In this document: positions 1 to 64,000 of the stretch, one piece after another
Numbering within the stretch: the stretch's first letter is position 1
Layout: every line of letters begins with the position of its first letter
Assembly: GCF_004369205.1 (NCBI RefSeq)
Contig: NZ_QFGA01000004.1
Span: 186,001 to 250,000, forward strand
Length of the DNA stretch: 64,000 nt
Reading direction: 5' to 3'
DNA from: Pelotomaculum schinkii
GTDB taxonomy: Bacteria > Bacillota > Desulfotomaculia > Desulfotomaculales > Pelotomaculaceae
Notes under the pieces: generated by a model
Told to the model about the DNA's origin: nothing
Databases searched by the model: none
Seen by the model: only the letters and a program-made list of their open reading frames with translations
Program-made: the position numbers and the translations under genes

Positions 1-657
1 CTTACCGGAGAGAATTTGAAAGACAATATCCGGGACATGATTGAAAGCTGCGTCCAGCGGGCTGTTGGAAACTATGCCCCGGAGGGGGTTATACCCGAGG
101 AATGGGATTTAAAAGGACTCCTGGAATATGCCGAACAGTATTTCCTGCCCGGCCACACGTTTACCCCGGATGACCTGGAAGACATGGGCCGCAACGAACT
201 GCAGGAATTCCTGGTGGAAAAGTCACGTGAGGCTTATGAGGCCAGGGAAGAGGAACTTGGTCCGGAAACCATGCGGGAGATTGAGCGGGCGGTCATGCTC
301 CGCATTGTTGACGAAAAGTGGATGGACCACCTGGACGCCATGGACCAGCTGCGTGAGGGTATCAACCTCCGCGCCTACGGACAGAAGGACCCCCTCATTG
401 AGTACAAGTTTGAAGGCTATGAGATGTTCCAAAACATGATCGATACCATCCAGGACGAGGTGGTCCGCTACATTTTCCGGGTGAACCTGGTCCGGCCCCA
501 GCAGGAAAAAGCTCGCCAGGTGGTGGAAAACCGCTATGCGGAAGAGGGCCAGAAACAGCCGGCCCGCCGGGAAGACAAAGTGGGAAGGAATGACCCGTGC
601 CCCTGCGGCAGCGGTAAGAAATACAAGAAGTGCTGCGGCCGGGCGGCAGCGGTTTAA
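1..657 (+). CDS. secA: SecA preprotein translocase ATPase, C-terminal part
   Basis: SecA is the motor ATPase that pushes unfolded preproteins through SecYEG at the membrane. Only the last ~218 residues are present; the gene enters the window from the left in frame 1 with no start. The visible part is the helical scaffold/wing region, including the conserved [20 protein letters not shown] stretch, then a variable linker and a C-terminal SEC-C zinc motif [13 protein letters not shown] (bases ~595-636). The four metal ligands (CxCx8CC type) are intact. prfB starts 22 bases downstream, the order common in Firmicutes. Confidence 0.97.
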
Positions 658-679
658 ATAGCAAAAAGGTAGGTGTGCC

Positions 680-1796
680 ATGTTTTCAGAATTAAAACGG
701 GACCTGGAGCCCCTTGGCAGACGAGTTGAAGATTTGAGGGTTTCTCTTTGACATAGCTGAAAAAGGGAACGAAATCGAGCGTTTGGAAAAGCAAATGCTG
801 GACGGGGGTTTTTGGGACGAACCCGAAAAGGCCCAGAAGGTGGTCCAGCAGGTGTCGGCATTGCGGGATAAGGTCGCTGTCTTTGAGACGCTGGCCAGAG
901 ACTTTGAGGAATTGGAAATACTTTGTGAACTCGGCGAGGAGGCTGATGACCAGGAAATCGCCGCGGAAGTAAAGGAGGGGCTCAACGCTGTCCAGCAAAG
1001 GATAGCGGATTTGGAACTGGCCGTGCTCCTGAACGGGCCTTACGACCGTGGCAATGCTATCCTGGCCCTGCACGCGGGGGCCGGGGGCACCGAGGCGCAG
1101 GACTGGGTGGAAATGCTCCTGCGCATGTACAGCCGGTGGGCCGAGCGGCGCCGCTTCAAGGTGGAAATCCTGGATCTGCTGCCGGGAGATGAGGCCGGTA
1201 CCAAGAGCGCCACCATCGAGGTCAGCGGCCCCAATGCTTATGGTTATCTCCGTTCAGAAAAAGGAGTGCACCGGCTGGTGCGGATTTCTCCCTTTGACGC
1301 GGCCGGACGCCGCCATACCTCTTTCGCATCCGTGGATGTCCTGCCTGAGGCGGAAGATGACGTAGAGGTAGAGATTAACCCGGAAGATTTAAAGATTGAC
1401 ACCTTTCGTTCCGGCGGAGCGGGAGGCCAGCACGTTAACAAAACTGATTCGGCGGTACGGATTACCCATCTCCCTACGGGGATAGTGGTGAACTGCCAGA
1501 ATGAACGCTCCCAGATCTCCAACCGTCTGGCGGCCATGAAGATGCTCAGGGCCAAACTGATCGATATTGAGCTGCGCAAGAAAGAGGCTGAAATTGCCGC
1601 CCTGCGCAGTGACCAGCAGGAAATAGCCTGGGGCAGCCAGATCAGGTCCTATGTTTTTCACCCGTACAGCCTGGTCAAGGACCACCGTACCGGGGAAGAA
1701 GTGGGCAATGTCAACGCGGTAATGGACGGTGAAATAGACTCCTTCATCTCCGCCTACCTGAGGGAAAAGGCCCGCGGCGCGAGTAATAAAATATAG
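680..1796 (+). CDS. prfB: Peptide chain release factor 2, with programmed +1 frameshift
   Basis: RF2 reads UGA and UAA stop codons and releases the finished peptide. The gene starts at ATG 680 and runs 22 sense codons to an in-frame TGA at 749-751. Translation must slip +1 on CTT (746-748) to continue as GAC at 750 and reach the TAG at 1796. The GGQ catalytic motif appears as GGAGGQHVNKTDSAVRI, near base 1410. The protein is about 371 residues, normal for RF2. An AGGG element at 737-740, upstream of the slip site, is the usual stimulator. A strong terminator follows. Confidence 0.96.
737..752 (+). promoter_or_regulatory. Programmed +1 ribosomal frameshift site of prfB
   Basis: An SD-like AGGG (737-740) lies 5 bases before the slippery CTT TGA C (746-752), the classical RF2 autoregulatory site. 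When RF2 is scarce, the in-frame UGA is read slowly and ribosomes slip +1 to complete RF2. The zero frame ends at 751. The +1 frame is open from there to 1796. Confidence 0.95.
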
Positions 1797-1804
1797 CTGT
1801 TGGA

Positions 1805-1832
1805 AGAAGCTCCTGCGGGAGCTTCTTTTTTT
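1805..1832 (+). terminator. Rho-independent terminator after prfB
   Basis: A perfect 9-bp stem, AGAAGCTCC (1805-1813) with GGAGCTTCT (1818-1826), has a 4-base loop and is followed by a run of seven T. Confidence 0.92.
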
Positions 1833-1856
1833 ACGGGAAATATTTAAAGAACAACT

Positions 1857-1896
1857 GGTTCTCAAAAAGCCTCTGGGGTAGTGGGTTTGGGGTTAG
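1857..1896. repeat. Single end of the 222-bp MITE-like element (degenerate)
   Basis: This stretch closely matches one terminal repeat of the elements at 32539-32760 and 28367-28589 (core CTGGGGTAGTGGGTTTGGGG). Only one end is recognisable here, so it is a truncated or solo copy. Confidence 0.6.
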
Positions 1897-1989
1897 GACT
1901 CCCAAGTCATTGTCTAAAAATATGCTTTTCTCCACATGATAAAGTTTAGGTTGCTGACAGTAAGTTCATCTATGCGGGATGGAGCCTTG

Positions 1990-2826
1990 ATGAAAACAGT
2001 CTACGAGATTGCTGGAGTAAGCCTGGGAGTTCTGCTGGTCGCCCTGGGACTGGATATGTTCCTGATCCCCAACAAAATCGCGGCCGGGGGTGTCAGCGGT
2101 ATCGCCACCATTCTTCATTATCTGGTCGGGGCGCCGGTGGGGGCCGCCATCCTCGCTCTGAACATACCTCTCTTTGCCATGGGTATTTACCGCCTGGGAC
2201 TTCGTTTTGGCTTTCGTTCCCTGTATGGCACAATCACGCTTTCACTGGCTGTGGACCTGCTGGCCCCGGCCTTGCCGGTACCAACCAATGATATCCTGCT
2301 GGCCAGCCTTTTCGGGGGAGTTTTGACTGGGTTAGGTATGGGACTTGTCTTCAGACACAGGGGGACTACCGGGGGCACCGACCTGGCAGCCGCGGTCCTG
2401 CGCACATATACCGGGGTAAACATCGGGCAACTGCTGTTCCTGGTGGACGGCGCCGTGGTTTTAGCAGCGGGGGTTGCCTTTCGTTCGGCAGAGTTGGCCA
2501 TGTATGCCCTGATCACAATATTTATCACCGCCTGGCTGATTGACGTGGTGCAGGAAGGGATCAGCTATGCCAAGGCCTTCCTGATTATCTCCGAACGTCC
2601 GGACGAGATAGCTGAGGCGATCCTGGCCGGCTTGGACCGGGGAGCAACCGCCTGGCCCGCCCAAGGTGTCTATACCGGAGCCCGGAGGGAAGTCCTGCTT
2701 TCGGTAGTCGACCGTGCGGAGGTTACCCGTCTCAAGGAAATTGTGCATGGGGTAGACCCGCGAGCCTTTGTAATTCTGGCTGATGTGCACGAGGTCCTCG
2801 GCGAGGGTTTTAAGGAGTACAAGTAG
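1990..2826 (+). CDS. YitT/DUF161 family membrane protein with C-terminal DUF2179
   Basis: A polytopic membrane protein of about 278 residues. Several hydrophobic segments form the YitT (DUF161) half, with glycine-rich stretches such as AAGGVSG and FRHRGTTGGTDLAA. A soluble C-terminal DUF2179 domain ends with RAFVILADVHEVLGEGFK. The family is common in Firmicutes and often called a transporter, but its substrate is unknown. I place the start at ATG 1990, behind a GGATGGAG-type ribosome site; an earlier in-frame ATG at 1936 lacks one. It is probably a single transcription unit, as a prfB terminator precedes it and ~200 bases follow it. Confidence 0.88.
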   Translation: MKTVYEIAGVSLGVLLVALGLDMFLIPNKIAAGGVSGIATILHYLVGAPVGAAILALNIPLFAMGIYRLGLRFGFRSLYGTITLSLAVDLLAPALPVPTNDILLASLFGGVLTGLGMGLVFRHRGTTGGTDLAAAVLRTYTGVNIGQLLFLVDGAVVLAAGVAFRSAELAMYALITIFITAWLIDVVQEGISYAKAFLIISERPDEIAEAILAGLDRGATAWPAQGVYTGARREVLLSVVDRAEVTRLKEIVHGVDPRAFVILADVHEVLGEGFKEYK

Positions 2827-3031
2827 GCTTTGAGATTTTTCATTTTCTGCCTTTTTGAGAAGGAGTATCACCATATCCGTCGAATACCTAAGTCGAATAT
2901 CCATGTGATATGTAGAGCGCCGTCGCCAAGCGTACAGATCAGGCGCCTTATATCATAAAAATTTAGCGCTGGTAAACACCGCCATTTACAGACGAGCAAA
3001 AAGCCAGTGAATGAAAAGCGAGGTGCGGCGG

Positions 3032-3718
3032 TTGATCCAGTTGTACAATGTGACCAAGACTTACGACAATGGAGTTAAGGCTCTTTCAGACGTGACCCTG
3101 CGTATACACAAGGGTGAATTTGTTTTTCTGGTTGGTCCCAGCGGGGCCGGTAAATCAACTCTTACCAAACTGCTTTACCGGGAAGTACTGCCCAGCCGCG
3201 GCCAGATCATTTTAGACGGCAAAAGCCTGGTCCGCATGCGGCCGGGTGAAGTTCCCTACCTGCGCCGCAAAATCGGGATGATATTTCAAGACTTCCGCCT
3301 GCTCCCCCAGAAAACCGTATTCGAGAACGTGGCGTTTGCCCTTGAGGTCATAGGAGCCGCGCGGCGGGACATTAAAAGGTCGGTTCCAACGGTGCTTTCC
3401 ATGGTGGGGTTGGACGCCAAGGCCGGTGTTTTCCCCCAGCACCTCTCGGGTGGTGAACAGCAGCGGGTTTCCATCGCGCGGGCTATCGTCAATAACCCGT
3501 TTTTAATTATCGCCGACGAGCCTACGGGGAACCTGGACCCGGAAACCTCCTGGGAGCTGATGAACCTGCTTTTGGACATCAACCTTCGCGGCACCACCAT
3601 CATTATGGCCACCCATGCCTGGGATATCGTAGACTCCTTGAAAAAACGGGTAATTGAGCTGGCCGGCGGTAAGCTGGTGCGGGACGAGAAAGAAGGTGCT
3701 TACCGCTGTGAGGCTTAG
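3032..3718 (+). CDS. ftsE: Cell division ATP-binding protein FtsE
   Basis: FtsE is the ABC ATPase partner of FtsX. The complex sits at the division site and switches on cell-wall hydrolases. All ABC motifs are visible: Walker A GPSGAGKST, signature LSGGEQQRVS and Walker B LIIADEPTG. TTG 3032 is the likely start, giving the usual MIQLYNVTKTY beginning and lying 8 bases after AGGTG. An in-frame ATG at 3011 is the alternative. The 3' end overlaps ftsX, which suggests coupled translation. Confidence 0.95.
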   Translation: MIQLYNVTKTYDNGVKALSDVTLRIHKGEFVFLVGPSGAGKSTLTKLLYREVLPSRGQIILDGKSLVRMRPGEVPYLRRKIGMIFQDFRLLPQKTVFENVAFALEVIGAARRDIKRSVPTVLSMVGLDAKAGVFPQHLSGGEQQRVSIARAIVNNPFLIIADEPTGNLDPETSWELMNLLLDINLRGTTIIMATHAWDIVDSLKKRVIELAGGKLVRDEKEGAYRCEA

Positions 3719-4595
3719 CACAATAAAATATTATTTTCGCGAAGCCTTCCAGTCGGTTTTGCGCAACAGTTGGCTGTCATTAGCCTCGATCGGGGTCGTT
3801 GCCGTGTCCCTGTTAATTTTGGGCGGTTCCCTTTTGCTGGTGCTGAACGCCAACAACATCGCAGCCAATTTGGAATCCAGTGTTGAAATATCCGTATTTT
3901 TAAAAGATGAGACGAGCTCCGACCAGATCGAGGAACTGGAAAACAGGATCAAGGTCCGGCCTGAAGTGGCTGAAGTTCATTTTGTTTCCAAGGCGCAAGC
4001 CCTGGAAGAAATGAAAAAAAACCTTGGCGACAACCAGGATGTCCTGGCCGGGCTGGAGGAAAAGAACCCCTTGCCGGATGCTTTACGCATCAAAACCATC
4101 TCTGTTGAACAGGTGGAGCCCCTGGCCCGCCAACTGGAATCCTTCGAACAGGTGGACCAGGTGCGGTACGGGCAAGGGGTAGTGGAAAAGCTACTGGCCC
4201 TCAGCAAGTGGGTGCGGACCGCCGGTTTGGTGACCATGCTCCTGTTGGGGATTGCGGCGGTTTTCCTGATTGCCACCACCATCCGCCTTTCTGTTTTTGC
4301 CAGGCGCAAAGAAATAGGGATTATGAAGATGCTGGGGGCCACCAACTGGTTTGTGCGCTTCCCCTTTCTGCTGGAAGGAATGTTTCTGGGACTGATCGGC
4401 TCTTTACTGGCCGTTATCGCCGTATATTTTGGGTATCTCTCATTGATCGACAGGATTGAGATATCCCTGCCTTTTTTCCAACTGGTTAGTGACCGCAGCG
4501 TGCTTGTTCCCCTTGTAGAGGCTTTGCTGGGCCTGGGCCTGGGGATCGGGGTGGCCGGCAGTATGATCAGTTTGCGTAAGTTTTTAAACGCCTAA
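3708..4595 (+). CDS. ftsX: Cell division protein FtsX (permease-like)
   Basis: FtsX is the membrane partner of FtsE. It has one N-terminal membrane segment, an extracytoplasmic domain (about residues 55-165) that binds the hydrolase activator, and three C-terminal membrane segments. The conserved ARRKEIGIMKMLGATNWFVR loop is present. GTG 3708 lies inside the 3' end of ftsE and has an AGAAGG-type ribosome site. About 295 residues, normal length. The EnvC-like gene follows 21 bases later, as expected for an FtsEX target. Confidence 0.95.
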   Translation: MRLSTIKYYFREAFQSVLRNSWLSLASIGVVAVSLLILGGSLLLVLNANNIAANLESSVEISVFLKDETSSDQIEELENRIKVRPEVAEVHFVSKAQALEEMKKNLGDNQDVLAGLEEKNPLPDALRIKTISVEQVEPLARQLESFEQVDQVRYGQGVVEKLLALSKWVRTAGLVTMLLLGIAAVFLIATTIRLSVFARRKEIGIMKMLGATNWFVRFPFLLEGMFLGLIGSLLAVIAVYFGYLSLIDRIEISLPFFQLVSDRSVLVPLVEALLGLGLGIGVAGSMISLRKFLNA

Positions 4596-4616
4596 AAAGA
4601 ATCAGGAGTGATTGAT

Positions 4617-5747
4617 GTGGCCGCGGGTTTGATTAAGAAGAGGGTATTGCCGATCGCGATGGCGCTGGTTTTTCTACTGGGAGCCGGTATCGCCTTTGGC
4701 GACGAACTGGAAGACCGGCTGCAACAAACCAGGACGCAGTTGGAGCAGAAAAGAGTCGAGACCAATAAGGCCAGAGGTGTGGTAAGTGATTATACCAGCC
4801 AGGTAGCGTATCTTAACCAGTCAATCAATGAAAAAAACTTAAAAATCAACGATCTTGAGGTAAGCCTGGAACAGGTCAGGAATAACCTGGCCAGGACCGA
4901 GAAAGAGCTCGAAGAGGCCGAGGTTAGGCTCAACCAGAGTACCGAGCTGCTTAACAAACGTGTGCGCAACATTTATGAGGCGGGCAATGTCAGTTATATG
5001 GAAGTACTATTTGAGTCCAAGGACTTTAGTGACTTTGTAAACCGCTTTGAACTGCTGAGAAGGGTGATCCAGCAGGACGTCTCCACTATTGACCTGGTCA
5101 AAGCAGACCGTGAAAAGTTGAACACCAAAAAGGAAGAACAGGATCAACAGCAAAAAGAACTCCAGTCGCTGATAGCGGAACAGGAATCCGCCCGCCAGGA
5201 ACTGGCCATGAAACAGGGTGAGAAAAATGCTCTTTTGAGCCAGGCCAAGGATAATATGTGGGACCTCGAGGCAGAGGCCGCCCGGCTGGAGGCGCAGGAA
5301 CAAGAAATCCTGAGAGAGATAGCCCGCAACCAATCCAATCCTGACCGGCCGCAATCCGAGGGTCCTTTTGCGTGGCCTGTACCCAGTTGCAGCGCGATAT
5401 CCTCCTATTTCGGACCCCGTGCCCATCCCATCCTTGGGACCAGCCGCATGCACAACGGAATTGATATCCCGGGCAACTACGGAGCCGCGGTGGTGGCGGC
5501 ACAGGACGGTACCGTCATCGACGTGGGTTCCATGGACGGTTACGGCAATGTTGTGATGATTGACCACGGCGGCGGCCTGACCACACTTTATTCCCACCTG
5601 TCCGCCCAACTGGTGAGCTACGGGCAGGAAGTCAGGAAAGGCGACACTATCGCCAAGATAGGCAGCACAGGTCTTTCCACCGGGCCGCACCTGGATTTCT
5701 CAGTGCGGGTGAACGGGAACCCGGTGAACCCGCTCAATTATTTTTAG
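4617..5747 (+). CDS. EnvC-like murein hydrolase activator, coiled coil plus M23 peptidase
   Basis: An exported cell-wall protein of about 376 residues. A signal or anchor segment ([18 protein letters not shown]) precedes long coiled coils (about residues 30-250). A LytM/M23 domain fills the C-terminus. The zinc ligands look intact, with HNGID and GPHLDFSV, so unlike E. coli EnvC it may cut peptidoglycan itself. Its place directly after ftsEX supports control by that complex. GTG 4617 is 8 bases after AGGAG; GTG 4608 overlaps that site and is less likely. Confidence 0.9.
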
Positions 5748-5777
5748 TGTAAATTAGCCTTGTAAGGTTGAAATGGG

Positions 5778-5803
5778 AGGGCCGGACCAAAGCCGGCCCT
5801 TTC
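5778..5803 (+). terminator. Probable terminator after the ftsEX operon
   Basis: An 8-bp stem, AGGGCCGG (5778-5785) with CCGGCCCT (5793-5800), is followed by only a short T run. The stem is strong but the tail is weak. Confidence 0.6.
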
Positions 5804-5995
5804 ATAATATAATGCTCGGGATGTCAGGCGGTTATGCCCTGCCGGATTACCGCCCGACAGGATGAGGCCGCCGCTTCCAGGGTGGTTTTTATTTTGCAAG
5901 AACAAAATATTAAGCGCGCGGGCTTGATATTGGACATGTTTACCAGATTGTAGTAGTATAATAACGTATGTACAAAGATAGGGCGGTGCATCTAT

Positions 5996-7159
5996 TTGGA
6001 ATCTAAGCAATCCTTCTTCAGGGGCAGGGGCGGCAGGCTCTTTTCGGTCCTGGCGGTTTTGATAGTGATCGTTTTTCTGGCCGGGGGAATTCTTCTGGCC
6101 ACCAATTACAAACACCTGGGCAACCTGGTGAAGGTGGTTACCCTGGTCCGGACGCAGTACCTCCAGACGGTTGACACGACCCAGTTGGTGGACGGCGCCA
6201 TTAAAGGGATGGTGGGTTCTTTAAACGACCCCTACTCGGTTTATCTGGACCCTAAAACTTATGCCCAGCTCCATGAGCAGATTAAGGGGTCCTTTGGGGG
6301 GTTGGGCATTCTGGTGGGAATCAAAGATCAGTACCTGACGGTGGTCAGAGCCTATAAGGGTACACCGGCTGCTAAAGCAGGCATTGTTGCCGGAGACGTC
6401 ATCACTAAAATCGATGACCGTGACGCCAGAGGGATTGATTTGGAAACCGCGATCAGCCTCATGCGCGGGGAAGTGGGCTCTAAAGTGACTCTAACCATTG
6501 ACCGGAAAGAAACGACCGAGCCCCTACAGTTCACCAGAGAGTTAATCCGGGAGGAAATCAGCGTTCCCACGGTAGAGAGCCAGGTACTCCCCGGCACGGC
6601 TATTGGCTATGCTGTGGTCAGCCAGTTTACCGAGCACACCTCCGAGGAGATGAAGGAAAACCTGGCCAAGCTGCAAAAAGAGCAGGTTAAAGGACTAATT
6701 TTGGATCTCAGGGACAACCCCGGCGGGGAGCTTATCGCTGCGGTTAACGTAGCCAAGAATTTTATCCCGAAGGGCCCCATTGTCTTTATCGACTACCGTT
6801 TTGGCAGGGATCAGGAGTTCTCTTCCGAGGGCCGGACGGCCCAGCTTCCCCTGATCGTGTTAATTAACGGGGGCAGCGCCAGCGCGGCGGAAATTCTGGC
6901 CGGGGCGGTAAAAGACACCGGCGCGGGGACTCTGGTCGGCGTCAAAACTTTCGGCAAGGGGATTGTGCAAACCGTATTTCCTCTCGATAACGGGGCCGGG
7001 TTGAAACTTACCACAGCCCGCTACCTCACGCCCAACCGCAACGACATCCATGAAATAGGCATCCAGCCGGACGTTCTGGTGCAACCGGAGGAGAATAGTG
7101 TCCTTGACGTACAGCTTGACCGAGCTGTTGAATTAATGAAGCAAAAGATTGCGGGATAA
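5996..7159 (+). CDS. ctpA: Carboxy-terminal processing protease CtpA (S41)
   Basis: A membrane-anchored, exported serine protease of 387 residues. An N-terminal membrane helix (residues ~12-34) is followed by a PDZ domain (~95-175) that gates the active site. The S41 catalytic domain has the nucleophile in NGGSASAAEILAGA and the general-base lysine in KTFGKGIVQ. Family members process signalling or cell-wall proteins. The start is TTG 5996 after AGGGCGGTG. In Bacillus the homologue ctpB is followed by minJ, as it appears to be here. Confidence 0.93.
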   Translation: MESKQSFFRGRGGRLFSVLAVLIVIVFLAGGILLATNYKHLGNLVKVVTLVRTQYLQTVDTTQLVDGAIKGMVGSLNDPYSVYLDPKTYAQLHEQIKGSFGGLGILVGIKDQYLTVVRAYKGTPAAKAGIVAGDVITKIDDRDARGIDLETAISLMRGEVGSKVTLTIDRKETTEPLQFTRELIREEISVPTVESQVLPGTAIGYAVVSQFTEHTSEEMKENLAKLQKEQVKGLILDLRDNPGGELIAAVNVAKNFIPKGPIVFIDYRFGRDQEFSSEGRTAQLPLIVLINGGSASAAEILAGAVKDTGAGTLVGVKTFGKGIVQTVFPLDNGAGLKLTTARYLTPNRNDIHEIGIQPDVLVQPEENSVLDVQLDRAVELMKQKIAG

Positions 7160-7170
7160 ATACTTTTACG

Positions 7171-7195
7171 GCCGTGGGTTTCCCCGCGGCTTTTT
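7171..7195 (+). terminator. Terminator after ctpA
   Basis: An 8-bp stem, GCCGTGGG (7171-7178) with CCCGCGGC (7183-7190) including one G-T pair, is followed by TTTTT. Confidence 0.88.
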
Positions 7196-7294
7196 AACAT
7201 GACCTGAAGCCAGTACTCGCTGCTTGTGATAAATTTAGGAGCACTTATTTTCAGGGTTGAATATTTTTGCCTGAGCTTGGATGAGGTGAAGGAG

Positions 7295-8548
7295 TTGTTT
7301 CCCTTCCTGCTGATAATCCCGCTAATCCTGCAAGCTTTTCTCGGCGCCTTTATGGACCCGCAGTTTTTATCTATTTTCCTGGTGGTAATGGTCTTAATCG
7401 CCGTTCAGTACAGACGTATGGAAAAAGTACGGGAAAGCTTTTTCGGGCGGGGCGGCGGGCGGATCTTCCCCAGTACCCTGGCTGCCGCCGGCTTTGGGCT
7501 GCTGGGGGGGTTGGCCGGCAGCATAGTGATGGTTGTAATTGGCCTGACGCTTTCCGAATCCGGGCTGATTTACCTGTGGCCGGTGGCAATTTTGTTGATG
7601 CTGATAAATATGCGGTTTTTGTGCTTTTCCTACGCCGGCGGGGTGTTGGCGCTGTCCAACCTGACCCTGGGTTTTCCTGATATTAACGTGCCGCAGATTA
7701 TAGCCCTGGTTGCCGTGCTGCATATGGTGGAGAGTTTTTTAATCCTGGCCAGCGGGCACCTGGGGGCGGTTCCGGCATACATCAAAGGGCATGGCGGTAA
7801 GGTTACCGGTGGGTTTACGCTGCAAAAATTCTGGCCTATTCCTATAGTTGTACTGGCGGTTGTGACCGGCGGCACGGTCGAAAACGGTATCAATATGCCG
7901 GAATGGTGGCCGCTGCTCAAGACGGGTGTGCCAGGCAATCCTCAGGACCTGATCTATGCGCTGCTGCCTGTGGTGGCGGGCCTTGGTTACGGTGACATCG
8001 CCACGGCCAGGAGCCCTCAGGAAAAAAGCCGTCTCACCGCGCTATTTCTTGGCGCCTACAGCCTGACCCTGCTGGTCTTGGCGGTACTGGCCCAGCATAG
8101 TGAGACATTGGCGCTGGCTGCGGCAGTATTCTCATTTTTGGGCCACGAGGCGGTTATTTTTGCCGGCCGGAGGATTGAAATCGTGAAGCCCCCCTTGTAC
8201 GTGCCGCCTGAAAAGGGAGTCAGGCTGCTTGACGTGCAACCCGGGGGGGCCGCCTGGCAGGCGGGTTTGCGTTCCGGAGATGTAATCCTGGCTTTGAACG
8301 GCGAAACGGTGGCTGGCCGCGACGCTTTATTCCAGCGCCTGAAGGGGACATTTTACCCCGTAACGGTAGATTACTTCAGCCACACGTCAAAAGAAAACCT
8401 GCGGGCCACCATCCGGCCGCCCGTTCAGGGGTTGAACTGGGGTCTGCTTCCGGTACCTGGGGAGGACGAGGACCAGTACGTCGAAATGATGACGACCGGG
8501 CCGTTGGGGCGGTGGCTGCAGCAATGGTGGGGTAAAATTAGAAGTTGA
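7295..8548 (+). CDS. MinJ-like polytopic membrane protein with C-terminal PDZ domain
   Basis: About 417 residues with many hydrophobic segments over the first ~330. A PDZ domain follows (~345-410), with VRLLDVQPGGAAWQAGLRSG and GDVILALNGE. MinJ bridges DivIVA and MinD to place the division site in Bacillus, and sits directly after the ctpB protease gene there, as here. The functional call rests on architecture and synteny, not on recognised MinJ residues. I prefer TTG 7295, 6 bases after GAGGTG; an earlier in-frame GTG at 7226 lacks a ribosome site. Confidence 0.75.
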   Translation: MFPFLLIIPLILQAFLGAFMDPQFLSIFLVVMVLIAVQYRRMEKVRESFFGRGGGRIFPSTLAAAGFGLLGGLAGSIVMVVIGLTLSESGLIYLWPVAILLMLINMRFLCFSYAGGVLALSNLTLGFPDINVPQIIALVAVLHMVESFLILASGHLGAVPAYIKGHGGKVTGGFTLQKFWPIPIVVLAVVTGGTVENGINMPEWWPLLKTGVPGNPQDLIYALLPVVAGLGYGDIATARSPQEKSRLTALFLGAYSLTLLVLAVLAQHSETLALAAAVFSFLGHEAVIFAGRRIEIVKPPLYVPPEKGVRLLDVQPGGAAWQAGLRSGDVILALNGETVAGRDALFQRLKGTFYPVTVDYFSHTSKENLRATIRPPVQGLNWGLLPVPGEDEDQYVEMMTTGPLGRWLQQWWGKIRS

Positions 8549-8574
8549 CACATTTAAAAAGATGGGGATATAAT
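8545..8574 (+). promoter_or_regulatory. Near-consensus sigma-A promoter for the cooT-like gene
   Basis: TTGACA (8545-8550) and TATAAT (8569-8574) match the consensus perfectly with an 18-bp spacer. The -35 box overlaps the stop codon of the MinJ-like gene. Transcription should start near 8581, giving a leader of about 117 bases. Confidence 0.9.
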
Positions 8575-8580
8575 CATCAC

Positions 8581-8697
8581 AGAGGCAGGCCAAGGAGGCC
8601 TGGACAGGGTTGACATCAGGTTGAAAAACAAAGCCACGAAGGCTCTGTCCCACCTGGGATATACCTTGGTGGTTTTTTTCAAGGGAGGTGTGCTTTG
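8581..8697 (+). ncRNA. Structured 5' leader with terminator, candidate riboregulator
   Basis: The leader shows these possible helices: CAGGCC/GGCCTG (8586-8591 with 8597-8602), GGACAG/CTGTCC (8602-8607 with 8645-8650) and AGCC/GGCT (8632-8635 with 8641-8644). CAGGT (8617-8621) can pair with ACCTG (8652-8656), making a pseudoknot. That pairing competes with a terminator stem, CCACC (8650-8654) with GGTGG (8668-8672), followed by seven T. The ribosome site and ATG of the cooT-like gene come directly after. This is the layout of a transcription attenuator. I could not assign it to a known riboswitch class. Confidence 0.6.
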
Positions 8698-8889
8698 ATG
8701 TGCGAGGCGAATGCTTACCTGAGAAAGCAGGGCGAAGAAGATGAACTGTTCCTGGAGATGGTTGACCATGTGCTTCCCCACGAAGATGGCCTGATGCTGG
8801 AGGATATCTTTGGCAAAAGGAAAATGATCAAGGCCAAGATCGTGGAGCTGGCTCTGGTAGACCACAAGATAATCCTGGAGCGGGCATAA
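8698..8889 (+). CDS. CooT family small protein (putative nickel binding)
   Basis: A 63-residue protein starting Met-Cys (MCEANAYLRK), with the compact beta-rich pattern of the CooT family. In Rhodospirillum CooT, a nickel-binding accessory protein of CO dehydrogenase, the N-terminal cysteine is a metal ligand. No CODH genes are in this window, so the role here is inferred from family only. The start is ATG 8698 after GGGAGGTG. It is a one-gene unit, with its own strong promoter and attenuator-like leader upstream and a strong terminator downstream. Confidence 0.75.
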   Translation: MCEANAYLRKQGEEDELFLEMVDHVLPHEDGLMLEDIFGKRKMIKAKIVELALVDHKIILERA

Positions 8890-8905
8890 CAGGCGGACTT
8901 TAATT

Positions 8906-8943
8906 CCACGGAATACCGGGTTTTGCCGGCGCCGTGGTTTTTA
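8906..8943 (+). terminator. Terminator after the cooT-like gene
   Basis: Nested stems CCACGG/CCGTGG (8906-8911 with 8932-8937) and CCGG/CCGG inside are followed by TTTTT. Confidence 0.9.
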
Positions 8944-8969
8944 TTTGGGAAAGGGTGGGAGAAGCGACG

Positions 8970-9578
8970 ATGAACCCGGTAATTTACCGCCCGGACCACA
9001 ACTTGAGCGAAATTAATAGTTTAGCTGAACTAAAAGACCTGACCGTGCGATGCGCTCGCTGCGCACTGCGGGACGGCTGTTCCAGGGTTGTTTTCGGAGA
9101 GGGAAATCCGAATGCGCGCTTAATGCTGATCGGTGAGGGACCCGGGGCGGATGAAGACCGGCTGGGGCGGCCTTTTGTGGGTAGGGCGGGCCAGCTGCTT
9201 GATAAAATCCTGGAAGCCATCAGCCTGGAAAGGTTTGCCCATACCTATATAGCCAATGTGGTTAAATGTCGTCCGCCCGGCAACAGGGCGCCGCGGCCGG
9301 AAGAGGCGCAAGCTTGCCTGCCCTGGCTCTACCGGCAGATTGAGCTGGTTTCCCCCGGTATTATTGTCCTTTTAGGAAACAGCGCTTTGCGGAACCTGGT
9401 TGATCCGGACGCCAGCATTACACCAATGCGAGGTCAGTGGCTGGTGAGTAAAAGCGGCATTAAAATCATGCCTACCTTTCACCCTTCCGCCCTGCTGCGG
9501 GATTCCGGCAAGAAGCGTCCGGTATGGGAAGATTTCCAGAAAGTAAGGGACGAATTCCTGAAACTCGCGGAATCCTAG
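8970..9578 (+). CDS. Type-4 (iron-sulfur) uracil-DNA glycosylase
   Basis: Removes uracil from DNA as the first step of base excision repair. The 202-residue protein has the family motifs GEGPGADEDRLGRPFVG and a C-terminal HPSALLR. The cysteines for a 4Fe-4S cluster are in CARCALRDGC, VVKCRPPGN and CLPWL. The start is ATG 8970 behind GGGTGGGAG. Family 4 enzymes are typical of thermophiles and many anaerobic Firmicutes. It lies between two terminators and appears monocistronic. Confidence 0.93.
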   Translation: MNPVIYRPDHNLSEINSLAELKDLTVRCARCALRDGCSRVVFGEGNPNARLMLIGEGPGADEDRLGRPFVGRAGQLLDKILEAISLERFAHTYIANVVKCRPPGNRAPRPEEAQACLPWLYRQIELVSPGIIVLLGNSALRNLVDPDASITPMRGQWLVSKSGIKIMPTFHPSALLRDSGKKRPVWEDFQKVRDEFLKLAES

Positions 9579-9601
9579 ATTTTACAAATAAAATTAATTT
9601 T

Positions 9602-9657
9602 AACCTCCCGGTACAAAAAAGGTTGCGGTTAAAGCCTTGTATCAGGAGGTTATTTTT
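9602..9657. terminator. Long hairpin between convergent genes
   Basis: AACCTCC (9602-9608) pairs with GGAGGTT (9645-9651), with an inner TACAA/TTGTA helix. ATTTTTT follows on the + strand. It most likely ends the glycosylase transcript and may also stop the convergent DUF2508 gene. Confidence 0.75.
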
Positions 9658-9681
9658 TCCTTGCGGTCCCAATGCCGCCAG

Positions 9682-10020
9682 CTACAAAGCCGTAGCATTT
9701 TTTATCTCAGTAGAACAGATTCCTTCACAAATTTCCTGGACAGGAGAAAACTCTGTATCCGGCCATGCAGTAATGCCCTCTTTTCTGGCCTGGTTCAGCA
9801 GGGCGATATATCGCCGCTCAGCTGCGTTGATTTTAAAAATGGCATATTCGGCCAGGTCTCCATCGATGTAGTCCAGTTCCTTTAAGGCCTGCCGCCATTC
9901 CTCACGAGCGTTTTGCACGGCGGCGTCCAGTTGAAGTGTCGATGTCTTTTCCACCATTATTTCCCTTATGCGGGACATTTCTGTTATAGGTATTGTTTTT
10001 AAGATTGACATTAAATTCAT
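9682..10020 (-). CDS. DUF2508 (YaaL-like) family protein
   Basis: A 112-residue, charged, mostly helical protein. The segment EEWRQALKELDYIDGDLAEY, then AIFKINAAERRYIALLNQAR, fits the DUF2508 pattern (a Trp, a [D/E]Y pair, then a KRY-type repeat). B. subtilis YaaL belongs to this family, which has no known function. It is the only clear minus-strand gene in the first 44 kb. The start is ATG at 10018-10020 (plus coordinates), 8 bases after GGGGAGG. Confidence 0.65.
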   Translation of the reverse strand: MNLMSILKTIPITEMSRIREIMVEKTSTLQLDAAVQNAREEWRQALKELDYIDGDLAEYAIFKINAAERRYIALLNQARKEGITAWPDTEFSPVQEICEGICSTEIKNATAL

Positions 10021-10181
10021 CCCAATCACCTCCCCTATATTATATTTTTTACTAGATGGAAATAGAAGGGCCTTCTACAGTAATATACAATAATTCCCAT
10101 ATATTTCATCCGACTATTCATTCAATATTTAGACAGCATTTTAAGCATAATATCAGCAAGAAAAACAATGGGGTGATTGGT

Positions 10182-11681
10182 TTGGAAAGTTCTTCACACA
10201 GTGGCGGTAAAAGAAAATTAATTTTAATTCTTATCATCATGGCCATCATCCCTTTTCTTCACGCGTGTGGCAAAAAGGAGGCGCAGAGAAAGCCGGCCAG
10301 TAACGGCGGCGGCCAGGAAATCAAGATAGCGGTAAGCCTGGCCAGCATGGAGAGGGATGGCAATCAGATTATAAAGAAGACCATGAACGGGCGTACGGGT
10401 CAGACCGATCAGCAGGGCGGGCAAAACGGTCAGCAAAGTGGACAGCAGAGCACACAAAGCAGCAAGAACGAGCAGGATGTAGTACCGGTCCAGACCCAAG
10501 GTGGAGGCGCCCAGGGGAATCAAGGCGGCGGTCAGCAAAAGATCAGCATCACCTGGTTGGATGCCAGGAACGACCCCATACAGCAAGAAAAAGACCTGGA
10601 CCAACTGGCCGGCCAGAATATTAAGGCTGTCATTCTCCAGGCGGTTGACCCGGCGGCGGCTCCCAGGCTTGTGCGCAAGCTGGCCCAGTCCAATATCAAG
10701 GTGATTGCTTTTGAGACACTCCCAACAAATTCCCCTGTAGACGGCTATATTGCTTCAGACCACGCCAGGGCCGGGGAGCTTGAAGCACGCTACCTCCTGG
10801 AAGCGGCACAAGGCAAATCAACACCGATGAATACTGTCCTGCTCATGGGAGATAAAAACGACCAGACATCGAAGGAAATAGCCTCCTCGGTACTTGCTAA
10901 CCTCAATGGCCAGGCTCAAGTAAGGGTGGTCCTGGCTAAAAACCACGATGGCGGCGATCCGCAGCTCGCAACGGCAACCCTTGACCAGGCGCTGGTGAGC
11001 AGCAACAACCAAATTGACGCTGTGTTAGCCACCGACGGCAAGATGGCTGCCGCCGCCGCCGAGATGTTGAAAAGCAGGGGTTTGAGCCAGCGGGTAATTA
11101 CCGTGGGCGTGGGCGCCGACCAGCAGGCCTCCCGCGCGCTGGCGGCGGGTGACCACAAAGCAGAGGTGGACCTCATGCCCGAGGTCATGGCTCAGCATGC
11201 TTTTGACGCCGCGGTAGGCCTGGCCACCACCGGGCACTGGCAGTATGAGAAACAGGTCAAAAACGGAGATTTTGACGTGCCTGCCAAGATTACCCCGGTG
11301 CGTTTAGTGACAAAGGACGAGTCATACCTACTGGAGCAGCGCTGGGGCAAACTGACAGGCCAGGAGGGACAGCAGGGGCAGCAAGGTGGTCAACAGCAGG
11401 GACAGCAGCAAGGACAGCAGCAAGGACAACAACAGGGACAACAACAGGGACAACAACAGGGACAGCAACAGGGACAGCAACAGCAAGGGCAGCAAGGGCA
11501 GCAAGGGCAAAGCGGACGCACAACAACCCTGCGGGTAACCACCCAGGATGGAAAGACAGTTGAGATGCAGATTAATGGGGAAATCAAAAAAATTGAAACC
11601 GTCGACGGAACAGGCCCCCAAGCAGGCGGCGGTCAAAACGGCGGCGGAGGCCAGTCAGGTTCCGGCGGGGGCGGAAGTTAA
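10182..11681 (+). CDS. Substrate-binding lipoprotein (sugar-type) with Gln-rich repeat tail
   Basis: About 499 residues. A lipoprotein signal ends in FLHAC, with the modified Cys at residue 29. A low-complexity linker precedes a periplasmic-binding-protein type 1 domain (about 120-380) like those for ribose or xylose, e.g. ITWLDARNDPIQQEKDLDQL and GYIASDHARAGELEARYLL. A Q/G repeat of about 50 residues follows (11364-11515), then a short domain and a Gly/Ser tail. No ABC permease or ATPase lies nearby, so it may act as a sensor or scavenging receptor. The start is TTG 10182; GTG 10173 is possible. Confidence 0.8.
   Translation: MESSSHSGGKRKLILILIIMAIIPFLHACGKKEAQRKPASNGGGQEIKIAVSLASMERDGNQIIKKTMNGRTGQTDQQGGQNGQQSGQQSTQSSKNEQDVVPVQTQGGGAQGNQGGGQQKISITWLDARNDPIQQEKDLDQLAGQNIKAVILQAVDPAAAPRLVRKLAQSNIKVIAFETLPTNSPVDGYIASDHARAGELEARYLLEAAQGKSTPMNTVLLMGDKNDQTSKEIASSVLANLNGQAQVRVVLAKNHDGGDPQLATATLDQALVSSNNQIDAVLATDGKMAAAAAEMLKSRGLSQRVITVGVGADQQASRALAAGDHKAEVDLMPEVMAQHAFDAAVGLATTGHWQYEKQVKNGDFDVPAKITPVRLVTKDESYLLEQRWGKLTGQEGQQGQQGGQQQGQQQGQQQGQQQGQQQGQQQGQQQGQQQQGQQGQQGQSGRTTTLRVTTQDGKTVEMQINGEIKKIETVDGTGPQAGGGQNGGGGQSGSGGGGS
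11364..11515 (+). repeat. Tandem 12-bp repeats encoding Gly-Gln-Gln-Gln
   Basis: Roughly ten near-identical units of the type CAACAGGGACAA or CAGCAAGGACAG encode GQQQ in frame within the lipoprotein gene. Such arrays change length easily by slippage. They are translated, with no spacers, so they are not CRISPR. Confidence 0.93.
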
Positions 11682-11715
11682 GGTTTGTTTATTTAAACAA
11701 AAAAAGGCGCCTGGG

Positions 11716-11750
11716 CGGGTATGGTTTTATGAACCGTACCCGTTTTGTTT
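11716..11750 (+). terminator. Terminator after the lipoprotein gene
   Basis: An 11-12 bp stem, CGGGTATGGTT (11716-11726) with GAACCGTACCCG (11731-11742), is followed by TTTTGTTT. Confidence 0.88.
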
Positions 11751-11796
11751 ATTCATTATTCATAAATGACAAACTAACTTAAGGGGTAGATTTTTA

Positions 11797-13176
11797 GTGT
11801 CTGAACAGTATCAGGTAATAGTTGCAGCCATAGTGTTTATTGCCACTTATGTGGTAATCGTATCCGAAAAGATCCACCGCATGGTGGCGGCCTTTATTGG
11901 AGCGGGACTGCTGTTGCTGTTGGGGGTAATTAAGTTTGAAGCGGCGGCGCATGCCGTCGATTACAATACCATCGGGCTGCTGGTGGGGATGATGCTTATC
12001 GTCGGCATCACCAGAAACACAGGTGTTTTTGAATTCCTATCCATTAAGGCCGCTAAAGGGGCGGGGGGAGAACCTGTGAGGTTGATTGCGGCATTAGCCT
12101 TGGTTACCGCCATTTTATCGGCCTTGTTGGATAATGTTACCACCGTCCTGCTGATTGCGCCGGTGACACTGGTTATTGCCGGCATGCTGAAAATCAGCCC
12201 CCTGCCATTCTTGATTTCAGAGATTATCGCTTCCAATATTGGCGGTACTGCTACTTTAATCGGGGACCCTCCGAACATTATGATTGGCAGCGCCACACGG
12301 CTTGGCTTTATGGACTTTGTGATCAATCTCGCTCCAGTAGTAGCAGTAATTTATATTATCACTTTCTTTCTTATTCGCTTGATTTATGGCCGGCAACTAA
12401 CAGTACGGCCGGATTTAAAGGCCAAATTAATGGATCTGGATGCACAGGATGAGATCAAGGATCCGGCGCTGCTGCGAAAATGCCTGCTGGTGCTCGCCCT
12501 GACCATCCTCGGCTTCGTACTGCACCAGTTTATTCACCTGGAATCTGCTGTGATTGCCCTGTCCGGCGCCAGCCTGTTGCTCTTGCTGACCCGGGAAGAC
12601 CCGGAGCATGCTCTGCAGTCTGTGGAGTGGCCGGTAATATTCTTCTTTATCGGCCTGTTTGTGGTGGTAGGGGCGCTGGAAGAGGTGGGGATTATCCAGG
12701 CGATGGCCAAATGGGCCCTGGACGTTACCAGCGGCAGCCTTTTGCCCACCGGTATATTGATTCTCTGGCTTTCCGCCATAGCGTCCTCCTTTGTGGACAA
12801 CATTCCCTTTGTGGCCACTATGATTCCTCTATTGCAGGAAATGAGCCGCCTGGGCGGCATCACCGACATCAACTTCCTCTGGTGGTCCCTGGCCCTTGGG
12901 GCCTGCCTGGGGGGTAACGGAACGATTGTTGGGGCCTCCGCCAACTTAATAGTGGTTGGTATCGCTGAAAGAAAAGGACATCATATCAGTTTTCTGGGTT
13001 TTATGAAAATAGCATTCCCGCTGATGCTGATGTCCATTGTAATCTCCACGGGCTATCTGCTGATTTGGTACAATAACCGCCTGGCTGCTATTGCCGGCAG
13101 CCTGTGTACAGCCGTGGTCCTGTACTTGCTTTTTAAAGTAATTCAAGGGAAAGCGGAAAAACGCTTTCATCACTAA
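11797..13176 (+). CDS. ArsB/NhaD-type ion transporter (SLC13-like)
   Basis: A 459-residue polytopic membrane protein with about 11-12 hydrophobic segments. It carries the signature of the ArsB/YbiR/P-protein group, SNIGGTATLIGDPPNIMIGS, and in the second half a related NGTIVGASANLIVVGIAE, so it has the usual inverted duplication. Family members move arsenite, sodium/protons or dicarboxylates, and the sequence does not settle which. The start is GTG 11797 behind AAGGGGTAG. It stands alone between a terminator and the uvrB regulatory region. Confidence 0.85.
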   Translation: MSEQYQVIVAAIVFIATYVVIVSEKIHRMVAAFIGAGLLLLLGVIKFEAAAHAVDYNTIGLLVGMMLIVGITRNTGVFEFLSIKAAKGAGGEPVRLIAALALVTAILSALLDNVTTVLLIAPVTLVIAGMLKISPLPFLISEIIASNIGGTATLIGDPPNIMIGSATRLGFMDFVINLAPVVAVIYIITFFLIRLIYGRQLTVRPDLKAKLMDLDAQDEIKDPALLRKCLLVLALTILGFVLHQFIHLESAVIALSGASLLLLLTREDPEHALQSVEWPVIFFFIGLFVVVGALEEVGIIQAMAKWALDVTSGSLLPTGILILWLSAIASSFVDNIPFVATMIPLLQEMSRLGGITDINFLWWSLALGACLGGNGTIVGASANLIVVGIAERKGHHISFLGFMKIAFPLMLMSIVISTGYLLIWYNNRLAAIAGSLCTAVVLYLLFKVIQGKAEKRFHH

Positions 13177-13276
13177 GTGAGTCCTGGGAGTTCCACGTGC
13201 CGCTATCAGGTTACAATGTGATTTGCGCAGGTTTTTTTCAATGAGTGTTTTATCTTAAATCCAGAATCCTTGCTCA

Positions 13277-13318
13277 AGACCAAACATACTTTTGGTCTCT
13301 TTGCCTTTATGATATACT
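13277..13318 (+). promoter_or_regulatory. Inverted repeat and -10 box upstream of uvrB
   Basis: A perfect 8-bp inverted repeat, AGACCAAA (13277-13284) and TTTGGTCT (13291-13298), has a 6-base spacer. A -10-like TATACT lies at 13313-13318, so the repeat covers the -35 position of the likely uvrB promoter. It does not match the Gram-positive SOS box (CGAAC-N4-GTTCG). It could be an operator or a weak terminator of the transporter gene. Confidence 0.45.
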
Positions 13319-13352
13319 ATTAGTATGAATGTCTTTCCAGAAAGGTCAAGCT

Positions 13353-15380
13353 ATGCGAGCTTTTCAGCTGAAATCGGAATACACTCCCCGGGGCGATCAG
13401 CCGGAGGCTATCGCCGCCCTGGTGGAAGGCTTGAATAAGGGTTACCGGGGGCAGGTGCTCCTGGGCGCCACCGGTACGGGTAAAACCTTTACCATGGCCA
13501 ATGTGATCCAGGCCGTGCAGCGGCCGGCGCTGGTGCTGGCGCCAAATAAAACCCTGGCCGCTCAGCTGTGCGGCGAGTTTAAGGAGTTTTTTCCCGACAA
13601 CGCGGTTGAGTATTTTGTCAGCTATTATGACTACTACCAGCCGGAGGCATATATCGCCCACACGGACACTTATATTGAGAAGGACTCCTCCATCAACGAC
13701 GAAATCGACAAGCTGCGCCACTCCGCCACCTGCGCCCTTTTTGAGCGCCGGGACGTCATTATTGTGGCCAGCGTATCCTGTATATACGGTTTGGGTGACC
13801 CGGAGGAGTACAGTACCCTGGTGCTTTCCCTGCGCCAGGGGGAGAACTACGACCGGGACGCCGTCCTGCGCAAGCTGGTGAGTATCCAGTATGACCGCAA
13901 TGACATCAACTTTACCAGGGGTAAGTTCCGGGTAAGGGGCGACGTCGTCGAGATCTTTCCGGTTTCCAACACCGAAAGAGCGATCAGAGTGGATTTTAAC
14001 GGCGATACGGTGGAAAGGATGCTGGAGTTCGACGTGTTGACCGGGGAAATCCTGGGCAGGCGCAGCCACGTCTCAATCTTTCCGGCCAGCCATTACGCCA
14101 CCTCCCGTGAAAAAATGGAGCGGGCGCTTGCATCTATTGAGGCCGAACTGGCGGAGCGACTGGCTGAACTTAACGCCAAAGGAAAACTTTTAGAGGCCCA
14201 GCGACTGGAGCAGCGGACCAACTACGATATGGAAATGATGCGGGAGATGGGCTTTTGCAGCGGGATTGAAAACTATTCCCGCCACCTTACGGGGCGGCAG
14301 CCCGGCCAGCCGCCCTATACGCTGCTGGATTATTTTCCGGATGACTTTATCTTGTTCGTTGACGAGTCTCATGTGGCAGTACCCCAGGTGGGCGGTATGT
14401 ACGAGGGTGACCGTTCCCGCAAGCAGACGCTGGTGGAGTACGGTTTCCGGCTGCCCTCGGCCTTTGACAACCGGCCGCTGACCTTTCCGGAATTTGCGGA
14501 GCGGATCAAACAGGTTATTTACACCTCGGCCACCCCCGGCCCCTATGAGCAAAAGCACAGCAGCCAGGTGGTGGAGCAGATTATCCGGCCCACCGGCCTG
14601 GTCGATCCCGCTGTCAGCGTCCGCCCCACACGCGGCCAGATCGACGACCTTTTAGGTGAAATCCGTTTAAGGGTCAGCCGCGGGGAAAGAGTGCTGGTGA
14701 CTACTCTGACCAAGAAGATGGCAGAAGACCTCACTGATTACTTCCGTGAGGTGGCGGTCAAAGTCCGCTACCTGCACTCGGATATCAAAACCATCGAGCG
14801 CATGGAAATCTTACGGGACCTGCGCCTGGGGACCTTTGATGTGCTGGTGGGCATAAATCTGTTAAGAGAAGGCCTGGACCTGCCGGAGGTCAGCCTGGTG
14901 GCTATACTGGACGCCGACAAGGAAGGCTTCCTTCGTTCCGAGCGCTCCCTGGTGCAGACCATTGGCCGGGCGGCCCGTAATGTTGACGGCAGGGTGATCA
15001 TGTACGCCGATCAAATTACGGATTCCATGCAGAGGGCGATAGATGAGACCGAGCGCCGCCGCAAGATCCAAATGGAGTACAACCGAAAGCACGGGATAAC
15101 GCCTGAGACAGTCCGCAAATCGGTGCGTGAGGTGATCGAGGCCACCCGTGCCGCAGAACCCAAGGCCGTTTATGAAATCGCTTCTACAGGTAAAAAAATG
15201 ACCAAGGCCAAGTTGAAGCGGCACATAGCCTCCCTTGAAAAAGAGATGCGGGAGGCGGCCCGCGAGCTGGCCTTCGAACGGGCGGCCCAGCTCAGGGATA
15301 TGATCATTGAGCTGCGCCTCCAACTGAGGGGCGAGCACGGGCTTGGCCCGGGAATTCCCGGGGTGGAAGAGCCAAGCTAG
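13353..15380 (+). CDS. uvrB: Excinuclease ABC subunit B
   Basis: The damage-verifying helicase-like subunit of nucleotide excision repair. It is handed to the lesion by UvrA and recruits UvrC. About 675 residues with Walker A GATGTGKT, the beta-hairpin region around [14 protein letters not shown]-like FVDESH, helicase motif QTIGRAARN and a C-terminal UVR domain ([20 protein letters not shown]). The start is ATG 13353 behind AAAGGTC, giving the usual [10 protein letters not shown]. uvrA follows after a palindrome, and uvrC after one repeat-filled gap. Confidence 0.97.
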
Positions 15381-15383
15381 ATT

Positions 15384-15449
15384 AGGAAGCAGGGGGACGG
15401 TTCTTTTGCTTCCAAATTTGGAAGCAAAAGAACCGTCCCCCTGCTTCCT
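15384..15449. repeat. Perfect 66-bp palindrome, REP-like element
   Basis: Two 33-base arms are exact reverse complements with centre AAATTT (15414-15419). Each arm carries the GGAAGC, GGGACGG and TTCTTTTGCTTCC blocks that also flank the REP-associated transposase at 20605-20632 and 21519-21547. It lies between uvrB and uvrA and could form a very stable hairpin in RNA. Confidence 0.93.
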
Positions 15450-15539
15450 GCCTTACGACCCTACGACAAAAAATTTACTTGCTTTGTGACCTACGGACTG
15501 CGACAACTTAAAATATCTACCAATGACTGAGGAGTATTT

Positions 15540-18428
15540 ATGTTGGACAAGATTTTAGTCAAGGGCGCCCGCGCCCACAACCTTAAAAATATTGATGTTG
15601 AAATCCCCCGTGACAAGTTGGTGGTCATTACCGGGCTCTCCGGTTCGGGCAAGTCCTCCCTGGCCTTTGACACCATCTACGCCGAGGGCCAGAGGCGCTA
15701 TGTGGAGTCTTTGTCCTCTTACGCCCGCCAGTTCCTGGGGCAGATGGATAAGCCCGATGTGGACTACATCGAGGGACTCTCTCCCGCCATTTCCATCGAC
15801 CAAAAAACAACCAGCCACAACCCGCGTTCCACCGTCGGCACGGTTACCGAGATTTACGACTACCTGCGCCTGCTTTTTGCCAGGGTGGGACGACCGCACT
15901 GTCCCAAATGCGGCAAGCCAATCACCCGGCAGGCTGTGGAGCAGATGGTGGACCTTCTGGCCTCCCGGCCAGAAGGTACCAGGCTGCAGATCCTGGCGCC
16001 GGTGGTGCGGGGCAAGAAGGGCGAGCACGCCAAAATCCTGGAGGAGATCCGCCGCAACGGGTTTGCCCGGGTCAGGGTGGACGGCGAGGTGCTGGACGCC
16101 TTTGAAGAAATCAGTTTGGACAAGAACAAAAAGCACACCATCGAGGTGGTGGTGGACCGCGTCATCCTGCGACCAGGCTCCGAAAGGAGGCTGGCCGACT
16201 CGCTGGAGACGGCCTTGAAGCAGGGTGACGGTGTGGCCATGGCGGCGCTGGAAGGGGAAGAAATCACCTTCAGCCAAAACTTTGCCTGCGTTGACTGCGG
16301 TATCAGCATCACTGAGATCACACCCCGCCTGTTCTCCTTTAACAGCCCCTACGGGGCCTGCCCGGAGTGCACCGGACTGGGGATTAAAAAAGAAATTGAC
16401 CCGGACCTGGTCATACCGGATCGCCGCCGGTCAATAGCCGGCGGGGCTATCGGGGGGATGAACAAGGGGGGATACTACTACCAATTCCTTGAAGGATTGG
16501 CCGGGTACTATGGCTTTAGCCTTGATACTCCCGTGGCAGAGCTCGCTCCCGAGCACCTGGACGTTATTTTATACGGGACGGGCGGCAAGAAGTTTCATTT
16601 TGTCCTGGAGAGTGAAATATACAACCGCCGGCACGAGATGTACGTGCCCTTTGAGGGCGTCATAAACAACCTGGCCAGGCGTTACAAGGAAACCTCTTCC
16701 GAGAGCCAGCGGGAAGATCTTGAAATGTATATGAGCAGCAAGCCCTGTCCCGCCTGTCAGGGGGCGAGGCTCAAGCCGGAAGCGCTGGCAGTTAAAATTG
16801 GCGACCGGTCTATCACGGCTGTGACGCGCTTATCCGTTGTGGAAGCTTTGTCTTTTTTCGAAGGGCTGGAGCTGTCCAGCCGTGAACAGCTCATCGCCAG
16901 GCAGATTTTAAAGGAAATTAACGAGCGACTGGGGTTCCTGGTCAACGTAGGGTTGGACTACCTGACTTTAGACCGGGCGGCGGGGACGCTATCAGGGGGC
17001 GAGGCCCAGCGTATCCGGCTGGCTACCCAGATCGGCTCCGGCCTGATGGGAGTGCTGTACATTCTGGATGAGCCCAGCATCGGGCTGCACCAGCGGGATA
17101 ACCACCGCCTGCTGCAGACACTGGAGCGGCTGCGGGATCTGGGCAACACCTTGATCGTGGTCGAGCACGACGAGGATACCATGCTCGCCGCCGATCATAT
17201 CATCGATATCGGGCCCGGGGCAGGCGTGCATGGCGGACGGGTGGTGGCAGCGGGCAATTACCGTGAGATTTCGGATAACCCGGATTCTATTACCGGCCAG
17301 TACTTAAGCGGCAAGAAATTCATCCCGGTGCCGTCTATCCGCCGCAGGCCCAACGGCAAGGCGGTGGAGGTGCTGGGCGCCGTGGAAAACAACTTGAAGC
17401 GTATTGATGCGGCTTTTCCTCTGGGGGTCTTCACCTGTGTAACCGGGGTATCCGGGTCGGGTAAAAGCACCCTGGTCAACGATATATTATACCGCAAGCT
17501 ATCCCAGGAACTGCACGGGGCCAGGACCCAGCCCGGCAGCTGCCGGGCTGTACGGGGTATCGAGTTCCTGGACAAGGTTATTGACGTCAACCAATCCCCC
17601 ATCGGGCGCACACCACGTTCCAACCCGGCCACCTACACCGGTGTGTTCAATGATATCCGCGACCTCTTTTCACAGACCCCGGAAGCGAAGATGCGAGGCT
17701 ACAAGCTTGGCCGCTTCAGCTTCAATGTCAAGGGGGGCCGCTGTGAAGCCTGCCAGGGGGACGGCATTATCAAGATCGAAATGCACTTCCTGCCGGATGT
17801 ATACGTACCCTGCGAGGTCTGCAAGGGCCTGCGCTACAACCGGGAGACGCTGGAGGTCCGCTATAAGGGCAGCAACATCGCGGATGTGCTGGACATGACT
17901 GTGGAGCAGGCGGTCGAGTTCTTTCGTCATATCCCCAAGATCCACCGCAAGCTGAAGACCCTGCAGGACGTCGGGCTGGGCTACATCCGCCTGGGCCAGC
18001 CGGCTACAACTCTTTCCGGCGGCGAGGCCCAGCGGGTGAAACTGGCCACCGAGCTTTCCAGGCGTTCGAACGGCAAGACCTTTTATATCCTCGACGAGCC
18101 CACCACCGGACTGCATACCGCCGATATCGACAAGCTGCTTAAGGTTTTGCACCGGCTGGTTGAGGCGGGCGACACCGTGGTGGTAATCGAGCACAACCTG
18201 GATGTGATCAAGACTGCCGATTATATCATCGACCTGGGGCCGGAGGGCGGGGATAAAGGCGGACAGGTAATCGCCACCGGCACGCCGGAGCAGATAGCGG
18301 CTGTGCCCGGCTCATATACGGGGCAGTATTTGAAAAAGGTTTTGGAAAAAGGCGCCCGGCAGGGTATGGAGCTGTGGGAAAAAGAGGCCGGTGTCTTTGT
18401 TGAAGCGATCCAAAGAACGGGTAGTTAG
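15540..18428 (+). CDS. uvrA: Excinuclease ABC subunit A
   Basis: The damage-sensing dimeric ATPase of nucleotide excision repair. The 962 residues hold two ABC modules (Walker [10 protein letters not shown] and GVSGSGKST; signatures LSGGEAQR twice). Zinc motifs are CPKCGKPI with CVDCG/CPECTG in the first half and [14 protein letters not shown] in the second. The start is ATG 15540 behind TGAGGAG. The C-terminus runs ~20 residues beyond the usual end. It belongs to the uvrB-uvrA unit. Confidence 0.97.
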
Positions 18429-18485
18429 AGGAATGGCGTCTTAGCTGCGCTTCTGCCCTGAAAATATACACAAAGCGCTTAAAAA

Positions 18486-18635
18486 ATGTAGGTGCGAATT
18501 CATTCCCACAAATGCTACCTTATATGCCCAAGTTCGGCGCTGGCGCGCCGTTGTGCGATTGAAATGGCGCCTACATCGGCTGGTGTTTTCATGATACCTG
18601 GCGCCGGGATAGCGGCGTGGGCAACTGATAATAAC
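18486..18635 (+). repeat. Dispersed two-hairpin repeat, copy 1
   Basis: Fills most of the 321-base gap between uvrA and uvrC. It begins ATGTAGGTGCGAATTCATTC, has a GTGCGATTGAAATGGC block near 18555, and ends with a GC-rich GGCGCCGGG..GGCGTGGGC tail. It aligns along its length with 22418-22560. The first hairpin carries one substitution (CCCAC for CGCAC). Confidence 0.8.
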
Positions 18636-18749
18636 CACATGAAAAAACAGCTAAGGGCTGCCATAGAATTGTTTGTGCAATTTTGGATTTCGTCTACTTT
18701 TGGGTCATCCTAGTTGTATATTCAGCTATGTGTACAATGGTGATTAAAC

Positions 18750-20603
18750 ATGCAGATTGAAGAAAAGCTGAAAAACCTTCCAGCCAGGCCCGGTGTCTAT
18801 CTTTACCGGAACGCCGAGGGGAAAATTATATACGTGGGCAAGGCCGTTTCCCTAAAAAACAGGGTCCGCTCCTATTTCCAGACAGGCGCCAGCCATCCTC
18901 CCAAAACCCGTGTGATGGTGGAGAAAATCGCCGACCTGGATTTCATTGTGACCGATTCGGAAGTTGAGGCCTTAATCCTGGAGCAAAACCTGATCAAGGA
19001 GTATCGCCCCCACTACAACATCCTGCTCAAGGACGACAAAAGCTACCCTTACCTCAAGGTAACCCTGGGGGAAGACTTTCCCAGGGTCATGATTACCCGG
19101 CGCCATGTCAAGGACGGTTCCAGGTATTTCGGGCCCTATACCAGGGTGGGCGCCGTCAATGAGACATTGCGCCTGCTGAAAAAGCTATTCCCCTTCCGTG
19201 CCTGCAATCAAAAGGAACCACCCCCCAGGCAGCGGCCATGCCTGAACCAGCACATCAGCCGCTGCCTGGGACCCTGCTGCGGGCTGGTGGACAGGGAAAA
19301 ATACCGCGCCATGATCCAGGAGGTCTGCATGTTTCTGGAGGGAAGGCAGGAAGACCTCTTGAAGAGTCTGCTGACCAGGATGGAGGAGGCAGCTGGCAAG
19401 CTTGAGTTTGAAAAGGCTGCCCGCCTGCGGGACCAGATCCAGGCTGTACGCGAAGTAGTTGAAAAGCAAAAGATCATCTCAGGAGGATTTGAGGACCGTG
19501 ATGTGGTCGCTATGGCCGGCGTCCGGGACGAAACCTGCGTGATGGTTTTTTTTATACGGGGCGGCAAGCTTATCGGGCGCGAACATTTCATGTTGAAAGG
19601 AACGGAAGGCTTGAGCCGGGCGGATGTAACAGGCGCCTTTATCAAGCAGTATTACAGTTCTGTTGATATCATCCCGGGGGAAATCCTCCTGGCGGAAGAG
19701 TTAAAAGAAGAGGCGGGCGTTATTGAAAAGTGGCTAACCGGGAAACGGGGCGCCAGGGTTCACCTGAAAACCCCCAGGCGCGGTGAGAAGAAGAAGCTGG
19801 TGGAGATGGTGGCCAAAAACGCTGTTCTCACCCTGGATCAGATTCACTCGGAGGAAGCGGCGCGCCGCGACGACACGAAAGCGGCGTTGGCCGGACTGGC
19901 CGCGGCGCTGGGCCTGGAACAACCGCCGCAGCGCCTGGAGTGTTATGACATCTCCAACACCCAGGGCCATGCAAGCGTGGCGTCAATGGCAGTCCTCGAA
20001 GGCGGCAGACCGGCCAAAGACCAGTACCGCCGCTTTAAAATCAGTACGGTGGAGGGACCGGATGACTTCGCTTCGATGCAGGAGGCTCTGCGCAGGCGCT
20101 TTACCAGGGCCAGGGAGGAACGGGAACTGCTGAACACCGGTCAAATGTCCAGCAAGGAGGCAAAATTCCACCGCCTGCCGGACCTGGTTATTGTGGACGG
20201 GGGCAAGGGGCAGCTTTCGGCGGCCCGTCATGTGATGCGAGAACTGGGCTTTGCCCATATCCCTGCCTGCGGCCTGGCCAAACAGGAGGAACTGCTCTTT
20301 ATCGAAGGGGCGCCCGACCCCGTTGTTCTGCCAAAAGAGTCCCCATCTCTCCACCTGGTGCAGCGCCTGCGCGACGAAGCCCACCGCTTCGCCGTGACCT
20401 ACCACCGCAACCTGCGCGGCAAGGCGGGACTCAAGTCTTTGCTGGACGAGGTGGAAGGTATCGGCGAGGTGCGCCGCCGGGCGCTCTTGAAGGCCTTTGG
20501 CTCACTGTCCGACATTGAAAAGGCGACACCGGAGCAGCTGGCCGCTGTGGAGGGCATGAACAGAAAAGCCGCCCGCGCCGTCTACGACTTCTTCCACCAC
20601 TAA
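18750..20603 (+). CDS. uvrC: Excinuclease ABC subunit C
   Basis: The dual endonuclease that cuts on both sides of the lesion bound by UvrB. The 617 residues hold a GIY-YIG nuclease domain (PGVYLYRNAEGKIIYVGKA, residues ~14-32), a UVR domain (~200-235), an RNase H-like endonuclease domain starting at ECYDISNTQG, and tandem helix-hairpin-helix motifs at the end. The start is ATG 18750. It is separated from uvrA by repeat copy 1 and probably has its own promoter. Confidence 0.97.
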   Translation: MQIEEKLKNLPARPGVYLYRNAEGKIIYVGKAVSLKNRVRSYFQTGASHPPKTRVMVEKIADLDFIVTDSEVEALILEQNLIKEYRPHYNILLKDDKSYPYLKVTLGEDFPRVMITRRHVKDGSRYFGPYTRVGAVNETLRLLKKLFPFRACNQKEPPPRQRPCLNQHISRCLGPCCGLVDREKYRAMIQEVCMFLEGRQEDLLKSLLTRMEEAAGKLEFEKAARLRDQIQAVREVVEKQKIISGGFEDRDVVAMAGVRDETCVMVFFIRGGKLIGREHFMLKGTEGLSRADVTGAFIKQYYSSVDIIPGEILLAEELKEEAGVIEKWLTGKRGARVHLKTPRRGEKKKLVEMVAKNAVLTLDQIHSEEAARRDDTKAALAGLAAALGLEQPPQRLECYDISNTQGHASVASMAVLEGGRPAKDQYRRFKISTVEGPDDFASMQEALRRRFTRAREERELLNTGQMSSKEAKFHRLPDLVIVDGGKGQLSAARHVMRELGFAHIPACGLAKQEELLFIEGAPDPVVLPKESPSLHLVQRLRDEAHRFAVTYHRNLRGKAGLKSLLDEVEGIGEVRRRALLKAFGSLSDIEKATPEQLAAVEGMNRKAARAVYDFFHH

Positions 20604-20604
20604 C

Positions 20605-20632
20605 GAAGCAGAGGGACGGTTCTTTTGCTTCC
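20605..20632. repeat. Left REP-like half-site of the RAYT unit
   Basis: GAAGCAGAGGGACGG followed by TTCTTTTGCTTCC. It is the near-perfect reverse complement of the site at 21519-21547 and one arm of the palindrome at 15384-15449, and starts directly after the uvrC stop. Confidence 0.85.
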
Positions 20633-20680
20633 TTTTTTTGCTAAGGAGGCAAGGGGAAGGAGCTATGATTGTTTCCTTAT

Positions 20681-20730
20681 CTCCCCTCATATGTTGTAAT
20701 GTGGTAAAATAATACAAACAATGAGGGGAG
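20681..20730 (+). promoter_or_regulatory. Inverted repeat sequestering the RAYT ribosome site
   Basis: CTCCCCTCAT (20681-20690) is the exact complement of ATGAGGGGAG (20721-20730), separated by 30 bases. The 3' arm contains the GAGGGGAG ribosome-binding site of the transposase start at 20739. A transcript that includes both arms would hide the site; one starting in the loop would not. Confidence 0.7.
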
Positions 20731-20738
20731 GGTTGTAC

Positions 20739-21509
20739 ATGCCTCGACAAGCAAGAGACAAGAGTAAAACCGGGATTTATCATGTCATGCTGCGGGGTAT
20801 CAACAAACAGAAGATATTCCATGATGATGGAGATAGGGAAAAGTTTATTAATATATTGAAGCGCAATAAAAGAGAGAGTCAAATAAAGGTTTATGGTTGG
20901 TGTCTGATGGAAAATCATATCCACCTACTTTTGGGAGAAGGAAAAGAAGATATATCTATCTCCATGAAAAGGATAGGCGTAGGCTTTGTTTGGTATTACA
21001 ATGGTAAGTACAAGCGCACGGGGCACTTATTTCAAGATCGTTACAGGAGTGAGAAGGTAGAAACAGACGAGTATTTGCTAACGGTTATCCGCTATATACA
21101 CCAAAACCCAGTTAAAGCAGGGCTAGTGAAAGATTCTAAGGATTGGCCATGGAGTAGTTGCGGGGTATACTACGGAGAATGTGATTGTCAGGTGGATTTT
21201 GCAGATAGGGAAATGATTCTCGGTATGTTTTCTGAGGATGAATCAATAGCAGTAAGCAGGTTCAAGGAGTATAACGAGCAAGTTAATGAGGATGCCTGTT
21301 TGGATGAAGAAAACAAAAGGATGACTGATGAAGAAGCAAAACATGAGATTATGAAAATAGTTGTTGGACGGGGTTTGGATAAAGTACAGGATCTCCCCAA
21401 AAAAGACAGAAAAGAAATAATCAGAGCGGTGAAGAGAATCAAGGGAGTCTCACAGAGACAGGCTGCAAGGATATTAGGAGTATCCGATAATTTACTATTT
21501 AAAGTTTAA
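20739..21509 (+). CDS. REP-associated tyrosine transposase (RAYT, Y1/HUH type)
   Basis: A single-strand DNA transposase of the IS200/IS605-related Y1 class. The 256 residues carry the HUH motif in CLMENHIHLLL and the catalytic tyrosine region FVWYYNGKYKRTGHLFQDRY. A basic C-terminal helix-turn-helix-like tail (GVSQRQAARILGVSDNL) follows. The start is ATG 20739. REP-like half-sites bracket the gene in inverted orientation, and a full palindrome of the same sequence lies 5 kb away. RAYTs are thought to mobilise or maintain such palindromes. Its codon use is AT-richer than uvrC. Confidence 0.9.
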   Translation: MPRQARDKSKTGIYHVMLRGINKQKIFHDDGDREKFINILKRNKRESQIKVYGWCLMENHIHLLLGEGKEDISISMKRIGVGFVWYYNGKYKRTGHLFQDRYRSEKVETDEYLLTVIRYIHQNPVKAGLVKDSKDWPWSSCGVYYGECDCQVDFADREMILGMFSEDESIAVSRFKEYNEQVNEDACLDEENKRMTDEEAKHEIMKIVVGRGLDKVQDLPKKDRKEIIRAVKRIKGVSQRQAARILGVSDNLLFKV

Positions 21510-21518
21510 AGCAAAAAA

Positions 21519-21547
21519 GGAAGCAAAAGAACCGTCCCCTTGCTTCC
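21519..21547. repeat. Right REP-like half-site of the RAYT unit
   Basis: GGAAGCAAAAGAACC followed by GTCCCCTTGCTTCC. It mirrors the site at 20605-20632 and lies 10 bases after the transposase stop. Confidence 0.85.
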
Positions 21548-21570
21548 CTTTGCTTCCGGTGGGAGGGCTT

Positions 21571-22386
21571 ATGACAAAAATTAAACTTATTGCAGCAGAC
21601 CTGGATGATACCATATTATCCAGGGACAGAATCATCACCCGCCGGGTTAAAGACGCTGTTGCGGCAGTGCGCGCGGCGGGTGTTCATTTCACTGTTTCCA
21701 CGGGCCGCATGTTCTCTGCGGCGGCACATTTTGCCCGTCAACTGGATATTGAACTGCCCCTCATCACCTACCAGGGGGCGCTGGTGAAGAATTCATTATC
21801 CGATGAGGTCCTGCGCTACCGCCCGCTGCCGCAGGTTTATGCCAGGGAACTGATCACCCGGGTACACCAGCTGGGCTACCATATGAACGGTTACCTGGAG
21901 GACCGGTTGCTGGTCGAAAGGGACGATGAGTTGGGACGTCGCTACGCCGCCAACAATGGCGTGGAAATGGTGGTAGTGGGCGATTTTAACGAGTACTTCC
22001 ATGATGACCCGACCAAGCTGGTGGTCATTGCTGAAGAGCAGCAGGTAACCCAGTTGCTGGCCGAATTGGCTCCAACCTACCAGGGGAAGGTGCACCTGTC
22101 CAAATCACTGCCGGGATACTTGGAATTTTCCCATATCCAGGCGACTAAAGGGGACGCCCTGGCGTACCTGGCCCGCTATTTTGGCGTGCCAACAGAAGAG
22201 GTCATGGCCATAGGAGATAGCTATAACGATATGGAGATGCTGCAATATGCCGGAGTGGGGGTAGCCGTGGCCAACGCCCGGGATGATGTCAAGCTGATCG
22301 CTGATTATGTAACCTCCCAATCATACGGTGATGGTGTCGTGGAAGCTCTTGAAAAGTATGTCCTGAATAGCCCCGTACATGATTGA
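21571..22386 (+). CDS. Cof-type HAD-IIB family phosphatase
   Basis: A 271-residue haloacid dehalogenase hydrolase, probably acting on sugar phosphates or flavin nucleotides. The catalytic motif I is AADLDDTILS, motif II TVSTGR and motif IV GDSYNDMEML. A type IIB cap lies in the middle, with conserved LSKSLPGYLEF near the end. The start is ATG 21571 behind GGGAGGG. It lies just right of the RAYT unit, so the transposase seems to have entered between uvrC and this gene. Confidence 0.88.
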   Translation: MTKIKLIAADLDDTILSRDRIITRRVKDAVAAVRAAGVHFTVSTGRMFSAAAHFARQLDIELPLITYQGALVKNSLSDEVLRYRPLPQVYARELITRVHQLGYHMNGYLEDRLLVERDDELGRRYAANNGVEMVVVGDFNEYFHDDPTKLVVIAEEQQVTQLLAELAPTYQGKVHLSKSLPGYLEFSHIQATKGDALAYLARYFGVPTEEVMAIGDSYNDMEMLQYAGVGVAVANARDDVKLIADYVTSQSYGDGVVEALEKYVLNSPVHD

Positions 22387-22417
22387 ACTGGCTCAAGGGA
22401 AAACTAACCTGAAAACG

Positions 22418-22560
22418 AGGTGCGAATTCATTCGCACAAAAGTTACATTAGCCACACAAGTACGGCGCCGGCGCGTGTGTGCGATTGAAATCGCACCTAC
22501 ATCGATTGGTGTTTTCATAATACGCGGCGCCGCTGGCAGCGTGGGCAGCTAACCTGTAAT
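22418..22560 (+). repeat. Dispersed two-hairpin repeat, copy 2
   Basis: The best-preserved copy. The first hairpin is GTGCGAATTCATTCGCAC and the second GTGCGATTGAAATCGCAC, each able to fold on itself. They are joined by ~45 bases and followed by CTACATCGATTGGTGTTTTC and a GC-rich tail. It lies in the 280-base gap between the HAD and ROK genes. Confidence 0.88.
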
Positions 22561-22666
22561 CGTCGCATATGGGCGCTAAGATGTTGGTGCGAATTTGTTT
22601 TCATACTCTGCTGGCGTTGCAACAGCGGCATGGTCAACTAACTGCAATTAGCGAGGGGGGACCGAA

Positions 22667-23659
22667 GTGCCCGAGCAGTTTGTCATCGGAGTCGACCTGG
22701 GTGGGACGAAAATCCTGACCGCGCTGGCCAATAGAGAGGGTCACGTGCTTGCTGAACAAAAAATCCCCACCGAAGCCGCCAAAGGGCAGCAGCATGTGGT
22801 CGCTCAGATCGTCCAAAGCGTCGAACAAGTCCGTAAAAAAGCCGGGGTGAAGCCTGAACAAGTGCCGGCCCTGGCCCTGGGCGCTCCCGGCCCGCTTGAT
22901 AGCTGTAAGGGCATCATCCACTTCGCACCAAACCTGGCCTGGCATGATCTGCCAATCCGCCAGGTTTTGGAGCGGCGGCTTTCCATACCGGTATTGCTGG
23001 ACAACGACGCCAACCTGGCCGCGCTGGGAGAGCATGTCTACGGCGCCGGACGGGGCGAGGATAACATGGTTTACATAACAGTCAGCACCGGCATTGGCGG
23101 GGGACTGATCTTTGGCGGCAGGCTCTACCGTGGTTTTGCGGACGTGGCCGGAGAGATCGGCCACATGACCGTTTTCCCCGACGGGCCTCTGTGCGGCTGC
23201 GGTAACAGAGGCTGCCTGGAGGCGCTGGCTTCCGGTACTGCTATTGCCCGGGATGCCAGGGAGCTGGCTGCCTGCGGCAGGGGCGCCCAAATTCTGGCAG
23301 CGGCAGGTGGAGATGCTGCCGGCATCACCGCCGTAACGGTCGCGGCGGCCGCAGCTGCCGGGGATAATACGGCGGAGTCAATTATCGCCCGGGCTGCCCG
23401 CTACCTGGGTATCGGCATTGCCAACATCATCAACCTGTTAAACCCGTCACTGGTAGTACTGGGCGGGGGAGTCATGGATATAGGAGAACCGGTCTGGCAA
23501 AACCTTCGCACGGAAGTCCAGGCGCGTACCCTGGAAGAAGCCGGGAAGAGCGCGCGTCTTGCCGCAGCGGAACTGGGCGGTCGCGCGGGGGTCATGGGAG
23601 CTATTGCTCTGGCGCAGCGTTGCGCCTTTGGCGTCATGGACAACCAAACCTGGAAATAA
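22667..23659 (+). CDS. ROK family glucokinase
   Basis: Phosphorylates glucose to glucose-6-phosphate. The 330 residues carry the phosphate-binding DLGGTKI, the sugar-binding region LDNDANLAALGE and the zinc-binding ROK signature CGCGNRGCLEALASG. The start is GTG 22667 behind GAGGGGGGACC. Together with the debranching enzyme and pgi downstream it can channel glycogen-derived glucose into glycolysis. Confidence 0.92.
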   Translation: MPEQFVIGVDLGGTKILTALANREGHVLAEQKIPTEAAKGQQHVVAQIVQSVEQVRKKAGVKPEQVPALALGAPGPLDSCKGIIHFAPNLAWHDLPIRQVLERRLSIPVLLDNDANLAALGEHVYGAGRGEDNMVYITVSTGIGGGLIFGGRLYRGFADVAGEIGHMTVFPDGPLCGCGNRGCLEALASGTAIARDARELAACGRGAQILAAAGGDAAGITAVTVAAAAAAGDNTAESIIARAARYLGIGIANIINLLNPSLVVLGGGVMDIGEPVWQNLRTEVQARTLEEAGKSARLAAAELGGRAGVMGAIALAQRCAFGVMDNQTWK

Positions 23660-23741
23660 GCGTTCAGCATACGACAGCGATATTTTTATTTAAGTTCTTA
23701 CTTTTTTAGCCTGGCGGCTATATTGTGAAGGGACGGTCACG

Positions 23742-25745
23742 ATGTACTATTTTGGTAAGGAAAACTGGCGCACCCTGGAACGGGGTATTGAGAAGGAGTG
23801 GCTGGTTACCAACGGCATCGGCGGCTATGCCTCCAGCACCATTGTTAACCTCAACACCCGCAAATACCACGGGTTGCTGGTAGCAGCCCATAATCCGCCG
23901 GGCTTTAGGGTACTGCACCTGACCAAGCTGGACGAACGCTTCCAGGCCGGCTCCTGCACCTACAACCTGGCCGCCAACGACAACCGATCGGGGTTCGCGG
24001 AGTACGGCTTCATCCACCTTCAGCAGGTCAGTGTTGAACCGCTTCCCACCTTTACCTATAGTTTTGGGGATATTACCCTGGTCAAGACTATCTTCATGGC
24101 GTACGGCCGGAATACCACCGTAATTCACTACCAGGCGCGCAATGGCGCGGAACCGGCTGTGCTTACCCTGGTCCCCCTGGTCAACTGCCGGGGGCATCAT
24201 TACATCACCACGCAGGGGGAAATTAACTTCACCCAGCAGCTTAAGGAGGGCGGCGTTTCCATTAAAGGCAGGGAGGAAATACCCCCGTTGCTGCTTTCCA
24301 GCAGTTCCGGCGGATATATACCGGGCGACAGCTGGTACGCCGGCATGGCCTATGCGGCGGAGCGGGAGCGGGGCGAAAACCCTTATGAAGACCACTATAT
24401 CCCCGGCCGTTTTGAAATTCCCTTTGCGCCGGGGGAGAGTAAAACTTTTACCGTGGTTGCGTCTACCGAGGACATTGATAATTTAGATGGGGAAGAGCTG
24501 CTGGCCGCGGAAAGACGCCATTTGCAGGGATTGGCCCGGCAGGCCGGCTACGATGACCACCTGGCCCGCCGTCTGGTGCGGGCGGCAGACGCCTTTATCG
24601 TAGAACGGCGTTCAACCGGCAAAAAAACCGTCATTGCCGGTTATCCCTGGTTTGCCGACTGGGGCCGTGACGCCATGATTGCCCTGCCTGGTCTGGCCCT
24701 GGTGACAAAACGTTTTGACGACGCCCGTGAGGTCCTGCTTACTTTCGCCAAACATCGCAGGAGGGGGCTTTTGCCAAACGCCTTCTTTGACGGGGCCAGG
24801 GAGCCGGTTTACAATGCCGTGGACGCCTCACTCTGGTTTGTCCACGCGGTTTACAAATACCTGAACTACACCAAAGACCTGGACTTTGTGCGGGAACAGC
24901 TTTATCCCGTCGTAAAAGATATTGTCCACTGGTATATGACAGGGACCGATTTCAACATCGGCATGGACTCAGACGGCCTTATTTCAGCAGGCTCACCCGA
25001 TATACAGCTGACCTGGATGGACGCCAAGGTAGACCAGTGGGTGGTGACACCCCGGCACGGCAAGGCGGTAGAGATCAATGCTCTCTGGTACAACTCCGTC
25101 TGTATACTGAATATGCTGTCATCTATGGTTGGCGAGAGTCCGGCTTACCCGGAACTGCCTGCTAGAATAAAAGATAATTTCATTAAATGTTTTTGGAACG
25201 AAGAGAATCACTACCTCAATGATGTCATTACCCCGGACGGGCCGGAGGACGGTCTGCGGCCCAATCAACTGATGGCCGTGAGTCTTCCCTACACCATGCT
25301 GACACAGGAGATGGGGAGAAGCGTGGTACAGAGAGTATGGCAGGAACTGTACCTTACCTATGGTATCCGCAGTTTGTCTCCCTTTGACGAGCGCTACCAG
25401 GGAGTATACCTGGGAGACCGTTTGCGGCGTGATGGAGCCTACCACCAGGGAACTGCCTGGAGCTGGCTGATTGGTCCGTTTATCACCGCCTACCGGCGGG
25501 TTAACAACTACAGTCCGGAAAGCCGGGTCCAGGCCCGGCGCTTTATCCTGCCCTTCCGGGACCAGTTGCGTGACCACGGGGTAGGATATATATCCGAAAT
25601 TTTTGACGCCGACGAGCCGGCCATGCCGCGGGGTTGCATTGCCCAGGCCTGGGGGGTGGCGGAAGTGCTGCGTGCCCTGGTCGAAGACGTACTGGAAATC
25701 CAGCCAATCGAAGAGACAAGCCAATACAGGAAAACTGACTGGTAG
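23742..25745 (+). CDS. Glycogen debranching enzyme, amylo-alpha-1,6-glucosidase
   Basis: Hydrolyses alpha-1,6 branch points of glycogen or related glucans. The 667 residues comprise an N-terminal GDE domain (KEWLVTNGIGGYASSTIVNL) and a C-terminal (alpha/alpha)6 barrel with GYPWFADWGRDAMIALPG, where the acidic catalytic residues are expected, and GAYHQGTAWSWLIGP. The start is ATG 23742 behind AAGGGACGG. It lies between glucokinase and glucose-6-phosphate isomerase, which fits use of a storage glucan, though no glycogen synthase is in the window. Confidence 0.93.
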   Translation: MYYFGKENWRTLERGIEKEWLVTNGIGGYASSTIVNLNTRKYHGLLVAAHNPPGFRVLHLTKLDERFQAGSCTYNLAANDNRSGFAEYGFIHLQQVSVEPLPTFTYSFGDITLVKTIFMAYGRNTTVIHYQARNGAEPAVLTLVPLVNCRGHHYITTQGEINFTQQLKEGGVSIKGREEIPPLLLSSSSGGYIPGDSWYAGMAYAAERERGENPYEDHYIPGRFEIPFAPGESKTFTVVASTEDIDNLDGEELLAAERRHLQGLARQAGYDDHLARRLVRAADAFIVERRSTGKKTVIAGYPWFADWGRDAMIALPGLALVTKRFDDAREVLLTFAKHRRRGLLPNAFFDGAREPVYNAVDASLWFVHAVYKYLNYTKDLDFVREQLYPVVKDIVHWYMTGTDFNIGMDSDGLISAGSPDIQLTWMDAKVDQWVVTPRHGKAVEINALWYNSVCILNMLSSMVGESPAYPELPARIKDNFIKCFWNEENHYLNDVITPDGPEDGLRPNQLMAVSLPYTMLTQEMGRSVVQRVWQELYLTYGIRSLSPFDERYQGVYLGDRLRRDGAYHQGTAWSWLIGPFITAYRRVNNYSPESRVQARRFILPFRDQLRDHGVGYISEIFDADEPAMPRGCIAQAWGVAEVLRALVEDVLEIQPIEETSQYRKTDW

Positions 25746-25931
25746 TTCCAAGCCACACTGTATCAATTTTGTTCCAACGATTATAACTTTGGGGAATAGG
25801 GCAATACTAGATTCCGTCTCATATGCTGGTAAATACACTTTGTTTTGGATATGTTATGCCCTTGAAATGTCACTATTACTGTGGCGTATATTAAAGATGG
25901 AATAAAAAATCATTGTATGGGGAGTGGTTGA

Positions 25932-27326
25932 ATGAACGAAATAATCAGCGTTGATATTGGCCATTTAATAAGCGAAAGGGACAAGTTGAATTTTATTTCC
26001 CTCTCTGATTTCAATGCTTTGGAAAATAAGTATGGTCATGTTTTCAAAGAATTCCAGATGTCATTACAGGGAAAAAAATCATACCTGACTCTTTCATTAG
26101 AAGAAGAACGCTCAATCCCCGCTATTAAGTCGCTGGCTAAAAATATCGCGGCCAAGTATGAGAACGTACTGGTTTTAGGCATAGGCGGGTCGGCCCTTGG
26201 CGCCAGGGCTGTCATACAATACCTCAAGGGCCCTTTGTATAACCTGATTCAACAAGAACACCCGCGCCTTTTCATCCTGGACAACATAGATCCGGTGTTG
26301 GTTAAATATTATGAAGATGTCATCGATATCGGCAAAACACTTATAATTTATGTCAGTAAATCCGGTTCCACCCCGGAAACAGCGGCGTTATTTATACACT
26401 TCTATCATAGATTTAAAGAAGCGGGAGGAGATACTGCCGATATTGTTATATGTTGTGACCCGGGTGACAATGGTATAAACCATATAGCAAAATCCCTGGG
26501 GTGCAGGTTGCTTCATATACCGCACAATCTACCCGGCAGGTATTCTGTCTTGTCTTCGGTCGGCTTCCTGCCCTCGGAAATTATCGGCATAGACAGCGGG
26601 CAATTATTAGAAGGAGCGCATATAGCGCACCAATCCATCATTAGCGATGGTCCGCAGCAGAATGCCTTGTTTGCTTTAGGCGCATCTCTGTTCGAGCTGG
26701 CGCTTAAAGGCAAATCCATCCATGTACTTTTTAATTACAGCAATTTATTGTCTGAGTTCGGCCTGTGGTTTGTGCAGCTGTGGGCGGAAAGCCTGGGTAA
26801 AAAACAATCTCTTGCAAATAACGTGGTAAACGCGGGAACCACGCCGCTTACCTGTTTGGGTGCTACAGATCAGCATTCAATTCTACAGCTTTTTAAAGAG
26901 GGTCCCGCGGACAAGGTATTTGGCTTTATGAAAATTAACAATGTCGCTGACGGGATTCAGTTTACAAACGAATTTCCAACTGAAAAAGAGTACTCCTATT
27001 TTGCAGGCCGCACGATGCAGGAACAGCTCCATGTAGAGCAGCTTGCTACCGAAATGAGCCTGGTTAAAGATGGAAAGCCATGTTACAGTATTACTTTAAA
27101 AGATGTTTCTCCAAAGACGCTGGGCGGTTTATTTTATTTCTTTGAAGCGCTGGTGGTTTTTACTGCGAATTTGTGGGATATTAACGCATATGACCAGCCT
27201 GGTGTTGAAGAAGGTAAAAATATTACTTATTCTTTAATGGGAAGACAAGACTACAACCATAAAAAATCTAAATACGAACAAGAAGTATCAATGTATAATG
27301 CGGAACGCAGGATATATAGCATCTAA
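25932..27326 (+). CDS. pgi: Glucose-6-phosphate isomerase
   Basis: Interconverts glucose-6-phosphate and fructose-6-phosphate. The 464 residues include the sugar-phosphate-binding VLGIGGSALGARAV and YVSKSGSTPETAALF. The late EGPADKVFGFMKI region is also typical. The start is ATG 25932 behind GGGGAGTGG. It is clearly AT-richer than the genes on both sides (many AAA, TTA and ATA codons), which suggests acquisition from another source. The PHP gene starts 3 bases after its stop, so the two are probably cotranscribed. Confidence 0.93.
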   Translation: MNEIISVDIGHLISERDKLNFISLSDFNALENKYGHVFKEFQMSLQGKKSYLTLSLEEERSIPAIKSLAKNIAAKYENVLVLGIGGSALGARAVIQYLKGPLYNLIQQEHPRLFILDNIDPVLVKYYEDVIDIGKTLIIYVSKSGSTPETAALFIHFYHRFKEAGGDTADIVICCDPGDNGINHIAKSLGCRLLHIPHNLPGRYSVLSSVGFLPSEIIGIDSGQLLEGAHIAHQSIISDGPQQNALFALGASLFELALKGKSIHVLFNYSNLLSEFGLWFVQLWAESLGKKQSLANNVVNAGTTPLTCLGATDQHSILQLFKEGPADKVFGFMKINNVADGIQFTNEFPTEKEYSYFAGRTMQEQLHVEQLATEMSLVKDGKPCYSITLKDVSPKTLGGLFYFFEALVVFTANLWDINAYDQPGVEEGKNITYSLMGRQDYNHKKSKYEQEVSMYNAERRIYSI

Positions 27327-27329
27327 CTT

Positions 27330-28082
27330 ATGAGGAGCTGCGGGACAATCAGGTTTTTTGCAGACTACCATACTCACACAACCTACAGCGACGGCCGGGG
27401 CACCCCGGCCGAAAACATCCAGGCAGCCTCATTAAAGGGCCTGGAGGTACTGGCTATCACTGACCACGGTCCTAAAAACATCGGCACCGGGGTGGCCAGC
27501 CCGGATACTTTTCTTGCGATCAAGGAAGAAGTGGCTGAGCTTGCCGGCCGTTTTCCGGCTGTGAAAGTGCTGGTTGGCGCGGAGGCGGCGGTAACCGGCC
27601 GGGACGGGCGCCTGGAGCTGCCCGACCACATTATTGACCAATTGGACCTTTTGATTGCCGGGCTTCACCCGTATTACCTGCCGGACTCCCTGGGGGACGC
27701 CCTGCATTTTACCCTGCCCAACCTGGTGGTCAGGCTCAACAGAAGTGTCTGGGCCAAGATGCGCAATACCAACACCAAAGCCCTGGTTGGAGCGGTACAC
27801 CACTACCCTGTCAGTTTCACCAGCCATCCCGGACTGATGATGCCGGTGGACCTGGATGAATTGGCCCGGGCCTGCGCTGTCAGAGAAACATCCCTTGAAG
27901 TAAATACGGGACACAATTATAATAAAGAAGAAATAGTACATGCCGCCGCCCGTTGGGGGGCCAAGCTGGTTGTCAACAGCGACGCCCATTTCCCTGCGAC
28001 AGTGGGGAACCTGGACGAAGGGTCGGCGCTGCTGGAACGTCTGAATTTCCCCGCAGAGATGGTAATCAACGCAGTGCATTGA
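27330..28082 (+). CDS. PHP-domain phosphatase (YcdX/histidinol-phosphatase-like)
   Basis: A metal-dependent phosphoesterase of 250 residues. The PHP motifs are visible: DYHTHTTYSDG near the start, ITDHGP, an EAAVTG segment, a GLHPYY motif and the final NSDAHFPATVG. The substrate is uncertain; no histidine genes are nearby. ATG 27330 has no strong ribosome site and is probably translationally coupled to pgi. The GC content returns to the core level here, unlike pgi. Confidence 0.85.
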   Translation: MRSCGTIRFFADYHTHTTYSDGRGTPAENIQAASLKGLEVLAITDHGPKNIGTGVASPDTFLAIKEEVAELAGRFPAVKVLVGAEAAVTGRDGRLELPDHIIDQLDLLIAGLHPYYLPDSLGDALHFTLPNLVVRLNRSVWAKMRNTNTKALVGAVHHYPVSFTSHPGLMMPVDLDELARACAVRETSLEVNTGHNYNKEEIVHAAARWGAKLVVNSDAHFPATVGNLDEGSALLERLNFPAEMVINAVH

Positions 28083-28167
28083 GACGTGAGACGTGGGAAT
28101 GCATGACCGGTCTTTGGGTCAATAAACCTGTTAGACCATCATGTTGTTGATATAGGGCAGGTAGAGG

Positions 28168-28262
28168 ATGAAAATTTAGCGATGTAGGCGCCATTTCAAT
28201 CGCACAACGGAGCGTTAACGCCGTATTTGTGTGACGGTAGTAACATTTGTGCGAATGAACCA
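28168..28262 (-). repeat. Dispersed two-hairpin repeat, copy 3
   Basis: The reverse orientation of copies 1 and 2. It reads GATGTAGGCGCCATTTCAAT, then GCGTTAACGCC, then CATTTGTGCGAATGAACC. It fills the first part of the 608-base gap before rapZ. Confidence 0.75.
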
Positions 28263-28279
28263 ACCATGATTTTTCATCA

Positions 28280-28620
28280 CATAATACCAATGAAAATGCA
28301 CACTGGGGAGTGACCATGGGGAGACATATTTCACGTTATTTGCCTACACCTGTCTCAACAATATTGCTCGAAAAGGCTTGACTCGCGGGCTTGGGGTTAT
28401 CCGGAGCGAGCGGAGCACCTGGGTGCGTTCCTTAGCGCGTGCGTAGCTTAAAGTCAAAGCCTAAATAGCGCGTAGCTACCGGATGGCTGTCTGTAGATGC
28501 GGTCGGTATGACGCTCTTGTTTCACAAATGGAGAATTGCGAAGAGAGCGGAGGATAACCCCAAGCCCACTACCCTAAAGGCTTTTCGAAAACCAGCTAAC
28601 AATGACCTTTACCATGTTGC
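28280..28620 (-). mobile_element. MITE-like element B with flanking homology
   Basis: The core element is 28367-28589 (223 bp). Its terminal repeats are CTCGAAAAGGCTTGAC..GGTTATCC (28367-28402) and GGATAACCCC..TTTTCGA (28552-28589). The whole stretch, including ~80 bases left and ~30 right of the core, is an inverted copy of 32505-32848. It has no coding capacity. Short ACGTCCCACGACTCACG repeats follow at 28640-28678. Confidence 0.8.
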
Positions 28621-28690
28621 AGAAATGCCTAACATACTCACGACCCACGTCCCACGACTCACGACTCACGTCCCAACTGGGGGGGTATCG

Positions 28691-29557
28691 ATGGTGCCAT
28701 CGAAGTTCATCATTGTTACCGGACTTTCCGGCGCAGGCAAGACTCAGGCAATGCGCAGTCTGGAGGACCTGGGCTTCTTTTGTGTGGACAACCTCCCGCC
28801 TACTCTCATTCCAAAATTTGCTGAACTATGCGCACAGGCCGCCAGTAAAATTAATAAAATAGCATTAGCCGTTGACATCAGGGGTGGAGAGTTTTTCAAC
28901 ACCCTATTTGAAGTACTCTCCGAAATTGACGACCAGGGTATAGGTTACGAAATCCTTTTTCTGGAGGCATCGGACGAAACACTGGTGCGCCGGTATAAAG
29001 AATCCCGCAGACGGCACCCTTTAAGCTCACACGGGGAAGTCCTCGATGTAATCAGGGAAGAGCGCAACCGTCTACGGGAATTGCGGGGCAGGGCTAATAA
29101 AATTATTGATACGTCCAATATGACGGTACAGCAGCTTAAAGAAGAAATAGCTTCGGTGTTCGCAGATGCCGCGGGTACCTCCAGGCTGCATATCACCGTA
29201 ATTTCTTTTGGCTTTAAATTTGGCATTCCTCTGGATTCGGATCTGGTTATCGACGTACGCTTTCTGCCCAACCCGCATTACGAGCCGCCTTTGCGTCCCT
29301 TTTCCGGCAATGACAGGATCGTCAGGGACTTTGTTTTTGCTTCCCCGGTAACGACGGAATTCATGCAAAAGTTTGTTGATTTCGTGGAATTTTTGATACC
29401 CAACTACACGAAAGAGGGTAAGACCACCCTTATGGTGGCCATCGGCTGCACCGGCGGCAGGCACCGCTCGGTGGCCCTGGCCAACAGGCTCGGAGAAATT
29501 CTGAATAAAAAGGACTTGCACGTAACTGTAAGGCACCGGGATATTAAAAGATCATAG
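28691..29557 (+). CDS. rapZ: RapZ/YvcJ nucleotide-binding regulator
   Basis: A P-loop protein linked to cell-wall precursor control. In E. coli RapZ it binds small RNAs that tune GlmS. Walker A is GLSGAGKTQ at the N-terminus. The C-terminal domain has the conserved [18 protein letters not shown]. About 288 residues from ATG 28691, which follows a GGGGGGG ribosome site. The upstream in-frame sequence is repeat-derived and not part of the gene. The order rapZ-yvcK-whiA is conserved in Firmicutes and Actinobacteria. Confidence 0.94.
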
Positions 29558-29568
29558 AGGTGGAAGAC

Positions 29569-30909
29569 ATGCTGAAGTGGCTGTACCCGGGCATGCGGGT
29601 TAAACGGTGGCTGCTGCTTGCTCTAGCTGGACTGCTCGTGATCTCATTCGGGGTGGATCTCTTGATGGAAGGGAGACTCTTGGGAGACTTTGCCCGCCCT
29701 ATTCACAGGTTGGAGTGGTGGCTCCTGGGGGACGAATACCAGCATCTAGCAGGTATGATAACCATGGCGGCAGGGCTGCTGGTGATGGCCAGGGGGTTGC
29801 TGAGAGTCTTTCACTCCATTGCCGGGGCGCTTGCTCCCGACCAGGAGGGCCGGATGGCCGAGATTATCTACGCCAGGCGCAGCCTGGGTCGTGGCCCCAA
29901 GATCGTGGTCATGGGCGGCGGGACCGGACTTTCAGTGCTTTTGCGCGGTCTAAAAGAATATACCAGCAACCTCACCGCCATTGTTACGGTAGCTGATGAC
30001 GGGGGCAGTTCCGGACGCCTGCGGGGCGACCTGGGTATCCTGCCGCCGGGCGATATCAGGAACTGCCTGGTGGCCCTGGCCGACAAGGAGCCTCTGATGG
30101 AAGAGCTGCTGCAATACCGCTTTACCACGGGTGAATTGGCGGGTCACAGCATCGGCAACCTGCTCCTCGCTGCCTTGACCGAAATAACCGGGGGGATAGA
30201 TCAGGCGGTACGTGGCTTGAGCAAGGTCCTGGCTATCCGCGGGCATGTACTGCCGGCCACACTCACGGACATCACCCTGTGCGCGGAATTGGCCGACGGT
30301 ACTGTGGTGCACGGTGAGTCTAACATTTCCCATGGAGCCGGCCTGATTAAAAGGGTTTTTCTCAAACCGGCGCGCTGTCTGCCGCTGGCCGAGGCGCTGG
30401 TTGCCATCCGTTCGGCCGACGCCGTGGTTCTAGGCCCGGGCAGCCTCTATACCAGTATTATCCCCAATCTTTTGGTGAAAGGGATTCCCGAGGCGCTGGC
30501 CAGGACCCCGGCTATAAAAATTTACGTCTGCAACGTGATGACCCAGCCGGGTGAAACCGGCGGTTATACCGCCTCCTCACACCTGCGGACCATTCAGAAT
30601 CATGCTGGAAAATTTATCGACTATGCCGTGGTCAACACCGGCCAGGTGCCGTACAGGTTGCGTGCCCGCTACCGGCAGGAGGGGGCGGAGCCGGTGGTGG
30701 CTGATCTGGAGGAAATAGAGAAGCTGGGTATAACCGCGGTGGGTGAGGACCTGACGCAACAGACAGAAGTGGTGCGGCACCACCCGGATAAACTGGCGCA
30801 GGCTGTGGTAAGGCTAATATTCTCAGCTAAAGGGCAGTATGAAAAAGTTAGGTATATTAACGACCAGCAAAATAATAAAGAGCAGGAATTTACCAACGTA
30901 AAGATTTAA
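29569..30909 (+). CDS. yvcK: YvcK/GlmR family UDP-sugar-binding regulator (CofD-like fold)
   Basis: Needed for growth on gluconeogenic carbon and for cell-wall precursor supply in Bacillus. The CofD-like domain has VVMGGGTGLSVLLRGLK, VTVADDGGSSGRLR and GDIRNCLVALAD, followed by GPGSLYTSI. The N-terminal ~100 residues add two hydrophobic segments absent from B. subtilis YvcK, so this form is probably membrane-anchored. The start is ATG 29569 behind GAGGTGG, 11 bases after rapZ. 446 residues. Confidence 0.93.
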   Translation: MLKWLYPGMRVKRWLLLALAGLLVISFGVDLLMEGRLLGDFARPIHRLEWWLLGDEYQHLAGMITMAAGLLVMARGLLRVFHSIAGALAPDQEGRMAEIIYARRSLGRGPKIVVMGGGTGLSVLLRGLKEYTSNLTAIVTVADDGGSSGRLRGDLGILPPGDIRNCLVALADKEPLMEELLQYRFTTGELAGHSIGNLLLAALTEITGGIDQAVRGLSKVLAIRGHVLPATLTDITLCAELADGTVVHGESNISHGAGLIKRVFLKPARCLPLAEALVAIRSADAVVLGPGSLYTSIIPNLLVKGIPEALARTPAIKIYVCNVMTQPGETGGYTASSHLRTIQNHAGKFIDYAVVNTGQVPYRLRARYRQEGAEPVVADLEEIEKLGITAVGEDLTQQTEVVRHHPDKLAQAVVRLIFSAKGQYEKVRYINDQQNNKEQEFTNVKI

Positions 30910-30943
30910 TGGTCCAATATAGATTAAAAGACGTGGAAAATAT

Positions 30944-30981
30944 AACGGCAGGGTAACCCTGTCGTTGTTTTATGGTATAAT
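30944..30981 (+). terminator. Hairpin after yvcK, overlapping the whiA -10 box
   Basis: AACG-G-CAGGG / CCCTG-T-CGTT (30944-30953 with 30957-30966) has a 3-base loop and is followed by TTGTTTTA. A consensus -10, TATAAT (30976-30981), comes next, upstream of whiA. It thus marks both an end and a fresh start of transcription inside the cluster. Confidence 0.65.
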
Positions 30982-31008
30982 ATATGCAAGAGAAAAGAGG
31001 GGTCCGGG

Positions 31009-31947
31009 TTGTCCTTTTCAGCTGTCGCCAAAAATGAACTGGCGCGGGTTGCGGCCCAGCGCTCCTGCTGTTTTATGGCCGAACTGGCCGCACTTGTCAA
31101 GATGGATGGCAGCATCCAGATCAGCGGCGCCAGGCAGGTAAGTCTTAATATTGTAACTGAAAATGTCGCTGTGGCCAGAAAAACATTTTCCCTGATCAGG
31201 AAGCTTTTTGGACTTCACACAGAAGTCCGGGTGCAGCGGAACAACCGCCTTCGTAAGAACAATGTCTACATGGTCCACCTGCCTCCTCAGCCGGGTATGG
31301 ACGAAATTCTCAAGCGTTTGGGGATGGTGGACGGCGCCGGCCGGCTGGAAAGCAAGGTCAGGGAAAGCCTGGTGCACCGAGACTGCTGCCGGCGTTCTTA
31401 CCTCAGAGGAGTGTTTCTGGGTGGAGGCTCGGTCAATAACCCGGAAGGCAACTACCACCTGGAAATCACCACCGGCCAGGAATATTTCGCCAACTTCGTG
31501 GCGCGGCTCATGGATAAGTACCAGCTTAATGCCCGGGTGAGCCGTCGCAAAAACTGGTTCGTGATTTATCTCAAAGAAAGTGAACAGATTTCCGCCTTTT
31601 TAAACGTCATCGGGGCGCACTCCGCCTTGTTAAATTTTGAAAATGCCAGAATATACAAAGACATGCGCAATCAAGTCAACCGCCTGGTCAACTGCGAGAC
31701 GGCCAACCTGAACAAGACGGTTAACGCGGCAGTACGCCAGCTTGAGAATATCGAACTGATCAGCAGTACTCTGGGGCTGGAGAAACTTCCCGAGAGCTTA
31801 CGGGAAACAGCCGAACTGAGGATCAAATACCCGGACGCCAGTCTGAAAGAACTCGGCGGCTTGATGGCGCCGCAGCTCGGCAAGTCAGGGGTCAACCACC
31901 GCCTGCGCAAGCTGGAAGAAATCGCGGATAGAATTCGGAAGCGTTAA
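31009..31947 (+). CDS. whiA: DNA-binding protein WhiA
   Basis: WhiA has a LAGLIDADG-like N-terminal domain without nuclease activity and a C-terminal helix-turn-helix. It affects cell division and chromosome segregation in Bacillus and sporulation in Streptomyces. 312 residues. The N-terminal [13 protein letters not shown] and the HTH region [20 protein letters not shown], then [12 protein letters not shown], are typical. The start is TTG 31009 behind GAGGGGTCCGG. The acyltransferase gene follows 2 bases after its stop. Confidence 0.94.
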
Positions 31948-31949
31948 CT

Positions 31950-32447
31950 ATGCGAAGAATTGAGAGATTCCCCTCCCCTGGAGAAAAAAATTCCATGCAG
32001 TACTTTTCCCGGATTGTGGGCCTTCCCAGGTTATCCTTTAATTTTCTGATACTCAGCTTTTGCCGCTACCTGCCGTGGTTGGGCCTGAAAAACTGGCTCT
32101 ACCGCCGGTTGCTGAACGTGCAAATCGGTAAAAATGTCTCGGTAGGACTGATGGCCATGTTCGACGTTTTTTTCCCGCAACTGATTTCCATCGGAGAAAA
32201 CAGCATTATCGGTTATAACGCCACTGTCCTGACCCATGAATTCCTGGTGCAGGAGTATCGCAAAGGGCAGGTCGAGATCGGCCGCGGGGTCGTAATCGGC
32301 AACAACACCGTTATTTTACCAGGTGTATCGATTGGGGACGGGGCTGTGGTGGGCGCCTGTTCCCTGGTCAACAAGGACATCCCGTCGGGAGCCCTGGCGG
32401 CCGGTGTTCCGGCCAGAGTCATACGCGTGTTAAAAGACGAAGAATAA
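31950..32447 (+). CDS. Hexapeptide-repeat (LbH) acyltransferase
   Basis: A left-handed beta-helix acyltransferase of 165 residues. Isoleucine-patch repeats run from about residue 55 to 150 (ISIGENSIIGYNATVL, VEIGRGVVIGNNTVIL, VSIGDGAVVGACSLVNKDIP, GVPARVIR). The acceptor could be a sugar, a serine or an envelope component; the sequence does not say. It begins 2 bases after whiA, so the two are coupled. A short hydrophobic N-terminal part may touch the membrane. Confidence 0.85.
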   Translation: MRRIERFPSPGEKNSMQYFSRIVGLPRLSFNFLILSFCRYLPWLGLKNWLYRRLLNVQIGKNVSVGLMAMFDVFFPQLISIGENSIIGYNATVLTHEFLVQEYRKGQVEIGRGVVIGNNTVILPGVSIGDGAVVGACSLVNKDIPSGALAAGVPARVIRVLKDEE

Positions 32448-32504
32448 GAGCACTAGATCTGAATTGATATGAAAATAGTTTTGCAGCCTAATATAAATGC
32501 GAGT

Positions 32505-32848
32505 GTATCGCAATGGTAAAGGTCATTGTTAACTGGTTCTCGAAAAGCCTTTGGGGTAGTGGGCTTGGGGTTATCCTCCGCTCTCTTCGCAATTCTCCAT
32601 TTGCATAATGAGGGCATCATATCCACCGCATCTACAGACAGCCATCAGGTAGCTACGCCCTATTTAAGCTTTCCTGCATGCAACGCACGCGCTAAGGAAC
32701 GCACCCAGGTGCTCCGCTCGCTCCGGAAAACCCCAAGCCCGCAAGTCAAGCCTTTTCGAGCAATATTCTTGAGACAGGTGAGGCAAAAGACGTGAGATAT
32801 GTCTCCCCCATTGATACTCTACATTATGCATTTTCATTGGTATTATAA
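32505..32848 (+). mobile_element. MITE-like element A with flanking homology
   Basis: The core element is 32539-32760 (222 bp). Its imperfect terminal inverted repeats are CTCGAAAAGCC..GGTTATCC (32539-32576) and GGAAAACCCC..TTTTCGAG (32725-32760). The full stretch matches 28280-28620 in reverse orientation. It has no transposase and fills the 434-base gap between the acyltransferase and the DUF1405 gene. Confidence 0.82.
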
Positions 32849-32881
32849 GAGACTGAGTAAAGGCGGTATTCCCAGACACTG

Positions 32882-33463
32882 ATGTTAAGCCTGTGGCGGG
32901 ACTTTTGGAAGGATCCCCGGCAGCCGCGTTTTATGGCGCCCCTGCTGGTAATAAACGTGCTCGGTTCTGCATATGGGTATTTCTGGTACCGGGAGCAGTT
33001 GGCGGAAACCTCATTTTATCTTTGGCCTTTTGTGCCGGATAGCCCGTTGTCGACCACCCTTTTCGCTGTAGCTCTGCTGTTTCACCTGACCGGCGCTAAC
33101 AAGACCATGTTCCAGGTCCTGGCCTGTACCGTATCCATTAAGTACGGGATTTGGGCGGTTATCATGATTACCAATTACTGGTCCAGCGGCGGTCCCGTGG
33201 CCCCAACCGAAACAATGCTATGGCTATCCCACCTGGGCATGGCGGCTGAAGGAGCCATATTTTTAAGGACTTACAGGTTCGGAATAAACGTGGTGATTAT
33301 TACCGGCGCCTGGATGCTGGTTAATGACCTGATGGACTATGGAGCCGGCCTGCACCCTTACCTTTTTATGGCCGGACAGGATACCCTGGCCATGGCTGCG
33401 GCGCTTGCTCTGACGGTTCTGCTCACGTGTGTCCTATCATTTTCGGGACGGTCAGGCGTATGA
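32882..33463 (+). CDS. DUF1405 (YpjA-like) membrane protein
   Basis: A 193-residue integral membrane protein with about six hydrophobic segments. Motifs match DUF1405: LVINVLGSAYGYFWYREQL, FVPDSPLSTTLFAVALL and KYGIWAVIMI with HLGMAAEGAIF. No biochemical function is known for the family. The start is ATG 32882. It probably has its own promoter, as the upstream gap is occupied by element A. Confidence 0.82.
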   Translation: MLSLWRDFWKDPRQPRFMAPLLVINVLGSAYGYFWYREQLAETSFYLWPFVPDSPLSTTLFAVALLFHLTGANKTMFQVLACTVSIKYGIWAVIMITNYWSSGGPVAPTETMLWLSHLGMAAEGAIFLRTYRFGINVVIITGAWMLVNDLMDYGAGLHPYLFMAGQDTLAMAAALALTVLLTCVLSFSGRSGV

Positions 33464-33593
33464 AACAATTACCTTACGAATATCGTGCTATAAGTGACTG
33501 CCAGGCAGGAAAACATCAATGGTTAGAGAATTAATAATAATCAAGAAATTTGTCCATTAATGTTGAGGGGCTGTATTAAGGAGAGTGAACGTC

Positions 33594-35009
33594 ATGCGTA
33601 TGGGCTATGGTCTGAACGTAGAGCAGTCGCAAAAACTAATCATGACCCCTGAACTGCGTCAGGCTATAACTGTGCTGCAGCTCTCGTCCCTGGAGCTTTC
33701 CACCTACATTGAGCAGCAGTTTGAAGAAAACCCCCTGCTTGAGTTGAGAGAAGAAGAGGTTGATAGAGAGCAGATCGCGGCAGCTGAGGATAAGCAGGTT
33801 GAACCGGCAGATGAACGTAAAGAATACGACCTGGACTGGGAGGAATACTTCCATGACAGCAGTGATCTGGGTATGGTCCGCCAGGAAAGAGTGCAGGACC
33901 AGCAGGATTACGGCTATGAGAACTTTTTGTTCAAGACTCCCACGCTGTCCGAGCACCTGTTGTTCCAGCTCAACATGAGTTCTTGTCAGTTCAGGGACCG
34001 GATTATCGGTGAATACCTGATCGGCAATATAGATGAAAACGGTTATCTCCGTGTTTCCCTGCGAGAGGTGGCCTCCAAGCTGAACATCAATGAATCCGAA
34101 GCCTACCGGGCGCTGAATCTAATCCAGAGCTTCGATCCTATCGGGGTGGGGGCCAGGGATTTGGTGGAATGTCTATTGATCCAGGTTAACCAGTTAGGGA
34201 TTGAAAACGATATTCTTAAAGAACTAATAAAAGAACATCTGGTAGACCTGTCCAAAGGCAAAGTCAACCGGATTGCCCAGGACCTGGGGATTACCGTACA
34301 GGAGGTCCAGAAGGCGGCTGATATTTTGAAAACGCTGGATCCCAAGCCGGGGCGGAATTTTGCCAATCCGAACGACACTCGCTATATCGTCCCTGATATT
34401 TTTCTGGAGAAGGTTGATGGTGAGTACATCATTCTGGTCAACGACGGCACGATTCCCCGTATTACAATCAACGCCGCCTATCGCTCAGTTCTCTCCAAGG
34501 ACAAAAACTTCGATACCAGGACTCGCCGCTTCGTGGAAAGCAAGCTCAACGCCGCGGCCTGGTTGATCCGGAGCATTGAACAGCGGCGCCTCACCCTGTA
34601 CAAGGTGGCGAAGTGCCTGGTGGAACTCCAGAGAGATTTTTTGGACCACGGCGTGAAATATTTAAAACCGCTCAACCTGAAAAAAGTTGCCGCTCTGGTT
34701 AACCTGCATGAATCGACGGTCAGCCGGGCCACCTCGAACAAGTATATACAGACCCCGCAGGGTGTTTTTGATATGAAATACTTCTTTTCAACCGGCTTGA
34801 ACAATTCAGCCGGGACCACTACCTCTGCCGAGAGCATTAAAAAAATGCTGCAGGAGATAGTAGCCGCTGAGGATGCCAGGCTCCCGCTTGACGACCAGAA
34901 AATCTCCGAGCTGTTCATGCAGAAAGGGATCCGCATTTCCAGGCGGACGGTAGCCAAATACCGTGATGAATTGAATATTCCCGCCATTCGCAAACGAAAA
35001 AGGTATTGA
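33594..35009 (+). CDS. rpoN: RNA polymerase sigma-54 factor
   Basis: Sigma-54 directs polymerase to -24/-12 promoters and needs enhancer-binding ATPases. Region I is the glutamine/leucine-rich N-terminus (QKLIMTPELRQAITVLQLSSLEL). The core-binding region follows, then the HTH and the C-terminal RpoN box RRTVAKYRDELNI. About 471 residues from ATG 33594 behind AAGGAG. No activator gene is in the window. It lies just upstream of the glycolytic genes but is closed off by a strong terminator. Confidence 0.95.
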   Translation: MRMGYGLNVEQSQKLIMTPELRQAITVLQLSSLELSTYIEQQFEENPLLELREEEVDREQIAAAEDKQVEPADERKEYDLDWEEYFHDSSDLGMVRQERVQDQQDYGYENFLFKTPTLSEHLLFQLNMSSCQFRDRIIGEYLIGNIDENGYLRVSLREVASKLNINESEAYRALNLIQSFDPIGVGARDLVECLLIQVNQLGIENDILKELIKEHLVDLSKGKVNRIAQDLGITVQEVQKAADILKTLDPKPGRNFANPNDTRYIVPDIFLEKVDGEYIILVNDGTIPRITINAAYRSVLSKDKNFDTRTRRFVESKLNAAAWLIRSIEQRRLTLYKVAKCLVELQRDFLDHGVKYLKPLNLKKVAALVNLHESTVSRATSNKYIQTPQGVFDMKYFFSTGLNNSAGTTTSAESIKKMLQEIVAAEDARLPLDDQKISELFMQKGIRISRRTVAKYRDELNIPAIRKRKRY

Positions 35010-35022
35010 TATAAGGTTTTCC

Positions 35023-35070
35023 TTCCGGGGTACTGACAGAACTTGTTAGTACCCCGGAATTTACTTTTAA
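35023..35070 (+). terminator. Terminator after rpoN
   Basis: A perfect 12-bp stem, TTCCGGGGTACT (35023-35034) with AGTACCCCGGAA (35048-35059), is followed by a T-rich tract. Confidence 0.88.
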
Positions 35071-35177
35071 TCTTTTTGGCCGGGAGGAACTTAACAGGCA
35101 TAAAGAGAATAGAGTATATACTATTTACATAAAAAGTGGCTAATCAGGCATACTAATGAAAGGAGCAGGCAGTACTA

Positions 35178-36212
35178 ATGGCTTGTAAAATTGGAATTAA
35201 TGGTCTTGGAAGGATAGGACGTGACGTTTTAAGAGGCGCGCTAAAATGCCCTGACTTTGAGGTTGTGGGGGTCAATCACAAATCCCGCCGGATCGAGGTA
35301 ACCGACACCTACGCCCAGTCGGTAGCGCATATGCTCAAATATGACTCGCTCTACGGAATTTTTGATGCGGATGTACAGTCCAGGACAGGCGCCATTATCG
35401 TCGACGGCCATGAAATACCAATTCTGGCCGAAGGGGATCCTGCACGCTTGCCCTGGAAGGAACTCGGCGCTGATATTGTGGTGGAATCTACCGGCAGGTT
35501 CAACAGGCCCGACGAAGCATCCGCACATATCAGGGCCGGCGCTAAAAAGGTAGTCTTAAGCGCGCCCTCCAAAATGGGCGAATGCCTGACCGTGGTGCTG
35601 GGAGTTAACGAGGACCAGTACGATCCCTCGGTGGACCATGTGATTTCCAACGCGTCCTGTACCACAAACTGCCTGGCTCCGGTAGCCAAAGTCTTAAACG
35701 ACACCTTCGGCATCGTTAAAGGACTGATGACCACCGTCCACGCCTATACCAACGACCAGCAGCTTCTCGATATGCCGCACCGCGACGCGCGGCGGGGCAG
35801 GGCCGCCAACATGTCCATCATTCCCACTTCTACCGGAGCTGCCAAGGCGGTCGGGTTGGTGCTGCCGGAGCTCAAGGGCAAGCTGAGCGGGTTTTCCATG
35901 CGGGTCCCTGTCCCCACTGTTTCGGTGGTGGACCTGGTGGTAGATCTGGCCCGGCCGGCCTCCCGCGACGAAATAAATAACGCCTTGAAGGAAGCCGCGC
36001 AGGGGTATCTCAAGGGTATTGTGGATTATTGTGAACTCCCGCTGGTTTCGATTGATTTCAAGGGCAACCCCCACTCGGCAATCATCGACGCGCTTTCTAC
36101 CATGGTGATCGAGGGGAACATGGCCAAGGTCATTGCCTGGTACGACAACGAGTGGGGTTATTCGCAAAGGGTGCTGGATCTGGTTACTTTTATTGCAAAC
36201 AAAGGATTTTAG
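35178..36212 (+). CDS. gap: Glyceraldehyde-3-phosphate dehydrogenase, type I
   Basis: Oxidises glyceraldehyde-3-phosphate to 1,3-bisphosphoglycerate with NAD(P). 344 residues. The Rossmann motif is KIGINGLGRIGRDVLRGAL, and the catalytic cysteine lies in SNASCTTNCLAP. The C-terminal WYDNEWGYSQRVLDLV is typical. The start is ATG 35178 after an AAAGGAG site. It is first in a run of five glycolytic genes: gap, pgk, tpiA, gpmI and eno. Confidence 0.96.
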   Translation: MACKIGINGLGRIGRDVLRGALKCPDFEVVGVNHKSRRIEVTDTYAQSVAHMLKYDSLYGIFDADVQSRTGAIIVDGHEIPILAEGDPARLPWKELGADIVVESTGRFNRPDEASAHIRAGAKKVVLSAPSKMGECLTVVLGVNEDQYDPSVDHVISNASCTTNCLAPVAKVLNDTFGIVKGLMTTVHAYTNDQQLLDMPHRDARRGRAANMSIIPTSTGAAKAVGLVLPELKGKLSGFSMRVPVPTVSVVDLVVDLARPASRDEINNALKEAAQGYLKGIVDYCELPLVSIDFKGNPHSAIIDALSTMVIEGNMAKVIAWYDNEWGYSQRVLDLVTFIANKGF

Positions 36213-36275
36213 TAATTGCAAGTGATTTCCGTGTACCTCCGTTAGCTGTTCATGATAAACTTATTTCGTATTATA

Positions 36276-36388
36276 AAAGCGCTGTAAGACAATCTCGCAA
36301 AGGGCTGAACGGAAGTGCGGCGCGTCTTGGTGTGCCCGCCGATCCGGTTAATAAATGTGCGGGCTTGTTTTTGACAGCGCTTTGCGAG
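36276..36388 (+). promoter_or_regulatory. Terminator and competing stems between gap and pgk
   Basis: An intrinsic terminator, GCCCGC (36334-36339) with GCGGGC (36359-36364) then TTGTTTTT, sits inside two larger stems. AAAGCGCTGT (36276-36285) pairs with ACAGCGCTTT (36374-36383). CTCGCAAAG (36294-36302) pairs with CTTTGCGAG (36380-36388). The 3' arms overlap by four bases, so both cannot form fully. The layout could tune read-through from gap into pgk. Confidence 0.5.
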
Positions 36389-36392
36389 GATT

Positions 36393-37598
36393 ATGGATAG
36401 GAGGTGTTTACACATAAGCAAGAAGACGATTAGGGATATCGAGGTCGCCGGCAAGCGGGTACTGGTTCGGGTTGATTTTAACGTCCCTCTCGATAAAAAC
36501 GGCCAAGTCACCGACGACACACGCATACGCGCGGCGCTTCCCACCATCGAATATCTGGTTCAGCAAAAAGCCAGGATTATCCTTGTTTCCCACCTTGGAC
36601 GCCCCAAGGGGCAGGTGAACGAAAAATATATGATGGATCCTGTAGCCACGCACCTGTCCAGGTTATTAGGCAAGCAGGTTTTAAAGGTGGATGACTGCAT
36701 TGGAGATGTTTCCCGCCAGGCAGTTGAGAGGATGCAGGAGGGAGATGTGCTCCTCCTGGAGAACGTCCGCTTTTACTCCGAGGAAGAAAAGAACGATGAG
36801 AACTTTGCCAGGCAGCTTGCGGAATTGGCCGATGTGTACGTGAATGACGCTTTTGGCACAGCCCACCGCGCCCATGCTTCTACAGCGGGTGTGGCCGAAT
36901 ACCTGCCTGCGGTGGCAGGTCTTTTGATGGAAAAGGAACTGGAGATGCTGGGCAGGCTTTTGGCCAGCCCGGAGCGGCCTTTCCTCGCCATTATCGGCGG
37001 GGCCAAGGTTTCGGACAAAATCGCGGTGATTTCCAACCTCCTGAACAGGGTGGATACCCTTATTATCGGGGGCGGCATGGCCAATACCTTTCTCAAGGCG
37101 CAGGGCTATGATATTGGGAATTCCCTCCTGGAGGTTGACCGGGTGGATATGGCCAAAACCTTGATGGCTGACGCCAAGAGCAGGGGAGTAAAACTTCTCC
37201 TGCCGGTTGACGTGGTGGTGGCGCTGGGGGCTGATCCCAATGCTGAGCAGGCGATTGTGCCGGTGGACAAAATCCCGGCCGATTGGATGGCGCTTGATAT
37301 CGGTCCCAAGTCGATTGAATATTTTGCCGGGGCCATCAAAACATCAAAAACAGTGGTATGGAACGGTCCCATGGGTGTATTTGAAATGGCGCCCTTCGCC
37401 AGGGGGACGGAAGCCATCGCCCGGGAACTTGGCGGGATTAAAGGCATCACGGTAGTTGGCGGCGGGGATTCGGTGGCGGCGGTGACCAAGGCCGGCGTGG
37501 CTGATAATATCACCCACATATCCACCGGCGGCGGGGCCACCCTGGAATTCCTGGAAGGCCAAAAACTGCCCGGCGTCGAGGCCCTGCAGGACAAATAA
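36393..37598 (+). CDS. pgk: Phosphoglycerate kinase
   Basis: Transfers phosphate from 1,3-bisphosphoglycerate to ADP. Typical motifs are [14 protein letters not shown] at the N-terminus, [22 protein letters not shown] and the nucleotide-binding GGGDSVAAV. The start is unclear. ATG 36393 has GAGGA only 3 bases before it. The best ribosome site, AGGAGG (36399-36404), points 9 bases on to an ATA at 36414, which would give the usual start ([16 protein letters not shown]) and a normal 394 residues. I report the ATG but consider ATA initiation possible. Confidence 0.95.
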
Positions 37599-37670
37599 GC
37601 CGCTAAACAGAGTATGTGCAATTACATATATATGGATATGCAGTAGAAATCCTTAAACTGCTACGCAGTT

Positions 37671-37768
37671 TTTGTGCGATTAAAATTGCACCTACAGCAA
37701 AAACAGCTTAAAGATGATAATGTGGGCGCATATTTTCATTGGTTCATTCGCACAAATACCCTAAAGAA
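37671..37768. repeat. Dispersed two-hairpin repeat, copy 4 (rearranged)
   Basis: TTGTGCGATTAAAATTGCAC with CTACAGC at the left and AATGTGGGCGCATATTTTC..GGTTCATTCGCACAAATA at the right. The two hairpin halves are present but in a different arrangement from copies 1 and 2. It lies between pgk and tpiA. A CGTAAG-type tract (37780-37812) follows. Confidence 0.65.
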
Positions 37769-37813
37769 ATGCAGCATATCCCTACGCCTTACGCCCAATG
37801 ACCTACGACTAAT

Positions 37814-38596
37814 ATGGGGGTGGATGTTACGTCACGCAGACCTATAATCGCCGGCAACTGGAAAATGTTTAAAACCTTGTCCGAGGCGGCCGCCCTGGTA
37901 GAGGGAGTGAAACCACTGGACGCCGTGACCGGCGGGGTGGATGTGGTGGTTTGCCCGCCTTTTACAGCCCTCGACAGGGTGGTGGGGGTACTGCGTGGTA
38001 CCGGTATAGCGGTGGGGGCTCAAGATGTCTACTGGGAGGACAGCGGCGCCTTTACCGGGGAAATATCACCGGTCATGCTCAAAGATATAGGCTGCCGCTA
38101 TGTAATAATCGGCCATTCCGAGCGCAGGCAGTTTTTCGGCGAAACAGACGAGAAGGTTAACCGCAAGATCAAGGCGGTGCTGAAACATGGCCTGGTCCCC
38201 ATTATGTGTGTGGGAGAAACCCTGGCCGAGCGGGAGGCAGGCCGGACCGAAGAAGTAATACATACTCAGGCGTCGGCAGGCCTGGCGGGGCTTGCGCCAG
38301 ACCAGGCGGGCGGCCTGGTAATCGCCTACGAGCCGGTCTGGGCCATCGGCACAGGCAAAACAGCCTCTGACCAGGACGCCCAACAGGTCATCGCCTATAT
38401 CCGCTCCCTGGTAAGAGATTGGTACGGCGCCCCTGCGGCTGATCAGGTGCGCATCCAGTATGGCGGCAGCGTTAAGCCGAACAATACAGCCGGCCTGATG
38501 GCGCAGCCGGACATTGACGGGGCGCTTGTCGGCGGCGCCAGCCTGGAAGCAGCAAGTTTTACAGGCATTGTACAGGCAGCGCATGATAAGTCGTAA
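37814..38596 (+). CDS. tpiA: Triosephosphate isomerase
   Basis: Interconverts dihydroxyacetone phosphate and glyceraldehyde-3-phosphate. 260 residues of a TIM barrel with IAGNWKMFKT (catalytic Lys), IGHSERR (catalytic His), YEPVWAIGTGK (catalytic Glu) and the phosphate-binding YGGSVKP. The start is probably ATG 37814; an in-frame GTG at 37820 is also possible, as the GGGGGTGG stretch overlaps both. Confidence 0.96.
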   Translation: MGVDVTSRRPIIAGNWKMFKTLSEAAALVEGVKPLDAVTGGVDVVVCPPFTALDRVVGVLRGTGIAVGAQDVYWEDSGAFTGEISPVMLKDIGCRYVIIGHSERRQFFGETDEKVNRKIKAVLKHGLVPIMCVGETLAEREAGRTEEVIHTQASAGLAGLAPDQAGGLVIAYEPVWAIGTGKTASDQDAQQVIAYIRSLVRDWYGAPAADQVRIQYGGSVKPNNTAGLMAQPDIDGALVGGASLEAASFTGIVQAAHDKS

Positions 38597-38824
38597 GTCG
38601 CAAGGCGTAGGGCGTAAGTATATAATGCATTCCTCAGGGGTTAGAATTATATGCGAATTATTTGTACCTGATTTGATTGACTGGGGATACTGGAACAAAT
38701 TGCTTTAGATACTAATGCCGCTATTGCAGCGCCGAGTACACTGTGCCACATTGATGGACAAACTTTGTATAACAGTAATTGTATTTTAATGCACTGTACG
38801 CCCACGACTTACGCCTTACGCCCT
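38587..38824. repeat. Imperfect inverted pair of CGTAAG-type repeats between tpiA and gpmI
   Basis: CGTAAGTCGCAAGGCG and TAGGGCGTAAG (38590-38617) are roughly mirrored by TACGCCCACGACTTACG and CCTTACGCCC (38798-38822). About 180 AT-richer, non-coding bases lie between. Similar tracts occur at 15449-15502, 37780-37812 and 42903-42930. The 244-base gap has no gene. Confidence 0.55.
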
Positions 38825-38840
38825 AAATTGGAGGTATATT

Positions 38841-41698
<2,858 letters not shown>

Positions 41699-41825
41699 AC
41701 AGGTAACCTGCCGCTAATACTAAACGACCAACACATGATACTAAGAGTTCGCACCAACATTGTTTGGAGAAGCGCTCTCTGTGTGTCTGTAAATCCGGGA
41801 GCAGTCAAATATTTGTTTGTTGCAA

Positions 41826-41854
41826 TTGTCTGTTATAGGACAGTATGGTATAAT
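41826..41854 (+). promoter_or_regulatory. Sigma-A promoter of secG
   Basis: TTGTCT (41826-41831), a 17-bp spacer and TATAAT (41849-41854). It lies 32 bases before the secG start and so gives a very short leader. Confidence 0.75.
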
Positions 41855-41885
41855 ATATTGGTTTAAAAGTTGGGGAGGTGATTTC

Positions 41886-42128
41886 GTGGAGGTTGTAAAG
41901 ATTATCCTATACGTCCTGCACATCCTTTCTGCCATTGCCCTTATTGCTGCGATTGTGCTGCAGTCAGGCAAGAGCGCCGGCCTGTCCGGTTCCATTGCCG
42001 GCGGGGCCGAGGCTATCTTTGGGGGTAAGAAAAAGGGACTGGACGAGCTCCTGAGCAAGATTACCGTTGGCGTATCAATACTTTTTGCTCTGACTTCCCT
42101 CGTTTTAGTTATATTGAGCAGGCAATAG
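41886..42128 (+). CDS. secG: Preprotein translocase subunit SecG
   Basis: A small translocon subunit that assists SecA-driven export. 80 residues with two membrane helices and the family segment VLQSGKSAGLSGSIAGGAEA, then IFGGKKKGLDELLSK. The start is GTG 41886 behind GGGGAGGTG. In many Firmicutes secG precedes rnr and smpB; here a thioesterase and an HD gene come between it and smpB. Confidence 0.94.
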   Translation: MEVVKIILYVLHILSAIALIAAIVLQSGKSAGLSGSIAGGAEAIFGGKKKGLDELLSKITVGVSILFALTSLVLVILSRQ

Positions 42129-42153
42129 CAAAGTGTAACCACACGCAACAAAC

Positions 42154-42175
42154 GCCGGGTAACCCCGGCTTTTTT
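42154..42175 (+). terminator. Terminator after secG
   Basis: A 6-bp GC stem, GCCGGG (42154-42159) with CCCGGC (42164-42169), is followed by seven T. Confidence 0.9.
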
Positions 42176-42264
42176 GTATTGTCCCAAGTTGTCATAAATA
42201 GGCTTATTTGTTAAAATAGACAAAGACCTTTTTAGGCATCATCATGCCGCTGCGCAGCGCCGGC

Positions 42265-42372
42265 AGCGGATGAAAACTTGGCAATGTGGGCGCCATTTCA
42301 ATAGCACACGGTGTGCCAGCCGAACTTGTGGCAGCCAATGCTGCATTTGTGCGAATCAATTCGACCTACATT
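42265..42372 (-). repeat. Dispersed two-hairpin repeat, copy 5
   Basis: The reverse orientation: AATGTGGGCGCCATTTCAAT, then CATTTGTGCGAATCAATTCG and ACCTACATTTTC. It fills the gap between secG and the thioesterase gene. Confidence 0.7.
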
Positions 42373-42420
42373 TTCTTGAAGCGTTCTATGTGTGTTTTCA
42401 GGTAGAAGGAGGCTCATGCA

Positions 42421-42825
42421 ATGTCCAAACTGCTTAAAGACAGCAACCATATGTGTTTTGCCTGCAGCCCCAAAAACCCTATCGGGTTGAAGCTGGTATT
42501 CGAGCATGAAGGGGATATCTGCCGCGCCTCCTTCATCGCCGGACCCGAGCACCAGGGCTGGAACGGGGTGATGCACGGCGGTTTGTTAACCACAATACTG
42601 GATGAGGTTATGGCCCAATGGCTCTGGAGCAGGGAGCTGTCTGCCATGACTGCGGAAATGACGACACGTTTTGTCAATCCGGTACCCATAGGAGCGAAGC
42701 TGACCATAGAAAGCAGGCTGGTTGCCAACAAACGCCGCTTGTTCTTGATGGAGGCCGATGCCCTGCTCCCGGACGGCAGTGTGGCCGCCAAAGCAACCGC
42801 CAAGTTTATGCCGGTAAAAGTATAG
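42421..42825 (+). CDS. PaaI-like hotdog-fold thioesterase
   Basis: A 134-residue hotdog-fold protein, probably an acyl-CoA thioesterase. The catalytic region is WNGVMHGGLLTTILDEVMAQ, as in PaaI-type enzymes, with FVNPVPIGAKL downstream. A CFACSPKNPIGL stretch at the N-terminus is typical of this subgroup. The start is ATG 42421 behind GAAGGAGG. The substrate is unknown, and no linked CoA pathway is visible. Confidence 0.82.
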   Translation: MSKLLKDSNHMCFACSPKNPIGLKLVFEHEGDICRASFIAGPEHQGWNGVMHGGLLTTILDEVMAQWLWSRELSAMTAEMTTRFVNPVPIGAKLTIESRLVANKRRLFLMEADALLPDGSVAAKATAKFMPVKV

Positions 42826-43037
42826 AATTAAAACATAATGGGATGAATTAATAGAAGTTAACGGGCTTTCAAGTTGCTTACAGAACTTCAGTATGATGAC
42901 TGAGGCGTAGGGCCATAGGGCGTAAGGCGTAAAAACATAAAAGATTAGACGAATATGTTTGAAGTAGTATAAAAAAGGTGTTAAAGCGGGAGCGAATTTA
43001 TATTGTACAAAGCAACGTGAAGGGAGAATTGATCTAC

Positions 43038-43589
43038 TTGGAAAGAACAGAAGCCTTGGCATTGCTGAAAGAAAACCTTACCAACCGGAACCTGTTTAAC
43101 CATTCCCTCGCCGTTGAAGCCGTAATGCGCCGCCTGGCAAGGCATTTCGAGCAGGATGAGGAAAAATGGGGTCTGGCCGGTTTGCTGCATGACATCGACT
43201 ACGACCGCACCAAGGACGACCCGGCCAGGCACAGCCTTGAGGGCGCGGAGATGCTGGCGGAGTTGGGCTTGCCTGCGGATATCGTTTACGCTATCAAAGT
43301 CCACAATGAGTTCCACGGCCTCCCCCGCCTGTCCTTAATGGACCAGGCCCTGTACGCCACTGACCCGCTGACCGGTTTCATTGTGGCCGGCGCCCTGATC
43401 CGGCCGGAGAAAAAGCTGGCCGCCGTTGAAGTTCCCTTTCTAATGAAGCGGTTTAACGAAAAGGCCTTTGCCCGTGGAGCCAACCGTGAGACAATGAAAG
43501 CCTGCTCCGAGCTGGGACTTTCCCTGGAAGAATTCGTGGGTCTAGGCCTGGAGGCCATGAAGAGCATTGCCGCGGAGATGAAGCTGTAA
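43038..43589 (+). CDS. HD-domain (HDIG) hydrolase
   Basis: A predicted metal-dependent phosphohydrolase of 183 residues. The HD motifs are FNHSLAVEAVMRRLARHF, LAGLLHDIDYD (the HD pair) and HSLEGAEML, with VHNEFHG further on. TTG 43038 fits best, 10 bases after AGGGAGA; several longer in-frame starts exist upstream. Such small HDIG proteins are common in Firmicutes and their substrate is unknown. Confidence 0.8.
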   Translation: MERTEALALLKENLTNRNLFNHSLAVEAVMRRLARHFEQDEEKWGLAGLLHDIDYDRTKDDPARHSLEGAEMLAELGLPADIVYAIKVHNEFHGLPRLSLMDQALYATDPLTGFIVAGALIRPEKKLAAVEVPFLMKRFNEKAFARGANRETMKACSELGLSLEEFVGLGLEAMKSIAAEMKL

Positions 43590-43598
43590 CCACCCGTC

Positions 43599-43626
43599 TT
43601 GACAATTCCGGGCCAACTGCTATAAT
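43599..43626 (+). promoter_or_regulatory. Strong promoter upstream of smpB
   Basis: Perfect TTGACA (43599-43604) and TATAAT (43621-43626) boxes with a 16-bp spacer. It gives a leader of about 165 bases before smpB. The leader contains a weak CCCTT/AAAGGG hairpin followed by TTTAATTTTT (about 43750-43786). Confidence 0.82.
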
Positions 43627-43799
43627 TAGAATACGCAGAAATATGTTTGCCAGGCTATAACAGTCTTATATACTGTGTATGGAACTCATTTACACACGCC
43701 GCTTTGCCGGCATAGCTTTATAGACTGCTTTGTTTCTAGTTTACGAAACGCCCTTATCCCTGAGATTGGAAAAGGGTTTAATTTTTCGGGAGAACCGGC

Positions 43800-44264
43800 A
43801 TGAACGTCAAGAATGTCACCGAGAACAGAAAGGCCCGGCACGAGTACCATATTATGGAGACCTTTGAGGCCGGCATCGCCCTGTTCGGGACCGAGGTCAA
43901 ATCCCTCCGCGCCGGCAAGGCCAACCTGCAGGACAGCTTCGCCCGCGTTGAAAACGCCGAACTGATGCTATATAATATGCATATAAGCCCCTACGAGCAG
44001 GGGAACCAGTTCAACCACGAACCCAAGCGCACGCGCAGGCTGCTGATGCACAAGTATGAAATCATGCGGCTGCTCGGCAAGACCAGGGAGAAGGGCCTGG
44101 CGCTGATCCCGCTCAAGGTGTACTTCAAGAACGGTCTGGCCAAGGTCGAGTTAGCCCTGGCCAAAGGCAAAAAGCTGTACGACCGCAGGGACGACATCGC
44201 CGCCAAAGACGCCAAGCGGGAAATGGACCGGGCGATGAAGGAAAGGTCAAAGCTTAATTATTAA
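43800..44264 (+). CDS. smpB: SsrA-binding protein SmpB
   Basis: Binds tmRNA and brings it to stalled ribosomes (trans-translation). 154 residues with [46 protein letters not shown] and the C-terminal tail [19 protein letters not shown]. The start is ATG 43800 behind GGGAGAACC. Its partner ssrA lies 125 bases downstream. Confidence 0.97.
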
Positions 44265-44291
44265 GATTCATCACGGAGGGGAAAGCTGATT

Positions 44292-44322
44292 AATGTAGGT
44301 GCGAATTCATTCGCACAAATGT
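44292..44322 (+). repeat. Dispersed repeat, copy 6 (first hairpin only)
   Basis: AATGTAGGTGCGAATTCATT followed by CGCACAAATG. It is an exact match to the first hairpin of copy 2, between smpB and ssrA. The rest of the repeat is missing. Confidence 0.8.
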
Positions 44323-44389
44323 TTATAGAAAAACGAAAATATGTTTTTGTCACGTTTAACCCGGTAGAAAACAACCCGATAATAATTAT

Positions 44390-44740
44390 GGGGGCGTAAA
44401 GGTTTCGACGGGGGAAGCGGTGGCAGGAGGAGCGAGCCGGGGTTCCATCAGCCCGCAACACGGTGGAAAACTATAATTGCCAAGAACGAATACGCTTTAG
44501 CAGCTTAATTGCTGTCTAACCTTCTACCCGCGCTGGGCCCGTGGCCCGGGCTAGGGGGTCATTGAAACGGGCTGGCTTGAACCCAATTCTCGGAGGGTTC
44601 AAGTAAGATTCATCGAGATAGTTCCAACGGAGCCCGGCTGTAGGCGCCCGCGGAGCGAAACCTAAACTGCAGCCTGCGCTCGGAGATACTCCTGTGGTCG
44701 GTCCTTCGGACGGTGGGTTCGATTCCCCCCGCCTCCACCA
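44390..44740 (+). ncRNA. ssrA: Transfer-messenger RNA
   Basis: About 351 bases. The 5' end GGGGGCGTAAAGGTTTCGAC pairs with the 3' end CGCCTCC, followed by the encoded CCA. The T-arm GGTGGGTTCGATTCCCCCCG is intact. The tag frame runs GCC 44479 to TAA 44508 and encodes AKNEYALAA. The 3' end (44729-44745) is repeated at 59957, so this gene was the integration site of the downstream island. Confidence 0.97.
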
Positions 44741-44745
44741 AATAT
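44729..44745. other. Left attachment-site-like repeat at the ssrA 3' end
   Basis: CCGCCTCCACCAAATAT occurs here and again at 59957-59973. A partial copy, TTCCACCAAATATACC, is at 52158-52173. tmRNA 3' ends are common integration sites for tyrosine recombinases. No integrase gene remains between the copies. Confidence 0.75.
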
Positions 44746-44814
44746 TCTACCATCTATTGATAAAAAGAATTTTATTGGCGGGTGGTTTTTGTTTTGCCTA
44801 AAAGCCCAGTAATA

Positions 44815-44855
44815 AAGCCGTTTCCGCCGTTTTGCGGAGCGGCTTTTGTTGTTTT
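44815..44855 (+). terminator. Hairpin terminator downstream of ssrA
   Basis: AAGCCG (44815-44820) with CGGCTT (44840-44845), an inner CCGC/GCGG helix, then TTGTTGTTTT. It may end the tmRNA transcript in the present arrangement. The rest of the 480 bases between ssrA and the first island gene holds nothing I recognise. Confidence 0.65.
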
Positions 44856-45220
44856 ACGGCCGTTTATTTTGGCGATGATAAGATTACCCCCGGACATTTT
44901 CCTGTGGTGTTGGCCGGGATAATCGTTAAAAGATAGCAGGGTGTGCACCGCCAATAAGTAATCGTTGAAAATTAGGGGAAACGTTAATTTTTATTTACTA
45001 ATTTTTTATTCCCTGATGGCCTAAAATACATCGACAAGTGGCCTAATTTTCTATTGACATTAACACCGCTGCGTGCCTGGTCAGTCTAAACCACCACAAC
45101 GTCAACGATAGAAAAAATACCATTCCTGTTATTCCTCGTCCAAAGAGGTGCATGCGCTTATCCTCAGCTGAATTTATTGTTGTCGCCATTTTGACTCTCT
45201 CAAAGCTCCTGTTATTGTTT

Positions 45221-47095
45221 CTAATCACGTTTCACCTTATAGTACTCAAGAACTTCAAGAATTGCTGCGTCGTTGGTATTATAATCCTCCTCCGTGAAAC
45301 GGTTTTTTGCAACGATTGCTTTGAGCGTTAAGCTTTGTTCATCAGTTAGAGAGTTAAATTTTTGCCACCATTCGTTAGTCAGGTCACACTCGTCGTCATA
45401 GTGTACCTCTTTCCCTTTGAATTTGCCGTACTGTTCTCTTTTGATTTTGTCATACTTATATCTATAAATTATCATTGCCTCTGGCATCCAGAGTATTTTC
45501 CTGAATTCGTCAACGTTACACCCAAATGCTTCTTCGAAGAAAGTTTTTCCTCGACCAATCTTACCTTTAGTTGCATTTAAAACGGCTTGTATGGCACGAA
45601 TGAATTTTCTGTTCCAATGAACACCAATGTAATCGCGATTGTCAAAGTAATCAGGGTCATCAATGGGGTGATATTTCATTGGGAAAGAATAAATTGTCAC
45701 ACCAAGTTCTTCACACAACTCAACGTTGAGTTTCATTCTCTCGTACAAATCCTCTGGTTTATCCTTATAATTATAGAGCAAGTAATTTGATAAATCATTG
45801 ATGTTGTATTTTGCTGCCAACTTTACAGCTTTAATATATGTGTCTTTCATTGTAGAATAGTGGTCAAACGCTATTCTCAAGGGGCGGATGTTGATTTCAG
45901 ACAATTTTTTCATCTTCTCATCTGTTACAAGTCTTGCGTCAACGCCCTGGTTGAAGTCAATATACCTTGCTCGAGTAACCCGCTTGAAGTATTTTTCGTA
46001 GAGCGGTCGAGCGATTGTGTCAAACTCAAGGATTGATTCACGCTTAGCGTAAACTGCGTACAGCAAATCCGCTTTTTCCCTTGCCAAATAGAATTCAGCT
46101 TGCTCTTTCTCTGGAAGCCGCTCTGAAATTCTGTCATATAGTCCAATTATCTTTTTCATATATGCTCGAACATTGCGGCGTTCCTTTTTTGGGGCACGAA
46201 GATTATTGATAGCGATTTCGTACTCGCTTGGTGGTGTGTAAGACGCCCCCCGTCCGAAACCGCAGGCCTTGATCTCATCAATGATTTCATCGAAACGCTC
46301 GGACGCAAACACGTTATTGTCCATAAGCAGCAAATCCTTCTGTGCTCCGAACATAGCGTCCGCTTTCTCAAGTTGAGGCTTAAGACTGATATAATTACAA
46401 TAGTGTGGTTCTAAGCGTGGGACAGCACAATAATCACAGCGGTTTGTGCAGCCGCGAGTCATATAGGCAAAATATGCATTACTTGCGGGATATCTATAGT
46501 CTATCTCCTCTAAAATAGAGTAGTCTAATGGCAACTCATCTATTATAACTTCACTATCACTATTAAGGACACCCGGCTTGTTAAGCAACCCTATAATCGG
46601 CATAACTCCGGTGTCTTCATAAATCTTATTCGGTATTATGCTCGCAGCTATACCGCCAACCAATATTTTCCCTCTCTTCTTTAGGAACTTCTTTGCATAA
46701 TTTATCGTGTCAACAGTTTCTTTCCAATAAAATGTAAATAAAGTTGTAATGCATATTACATCAAATTGAGGGAATCGTTCGTCTATATATTTTTTCCTAT
46801 ATAGTTTCAGAAGGGATTCATTATCACTTCCTCTGAATCCTGGAATTGCTTCGATAGGCGCATACTTCCCGGTTTTAATGAACTGAAACAATTGTGAAGC
46901 GTATTTCGCCTGCGTCGAATCACAAACCTCCAGAAGGTACTCTTCGCACAGAAGCGAAGCGGCAAACTCCTTAAGGTTCCCCTTGAAAAAGCGGACATCA
47001 TTGCCCCGATCGCGATAGTAGGTTGCAAGTTTCATCAAACCCATCGGCGGGTATTTGTTTTTGTATTTTGGTTCAAGTAAAAGAATTCTTCCCAT
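45221..47095 (-). CDS. Large radical SAM protein with B12-binding-like N-terminus
   Basis: A 624-residue protein, last in the minus-strand island cluster. The N-terminus (GRILLLEPKYKNKYPPMGLM) resembles the cobalamin-binding-type domain of B12-dependent radical SAM enzymes. The 4Fe-4S motif is RGCTNRCDYCAVP (cysteines ~216, 220, 223), and the barrel continues to about residue 490. The ~130-residue C-terminus is unassigned. The substrate is unknown. It follows the GHKL gene by a single base, so it belongs to that operon. It is not viperin-like in length or motif context. Confidence 0.82.
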   Translation of the reverse strand: MGRILLLEPKYKNKYPPMGLMKLATYYRDRGNDVRFFKGNLKEFAASLLCEEYLLEVCDSTQAKYASQLFQFIKTGKYAPIEAIPGFRGSDNESLLKLYRKKYIDERFPQFDVICITTLFTFYWKETVDTINYAKKFLKKRGKILVGGIAASIIPNKIYEDTGVMPIIGLLNKPGVLNSDSEVIIDELPLDYSILEEIDYRYPASNAYFAYMTRGCTNRCDYCAVPRLEPHYCNYISLKPQLEKADAMFGAQKDLLLMDNNVFASERFDEIIDEIKACGFGRGASYTPPSEYEIAINNLRAPKKERRNVRAYMKKIIGLYDRISERLPEKEQAEFYLAREKADLLYAVYAKRESILEFDTIARPLYEKYFKRVTRARYIDFNQGVDARLVTDEKMKKLSEINIRPLRIAFDHYSTMKDTYIKAVKLAAKYNINDLSNYLLYNYKDKPEDLYERMKLNVELCEELGVTIYSFPMKYHPIDDPDYFDNRDYIGVHWNRKFIRAIQAVLNATKGKIGRGKTFFEEAFGCNVDEFRKILWMPEAMIIYRYKYDKIKREQYGKFKGKEVHYDDECDLTNEWWQKFNSLTDEQSLTLKAIVAKNRFTEEDYNTNDAAILEVLEYYKVKRD

Positions 47096-48643
47096 TATGA
47101 AAGACCATCTTCAATTTTACTTATTATCATTTCGGCTGTTTTGCTGTCGGTTGCCGAAATGATTATATCGAATATTTTTGAAATGAGTTTGCGCTCATCT
47201 CTGTTATAAGCTGAAAGCTTATCCGTTCTGCGTACGGGGCGGGCTGGTTTCGGTGGGCCTGCAGATGGAGTTGTTGAAACTGGTTCTTGAGGATGTTCTT
47301 TCTCAATACGTTCGATAACTTTAGCAAAGATGCCGTCGGCTTTTTCTTTTGTTTTAACAATTATAATTTGTGCGTTTTCTGCCTGTTTTTTAGCGACTTG
47401 AACTTTTTCATATTCAATAGTACGATACTCTTTACTAACAAAGCTACCTTTCTTGTCTTTTTCAACAAACTCAGCTTCCTTTACCTTATATGCATCGATT
47501 TTCTTATAGGCACTGTTGACCGCTGAGCCGTCATAATAAATTTTGTGCAATTCCTCATTGAAGAAGCGTCTAAGTAACTTCTCAAAATAGGCACGAGTAG
47601 GATTTTCGTTAAAATAGTCCCGCTGAGAATTAGGTATCAAATCTTTGGCTACAGCGAACACTTCACCAACAAAATAGCTGTTTCCTCTATCTTCTTTAAA
47701 CAGCTTCTGCAACGCGTCCTCACCGCCGATTTGAATGTTCTCTTTACGCAGCCTGAGACCACGCATTTGGTTTATTTTCGGGATAGCCTGCTTGAATTGG
47801 GTAAGACCTACCCACATCCACGCAATTAGATTGCCATTTTCGTCACGAAAATCTTTAAAAACCACATCAAATACTTCATCTATTTTACTGTTATCAGCCT
47901 TTTTTAAGATGGTGGTATACTTCTTGAATATTGGTTCACCATCAAGAGTGATAGAATACTCATCAATGTGATAGGCTATCTCCTTTGCATGCTTTTTTAC
48001 TTTTTCCCGATAATGGAAAGTATTTTGATAGGGTGCAGGCGCAACGAATGATAGATACTCTCTTATCTTTTTTGTGTCGAGTAAATCCTCGTTTTCTTTG
48101 TTTATGCCAATCAGCTCTACCTTAAAGAAATGGGCATTAATATCTTTCGTTTTCTTACTCTCGAATTTGTTTATAGCGCGAAGAACCTCGCTCGCCGTAC
48201 GCTTTTTGCCACGCGAATTTTCGTCAATCAGTTGGCGCATCATCTCTGCGTCGCAACGCATAATCGAAATAGTGCCTTCGCCCTTTACCGAGGATGTAAA
48301 CACAAGCTCCTTGCAATGGGGCAAGCCCACAAAGTCTACCTATTCCCCGGAATCCCTTATCTTTACCTATTTGCTTGTCAGAATCTGCAATGTTACCGAG
48401 TGTTCGCTCAAACTCGGATGCAGGAATACCAGTGGCGTTATCTTCAATGCTTATCGTACGCTGACTGAAATCAAGCCATATTTCGATCTTGCCTTCCCCT
48501 TCCCGGAGAAGGCCTTCGGCGACCGCTTTATCGATTTGGTCGCATGAATTCTGTATGTACTCCCGATATATAACCTTAGAATCTTGATACATACCGGTAG
48601 TCAGATTTTCAATGATGTTAGCGCCAAAGACATATTCTTGCAT
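47095..48643 (-). CDS. GHKL (Hsp90/MutL-type) ATPase, frameshifted in the sequence
   Basis: The N-terminal ATPase has all Bergerat-fold boxes: YREYIQNSCDQID (E28/N32), ISIEDNATGIP and GFRGIGRL. Reading is then broken by one extra base in a GGGG run (plus 48318-48321). Removing it restores RL-CGLAHCKELVFTSSV and an open frame to 47095, for a total of ~515 residues. The start is ATG at 48643 behind GAGGAG, 11 bases after herA. The C-terminal half is charged, with a Pro-rich linker near residue 450. The role is probably ATP-driven conformational switching in a DNA-linked complex. Confidence 0.7.
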
Positions 48644-48654
48644 GGCTTTTCTCC

Positions 48655-50332
48655 TCACTTAAACTGCTTGTAAATTGGCCTAGGGAAACGGATTTTCAAC
48701 AACGAACGGAACACCGGGTTCTGAATTAGATAATCACCTTGCTCAAGACGGGTCAGCATATTTTTATAGGTGGTGGGCAGGCTTCCGTAATTCTTAGTAG
48801 TTGTTTCAATCGAATTTGTCCGTCCGTAGGCATGTGTCGAACAGTTTCCTGTAACACGGTCATGGATTGCGGAGCGAAACTGCTCTGCTCCAAACAAGAT
48901 AACACCCAAGGAACGTCCACGCTCTGTAACGTCCAACAACTCACGGAGAATGGGGGACGTCTTTCGAAGCATACTTATTTAACTCATCTATAAAAACAAT
49001 TATCCTTGAAGGAGGTGCGACATCAGTTTCCGCATCATATTCGCCAAGTTTCAGATTGTATATCGTACGTACTGCATCGCCAAAAACAAAAGCTTGTTTA
49101 TCTTCCGGCAATTTTGCGATATCAATGACAACTACGTCGTTTTTGCCAATTTTTTTAAGCTCGTCGGCTAAGCGACACTCGTTCCTTTCAGGGACAACCC
49201 TGTTGGCAAACATTTCATCTTGAATGGCTTTGCGAACAATACGCTTAAACTTACGCCAACTTAACACAGAAATATCGTTGCTTCCTTTTTGCCCGGATCC
49301 TTTCTGCGAATTTTCGGTGACTTTGTCAATAAAATCTGCCCACGTTGATAGTCCTTTGAAGTCCGGGTCGTCTTCATCAATAATTTTACTGATGATGGAT
49401 TCCATTGTTTGTGCAGGGTCATCAATATTTGAAAACATCATTTCGATGCTCTCTTTATCGCTCGAATATACATACTTGTATTTTTTTAACTGACCGTCTT
49501 CCATATAACGTGCAATATCACTTTTTGGGAGATATGTGCTTTGCTTAGCTGAGTTGCTGTCATAATATGGAATGAAATATTTCACGTTTTTGAAGGGTTC
49601 GGGGGACAAACCTAAATTCTTATACTCAAAAAGAGTTTCTTCTTTAGCATTTGGCATATCTTGGACAAAATCGTTTTCTCTGTCTATGGCCATAAGGTCG
49701 CAGCCTTTGACGTTGAAAATAACGAAGGCAACGCTGTCATCAGAATTCGTCATACTGAGGTATTGATCTTGAATCGCCTTCATTAAAAAAATAGCGTATG
49801 ATGTTTTTGACGCAAGCCCCGAAATTCCTGAAATGTTAAGGTGTGCGCCCTCCGGACCAAGTATGAACTTTGAATTCAGCTTTACCGGCAATGTAACCTC
49901 GTCTTTTGTACCCTCATACATTTTCAGTGAACCGCATACAAGCGGATTTTGTATTTTGTCTAGTCCTAGAGCCATAGTGATTTCTTCGGCGGAGGCTAAG
50001 TAAACTTTAGCGTTGTTGTGAACGGGAGTATAGAGATTATTACTGTTGAACGAAACTTTGGCTTCAGCATAATTCATTCCGATGCGCAATGTCGGCTCGT
50101 CTATTTCAACATCGCCGAAATCACAGGAAATGAAATTGGTCAGGAAACTTTGCGCATCCGTAATGTGAGAGATGTTTTCAATAACGCCAAAAGTGAACGA
50201 TTTGTCGATGTGTTCCACTTTAACGATATCGAAAGCATGAAGCTGAAGATTCGCATCTGTCCAAAAATTAAACTTGTCCATGGTTGTAGGCGCTTTTTCA
50301 GTAGCCAACACTCGTCCGATAAGCTTGTTCAT
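48655..50332 (-). CDS. HerA-like DNA-translocating ATPase, frameshifted in the sequence
   Basis: An FtsK/HerA-superfamily ATPase of ~558 residues once corrected. An N-terminal HAS-barrel-like region (1-110) precedes a P-loop variant GISGLASKTSY (169-179) and Walker B RIIVFIDELNKYA (~443-455). The frame breaks after NKYASKDV at a GGGGG run (plus 48952-48956). Deleting one base joins it to PILRELLDVTERGRSLGVIL and FGAEQFRS, a typical HerA C-terminus. The start is ATG 50332 behind GAGGAGG, 12 bases after the NurA-like gene. HerA normally partners NurA. Confidence 0.75.
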
Positions 50333-50344
50333 TTTTTGTCCTCC

Positions 50345-51535
50345 TCAGAATAAATGTAAAAAGCTATCTGCACTAAGATATCTTGATTTGACAAACGACT
50401 CCGTCAAGTATATCGGGTAGATATGGTTTGCCCATCTTAAATCTGAGCCATAGCACACAGGATTTCGTTCGTTGATTAAGTATGTGCTCAATGTATCAAC
50501 CAATTCGCTGTTCATACCTTCACTCACTTCCTCGTCTGTAACGAGTATTTTTTCAATTTTAAGGATTCCATCAAAAGGCGACCGTGTTCTATGTTGGTCT
50601 CGTAGTCTTATATACCAAACGGCAAACTGTACGTCACCTAAGTAATCTGGGTTTTCATAACAAGACACAGGTGTTCTGTGGTAAAGAGGCAAATCGGCTA
50701 TAAAACCCGGATTTGGTTTTCCATTGACGTCCAAACAGACCTCGGGGTTGAAATTCTTTGAAGCCCCTAAAACCCAGCTGTAATTATTTTTAAAAGTTTG
50801 GTAGCTTTTCTTGTCCTTCTTATCTTTCTGAGTAGGTCTATATTCCAATGAACCATCTTTAATAAGATAGTTATCCTGATTCAACTTGCCTTCTCGGACA
50901 AGTTCGGCAACAAGTTCTTTTTCACATTCAATCATCTTATCCTGAACACAAGCTGTCGCTTTATCTTCAAATTTCATTTCCTCATTCTTCGAGGTTCTAT
51001 AGGGAAGTATGGCACTGAACTCTACACCAATCTTTTTTAGTTCCTTGCACTCATTTATCTTTTTAGTAGTTGCTTGGAAGAATCCCGGTTTTCCTCCGGC
51101 GTTAGCAATATCCGGCATTGAGAGAACGATTTCTCGCTTAAACTTTTCAGGCACCATTCTTTTGTCGACACGGCGGCAACACCCAACGCCAATTTGACCT
51201 GCGATTATTGGGAAAATCATGCTTCTGCTTCCATCATAATAAGCTCTGTCATCCACTTTAAATACGCGACGTGAACCGTCAAGGAAATAGCTCAAAATCT
51301 GGTCGTTTTGCTGAGTAATTATCTTGCACAAGCGACTAAGATCAATATATTTCGTATGCTTTGTGGTCTCGGCAGTCTTTTTCCATACAATTTGATTGTT
51401 TCCATAATCAATAGTTGGCCGTTCGGTCGTATCTAAACTATATTTATGAGCCTTATAGCTCTTGCCGCCAGTTTCCTCCGTAAGGATGTCACGTATTTTC
51501 ACATGAGGTTTGCTGCCGTCGTTTCGGCTTGCCAT
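50345..51535 (-). CDS. NurA-like nuclease, partner of the HerA-like ATPase
   Basis: A 396-residue protein. A DGS motif (SYFLDGSRR, residues 83-90) sits where NurA nucleases have their first catalytic aspartate. The C-terminus has the NurA-like pattern of charged strands, then IYPIYLTESFVKSR. No other domain is recognised. Its position directly before a HerA-type ATPase is the main support. NurA cuts DNA ends while HerA translocates. The start is ATG 51535 behind TAGGAGG. Confidence 0.6.
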   Translation of the reverse strand: MASRNDGSKPHVKIRDILTEETGGKSYKAHKYSLDTTERPTIDYGNNQIVWKKTAETTKHTKYIDLSRLCKIITQQNDQILSYFLDGSRRVFKVDDRAYYDGSRSMIFPIIAGQIGVGCCRRVDKRMVPEKFKREIVLSMPDIANAGGKPGFFQATTKKINECKELKKIGVEFSAILPYRTSKNEEMKFEDKATACVQDKMIECEKELVAELVREGKLNQDNYLIKDGSLEYRPTQKDKKDKKSYQTFKNNYSWVLGASKNFNPEVCLDVNGKPNPGFIADLPLYHRTPVSCYENPDYLGDVQFAVWYIRLRDQHRTRSPFDGILKIEKILVTDEEVSEGMNSELVDTLSTYLINERNPVCYGSDLRWANHIYPIYLTESFVKSRYLSADSFLHLF

Positions 51536-51622
51536 CTGTTTTTCCTCCTAAGGTTTACTCAATGTACTAGGATTTACTAGTCATGCGACGTTCTTTCAAT
51601 AATTCATCACAAAGTTAAAAGC

Positions 51623-51838
51623 CTATTCATTCTCTGAATTGCCCTTTTCGGCCGCGCTGCCGGAACGTATCCACTCATCCACTTCGGAAAGCTTAAACTT
51701 CCACTGCCTACCGACCTTGTGCGCCGGCATATTGCGGTTATTAATCCATTGCAGCACCGTTTCACGGCTCACATCGAGATAGTCGGTAATCGTATCCATT
51801 GATGACCATTTTTCAATATTGAGGTTGTCTTTGCTCAT
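51623..51838 (-). CDS. Helix-turn-helix (excisionase-type) DNA-binding protein
   Basis: A 71-residue MerR/excisionase-like winged HTH: MDTITDYLDVSRETVLQWIN, then NRNMPAHKVGRQWKFKLSEV. Such small proteins often head defence operons as regulators or serve as excisionases. It is first in the intact minus-strand cluster, with its ATG at 51838 behind GGAGG and an 87-base gap to the NurA-like gene. Confidence 0.82.
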   Translation of the reverse strand: MSKDNLNIEKWSSMDTITDYLDVSRETVLQWINNRNMPAHKVGRQWKFKLSEVDEWIRSGSAAEKGNSENE

Positions 51839-51880
51839 CTAAATGAACCTCCATTTTCTACTTAATCCAGCATCAATAAT

Positions 51881-52130
51881 CTATTTTATATTCCACGAAC
51901 GTTCAAATAGCTCATTTCCATTATCCGAGAGGTGTAACACCATGGTCTGTTTGAGTATTTCCGTTTAGAATACGACCCTTTTTTATCAAGCACAATAAAA
52001 ACCTGCTTGGGGCTCTGACTGTAGAGCTCCATTATTTTTTCAAGCGGTTCATTGGCTATTTGCTTCAAAAGTCATGAACCAACGAAGGCAATACAGTTAA
52101 TTGCATCACCGACAAGTTAAAGACAACTAA
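51881..52130 (-). pseudogene. C-terminal remnant of a DUF2326-like protein
   Basis: Read with two frame changes, this gives LPSLVHDF, KQIANEPLEKIMELYSQSPK, QVFIVLDKKGSYS, and VLHLSDNGNELFERSWNIK. That resembles the C-terminus of DUF2326-type ATPase/coiled-coil proteins. The N-terminal part is missing, and the remnant ends against the partial att copy at 52158. It suggests a further upstream gene of the cluster was lost. Confidence 0.5.
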
Positions 52131-52157
52131 ACCTTTAGCTCCGTAATGATCGACTGA

Positions 52158-52173
52158 TTCCACCAAATATACC
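52158..52173. other. Internal attachment-site-like repeat
   Basis: TTCCACCAAATATACC matches 59962-59976 apart from the first base. It separates the defence-like cluster from the graveyard region and may mark the joint between two elements stacked in ssrA. Confidence 0.45.
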
Positions 52174-52229
52174 CAAAAGTCATTATATCATTTATTTATG
52201 TATACTTCACTAATTTTACCTGTAACTTG

Positions 52230-52259
52230 GCTTTAATGCTTATAAATACGCATTAAAGC
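52230..52259 (+). promoter_or_regulatory. Inverted repeat upstream of the small ORF
   Basis: GCTTTAATGC (52230-52239) and GCATTAAAGC (52250-52259) are perfect complements with a 10-base AT-rich spacer. They lie 50 bases before the start at 52309. Possible operator or RNA hairpin. Confidence 0.5.
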
Positions 52260-52308
52260 ACGCAACACGAAGTCCAATTAAATTACCAAGAAAAGGAGAG
52301 CCAACAAG

Positions 52309-52458
52309 ATGCGAGAGATCAAGAACAGCAATGGCAAACTGGTCTGCCGTATAGATGAAATGGCCAGCATCTTCGAGATCGTGCATAAGGGCTACAAGAC
52401 GCTGATCCGCTTCAAACCTGATGGTACGGCAGAGGTTATCAACTCGGAGGCCGCTTAA
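52309..52458 (+). CDS. Small 49-residue protein of mobile-element type
   Basis: MREIKNSNGKLVCRIDEMAS, then a short hydrophobic-charged pattern ending AEVINSEAA. The start is ATG 52309 with AAAAGGAG at a good distance. The sequence resembles short conserved ORFs carried by Firmicutes conjugative elements. No function is known. Confidence 0.6.
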   Translation: MREIKNSNGKLVCRIDEMASIFEIVHKGYKTLIRFKPDGTAEVINSEAA

Positions 52459-52497
52459 CAGTGAACATAAGTTAATAACGAAATCCCGCAGAACCGC

Positions 52498-52550
52498 AGG
52501 ACGGGTAGGATTACACCAAAAACTGGTATTCCCGCCCGTCTCTTTTCGTT
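52498..52550 (+). terminator. Hairpin after the 49-residue ORF
   Basis: GACGGG pairs with CCCGTC, with an inner ACCA/TGGT helix, and the hairpin is followed by TCTTTTCGTTT. It is the likely end of the short transcript. Confidence 0.6.
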
Positions 52551-52589
52551 TCTACGGATTTTTCAAAGCCAAATTTTTCAAAACCAAAT

Positions 52590-52832
52590 GATTCAAATTA
52601 TGACAAGACAATTCAAAACCAGCCATAAAAAGCTCACCACTTACATCTACTACGATGCTGATGGCAGAAAACTAATCGAACTGAAGCTTGCTCGAAAACG
52701 GCGCAATAGAGGCAGATATTGAGCTACTTCATTACTGGGATGACGCGGAAGTGGATGAGCAGCACTACATTGATTACTGTATCTCACACCTTAACGCCTA
52801 CTATCGTGAACGGATGATAAAAAGAATTCGGT
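52590..52832 (+). pseudogene. Frameshifted sigma-factor-like ICE protein remnant
   Basis: One frame reads TSHKKLTTYIYYDADGRKLI and then shifts to LLENGAIEADIELLHYWDDA, EVDEQHYIDYCISHLNAYY. The pattern matches small sigma-70-like proteins found in Firmicutes integrative elements (an inference from family memory). The frame is broken near 52690, and the 3' part is replaced by the next fragment. Confidence 0.45.
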
Positions 52833-53020
52833 TCAGATCCATGCATATGTCCACGGTGTGGTAGTGAGATGGAGTTGGTAAAAATATGGCACCCGAAATA
52901 TGGGGATTCTATGACATTTTTTCGGAGGGGACGGAGGTGTTTGATTGTGGCAAAAAACAAGAAAGAAAAAGAAAAGGCCATCTGTAAAACAGGAGGCAAT
53001 GGTAATCTATCGTTGTTTGC
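52815..53020 (+). pseudogene. C-terminal fragment of an IS91-like transposase
   Basis: The frame KEFGSDPCICPRCGSEMELV, then KIWHPKYG, carries a CxxC zinc pair and the WHPKYG pattern of IS91-type transposase C-termini. It is joined directly to the sigma-like remnant. No start or catalytic domain is present. Confidence 0.45.
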
Positions 53021-53254
53021 AGTGTAATATGGAAGAGGAAATCTTTACAGCCCTAGCTTAACCAAGGGGTGGCTTTCCTCCGGTATGTTTTCCCTGAAGC
53101 GCTGCCGGTTAAGTTGTTTTTTTATCCCCAGCAGAGTTGGAAGGATTTTCACTGTGAATTCAGAATATTTCCAGGGAGTGGCATAATTCTACAGAAGAGG
53201 ATATTCTCAAAATAAGCTTTTTTCAATTGTAGTGCTACCTCTGGGGAATAAATT

Positions 53255-53374
53255 ATGCAAACAGCCTTATTAGAGGGACAAAAAATTTTGGCCACTGACC
53301 CCCTATGGGATCAACGAAAGGAAGAGATTCGGGTTCTTTGTAATGGTAAAGCTGTTTGCCCCGTTTGTAGGTAA
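53255..53374 (+). CDS. Short ORF, 39 residues, probable fragment
   Basis: An open frame, MQTALLEGQKILATDPLWDQ onwards, ends in a cysteine pair (CPVC). It has a weak GGGG ribosome site. I do not recognise it, and it may be the N-terminal stub of a longer zinc-binding protein. The rest of 53021-53491 holds nothing I can identify. Confidence 0.25.
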   Translation: MQTALLEGQKILATDPLWDQRKEEIRVLCNGKAVCPVCR

Positions 53375-53491
53375 CCAATAATATGTAGGTGGCTCTTTAG
53401 CTTGATGCGGAAATATGGACTAAATGAAGACATTTGATAATTTTGATCGTAGGAATTGCGATTTGAGTTTATATAAAGGGATGATTATCCT

Positions 53492-54316
53492 TTGACTAAA
53501 GAAGAACTCCGGGAGCTCATTTACGAAGTGCAGTCCTTCCTCAGTGAGCAGGATAACCTTGAGGTTAAAGCTGCCGCCAAAGGAGCGCCAAAAATTTATG
53601 ACAGCCTGTCTTCCCTGAGTAACCGGTCAGGCGGTGGCATTATTATCTTTGGTTTGGATGAAGAGAGTGATTTTAAGCCTGTAGGAGTTTATAACCTGGA
53701 AGACCTTATGAAAAAAGTGGGGGAAGTTGCTGCACAAATGGAACCACCTGTGCGTACCATCTTCACCTCCTTAAAGCTCGAGGGTGTAAAAGTATTAGCA
53801 GCAGAAATCCCTGAATGTCCCACTGAACTGAAACCTTGTTACTATAAGCCGGCGGGTCTGCATGGAGGTTCCTATATAAGAGTGGCAGATGGCGACCGCA
53901 AGATGACTGATTATGAAATATACATGTTTGTAAGCAGCAGGGGCCAGGTCACGGAAGACCTGCAGCCGGTGATTAGAGCCAAACCGGAAGATTTGGATGA
54001 GCAAGCGATTGAAAATTATCTTCCCAGAATAAAAGAAAAAAAGCCGGTATCCCGATTGTTATCGATCCCTCGTGAGCAATTGCTTAAAGCTTTAAACATC
54101 CTTACTGAACATGAAGGACAATTGGTGCCGACTCTAGCTGGCATGTTGATGTTTGGTATATTTCCACAGCAATTCTTTCCATCCTTGTTTGTGGCCTTTT
54201 TGATGTATGCTGGTACCAATGAAAATGTGAAAGGTCCTCGTGGGGAGAGATTTTTGGACAACCGGAGAATTGAAGGAACCATCCCAGAAATTGTGGTTGA
54301 GGCGGAAAAAGACTAA
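53492..54316 (+). pseudogene. Schlafen AlbA_2-domain ATP-binding protein, C-terminally truncated
   Basis: 274 residues. The N-terminal AlbA_2 domain has EVKAAAKGAPKIYDSLSSLS, GGIIIFGLDEE and YIRVADGDRKMTDYEI. The second domain starts at LLSIPREQLLKALNIL. Family members are usually ~450-550 residues with a C-terminal HTH. Here the frame stops right after RRIEGTIPEIVVEAEKD, so about 40% is missing. It starts with TTG or a nearby codon at 53492. Transcription or defence roles are reported for the family; this copy is probably inactive. Confidence 0.7.
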
Positions 54317-54433
54317 CTATTGACTTCGATGAGGGCAAGAAGCTAAGAAGGTATGGCAGCAATGATTATCCACCACACTGGAAAAAGTTGCTGGCCGTTT
54401 TCAAGAAATATGGATTTGGAACAAGAGAATAAA
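54317..54433 (+). pseudogene. C-terminal fragment of an unknown protein
   Basis: An open frame with no start, DFDEGKKLRRYGSNDYPPHW then KKLLAVFKKYGFGTRE and a stop, is fused to the truncated AlbA_2 gene. I do not recognise the parent. Confidence 0.3.
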
Positions 54434-54496
54434 ATGTTTGGAGGGGCATATGTGATTATTCGATTTATTTTAGAAAAAAGTATAATCCAAACTTAA

Positions 54497-54540
54497 GGGG
54501 ACAGCCTCGCTGCTTCGATCAGCTGTCCCCAAAACAAAAA
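54497..54540. repeat. GGGGACAGC inverted repeat
   Basis: GGGGACAGC (54497-54505) and GCTGTCCCC (54532-54540) form a perfect 9-bp stem. It has no T run on the + side and may be a relic end of an insertion element. Confidence 0.55.
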
Positions 54541-54629
54541 TAAACGCCTTATTTTACATCAATTTGGACTTTACAAAAAGTTCGGACACACTCACAATTG
54601 AGGATAAATATACCATCTGGTAGCCGGCA

Positions 54630-55081
54630 TTAAACCGGCCATTCAGAGAATGTGTATTTATATTCTTTGACGTCATCCGGTATCTTTTCAATAGGCATAT
54701 TTTTCGGCACCGTTTCCGTACCGGCTTCCAAAGCAGTATCGTAATACCAGCATTTAAATTTGATCATGTTCAGAGTCCTCTCTATCTCTGCCAACTGCTT
54801 TTCAGCAGCAGCTTTGCGTTCGTAAAACATATCTCTGCGCTGCTGCAAGGTGGTATCACCCTCTTTGCACCAATCCATAAACTGTTTGATATCCTTAATC
54901 TGCATCCCGGTGGATTTCAGACATTCAATGATTTTCAGCGTTTCGATTTCTGAATCAGTGAACACGCGAATGCCTCCGCTGCTGCGTCCAACATCGGGAA
55001 AAGTCCTTCACGGTCATAGTAGCGCAGTGTCGATGCTGCTATTCCCATTTTATTGGCAATTTCACCAATAGAGTAGTACAT
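54630..55081 (-). pseudogene. MerR family regulator, frameshifted
   Basis: The N-terminal frame gives MYYSIGEIANKMGIAASTLR then YYDREGLFP, the MerR HTH. Reading must then move by one base (a TTTT run near plus 55000) to continue DVGRSSGGIRVFTDSEIETL and the rest of the effector helix, to 54630. A good ribosome site GGAGG precedes the ATG at 55081. The full product would be ~150 residues. A MerR-type promoter lies divergently at 55125. Confidence 0.72.
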
Positions 55082-55124
55082 CTATATTGTCCTCCACATT
55101 TTTTGAAAACTTTCATAAAACCTC

Positions 55125-55155
55125 TTGACTTAAACCTAACTTTAAGTTGTATAAC
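55125..55155 (+). promoter_or_regulatory. MerR-type promoter with 19-bp spacer
   Basis: TTGACT (55125-55130) and TATAAC (55150-55155) are separated by 19 bases. The dyad AACCTAACTTTAAGTT lies between them. This long spacing is typical of MerR-activated promoters. The gene it served (ATG 55217, MKNTAALACLF) is cut off by the IS21 remnant. Confidence 0.65.
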
Positions 55156-55247
55156 TACTATACAACCGCAAAGGGGGGATGTCAAAACAAAGTTTTCTGT
55201 ACGTCGAGGTGAGATTATGAAAAATACAGCCGCTTTGGCTTGTCTTT

Positions 55248-55743
55248 TTTACCCGGTCAGGAATTCCTGTCACTGGATTCTGCCAATGAGCAAGTTAGAT
55301 CCTGGGTCAGGGATGTAGCCGATCAGCGGATTCATGGAACTGTTCATGAAAAGCCGGCAGAGCGTTTCAAACGGGAAAACCTTCGGCCACTTGGCAACAA
55401 GCCGCCATATCTCATGCAAACATGCCAACTTCGGAAGGTTGCTATTGATTGTCTGGTATCATATAAAGCCAACTGTTACTCTGTACCCTGGCAATATGTA
55501 AATCAAACCGTAGAAATTCAGGAAGGTTCTAATGGCTGGCTTTGCATTTACCACAAGGGAACTCTTATCGCCAAACATCTTATAGCAGAACAAAAACACC
55601 AGGTTATCATGGATAAAGAGCATTACCGGGGTCTCTCACCCAAATGGGAGAACATTGCTAAGGTGAAACTTTTACCCGAGGTGCAAGTAAGAAGCCTTGA
55701 GGTTTATGAGTCACTGGTCTCCGGAGGTGCTCTCATTGGATAA
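55248..55743 (+). pseudogene. IS21 transposase IstA, C-terminal fragment
   Basis: About 165 residues without the HTH and DDE core. SANEQVRSWVRDVADQRIHG and the C-terminal Mu-type domain (YSVPWQYVNQTVEI) are recognisable. Its stop overlaps the istB start, the normal IS21 coupling. Confidence 0.75.
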
Positions 55744-56470
55744 CCCTCAACTGCTAAGGCTTCAGGAAAACTTGAAAAAGTTGAAAATGAACAGGACAGG
55801 TCAACGCCTCGAGACTCTACTTCAGGAAGCGAGCAAGAATGAAATTAGTTACACGGATTTTCTGGACAGGCTGTTGGAAGAAGAAATTGCCCTAAAGTTT
55901 GAAAAACAGATAGCTTTGAATACCACCATGGCCAAGTTGCCTTTTGTTAAAACCCTTGAGGCCTTTGATTTTACATCCATAGAACCAAGGATAATCCGGG
56001 AACTGGCGACCTGTACTTTTATTGAAAGAGCCGAGAATGTAGTATTCTTAGGGCCCCCTGGGACTGGGAAGACGCATTTATCAGTGGCCCTGGGGCTTAA
56101 ATCCATCCAGAAGCGTTACCGGACTTTGTTTACCCCTGCTGCAGCTCTGATTGCTGCCTTGAATAGGGCTTACACAGAAAACCGTTTAGAGGATAAGCTT
56201 AAATTCTATTGTACGCCCAGGCTGTTGATCATTGATGAAATCGGCTATGTGCCAGTTGATGTCCACGGAGCACACCTACTGTTCCAGCTTATCTCCAGGA
56301 GATATGAAAAAGGGTCAATAATCATGACCAGTCTACTCCATCACAGCACTGTCATAAATGTCAAAGGCGAGTCTTACCGGTTAAAAGAGAAGCAACGTGC
56401 CGGGATAATCAAAAAGCCGCTGGATATTACACCTCCAGAAGGGGGTGGCCTATCGGATACCCTCACCTAA
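55736..56470 (+). pseudogene. IS21 helper ATPase IstB with internal deletion
   Basis: An AAA+ protein that helps IstA choose targets. Walker A FLGPPGTGKTHLS and Walker B LLIIDEIGYVP are present. After KGSIIMTS the sequence jumps to LLHHSTVINVKGESYRLKEK. About 25 residues normally lie between (an N-K-S-F..G-D-..-A-T-A-I-L-D-R stretch including sensor residues). The deletion keeps the frame. The start is TTG 55736, 8 bases after GGAGG. Confidence 0.72.
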
Positions 56471-56549
56471 TTTATTCTGTCTGAACTAAGTAGGGGTCAA
56501 AATTCAAATGCCAAAAAGGGTCAATTTTCAAGTGCCATTGACACAGGGG

Positions 56550-56740
56550 ACAGATCAGGGGGCTGTCGGTAGCATTTAGCACAGTCAAAAAGTGAGAACC
56601 CTGGGTCATCCGGGCACACGTGTAAGCCCATGGTTACACTGGAGGAGATATCGTCATCCAGCAGCCCCGCCTCCCGGCATAGAGCTCTCTTACCTTCGGC
56701 AGTGTAATCGGTTTCGGGGGATAAGTATTGAAAAAAACAA
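56550..56740 (-). pseudogene. Degenerate coding stretch with cysteines
   Basis: The minus strand, read with a frame change, gives EGKRALCREAGLLDDDISSS then a CP..C..CY cysteine cluster (MGLHVCPDDPGFSLFDCAKC). It looks like the end of a small metal-binding protein that I cannot name. Confidence 0.25.
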
Positions 56741-56813
56741 GTCTTACACTGTTGAAGTCTCGTTGTAGCATGGAGATTATCATGATGTTATAATGGGTTA
56801 TACGAGGTGGATA

Positions 56814-56984
56814 ATGATGATTTACCTTGATGTATGTTGTCTGAACCGTCCGTTTGATGACCAGACCCAAGAGAGGATCCGGCTTGAATCTGAAGCTGTT
56901 TTGTCAATTCTTTCTGCTTGTGAAACAGGTAAATGGTACTTGGTAGGTAGTGAAGCCATTGATTATGAAATCTCAGTTTTCTAA
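56814..56984 (+). pseudogene. PIN-domain toxin, truncated
   Basis: MIYLDVCCLNRPFDDQTQER, then LESEAVLSILSACETGKWYL with VGSEAIDYEIS, is a typical PIN nuclease N-terminus (catalytic Asp in LDVCC). The frame stops after ~56 residues where family members run to ~150. No antitoxin gene lies upstream. The start is ATG 56814 or 56817 behind GAGGTGG. Confidence 0.65.
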
Positions 56985-57151
56985 AATAACCCCAAATTTA
57001 ATTCGTACGACATTAGCTGTGGTGCTGGCTAATCGAAACGTGAGTTATTCTTTCCCGGGCTTTATTTCGACTGCAAGAGTTTTTGTTAAGAGGACAGAAT
57101 TTTCCTGGGTTGGAGCCTTATCGTATTTTTTTTGTTCAAAATAAATTAGTG

Positions 57152-57505
57152 TTATTTCAGAATCCAGCCAAAGTCATTATGATAGATCATTTGCCTAGTC
57201 ATACCACCATCAATACAGATGTTCTCGCCTGTAATGAACTCTGCTTTGTCGCTGCAGAGGTAAAGCACCATATTGGCAATGTCCAATGGGTTACCTACTC
57301 TTCCTGCCGGATGCTGATAAGCATCCGGGCCTTTGTAGATTGTAAACGCTGTATCTATCCAGCCCGGCGATATGGAATTCACCCTAACCTTTCCGGCAAG
57401 GCTTATCGCCATTGCATGCGTCAGTGCCGCGAGACCGCCCTTGGCCGCAGTATAGCTTTCTTCGCGTTCGATACATCCCGGCCCGTTTTGCTGGGCAATG
57501 GCCAA
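57152..57505 (-). pseudogene. Short-chain dehydrogenase C-terminus fused to a transposase piece
   Basis: The bulk is an SDR C-terminal half: SYTAAKGGLAALTHAMAISL, RVNSISPGWIDTAF and DIANMVLYLCSDKAEFITGE. The N-terminal Rossmann half is absent. Just upstream in another continuous frame is FIIKRNIRKEKAETWLAIAQ, like an IS4/IS1380-type transposase. So the joint near 57490 is a chimera of two gene fragments. Confidence 0.6.
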
Positions 57506-57599
57506 CCATGTTTCTGCCTTTTCTTTGCGTATGTTGCGTTTAATGATGAAGTCAGCTTTTGTTTCAAGCCGTTAGACTAAGTGTTGGGGGATTCACAGG

Positions 57600-58029
57600 A
57601 ATATTTCCTTAACTGTCGAAATTAAAGTGGCTGGCAGCTCTTTTTTCTGACAGCCCGCTGCTGACCGGCGACTTGCCGGGGCAGGGCAAATTACTGGCCG
57701 GACAAGCCGAAGCCTGGGTTAAATCATTGTCCGGGCAAACAGGGGGTTTAGGTTTCCGTACTTGTTTCAGGCTGGAGCCGCCGCCAGATCCGGTAGATGA
57801 AGGGCAAAAGCCGCAAAAAAAAGGAATCCACAGAGGACAACGTAAAGATGAAAATCGTGACTGGTTCCTTTCTTTTCATTTGCAGGCGAGTGACGATCCC
57901 AGCCTATTAATCCCGGCTGAAGTGGTGTGGAAAGAATCGAAAACTTCGCTGAGGCTCCTGGGCCGCAAATTTGAAAACCCGCAGGAGCGTCTGCTGGCCG
58001 ACCTGGGCAGGGCAGCACGGTTTGGTTAA
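57600..58029 (+). pseudogene. SNF2-family helicase N-terminal fragment
   Basis: The open frame LSKLKWLAALFSDSPLLTGD to WFLSFHLQASDDPSLLIPAE and FENPQERLLADLGRAARFG matches the N-terminal region of bacterial SNF2 helicases. It stops before the helicase core. A different frame continues KDKKTFNLLIEKSYSEVSKK to DEEEK (58025-58131), possibly from another gene. Confidence 0.55.
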
Positions 58030-58134
58030 AGATAAAAAGACGTTTAACCTATTAATAGAAAAAAGTTACAGTGAAGTGAGCAAAAAGGCTCTGGATGTCG
58101 CTTATGGGCTGGAAGACGAGGAGGAAAAATAAGA

Positions 58135-58413
58135 TTGAAAGCTAATAAGCATTCGCAATTTGTATCGATCTCGCTCGAAGAGTTTACAAAACTTCACGCC
58201 AGAAATAATCCGTTAGATAAACCGGAGCAGGTCAGAAGGTTAATTATACAAGCTGTTAAAAGGAAAGCGGCTGGAGCAAAATGTATTCACTGTGGACAAC
58301 CCATCTGGGCCATAGGGTCAGCTTTTGTCGGTTGGAACGGGTGTTTTACTTGTATTACCGGGGAAGCTTCATGCCATGATGACTATGAAATTGATGAGGT
58401 TTGTTTTATCTAA
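58135..58413 (+). CDS. Hypothetical cysteine-containing protein, 92 residues
   Basis: Not recognised. The first half is helical and basic (SISLEEFTKLHARNNPLDKP). The second has CIHCGQPIWAIG and CFTCITGEASC, a likely zinc site. The start is TTG 58135 behind GAGGAGG, itself within the end of the SNF2-type remnant. The next gene starts 11 bases later, so the two are probably cotranscribed. Confidence 0.6.
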   Translation: MKANKHSQFVSISLEEFTKLHARNNPLDKPEQVRRLIIQAVKRKAAGAKCIHCGQPIWAIGSAFVGWNGCFTCITGEASCHDDYEIDEVCFI

Positions 58414-58423
58414 TGAAGATTAA

Positions 58424-59527
58424 ATGGAATTAGACCACTTGGGGGTAAAGGAATTGCAGAATGAAGTAACCACAGATTTAGCGTCTCAGCTTGCCAAGGA
58501 CTTTACAGAAGACTGTTATATTGATGTTATTTTATCTGAGCATCCGGAATTAAAAGTCTTATGGGAGCACAGGATTAGTTTAAGCTCTCCAATAGATATT
58601 AACGGTACAAATCCGGTACTGCATGTTTTATTGGAAGCTGTCGTGGAAAAACAAGTGCAGGATAAGAATCCACCGGAAACAAAGGTAACGGTGGAGAGGT
58701 TAGTAAAGGAAGGATTCTCCGGTCATGCGGCCAGGGCAGCCGTAGCTTCTCTGCTGATACCCTATATATTTAAAGCGTTGAAAGAAAAGGAACCCTTTAA
58801 TGAAGAGAGTTTTGTAAACCGGATGGGGATTCTGGGGCGTACGCTCGGAAAGGTGGGGCGTAATGACCGTTGCCCTTGCGGAAGCGGCAAAAAATATAAA
58901 AAATGTTGTGAAGAAATCAGGGAGTATCTGGAGGTAAACCACAGTGCCGGTTTGCTCATACTGGGACAGGGAGCTTATGCCGCGAGAGATTACCTGTTAA
59001 GTCAAACACCGGATAGTCCGGAGGTGCAAATGGAAAACAGGCACCATATCGCCTGGTACCTGGCTGAAAACGGTGATCTTGAAGGAGCAGTGGCGGTATT
59101 CAAGGAAAACATTGCCTGTGCGGAACAGGTTAATGACGAAGGTTTGCTAAATAATGCTCTTCATGACCTGGAGGAATTGTGCTTGGATTATGATGAGTTG
59201 TCTAATGAAGGTGAATGGGTAACGACAAAGCTGCTGGCCCTGGCGAAAACGGATGAAGAAAGTGGTTTTTGCCGGTGCAACCGTGCAGACATGCTGGCAG
59301 TCGCTGGTAAAGAGGATGAAGCTGAAAAGGAATACCAGCGGATGTTTTCTGAATTACCCGACTGGCATTTTGGACGCTATAGATATGCCATGTTTCTAGA
59401 TGAATTAGATAGAACTGAAGAGGCCATAGAAGTATTACAGGCCTTAATTGTAAAAGGGGACCTGATAGACCGGGAGACCTTTGATGCTGCCCGGAGTTTA
59501 TTGGAAGATCTTACAGAGTTAGAATAA
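58424..59527 (+). CDS. DUF1841 + SEC-C + TPR protein
   Basis: 367 residues in three parts. The N-terminal ~130 resembles DUF1841 (DINGTNPVLHVLLEAVVEKQ then VKEGFSGHAARAAVAS). A SEC-C zinc motif, [19 protein letters not shown], lies at ~145-163. TPR-like helical repeats follow to the end (GDLEGAVAVFKENI, GKEDEAEKEYQRMF, DRTEEAIEVLQALI). The function is unknown. The SEC-C motif matches that of SecA, but the rest is unrelated. The gene is intact, unlike most neighbours. Confidence 0.7.
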   Translation: MELDHLGVKELQNEVTTDLASQLAKDFTEDCYIDVILSEHPELKVLWEHRISLSSPIDINGTNPVLHVLLEAVVEKQVQDKNPPETKVTVERLVKEGFSGHAARAAVASLLIPYIFKALKEKEPFNEESFVNRMGILGRTLGKVGRNDRCPCGSGKKYKKCCEEIREYLEVNHSAGLLILGQGAYAARDYLLSQTPDSPEVQMENRHHIAWYLAENGDLEGAVAVFKENIACAEQVNDEGLLNNALHDLEELCLDYDELSNEGEWVTTKLLALAKTDEESGFCRCNRADMLAVAGKEDEAEKEYQRMFSELPDWHFGRYRYAMFLDELDRTEEAIEVLQALIVKGDLIDRETFDAARSLLEDLTELE

Positions 59528-59854
59528 TATGCAGAATTTAAATCCAGAAGTAAACAAAGCAAAAGAAAGGTTGCTATTTTTTCGTGGCCATTTTAAAGGG
59601 ACAAAATACACCCTTTGATAACGATGGCAGCAGTTTAAAATTTTATTCGGAATTTATTCGGATTCTGGATTAACCGGAAGTTGGCAGAGCAGTAGTTTGA
59701 AAAATCTGTTTCAAATGCCCTTACTCATAGATTAGGGAGAATTGTAATGTGTAGAAAATAGTTGCCTTGTAGATATAGAACCAATAGTATCTCGACGCCA
59801 GCGTGGCCGTCGCCTCAGCGAAGGTATGGTGGTGGCAACAGTCTTAAAGACGGT

Positions 59855-59899
59855 CCGTCCTAGCTGTCATTTGCAGCTTGCAAACGTCAGCTAGGACGG
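59855..59899. repeat. Long hairpin near the island's right end
   Basis: CCGTCCTAGCTG (59855-59866) pairs with CAGCTAGGACGG (59888-59899), with a further ATTTGC/GCAAAC inside. It lies ~60 bases before the distal att copy. The surrounding 59528-59956 has no gene I can support. Confidence 0.7.
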
Positions 59900-59956
59900 G
59901 CTTTCAGGGTTTCTTTAAGGTTATGTTTGTCCGCTGTTGATTTGAAACGGTACGGT

Positions 59957-59976
59957 CCGCCTCCACCAAATATACC
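59957..59976. other. Right attachment-site-like repeat
   Basis: CCGCCTCCACCAAATATACC repeats the end of ssrA (17 identical bases with 44729-44745). It marks the probable right border of the island. Confidence 0.75.
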
Positions 59977-60005
59977 AGTAAAATCAAGGTTTTTAAATGT
60001 GACTG

Positions 60006-60048
60006 GGAAGCATAACTCTGCCATTTGGCAGAGTTATGCTTCCTTTTT
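60006..60048 (+). terminator. Strong terminator, probably the original ssrA terminator
   Basis: A perfect 17-bp stem, GGAAGCATAACTCTGCC (60006-60022) with its complement (60027-60043), then TTTTT. It lies 30 bases after the distal att copy, with no gene to terminate. That fits displacement from ssrA by the island. Confidence 0.8.
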
Positions 60049-60408
60049 AATAAGAAAAGAGCCCGTAGCAAAGCATTTAGACTTATAGCCCAGACGTTTA
60101 TATTATAACAGTATTAATGTATATGTTCGGCACGCCCTCTTCCTGATTACTCTTAATGTAATAAATTCTACTGGTATATGAAGAAATGTGTCCGGAGGTA
60201 AAAAACTATAGCTGGCAGCATATGAGTTATTTGCAATACATTCCAATCAATGCAATCTATATACAGGTTAAGATTTTTGATATAATTGTTTAGTAACTGA
60301 CAACCTTAATGTGCTTGGACAGTTATGCCTGGGATTATTCATTAACATAAATATATACTGTATTTAATTGATTGATGTGAAAAAATTTCATATGGAAGGG
60401 TGATAACT

Positions 60409-60751
60409 ATGCTGTCAAATGAAATGGAGGCGCTGATACAGGAACGCCGGAGGACAGAAAAAATTAAGAAAAAGAACCAGATTCCATATGTTGTTATAAT
60501 ATTGATAATTGTATCAATTCTGTCAATGTTCCTTTGGAGAAATAATCATAGCGATATTGTCTTTTGGATTGTAGGTATAGCAATTGGAATTGTTTTAAGG
60601 TACTCTAGATTTTGTTTTGCAGGAGCCTTTAGAGATCCTTTTCTTATAAAAAATACAAAGCTGATGAGGGCATTACTCCTTTCCTTGATGATAAGTACTA
60701 TAGGGTTTGCCATAATTCAATATGGATACCTAAAGAATAATACCGGTTTAA
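60409..60751 (+). pseudogene. YeeE/YedE sulfur transporter, N-terminal half, split by IS
   Basis: About 114 residues before the break: a charged N-terminus, membrane segments and the motif RYSRFCFAGAFRDPFLI. The frame GGT TTA A (60745-60751) is interrupted by an IS3-type element. Removing the element and one TTAA copy gives GGT TTA ATA GAT, rejoining the part at 62433. The intact protein would be ~234 residues. Start ATG 60409 behind GGAAGGG. Confidence 0.85.
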
Positions 60752-60868
60752 ATCCCTAATTTTAGAGTCTACTCCCCTTATTCTCTTGTTTACATAGAAT
60801 TAATAAATATTGCTCACGGAACAGGAAAACCAATAAGCCTCAATTCATTTATTGTGAACAGCTAAGGC

Positions 60869-61023
60869 GACATGACTGGCAAGCCTTGACTCGCCGTGAG
60901 GTTGTCGAATCAGGGGCGGGCGAGGGTACGGTAGACGGTATCATTGATTATCTCGCCCGCCCCCGGTCTAGTATTCTGCCACGGCGGTCAAGGCCAAGCC
61001 GCTACGCGGTTGCCAGCCATGTC
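60869..61023. repeat. Nested GC-rich inverted structure inside the IS
   Basis: Three nested pairs: GACATGACTGGCAA with TTGCCAGCCATGTC (60869-60882, 61010-61023); GCCTTGACTCGCCGTG with CACGGCGGTCAAGGC (60883-60898, 60980-60994); GGGGCGGGCGAG with CTCGCCCGCCCC (60913-60924, 60952-60963). A small GCCGC/GCGG hairpin lies in the outer arm. It resembles a branched RNA or cruciform DNA. It is much GC-richer than the IS. Confidence 0.7.
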
Positions 61024-61107
61024 TGGGCCAAATGGTCAAGGCGAAACCTCTTAATTAAAGGGGAACAAGCTCTGGTCCCGGCATCCGGTATCTTAAGAGG
61101 CAATTAG

Positions 61108-62040
61108 CTAAACTCTAATGATAAAGGGTTTGAGTTCACCTGCACGCAGTCTCTGCCGGAATTCGTAAGGCGAAAAGTCATACAAGCTACCATGTATACG
61201 CCGTTCATTATAAAACTGAATGTATTCACTAACTATCTGATAGGCTTCTTGATATGATGAAAATTCGTACCGACTCAAACATTCTAACTCAAGTAAGGCG
61301 TGAAAAGACTCTATATGGGCATTTTTATTCGGTGTTTTAGGTGGAATCCGCTCATGTTCGACAGTAAATTTCACACAGGCCTCTTCGAACACATGGCTTA
61401 TAAATTGGGGACCGTTATCGCTTCGGATGACTGGTCGGATATCAGTTTCAAAGAGCTGCCGTTTCCACAAAGCCCGTTGCAGGATCTGGGCGGCATGTTT
61501 CCCTTCACAAGATAGTCCCAGGTGGTAATCTACAATCATTCGGTCATAAACATCAATGAAGCTCATCAGGTAGAAAAAACGGTCTTCTTTAGCAACGTAG
61601 CAATACTTTAAGTCTACTTCCCATAGTTGATCAGAGACTGTAATCTGGCGATTGGCTGCCAAGCGTCTGGGGTGATTAACCTTAATCCGCCGCTGTGGCG
61701 CCAGTATATCTAGCTCTTTGCAAAGCCTGTAAACTTTTTTATGGTTAATTATCAGGTTGTGCTGCCGGCGCAGGCAAATAGCTAATTTCCGGTATCCGTA
61801 AGTACTTTCTTCCCCGGCAACCAGTTCCATCAACCATTCCTTGATTTGTTCATCACTTACCAGCTGCCGGTCCTTTGTCCAAGAATATATGGTGTTGGGC
61901 CTTCCGCTTCTTGGGCTATGTTTTTTGGAAGTCTGACTCTCTGATTTTTTTCGATGGTAGTAAGTTGCTTCAAGAACACCAACAATTTTCAATACCATTT
62001 TGCATGCATGTCCCCGAGCAATCCACTTGTTGGCTATTTC
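61108..62040 (-). CDS. IS3-family transposase, OrfB (DDE integrase core)
   Basis: The catalytic half. The acidic triad is in LWEVDLKYCYV, RSDNGPQF and NAHIESFHALLE. The HTH_21-like N-terminus (STYGYRKLAICLRRQHNLII) is typical. The first ATG is at 61998, but the frame is open upstream into orfA (LSDRIEIANKWIARGHACK). It is probably made as an OrfAB fusion by -1 frameshifting on the AAAAAG near plus 62070. The length is complete. Confidence 0.85.
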   Translation of the reverse strand, partial: EIANKWIARGHACKMVLKIVGVLEATYYHRKKSESQTSKKHSPRSGRPNTIYSWTKDRQLVSDEQIKEWLMELVAGEESTYGYRKLAICLRRQHNLIINHKKVYRLCKELDILAPQRRIKVNHPRRLAANRQITVSDQLWEVDLKYCYVAKEDRFFYLMSFIDVYDRMIVDYHLGLSCEGKHAAQILQRALWKRQLFETDIRPVIRSDNGPQFISHVFEEACVKFTVEHERIPPKTPNKNAHIESFHALLELECLSRYEFSSYQEAYQIVSEYIQFYNERRIHGSLYDFSPYEFRQRLRAGELKPFIIRV

Positions 62041-62366
62041 TATTCTGTCGGATAGCCCGGGCGAGTCTTTTTTACCAGGTCCCTAAGTATGGAAATCTCT
62101 AAATCTTTTTCACCAAGCAACTTCTTAAGAGTGTTATTTTCCTTTTCTATTTGCTTGAATTCCTGGGGTGATGGAATGTATGCCGCTACCTTTTTAGCAT
62201 TTCCATCCGTTTCCTTCCAAGCTTTGTATTTAGATTCTTGAATCCAGCGGTATAATGATTTTTCACTAATTCCGTGCCGCTTGGCAACTGAAAGAGCATT
62301 ACCGACTTCCTGGGCTTCTTTAACAAGCTGCTCTTTGAAATCCTGAGGATATCTTTTACGTTTCAT
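62040..62366 (-). CDS. IS3-family transposase, OrfA (HTH and leucine zipper)
   Basis: 108 residues. The HTH is YPQDFKEQLVKEAQEVGNAL then SVAKRHGISEKSLYRWIQ. A coiled coil follows, FKQIEKENNTLKKLLGEKD, for multimerisation. The start is ATG 62366. It is preceded by a hairpin (CCATACCCC and GGGGTATGG, ~62367-62412) that may control its translation or block read-in. Confidence 0.88.
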   Translation of the reverse strand: MKRKRYPQDFKEQLVKEAQEVGNALSVAKRHGISEKSLYRWIQESKYKAWKETDGNAKKVAAYIPSPQEFKQIEKENNTLKKLLGEKDLEISILRDLVKKTRPGYPTE

Positions 62367-62432
62367 CCATACCCCTCCGTTAATATTAGTTTATATTAAT
62401 AAGGGGGTATGGCTCAAACTCAATTAAGGGGC

Positions 62433-62798
62433 TTAATAGATACCATGGATTATACTCTTATTCCGGGAGCTATAAATCCTGTAGGCCTTCATACAATGAT
62501 TGGAGCCTTTATCTTTGGTATTGGGATGACTATTGCAGGAGGATGCGCATCAGGTGTGCTCATGAGAATAGGGGAAGGACATGTTTTGCCGTGGGTTGCC
62601 CTGTTGGGATTTTTTATTGGAACTACACTTGGAGCTAAAAATTATTCTTTTTGGTATGACAACATTATTAGTAAAGCAAGGGTAGTTTATTTTCCGGAGC
62701 ATATAAGTTTAGAAGTTGTTGTTATAGTGCAGATAATTGTTTTGGTAGGATTGTACAAGCTTGCAGCCTGGTATGAAAAAAAGAGTGTTCAAGGATAA
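62433..62798 (+). pseudogene. YeeE/YedE sulfur transporter, C-terminal half
   Basis: Continues the frame from 60751 after the IS: TTA ATA GAT, then GAINPVGLHTMIGAFIFGIG and MTIAGGCASGVLMRIGEG, the YeeE/YedE signature with the conserved cysteine. It ends at 62798. The tusA-like gene follows 18 bases later. Confidence 0.85.
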
Positions 62799-62816
62799 AT
62801 TATGGGAGGGCATTTC

Positions 62817-63041
62817 ATGGCGGTAAGGGATCTTGATTGTTTGTATGAGGCGTGTCCTATTCCTTTGATTAAGACCATGAAGGAATTAAGAACAATGAAT
62901 TCCGGGGACATTTTGGTGGTACATTCGGATCAAAGTTGTGTTGGAGTTATTATGGTGGAGTGGGCAGAGCAGAACAACTATCAAGTAAAACTAGTTGAAA
63001 CAGAGAATGGAGAATGGGAAGTATATATTCAAAAACCATAA
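62817..63041 (+). CDS. TusA-family sulfur carrier protein
   Basis: 74 residues. The reactive cysteine is in YEACPIPLIK, the TusA CPxP motif. The start is ATG 62817 behind GGGAGGG. TusA-like proteins paired with YeeE/YedE transporters act in thiosulfate or related sulfur uptake (TsuA/TsuB type) and in selenium handling. It is flanked by a YeeE gene on each side. Confidence 0.9.
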   Translation: MAVRDLDCLYEACPIPLIKTMKELRTMNSGDILVVHSDQSCVGVIMVEWAEQNNYQVKLVETENGEWEVYIQKP

Positions 63042-63069
63042 CACTCACAGAAAGGATTGGGTAAAGTCT

Positions 63070-63588
63070 ATGATGGAATGCCTAAAAAAACCCTGGACCT
63101 ATTGGGTGGGTGGAGTCTTGCTTGGAGTGCTTAATGTAGTTTTACTGGCTCTTAGCGGCACTGTGTGGCAAGTTACTGGTGGTTTTTTGCTCTGGGGCGC
63201 CGGAGCTTTAGAATTGGCCGGATTTGAACCATTCAAATGGGAATTTTTTAAACTTCATCATGCTAAATATGGAGAAATAATTTTAAACCATAATATATTT
63301 ATTAACAAATACACTATCTTAAATGTCGGTGTCATTGTAGGTTCCTTGCTTGCAACCTTGTTAGCTTCCCAATTTAAAATAGGAAAAGCAAAGAATATAA
63401 AACAGGTTGTGTTTGCTCTTATAGGGGGAATTATGATGGGTTATGGTGCAAGACTAGCTGCCGGCTGTAATATTGGAAGTTTTTTTAGCGGGATTCCGTC
63501 ATTTTCCCTGCATGCGTGGGTCTTTTGGATTTTTGTTGTTTTAGGTGCATGGTTAGGAACTAAGATTTTAATAAAATATTTATTATAA
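63070..63588 (+). CDS. YeeE/YedE family membrane protein (intact)
   Basis: About 172 residues with four or five membrane segments. The signature ARLAAGCNIGSFFSGIPSFS includes the conserved cysteine. The two YeeE/YedE proteins of such loci may form a two-part transporter, so loss of the first gene could disable uptake. The start is ATG 63070 (or 63073). Confidence 0.88.
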   Translation: MMECLKKPWTYWVGGVLLGVLNVVLLALSGTVWQVTGGFLLWGAGALELAGFEPFKWEFFKLHHAKYGEIILNHNIFINKYTILNVGVIVGSLLATLLASQFKIGKAKNIKQVVFALIGGIMMGYGARLAAGCNIGSFFSGIPSFSLHAWVFWIFVVLGAWLGTKILIKYLL

Positions 63589-63608
63589 GTAGAATGGGAC
63601 ATGCTCTT

Positions 63609-64000
63609 TTAGCAAAACCCCCTTTTATTTGAAACAATGAAATCCACAAACAATTGCTCATACTGAGTAAAAACATAGTCTTTTCTAAAGGCTATATAAT
63701 AATCAAAAGTAATCTTAAGGTCATTTACCTGTATTTGTCCAAGGGAACCTTCTTTTTGTTCTTTTTTAATAATCAGTTTGGGTAAAAATGAAAAGCCTTT
63801 TCCTGCAGAAATAGAAGATTTAATTGCTTCAGGTGAATTTAAATCATATATAACATTTAATTGTTCTGTATTGACCCCTTCTTCTTGTAACGCTTTTTCC
63901 GCCAGGTATCTTGTGCTGGAGTTTTTTTCTCTCAAAATTAATGGCATTTCTTTTAGTTCTTCTATGGTAATCACTCTATTGGTGTTGGAAGCACTGCCTA
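63609..64000 (-). CDS. LysR-family transcriptional regulator, C-terminal part
   Basis: The effector-binding domain only; the gene continues past the window's right edge. Typical segments are ELKEMPLILREKNSSTRYLA and SPEAIKSSISAGKGFSFLPK. It ends 20 bases from the convergent YeeE gene. By position it may regulate the sulfur-transport locus, as CysL/CysB-type LysR proteins do. Confidence 0.85.
   Translation of the reverse strand, partial: GSASNTNRVITIEELKEMPLILREKNSSTRYLAEKALQEEGVNTEQLNVIYDLNSPEAIKSSISAGKGFSFLPKLIIKKEQKEGSLGQIQVNDLKITFDYYIAFRKDYVFTQYEQLFVDFIVSNKRGFC

Follow-up and report, generated by a model that had tools for sequence, protein, structure and literature searches.

A conserved two-hairpin leader motif, a candidate transcription attenuator, ahead of cooT and other nickel and cobalt genes in Bacillota

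The window analyzed here is a stretch of 64,000 nucleotides from Pelotomaculum schinkii (contig NZ_QFGA01000004.1, positions 186,001 to 250,000). Its plus strand carries cooT at 8698..8889, encoding a 63-aa product placed by family assignment among the CooT nickel-binding proteins (PF10133, E 1.4e-25), as a first-pass annotation of the DNA had suggested. The product combines the profile match with an N-terminal MC containing Cys2, a residue invariant in 38 CooT homologues. An AlphaFold2 model of it (pLDDT 91.7) matched the fold of CooT 6fan with an E-value of 4.8e-09. Nickel binding is known for R. rubrum CooT (PMC6006190); judged from its sequence, the window protein is a CooT-family member and putative nickel binder.

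A sigma-A promoter lies upstream on the same strand (8545..8574), with TTGACA at 8545-8550, an 18-nt spacer and TATAAT at 8569-8574. It matches the consensus at 12/12 positions and was the sole promoter-like site found by a promoter scan of 7000-10000. With the transcription start placed at about 8581, the leader is ~117 nt long, which agrees with the promoter and leader length first annotated. Hairpin P1 (CAGGCC-AAGGA-GGCCTG, plus strand, 8586..8602), with a loop of the form ANGRA, occupies the extreme 5' end of the transcript and is separated by a 29-nt linker (8603..8631) from P2 (AGCC-ACGAA-GGCT, 8632..8644), a candidate antiterminator with the family form CC[AYGRA]GG and a dG of about -5 kcal/mol in isolation. 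An intrinsic terminator of the structure AAAGCCAC-G-AAGG ... CCTT-G-GTGGTTTT plus a T run (8630..8679) follows, its hairpin at 8630-8676 and its seven T at 8673-8679, and the ribosome-binding site GGGAGG stands at 8683-8688, again as annotated. The terminator was computed at -24.3 kcal/mol. Its 5' arm takes in P2's loop as well as the P2 5' arm; since AGCCACGAAGG takes part in both structures, only one of P2 and the terminator can form at a time. The leader as a whole gave a fold z-score of -2.28, with 3/200 shuffles equally stable.

The first-pass annotation had drawn the leader with three helices and with a pseudoknot of CAGGT (8617) with ACCTG (8652) that excluded the terminator. P1 and the small hairpin at 8632-8644, here called P2, were retained; the GGACAG/CTGTCC helix was seen in the nearest relatives only. 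The pseudoknot was given up as not conserved: its partner reads CCCTG in the nearest relatives and has no counterpart in other leaders.

Eighty cooT loci served as the starting sample. Many Desulfotomaculum-type cooT leaders contained two ANGRA-loop hairpins followed by an overlapping terminator, while at some cooT loci, e.g. that of Desulfofundulus australicus, the leader was lost. The covariance search that the first-pass annotation had proposed was run, and P1 and P2 covaried strongly among homologous leaders. In a MAFFT alignment of 15 leaders, which is independent of any covariance model, 96.6% of cells were paired and double changes were present in 7/10 pairs. A first covariance model was built from this alignment, and a second, obtained after realignment of 74 motif sequences, was used for the phylum. 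The 74-sequence alignment, fitted to the covariance model and so biased towards it, held 163 double-change cells and gave a covariation of 0.703 vs 0.230 after shuffling, a value reached by 0/500 shuffles; slid controls gave at most 0.152, and all 6 P1 pairs covaried on both sides. Covariance-model E-values are rough, and the hits in the statistics include training genomes. The window leader, whose own sequence was in the training set, scored 66.8 bits under the final covariance model, with an E-value of 1.2e-12 in a search of its genome.

The P1 loop was five nt long in 88 leaders and four nt (NGRA) in 24. The script that collected P1 accepted only loops closing with GRA, which therefore cannot count as independent evidence; the A at position 1, found in 83/88 pentaloops, can. 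Position 2 was free (T35 A23 G15 C15), and 58/88 pentaloops ended in GAA. P2 followed CC[A-C/T-G-R-A]GG, i.e. a loop of A[CT]GRA, in 138/142 leaders. Between P1 and P2 lay 0-107 nt (median 43). In the collected leaders P1 began a median of 11 nt past the -10 box, and a promoter scoring at least 10/12 was present in 32% of leaders vs 2% of control positions. In 136/142 homologous leaders the minimum-energy fold had the terminator pairing with the P2 5' arm, the median energies over the 142 being -24.5 kcal/mol for the terminator and -5.1 kcal/mol for P2 alone. A minority of leaders, at loci L200 and L202-L205, contained P2 only, directly after the promoter. At L199:2066-2227, minus strand, two serial attenuators (P1-P2-terminator, then a second P2-terminator) precede one gene.

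The covariance model located the motif in 55/113 genomes of the class, mostly ahead of genes other than cooT, and the second model located it in 101/398 genomes of the phylum, about a quarter of the sample, in up to nine copies each. Rather than being peculiar to cooT, the window leader is a single instance of an RNA motif shared by many nickel/cobalt genes. Behind the motif were found cbiM/nikM, cbiQ, genes for nikA-type binding proteins and nik-type ATPases, fmdE, cobN, trmO-like genes and cooT. The 102 downstream proteins included CbiM (22), SBP_bac_5 (13, all of them matching NikA models), CbiQ (9), ABC ATPase (8), FmdE (6) and TrmO (4), and more rarely CobN, ZnuA and Peripla_BP_2 (3 each) and FecCD, FlpD, DUF4198 and [FeFe]-hydrogenase (2 each). 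Since the motif precedes genes of nickel/cobalt transport and handling, it marks a Ni/Co regulon. Three readable copies were present in the window's genome, before cooT, cbiM (L197) and a nikA-type gene (L198). In G162, probably Carboxydocella thermautotrophica, a copy precedes a cbiM gene, and cooT follows some 1 kb further on. In the neighbourhoods of motif operons in ten genomes no common regulator gene adjoined the operons, and only transport and metal genes were seen.

Rfam contained no matching family for the window leader, which the first-pass annotation could not match to the NiCo, cobalamin or c-di-GMP riboswitch consensus, and gave no match for the motif at nine homologous loci at E<=1. 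The only Rfam hits near related motifs were cobalamin and molybdenum riboswitches. No description of the motif was found in the open literature, subscription literature being outside the scope of that search. In family f46, taken as Thermacetogenium-like partly on the basis of its named relatives, P2-only units are followed after a few hundred nt by a cobalamin riboswitch of like orientation. Such pairs precede cobalt-related genes at L202:688-1238, L203:1363-1996, L204:973-1522 and L205:1507-2163 (all minus strand), and the serial arrangement would provide a two-input control. At L211:1523-1925, minus strand, a molybdenum-cofactor riboswitch is followed by an (A)NGRA attenuator before an iron-sulfur/[FeFe]-hydrogenase-like gene.

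That the leader is an attenuator linked to nickel or cobalt, as first proposed, is well supported by the covariation, the terminator overlap and the Ni/Co gene context. As to how it works, the balance tips slightly towards a transcription attenuator of the Ni/Co regulon in which an RNA-binding factor holds P2 when nickel or cobalt is low. RNA polymerase would make P1 first and P2 next. Without the factor, the stronger terminator (about -24 vs -5 kcal/mol) would form, the P2 5' arm pairing with the arm downstream, and would stop transcription short of cooT. Under scarcity of nickel or cobalt a trans-acting factor, most likely a protein, would recognise the (A)NGRA loops, with P1 as the loading site and P2 bound next; P2 held in this way would stay closed, the terminator would be blocked and the gene expressed. 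The P1 and P2 loops are conserved alike. Because P1 lies outside the terminator and a covarying helix would not fix the identity of a loop, the same factor would recognise both loops in the terminator-excluding form. Loop recognition in that conformation would therefore turn the gene on, and as most targets import or handle nickel or cobalt, binding would be expected when the metals are scarce. The hairpins, their covariation, the terminator overlap and the motif's occurrence before many Ni/Co genes are computed features; a protein factor, binding in the ON state and low Ni/Co as the signal are what we infer. Counting against this explanation are the absence of each of ANTAR, CsrA and CooT from some motif-bearing genomes, the window P2 stem of only 4 bp, a broken P2 pair at L001 (a sister genus member), and downstream genes with no obvious nickel need, such as the response regulator at L144 and the [FeFe]-hydrogenase at L211.

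The switch that the first-pass annotation had envisaged would sense a metal or other ligand directly. On such a reading P1 and P2 would bind it in the manner of tandem guanidine-II hairpins. In guanidine-II (mini-ykkC) RNAs a linker of variable length joins two small hairpins whose short loops are conserved, an arrangement like that of the motif, and none of the proteins tested is present in every motif-bearing genome. The loops of guanidine-II are ACGR, however, and those of the motif (A)NGRA, with position 2 of P1 free, so that a kissing CG is not conserved; no guanidine-II match was returned by Rfam, and the downstream genes are of other kinds. The NiCo (czcD) riboswitch resembles the motif in its Ni/Co gene context and in transcription termination, but is built as a four-helix junction, whereas the motif consists of two independent hairpins ahead of importers and gave no hit with the Rfam model of this riboswitch. 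The genes that the known NiCo riboswitch activates encode exporters (PMC7266159). A ligand of the motif would stabilise the ON form, yet its targets are importers, and the metal itself as ligand would thus have the wrong sign. A 4-bp hairpin is too small for a likely aptamer, and P2-only leaders placed directly after the promoter fit a protein site better than a small-molecule aptamer. Direct sensing was for these reasons judged unlikely. The motif resembles an antiterminator-protein site more than a riboswitch, and an RNA-binding protein would be the likeliest factor. Among such proteins, CsrA might be considered since CsrA/RsmA sites share A-N-G-G-A in a hairpin loop with the motif, whose loop is often ANGGA, and the window genome carries one csrA. 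P1 and P2 as CsrA sites would nevertheless be extremely improbable: the motif does not require GGA, as most P1 loops end in GAA and the window P2 loop is ACGAA, it would act by transcription attenuation, and csrA (PF02599) is absent from many motif-bearing genomes. CsrA was rejected as the factor on loop sequence and csrA absence.

Greater likeness was found to the dual-hexaloop RNAs bound by ANTAR proteins (EutV, NasR and AmiR targets), of which the leader could be a pentaloop variant, with an ANTAR protein signalling metal state; we consider this rather unlikely. Shared with those RNAs are a tandem pair of small hairpins close to where the transcript begins (P2 only in a minority of leaders), a second hairpin overlapping the terminator (136/142 leaders), A at loop position 1 (PMC3369931) and a many-copy regulon. 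The motif loop ATGAA is similar to the ANTAR hexaloop AATGAA, and 62/70 strong-motif genomes encode an ANTAR protein. Against this, the loops have 4-5 nt rather than the 6 of the A1/G4 hexaloop, the third pentaloop position being G and the fourth A or G, and ANTAR targets are defined by hexaloops and short linkers (PMC3369931). The linkers, 29 nt in the window and long and variable in the family, also differ from those of eut, which span 5-12 nt and whose lengthening abolishes the response (PMC3369931). Many sampled genomes are MAGs, in which gene absences can be assembly gaps; ANTAR (PF03861) was missing even at E 0.1 from 11 motif-bearing genomes, including the single-contig G442. Published ANTAR regulons concern nitrogen, and the two ANTAR genes of the window genome lie within a glutamine-synthetase cluster whose leaders carry canonical hexaloops. 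At this locus (L083, G000:C1:1036000-1055999, minus strand) dual hexaloop leaders with terminators (loops AGCGTT/AATGAA) occupy the intergenic regions 6122-6299, 7632-8025 and 9358-9669, before glutamate synthase and glutamine synthetase genes. Hexaloop and (A)NGRA leaders thus occur in the window's genome as two analogous systems coexisting in one cell, and the window leader probably acts in an ANTAR-like way, though its loop code differs and its factor probably does too. CooT itself, as an autoregulating nickel-responsive RNA-binding antiterminator, is a doubtful candidate and quite improbable. It binds one Ni per dimer with a Kd of 9 nM (PMC6006190), motif-led operons often contain cooT, and CooT was encoded in 54/55 motif-bearing genomes of the class. 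Across the phylum the odds ratio of co-occurrence with the motif was 33-60 for CooT vs 6-11 for ANTAR; with the most stringent threshold (E<1e-7) the two values were 34 and 39. Strong-motif genomes (E<1e-5) encoded both proteins in 55 cases, only CooT in 8, only ANTAR in 7 and neither in 0. CooT is thus missing from 7 of them, including the single-contig G424, and weak CooT matches in four CooT-lacking motif genomes were YqfC-like sporulation proteins, as judged by eye. The protein is moreover acidic (pI 5.0), and its fold search returned only CooT and, weakly, RimM (E 0.13), with no CsrA.

A DUF3842 gene stands immediately upstream of cooT at many loci (L041, L042, L047, L048 and others), forming a conserved pair. 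DUF3842 was rejected as the common factor: most of the motif-bearing genomes tested have it, but G114 and G143 lack it; it is also frequent in genomes that encode CooT but carry no motif, and it is not of an RNA-binding type.

For the trans-acting antiterminator favoured here, the broader proposal that the motif is the operator of a new class of Ni/Co-sensing RNA-binding antiterminators, neither ANTAR nor CsrA, attenuating metal uptake across anaerobic Bacillota families, was given an even chance. The CODH/ACS and hydrogenases of acetogens, sulfate reducers and syntrophs need nickel. Less than half of the NikABCDE-bearing organisms were found to have NikR, which implied NikR-independent regulation (PMC2667541). 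In these three groups the motif is a concrete candidate for such control, and it may explain Ni/Co regulation in microbes without the known nickel repressor. Like NikR regulons and cobalamin riboswitches, it is associated with nikABCDE, nik/cbiMNQO and cobalt genes; it differs as control by a leader RNA, sometimes in series with a cobalamin riboswitch. From it a Ni/Co regulon can be predicted for each genome, and it can serve as bait in a search for the regulator.

At L211:3260-4087 CooT and DUF4198 domains are fused, with a His-rich stretch; similar CooT frames of 266-328 aa occur in a few other genomes, most of them from the family of L211. Elsewhere in the window, a tmRNA gene at 44390-44740 was the only Rfam match at gathering score, and an ORF at 10056-11681 resembles a substrate-binding protein and carries, towards the C terminus, a long repeat rich in Q and G (QGQQQGQQ...).
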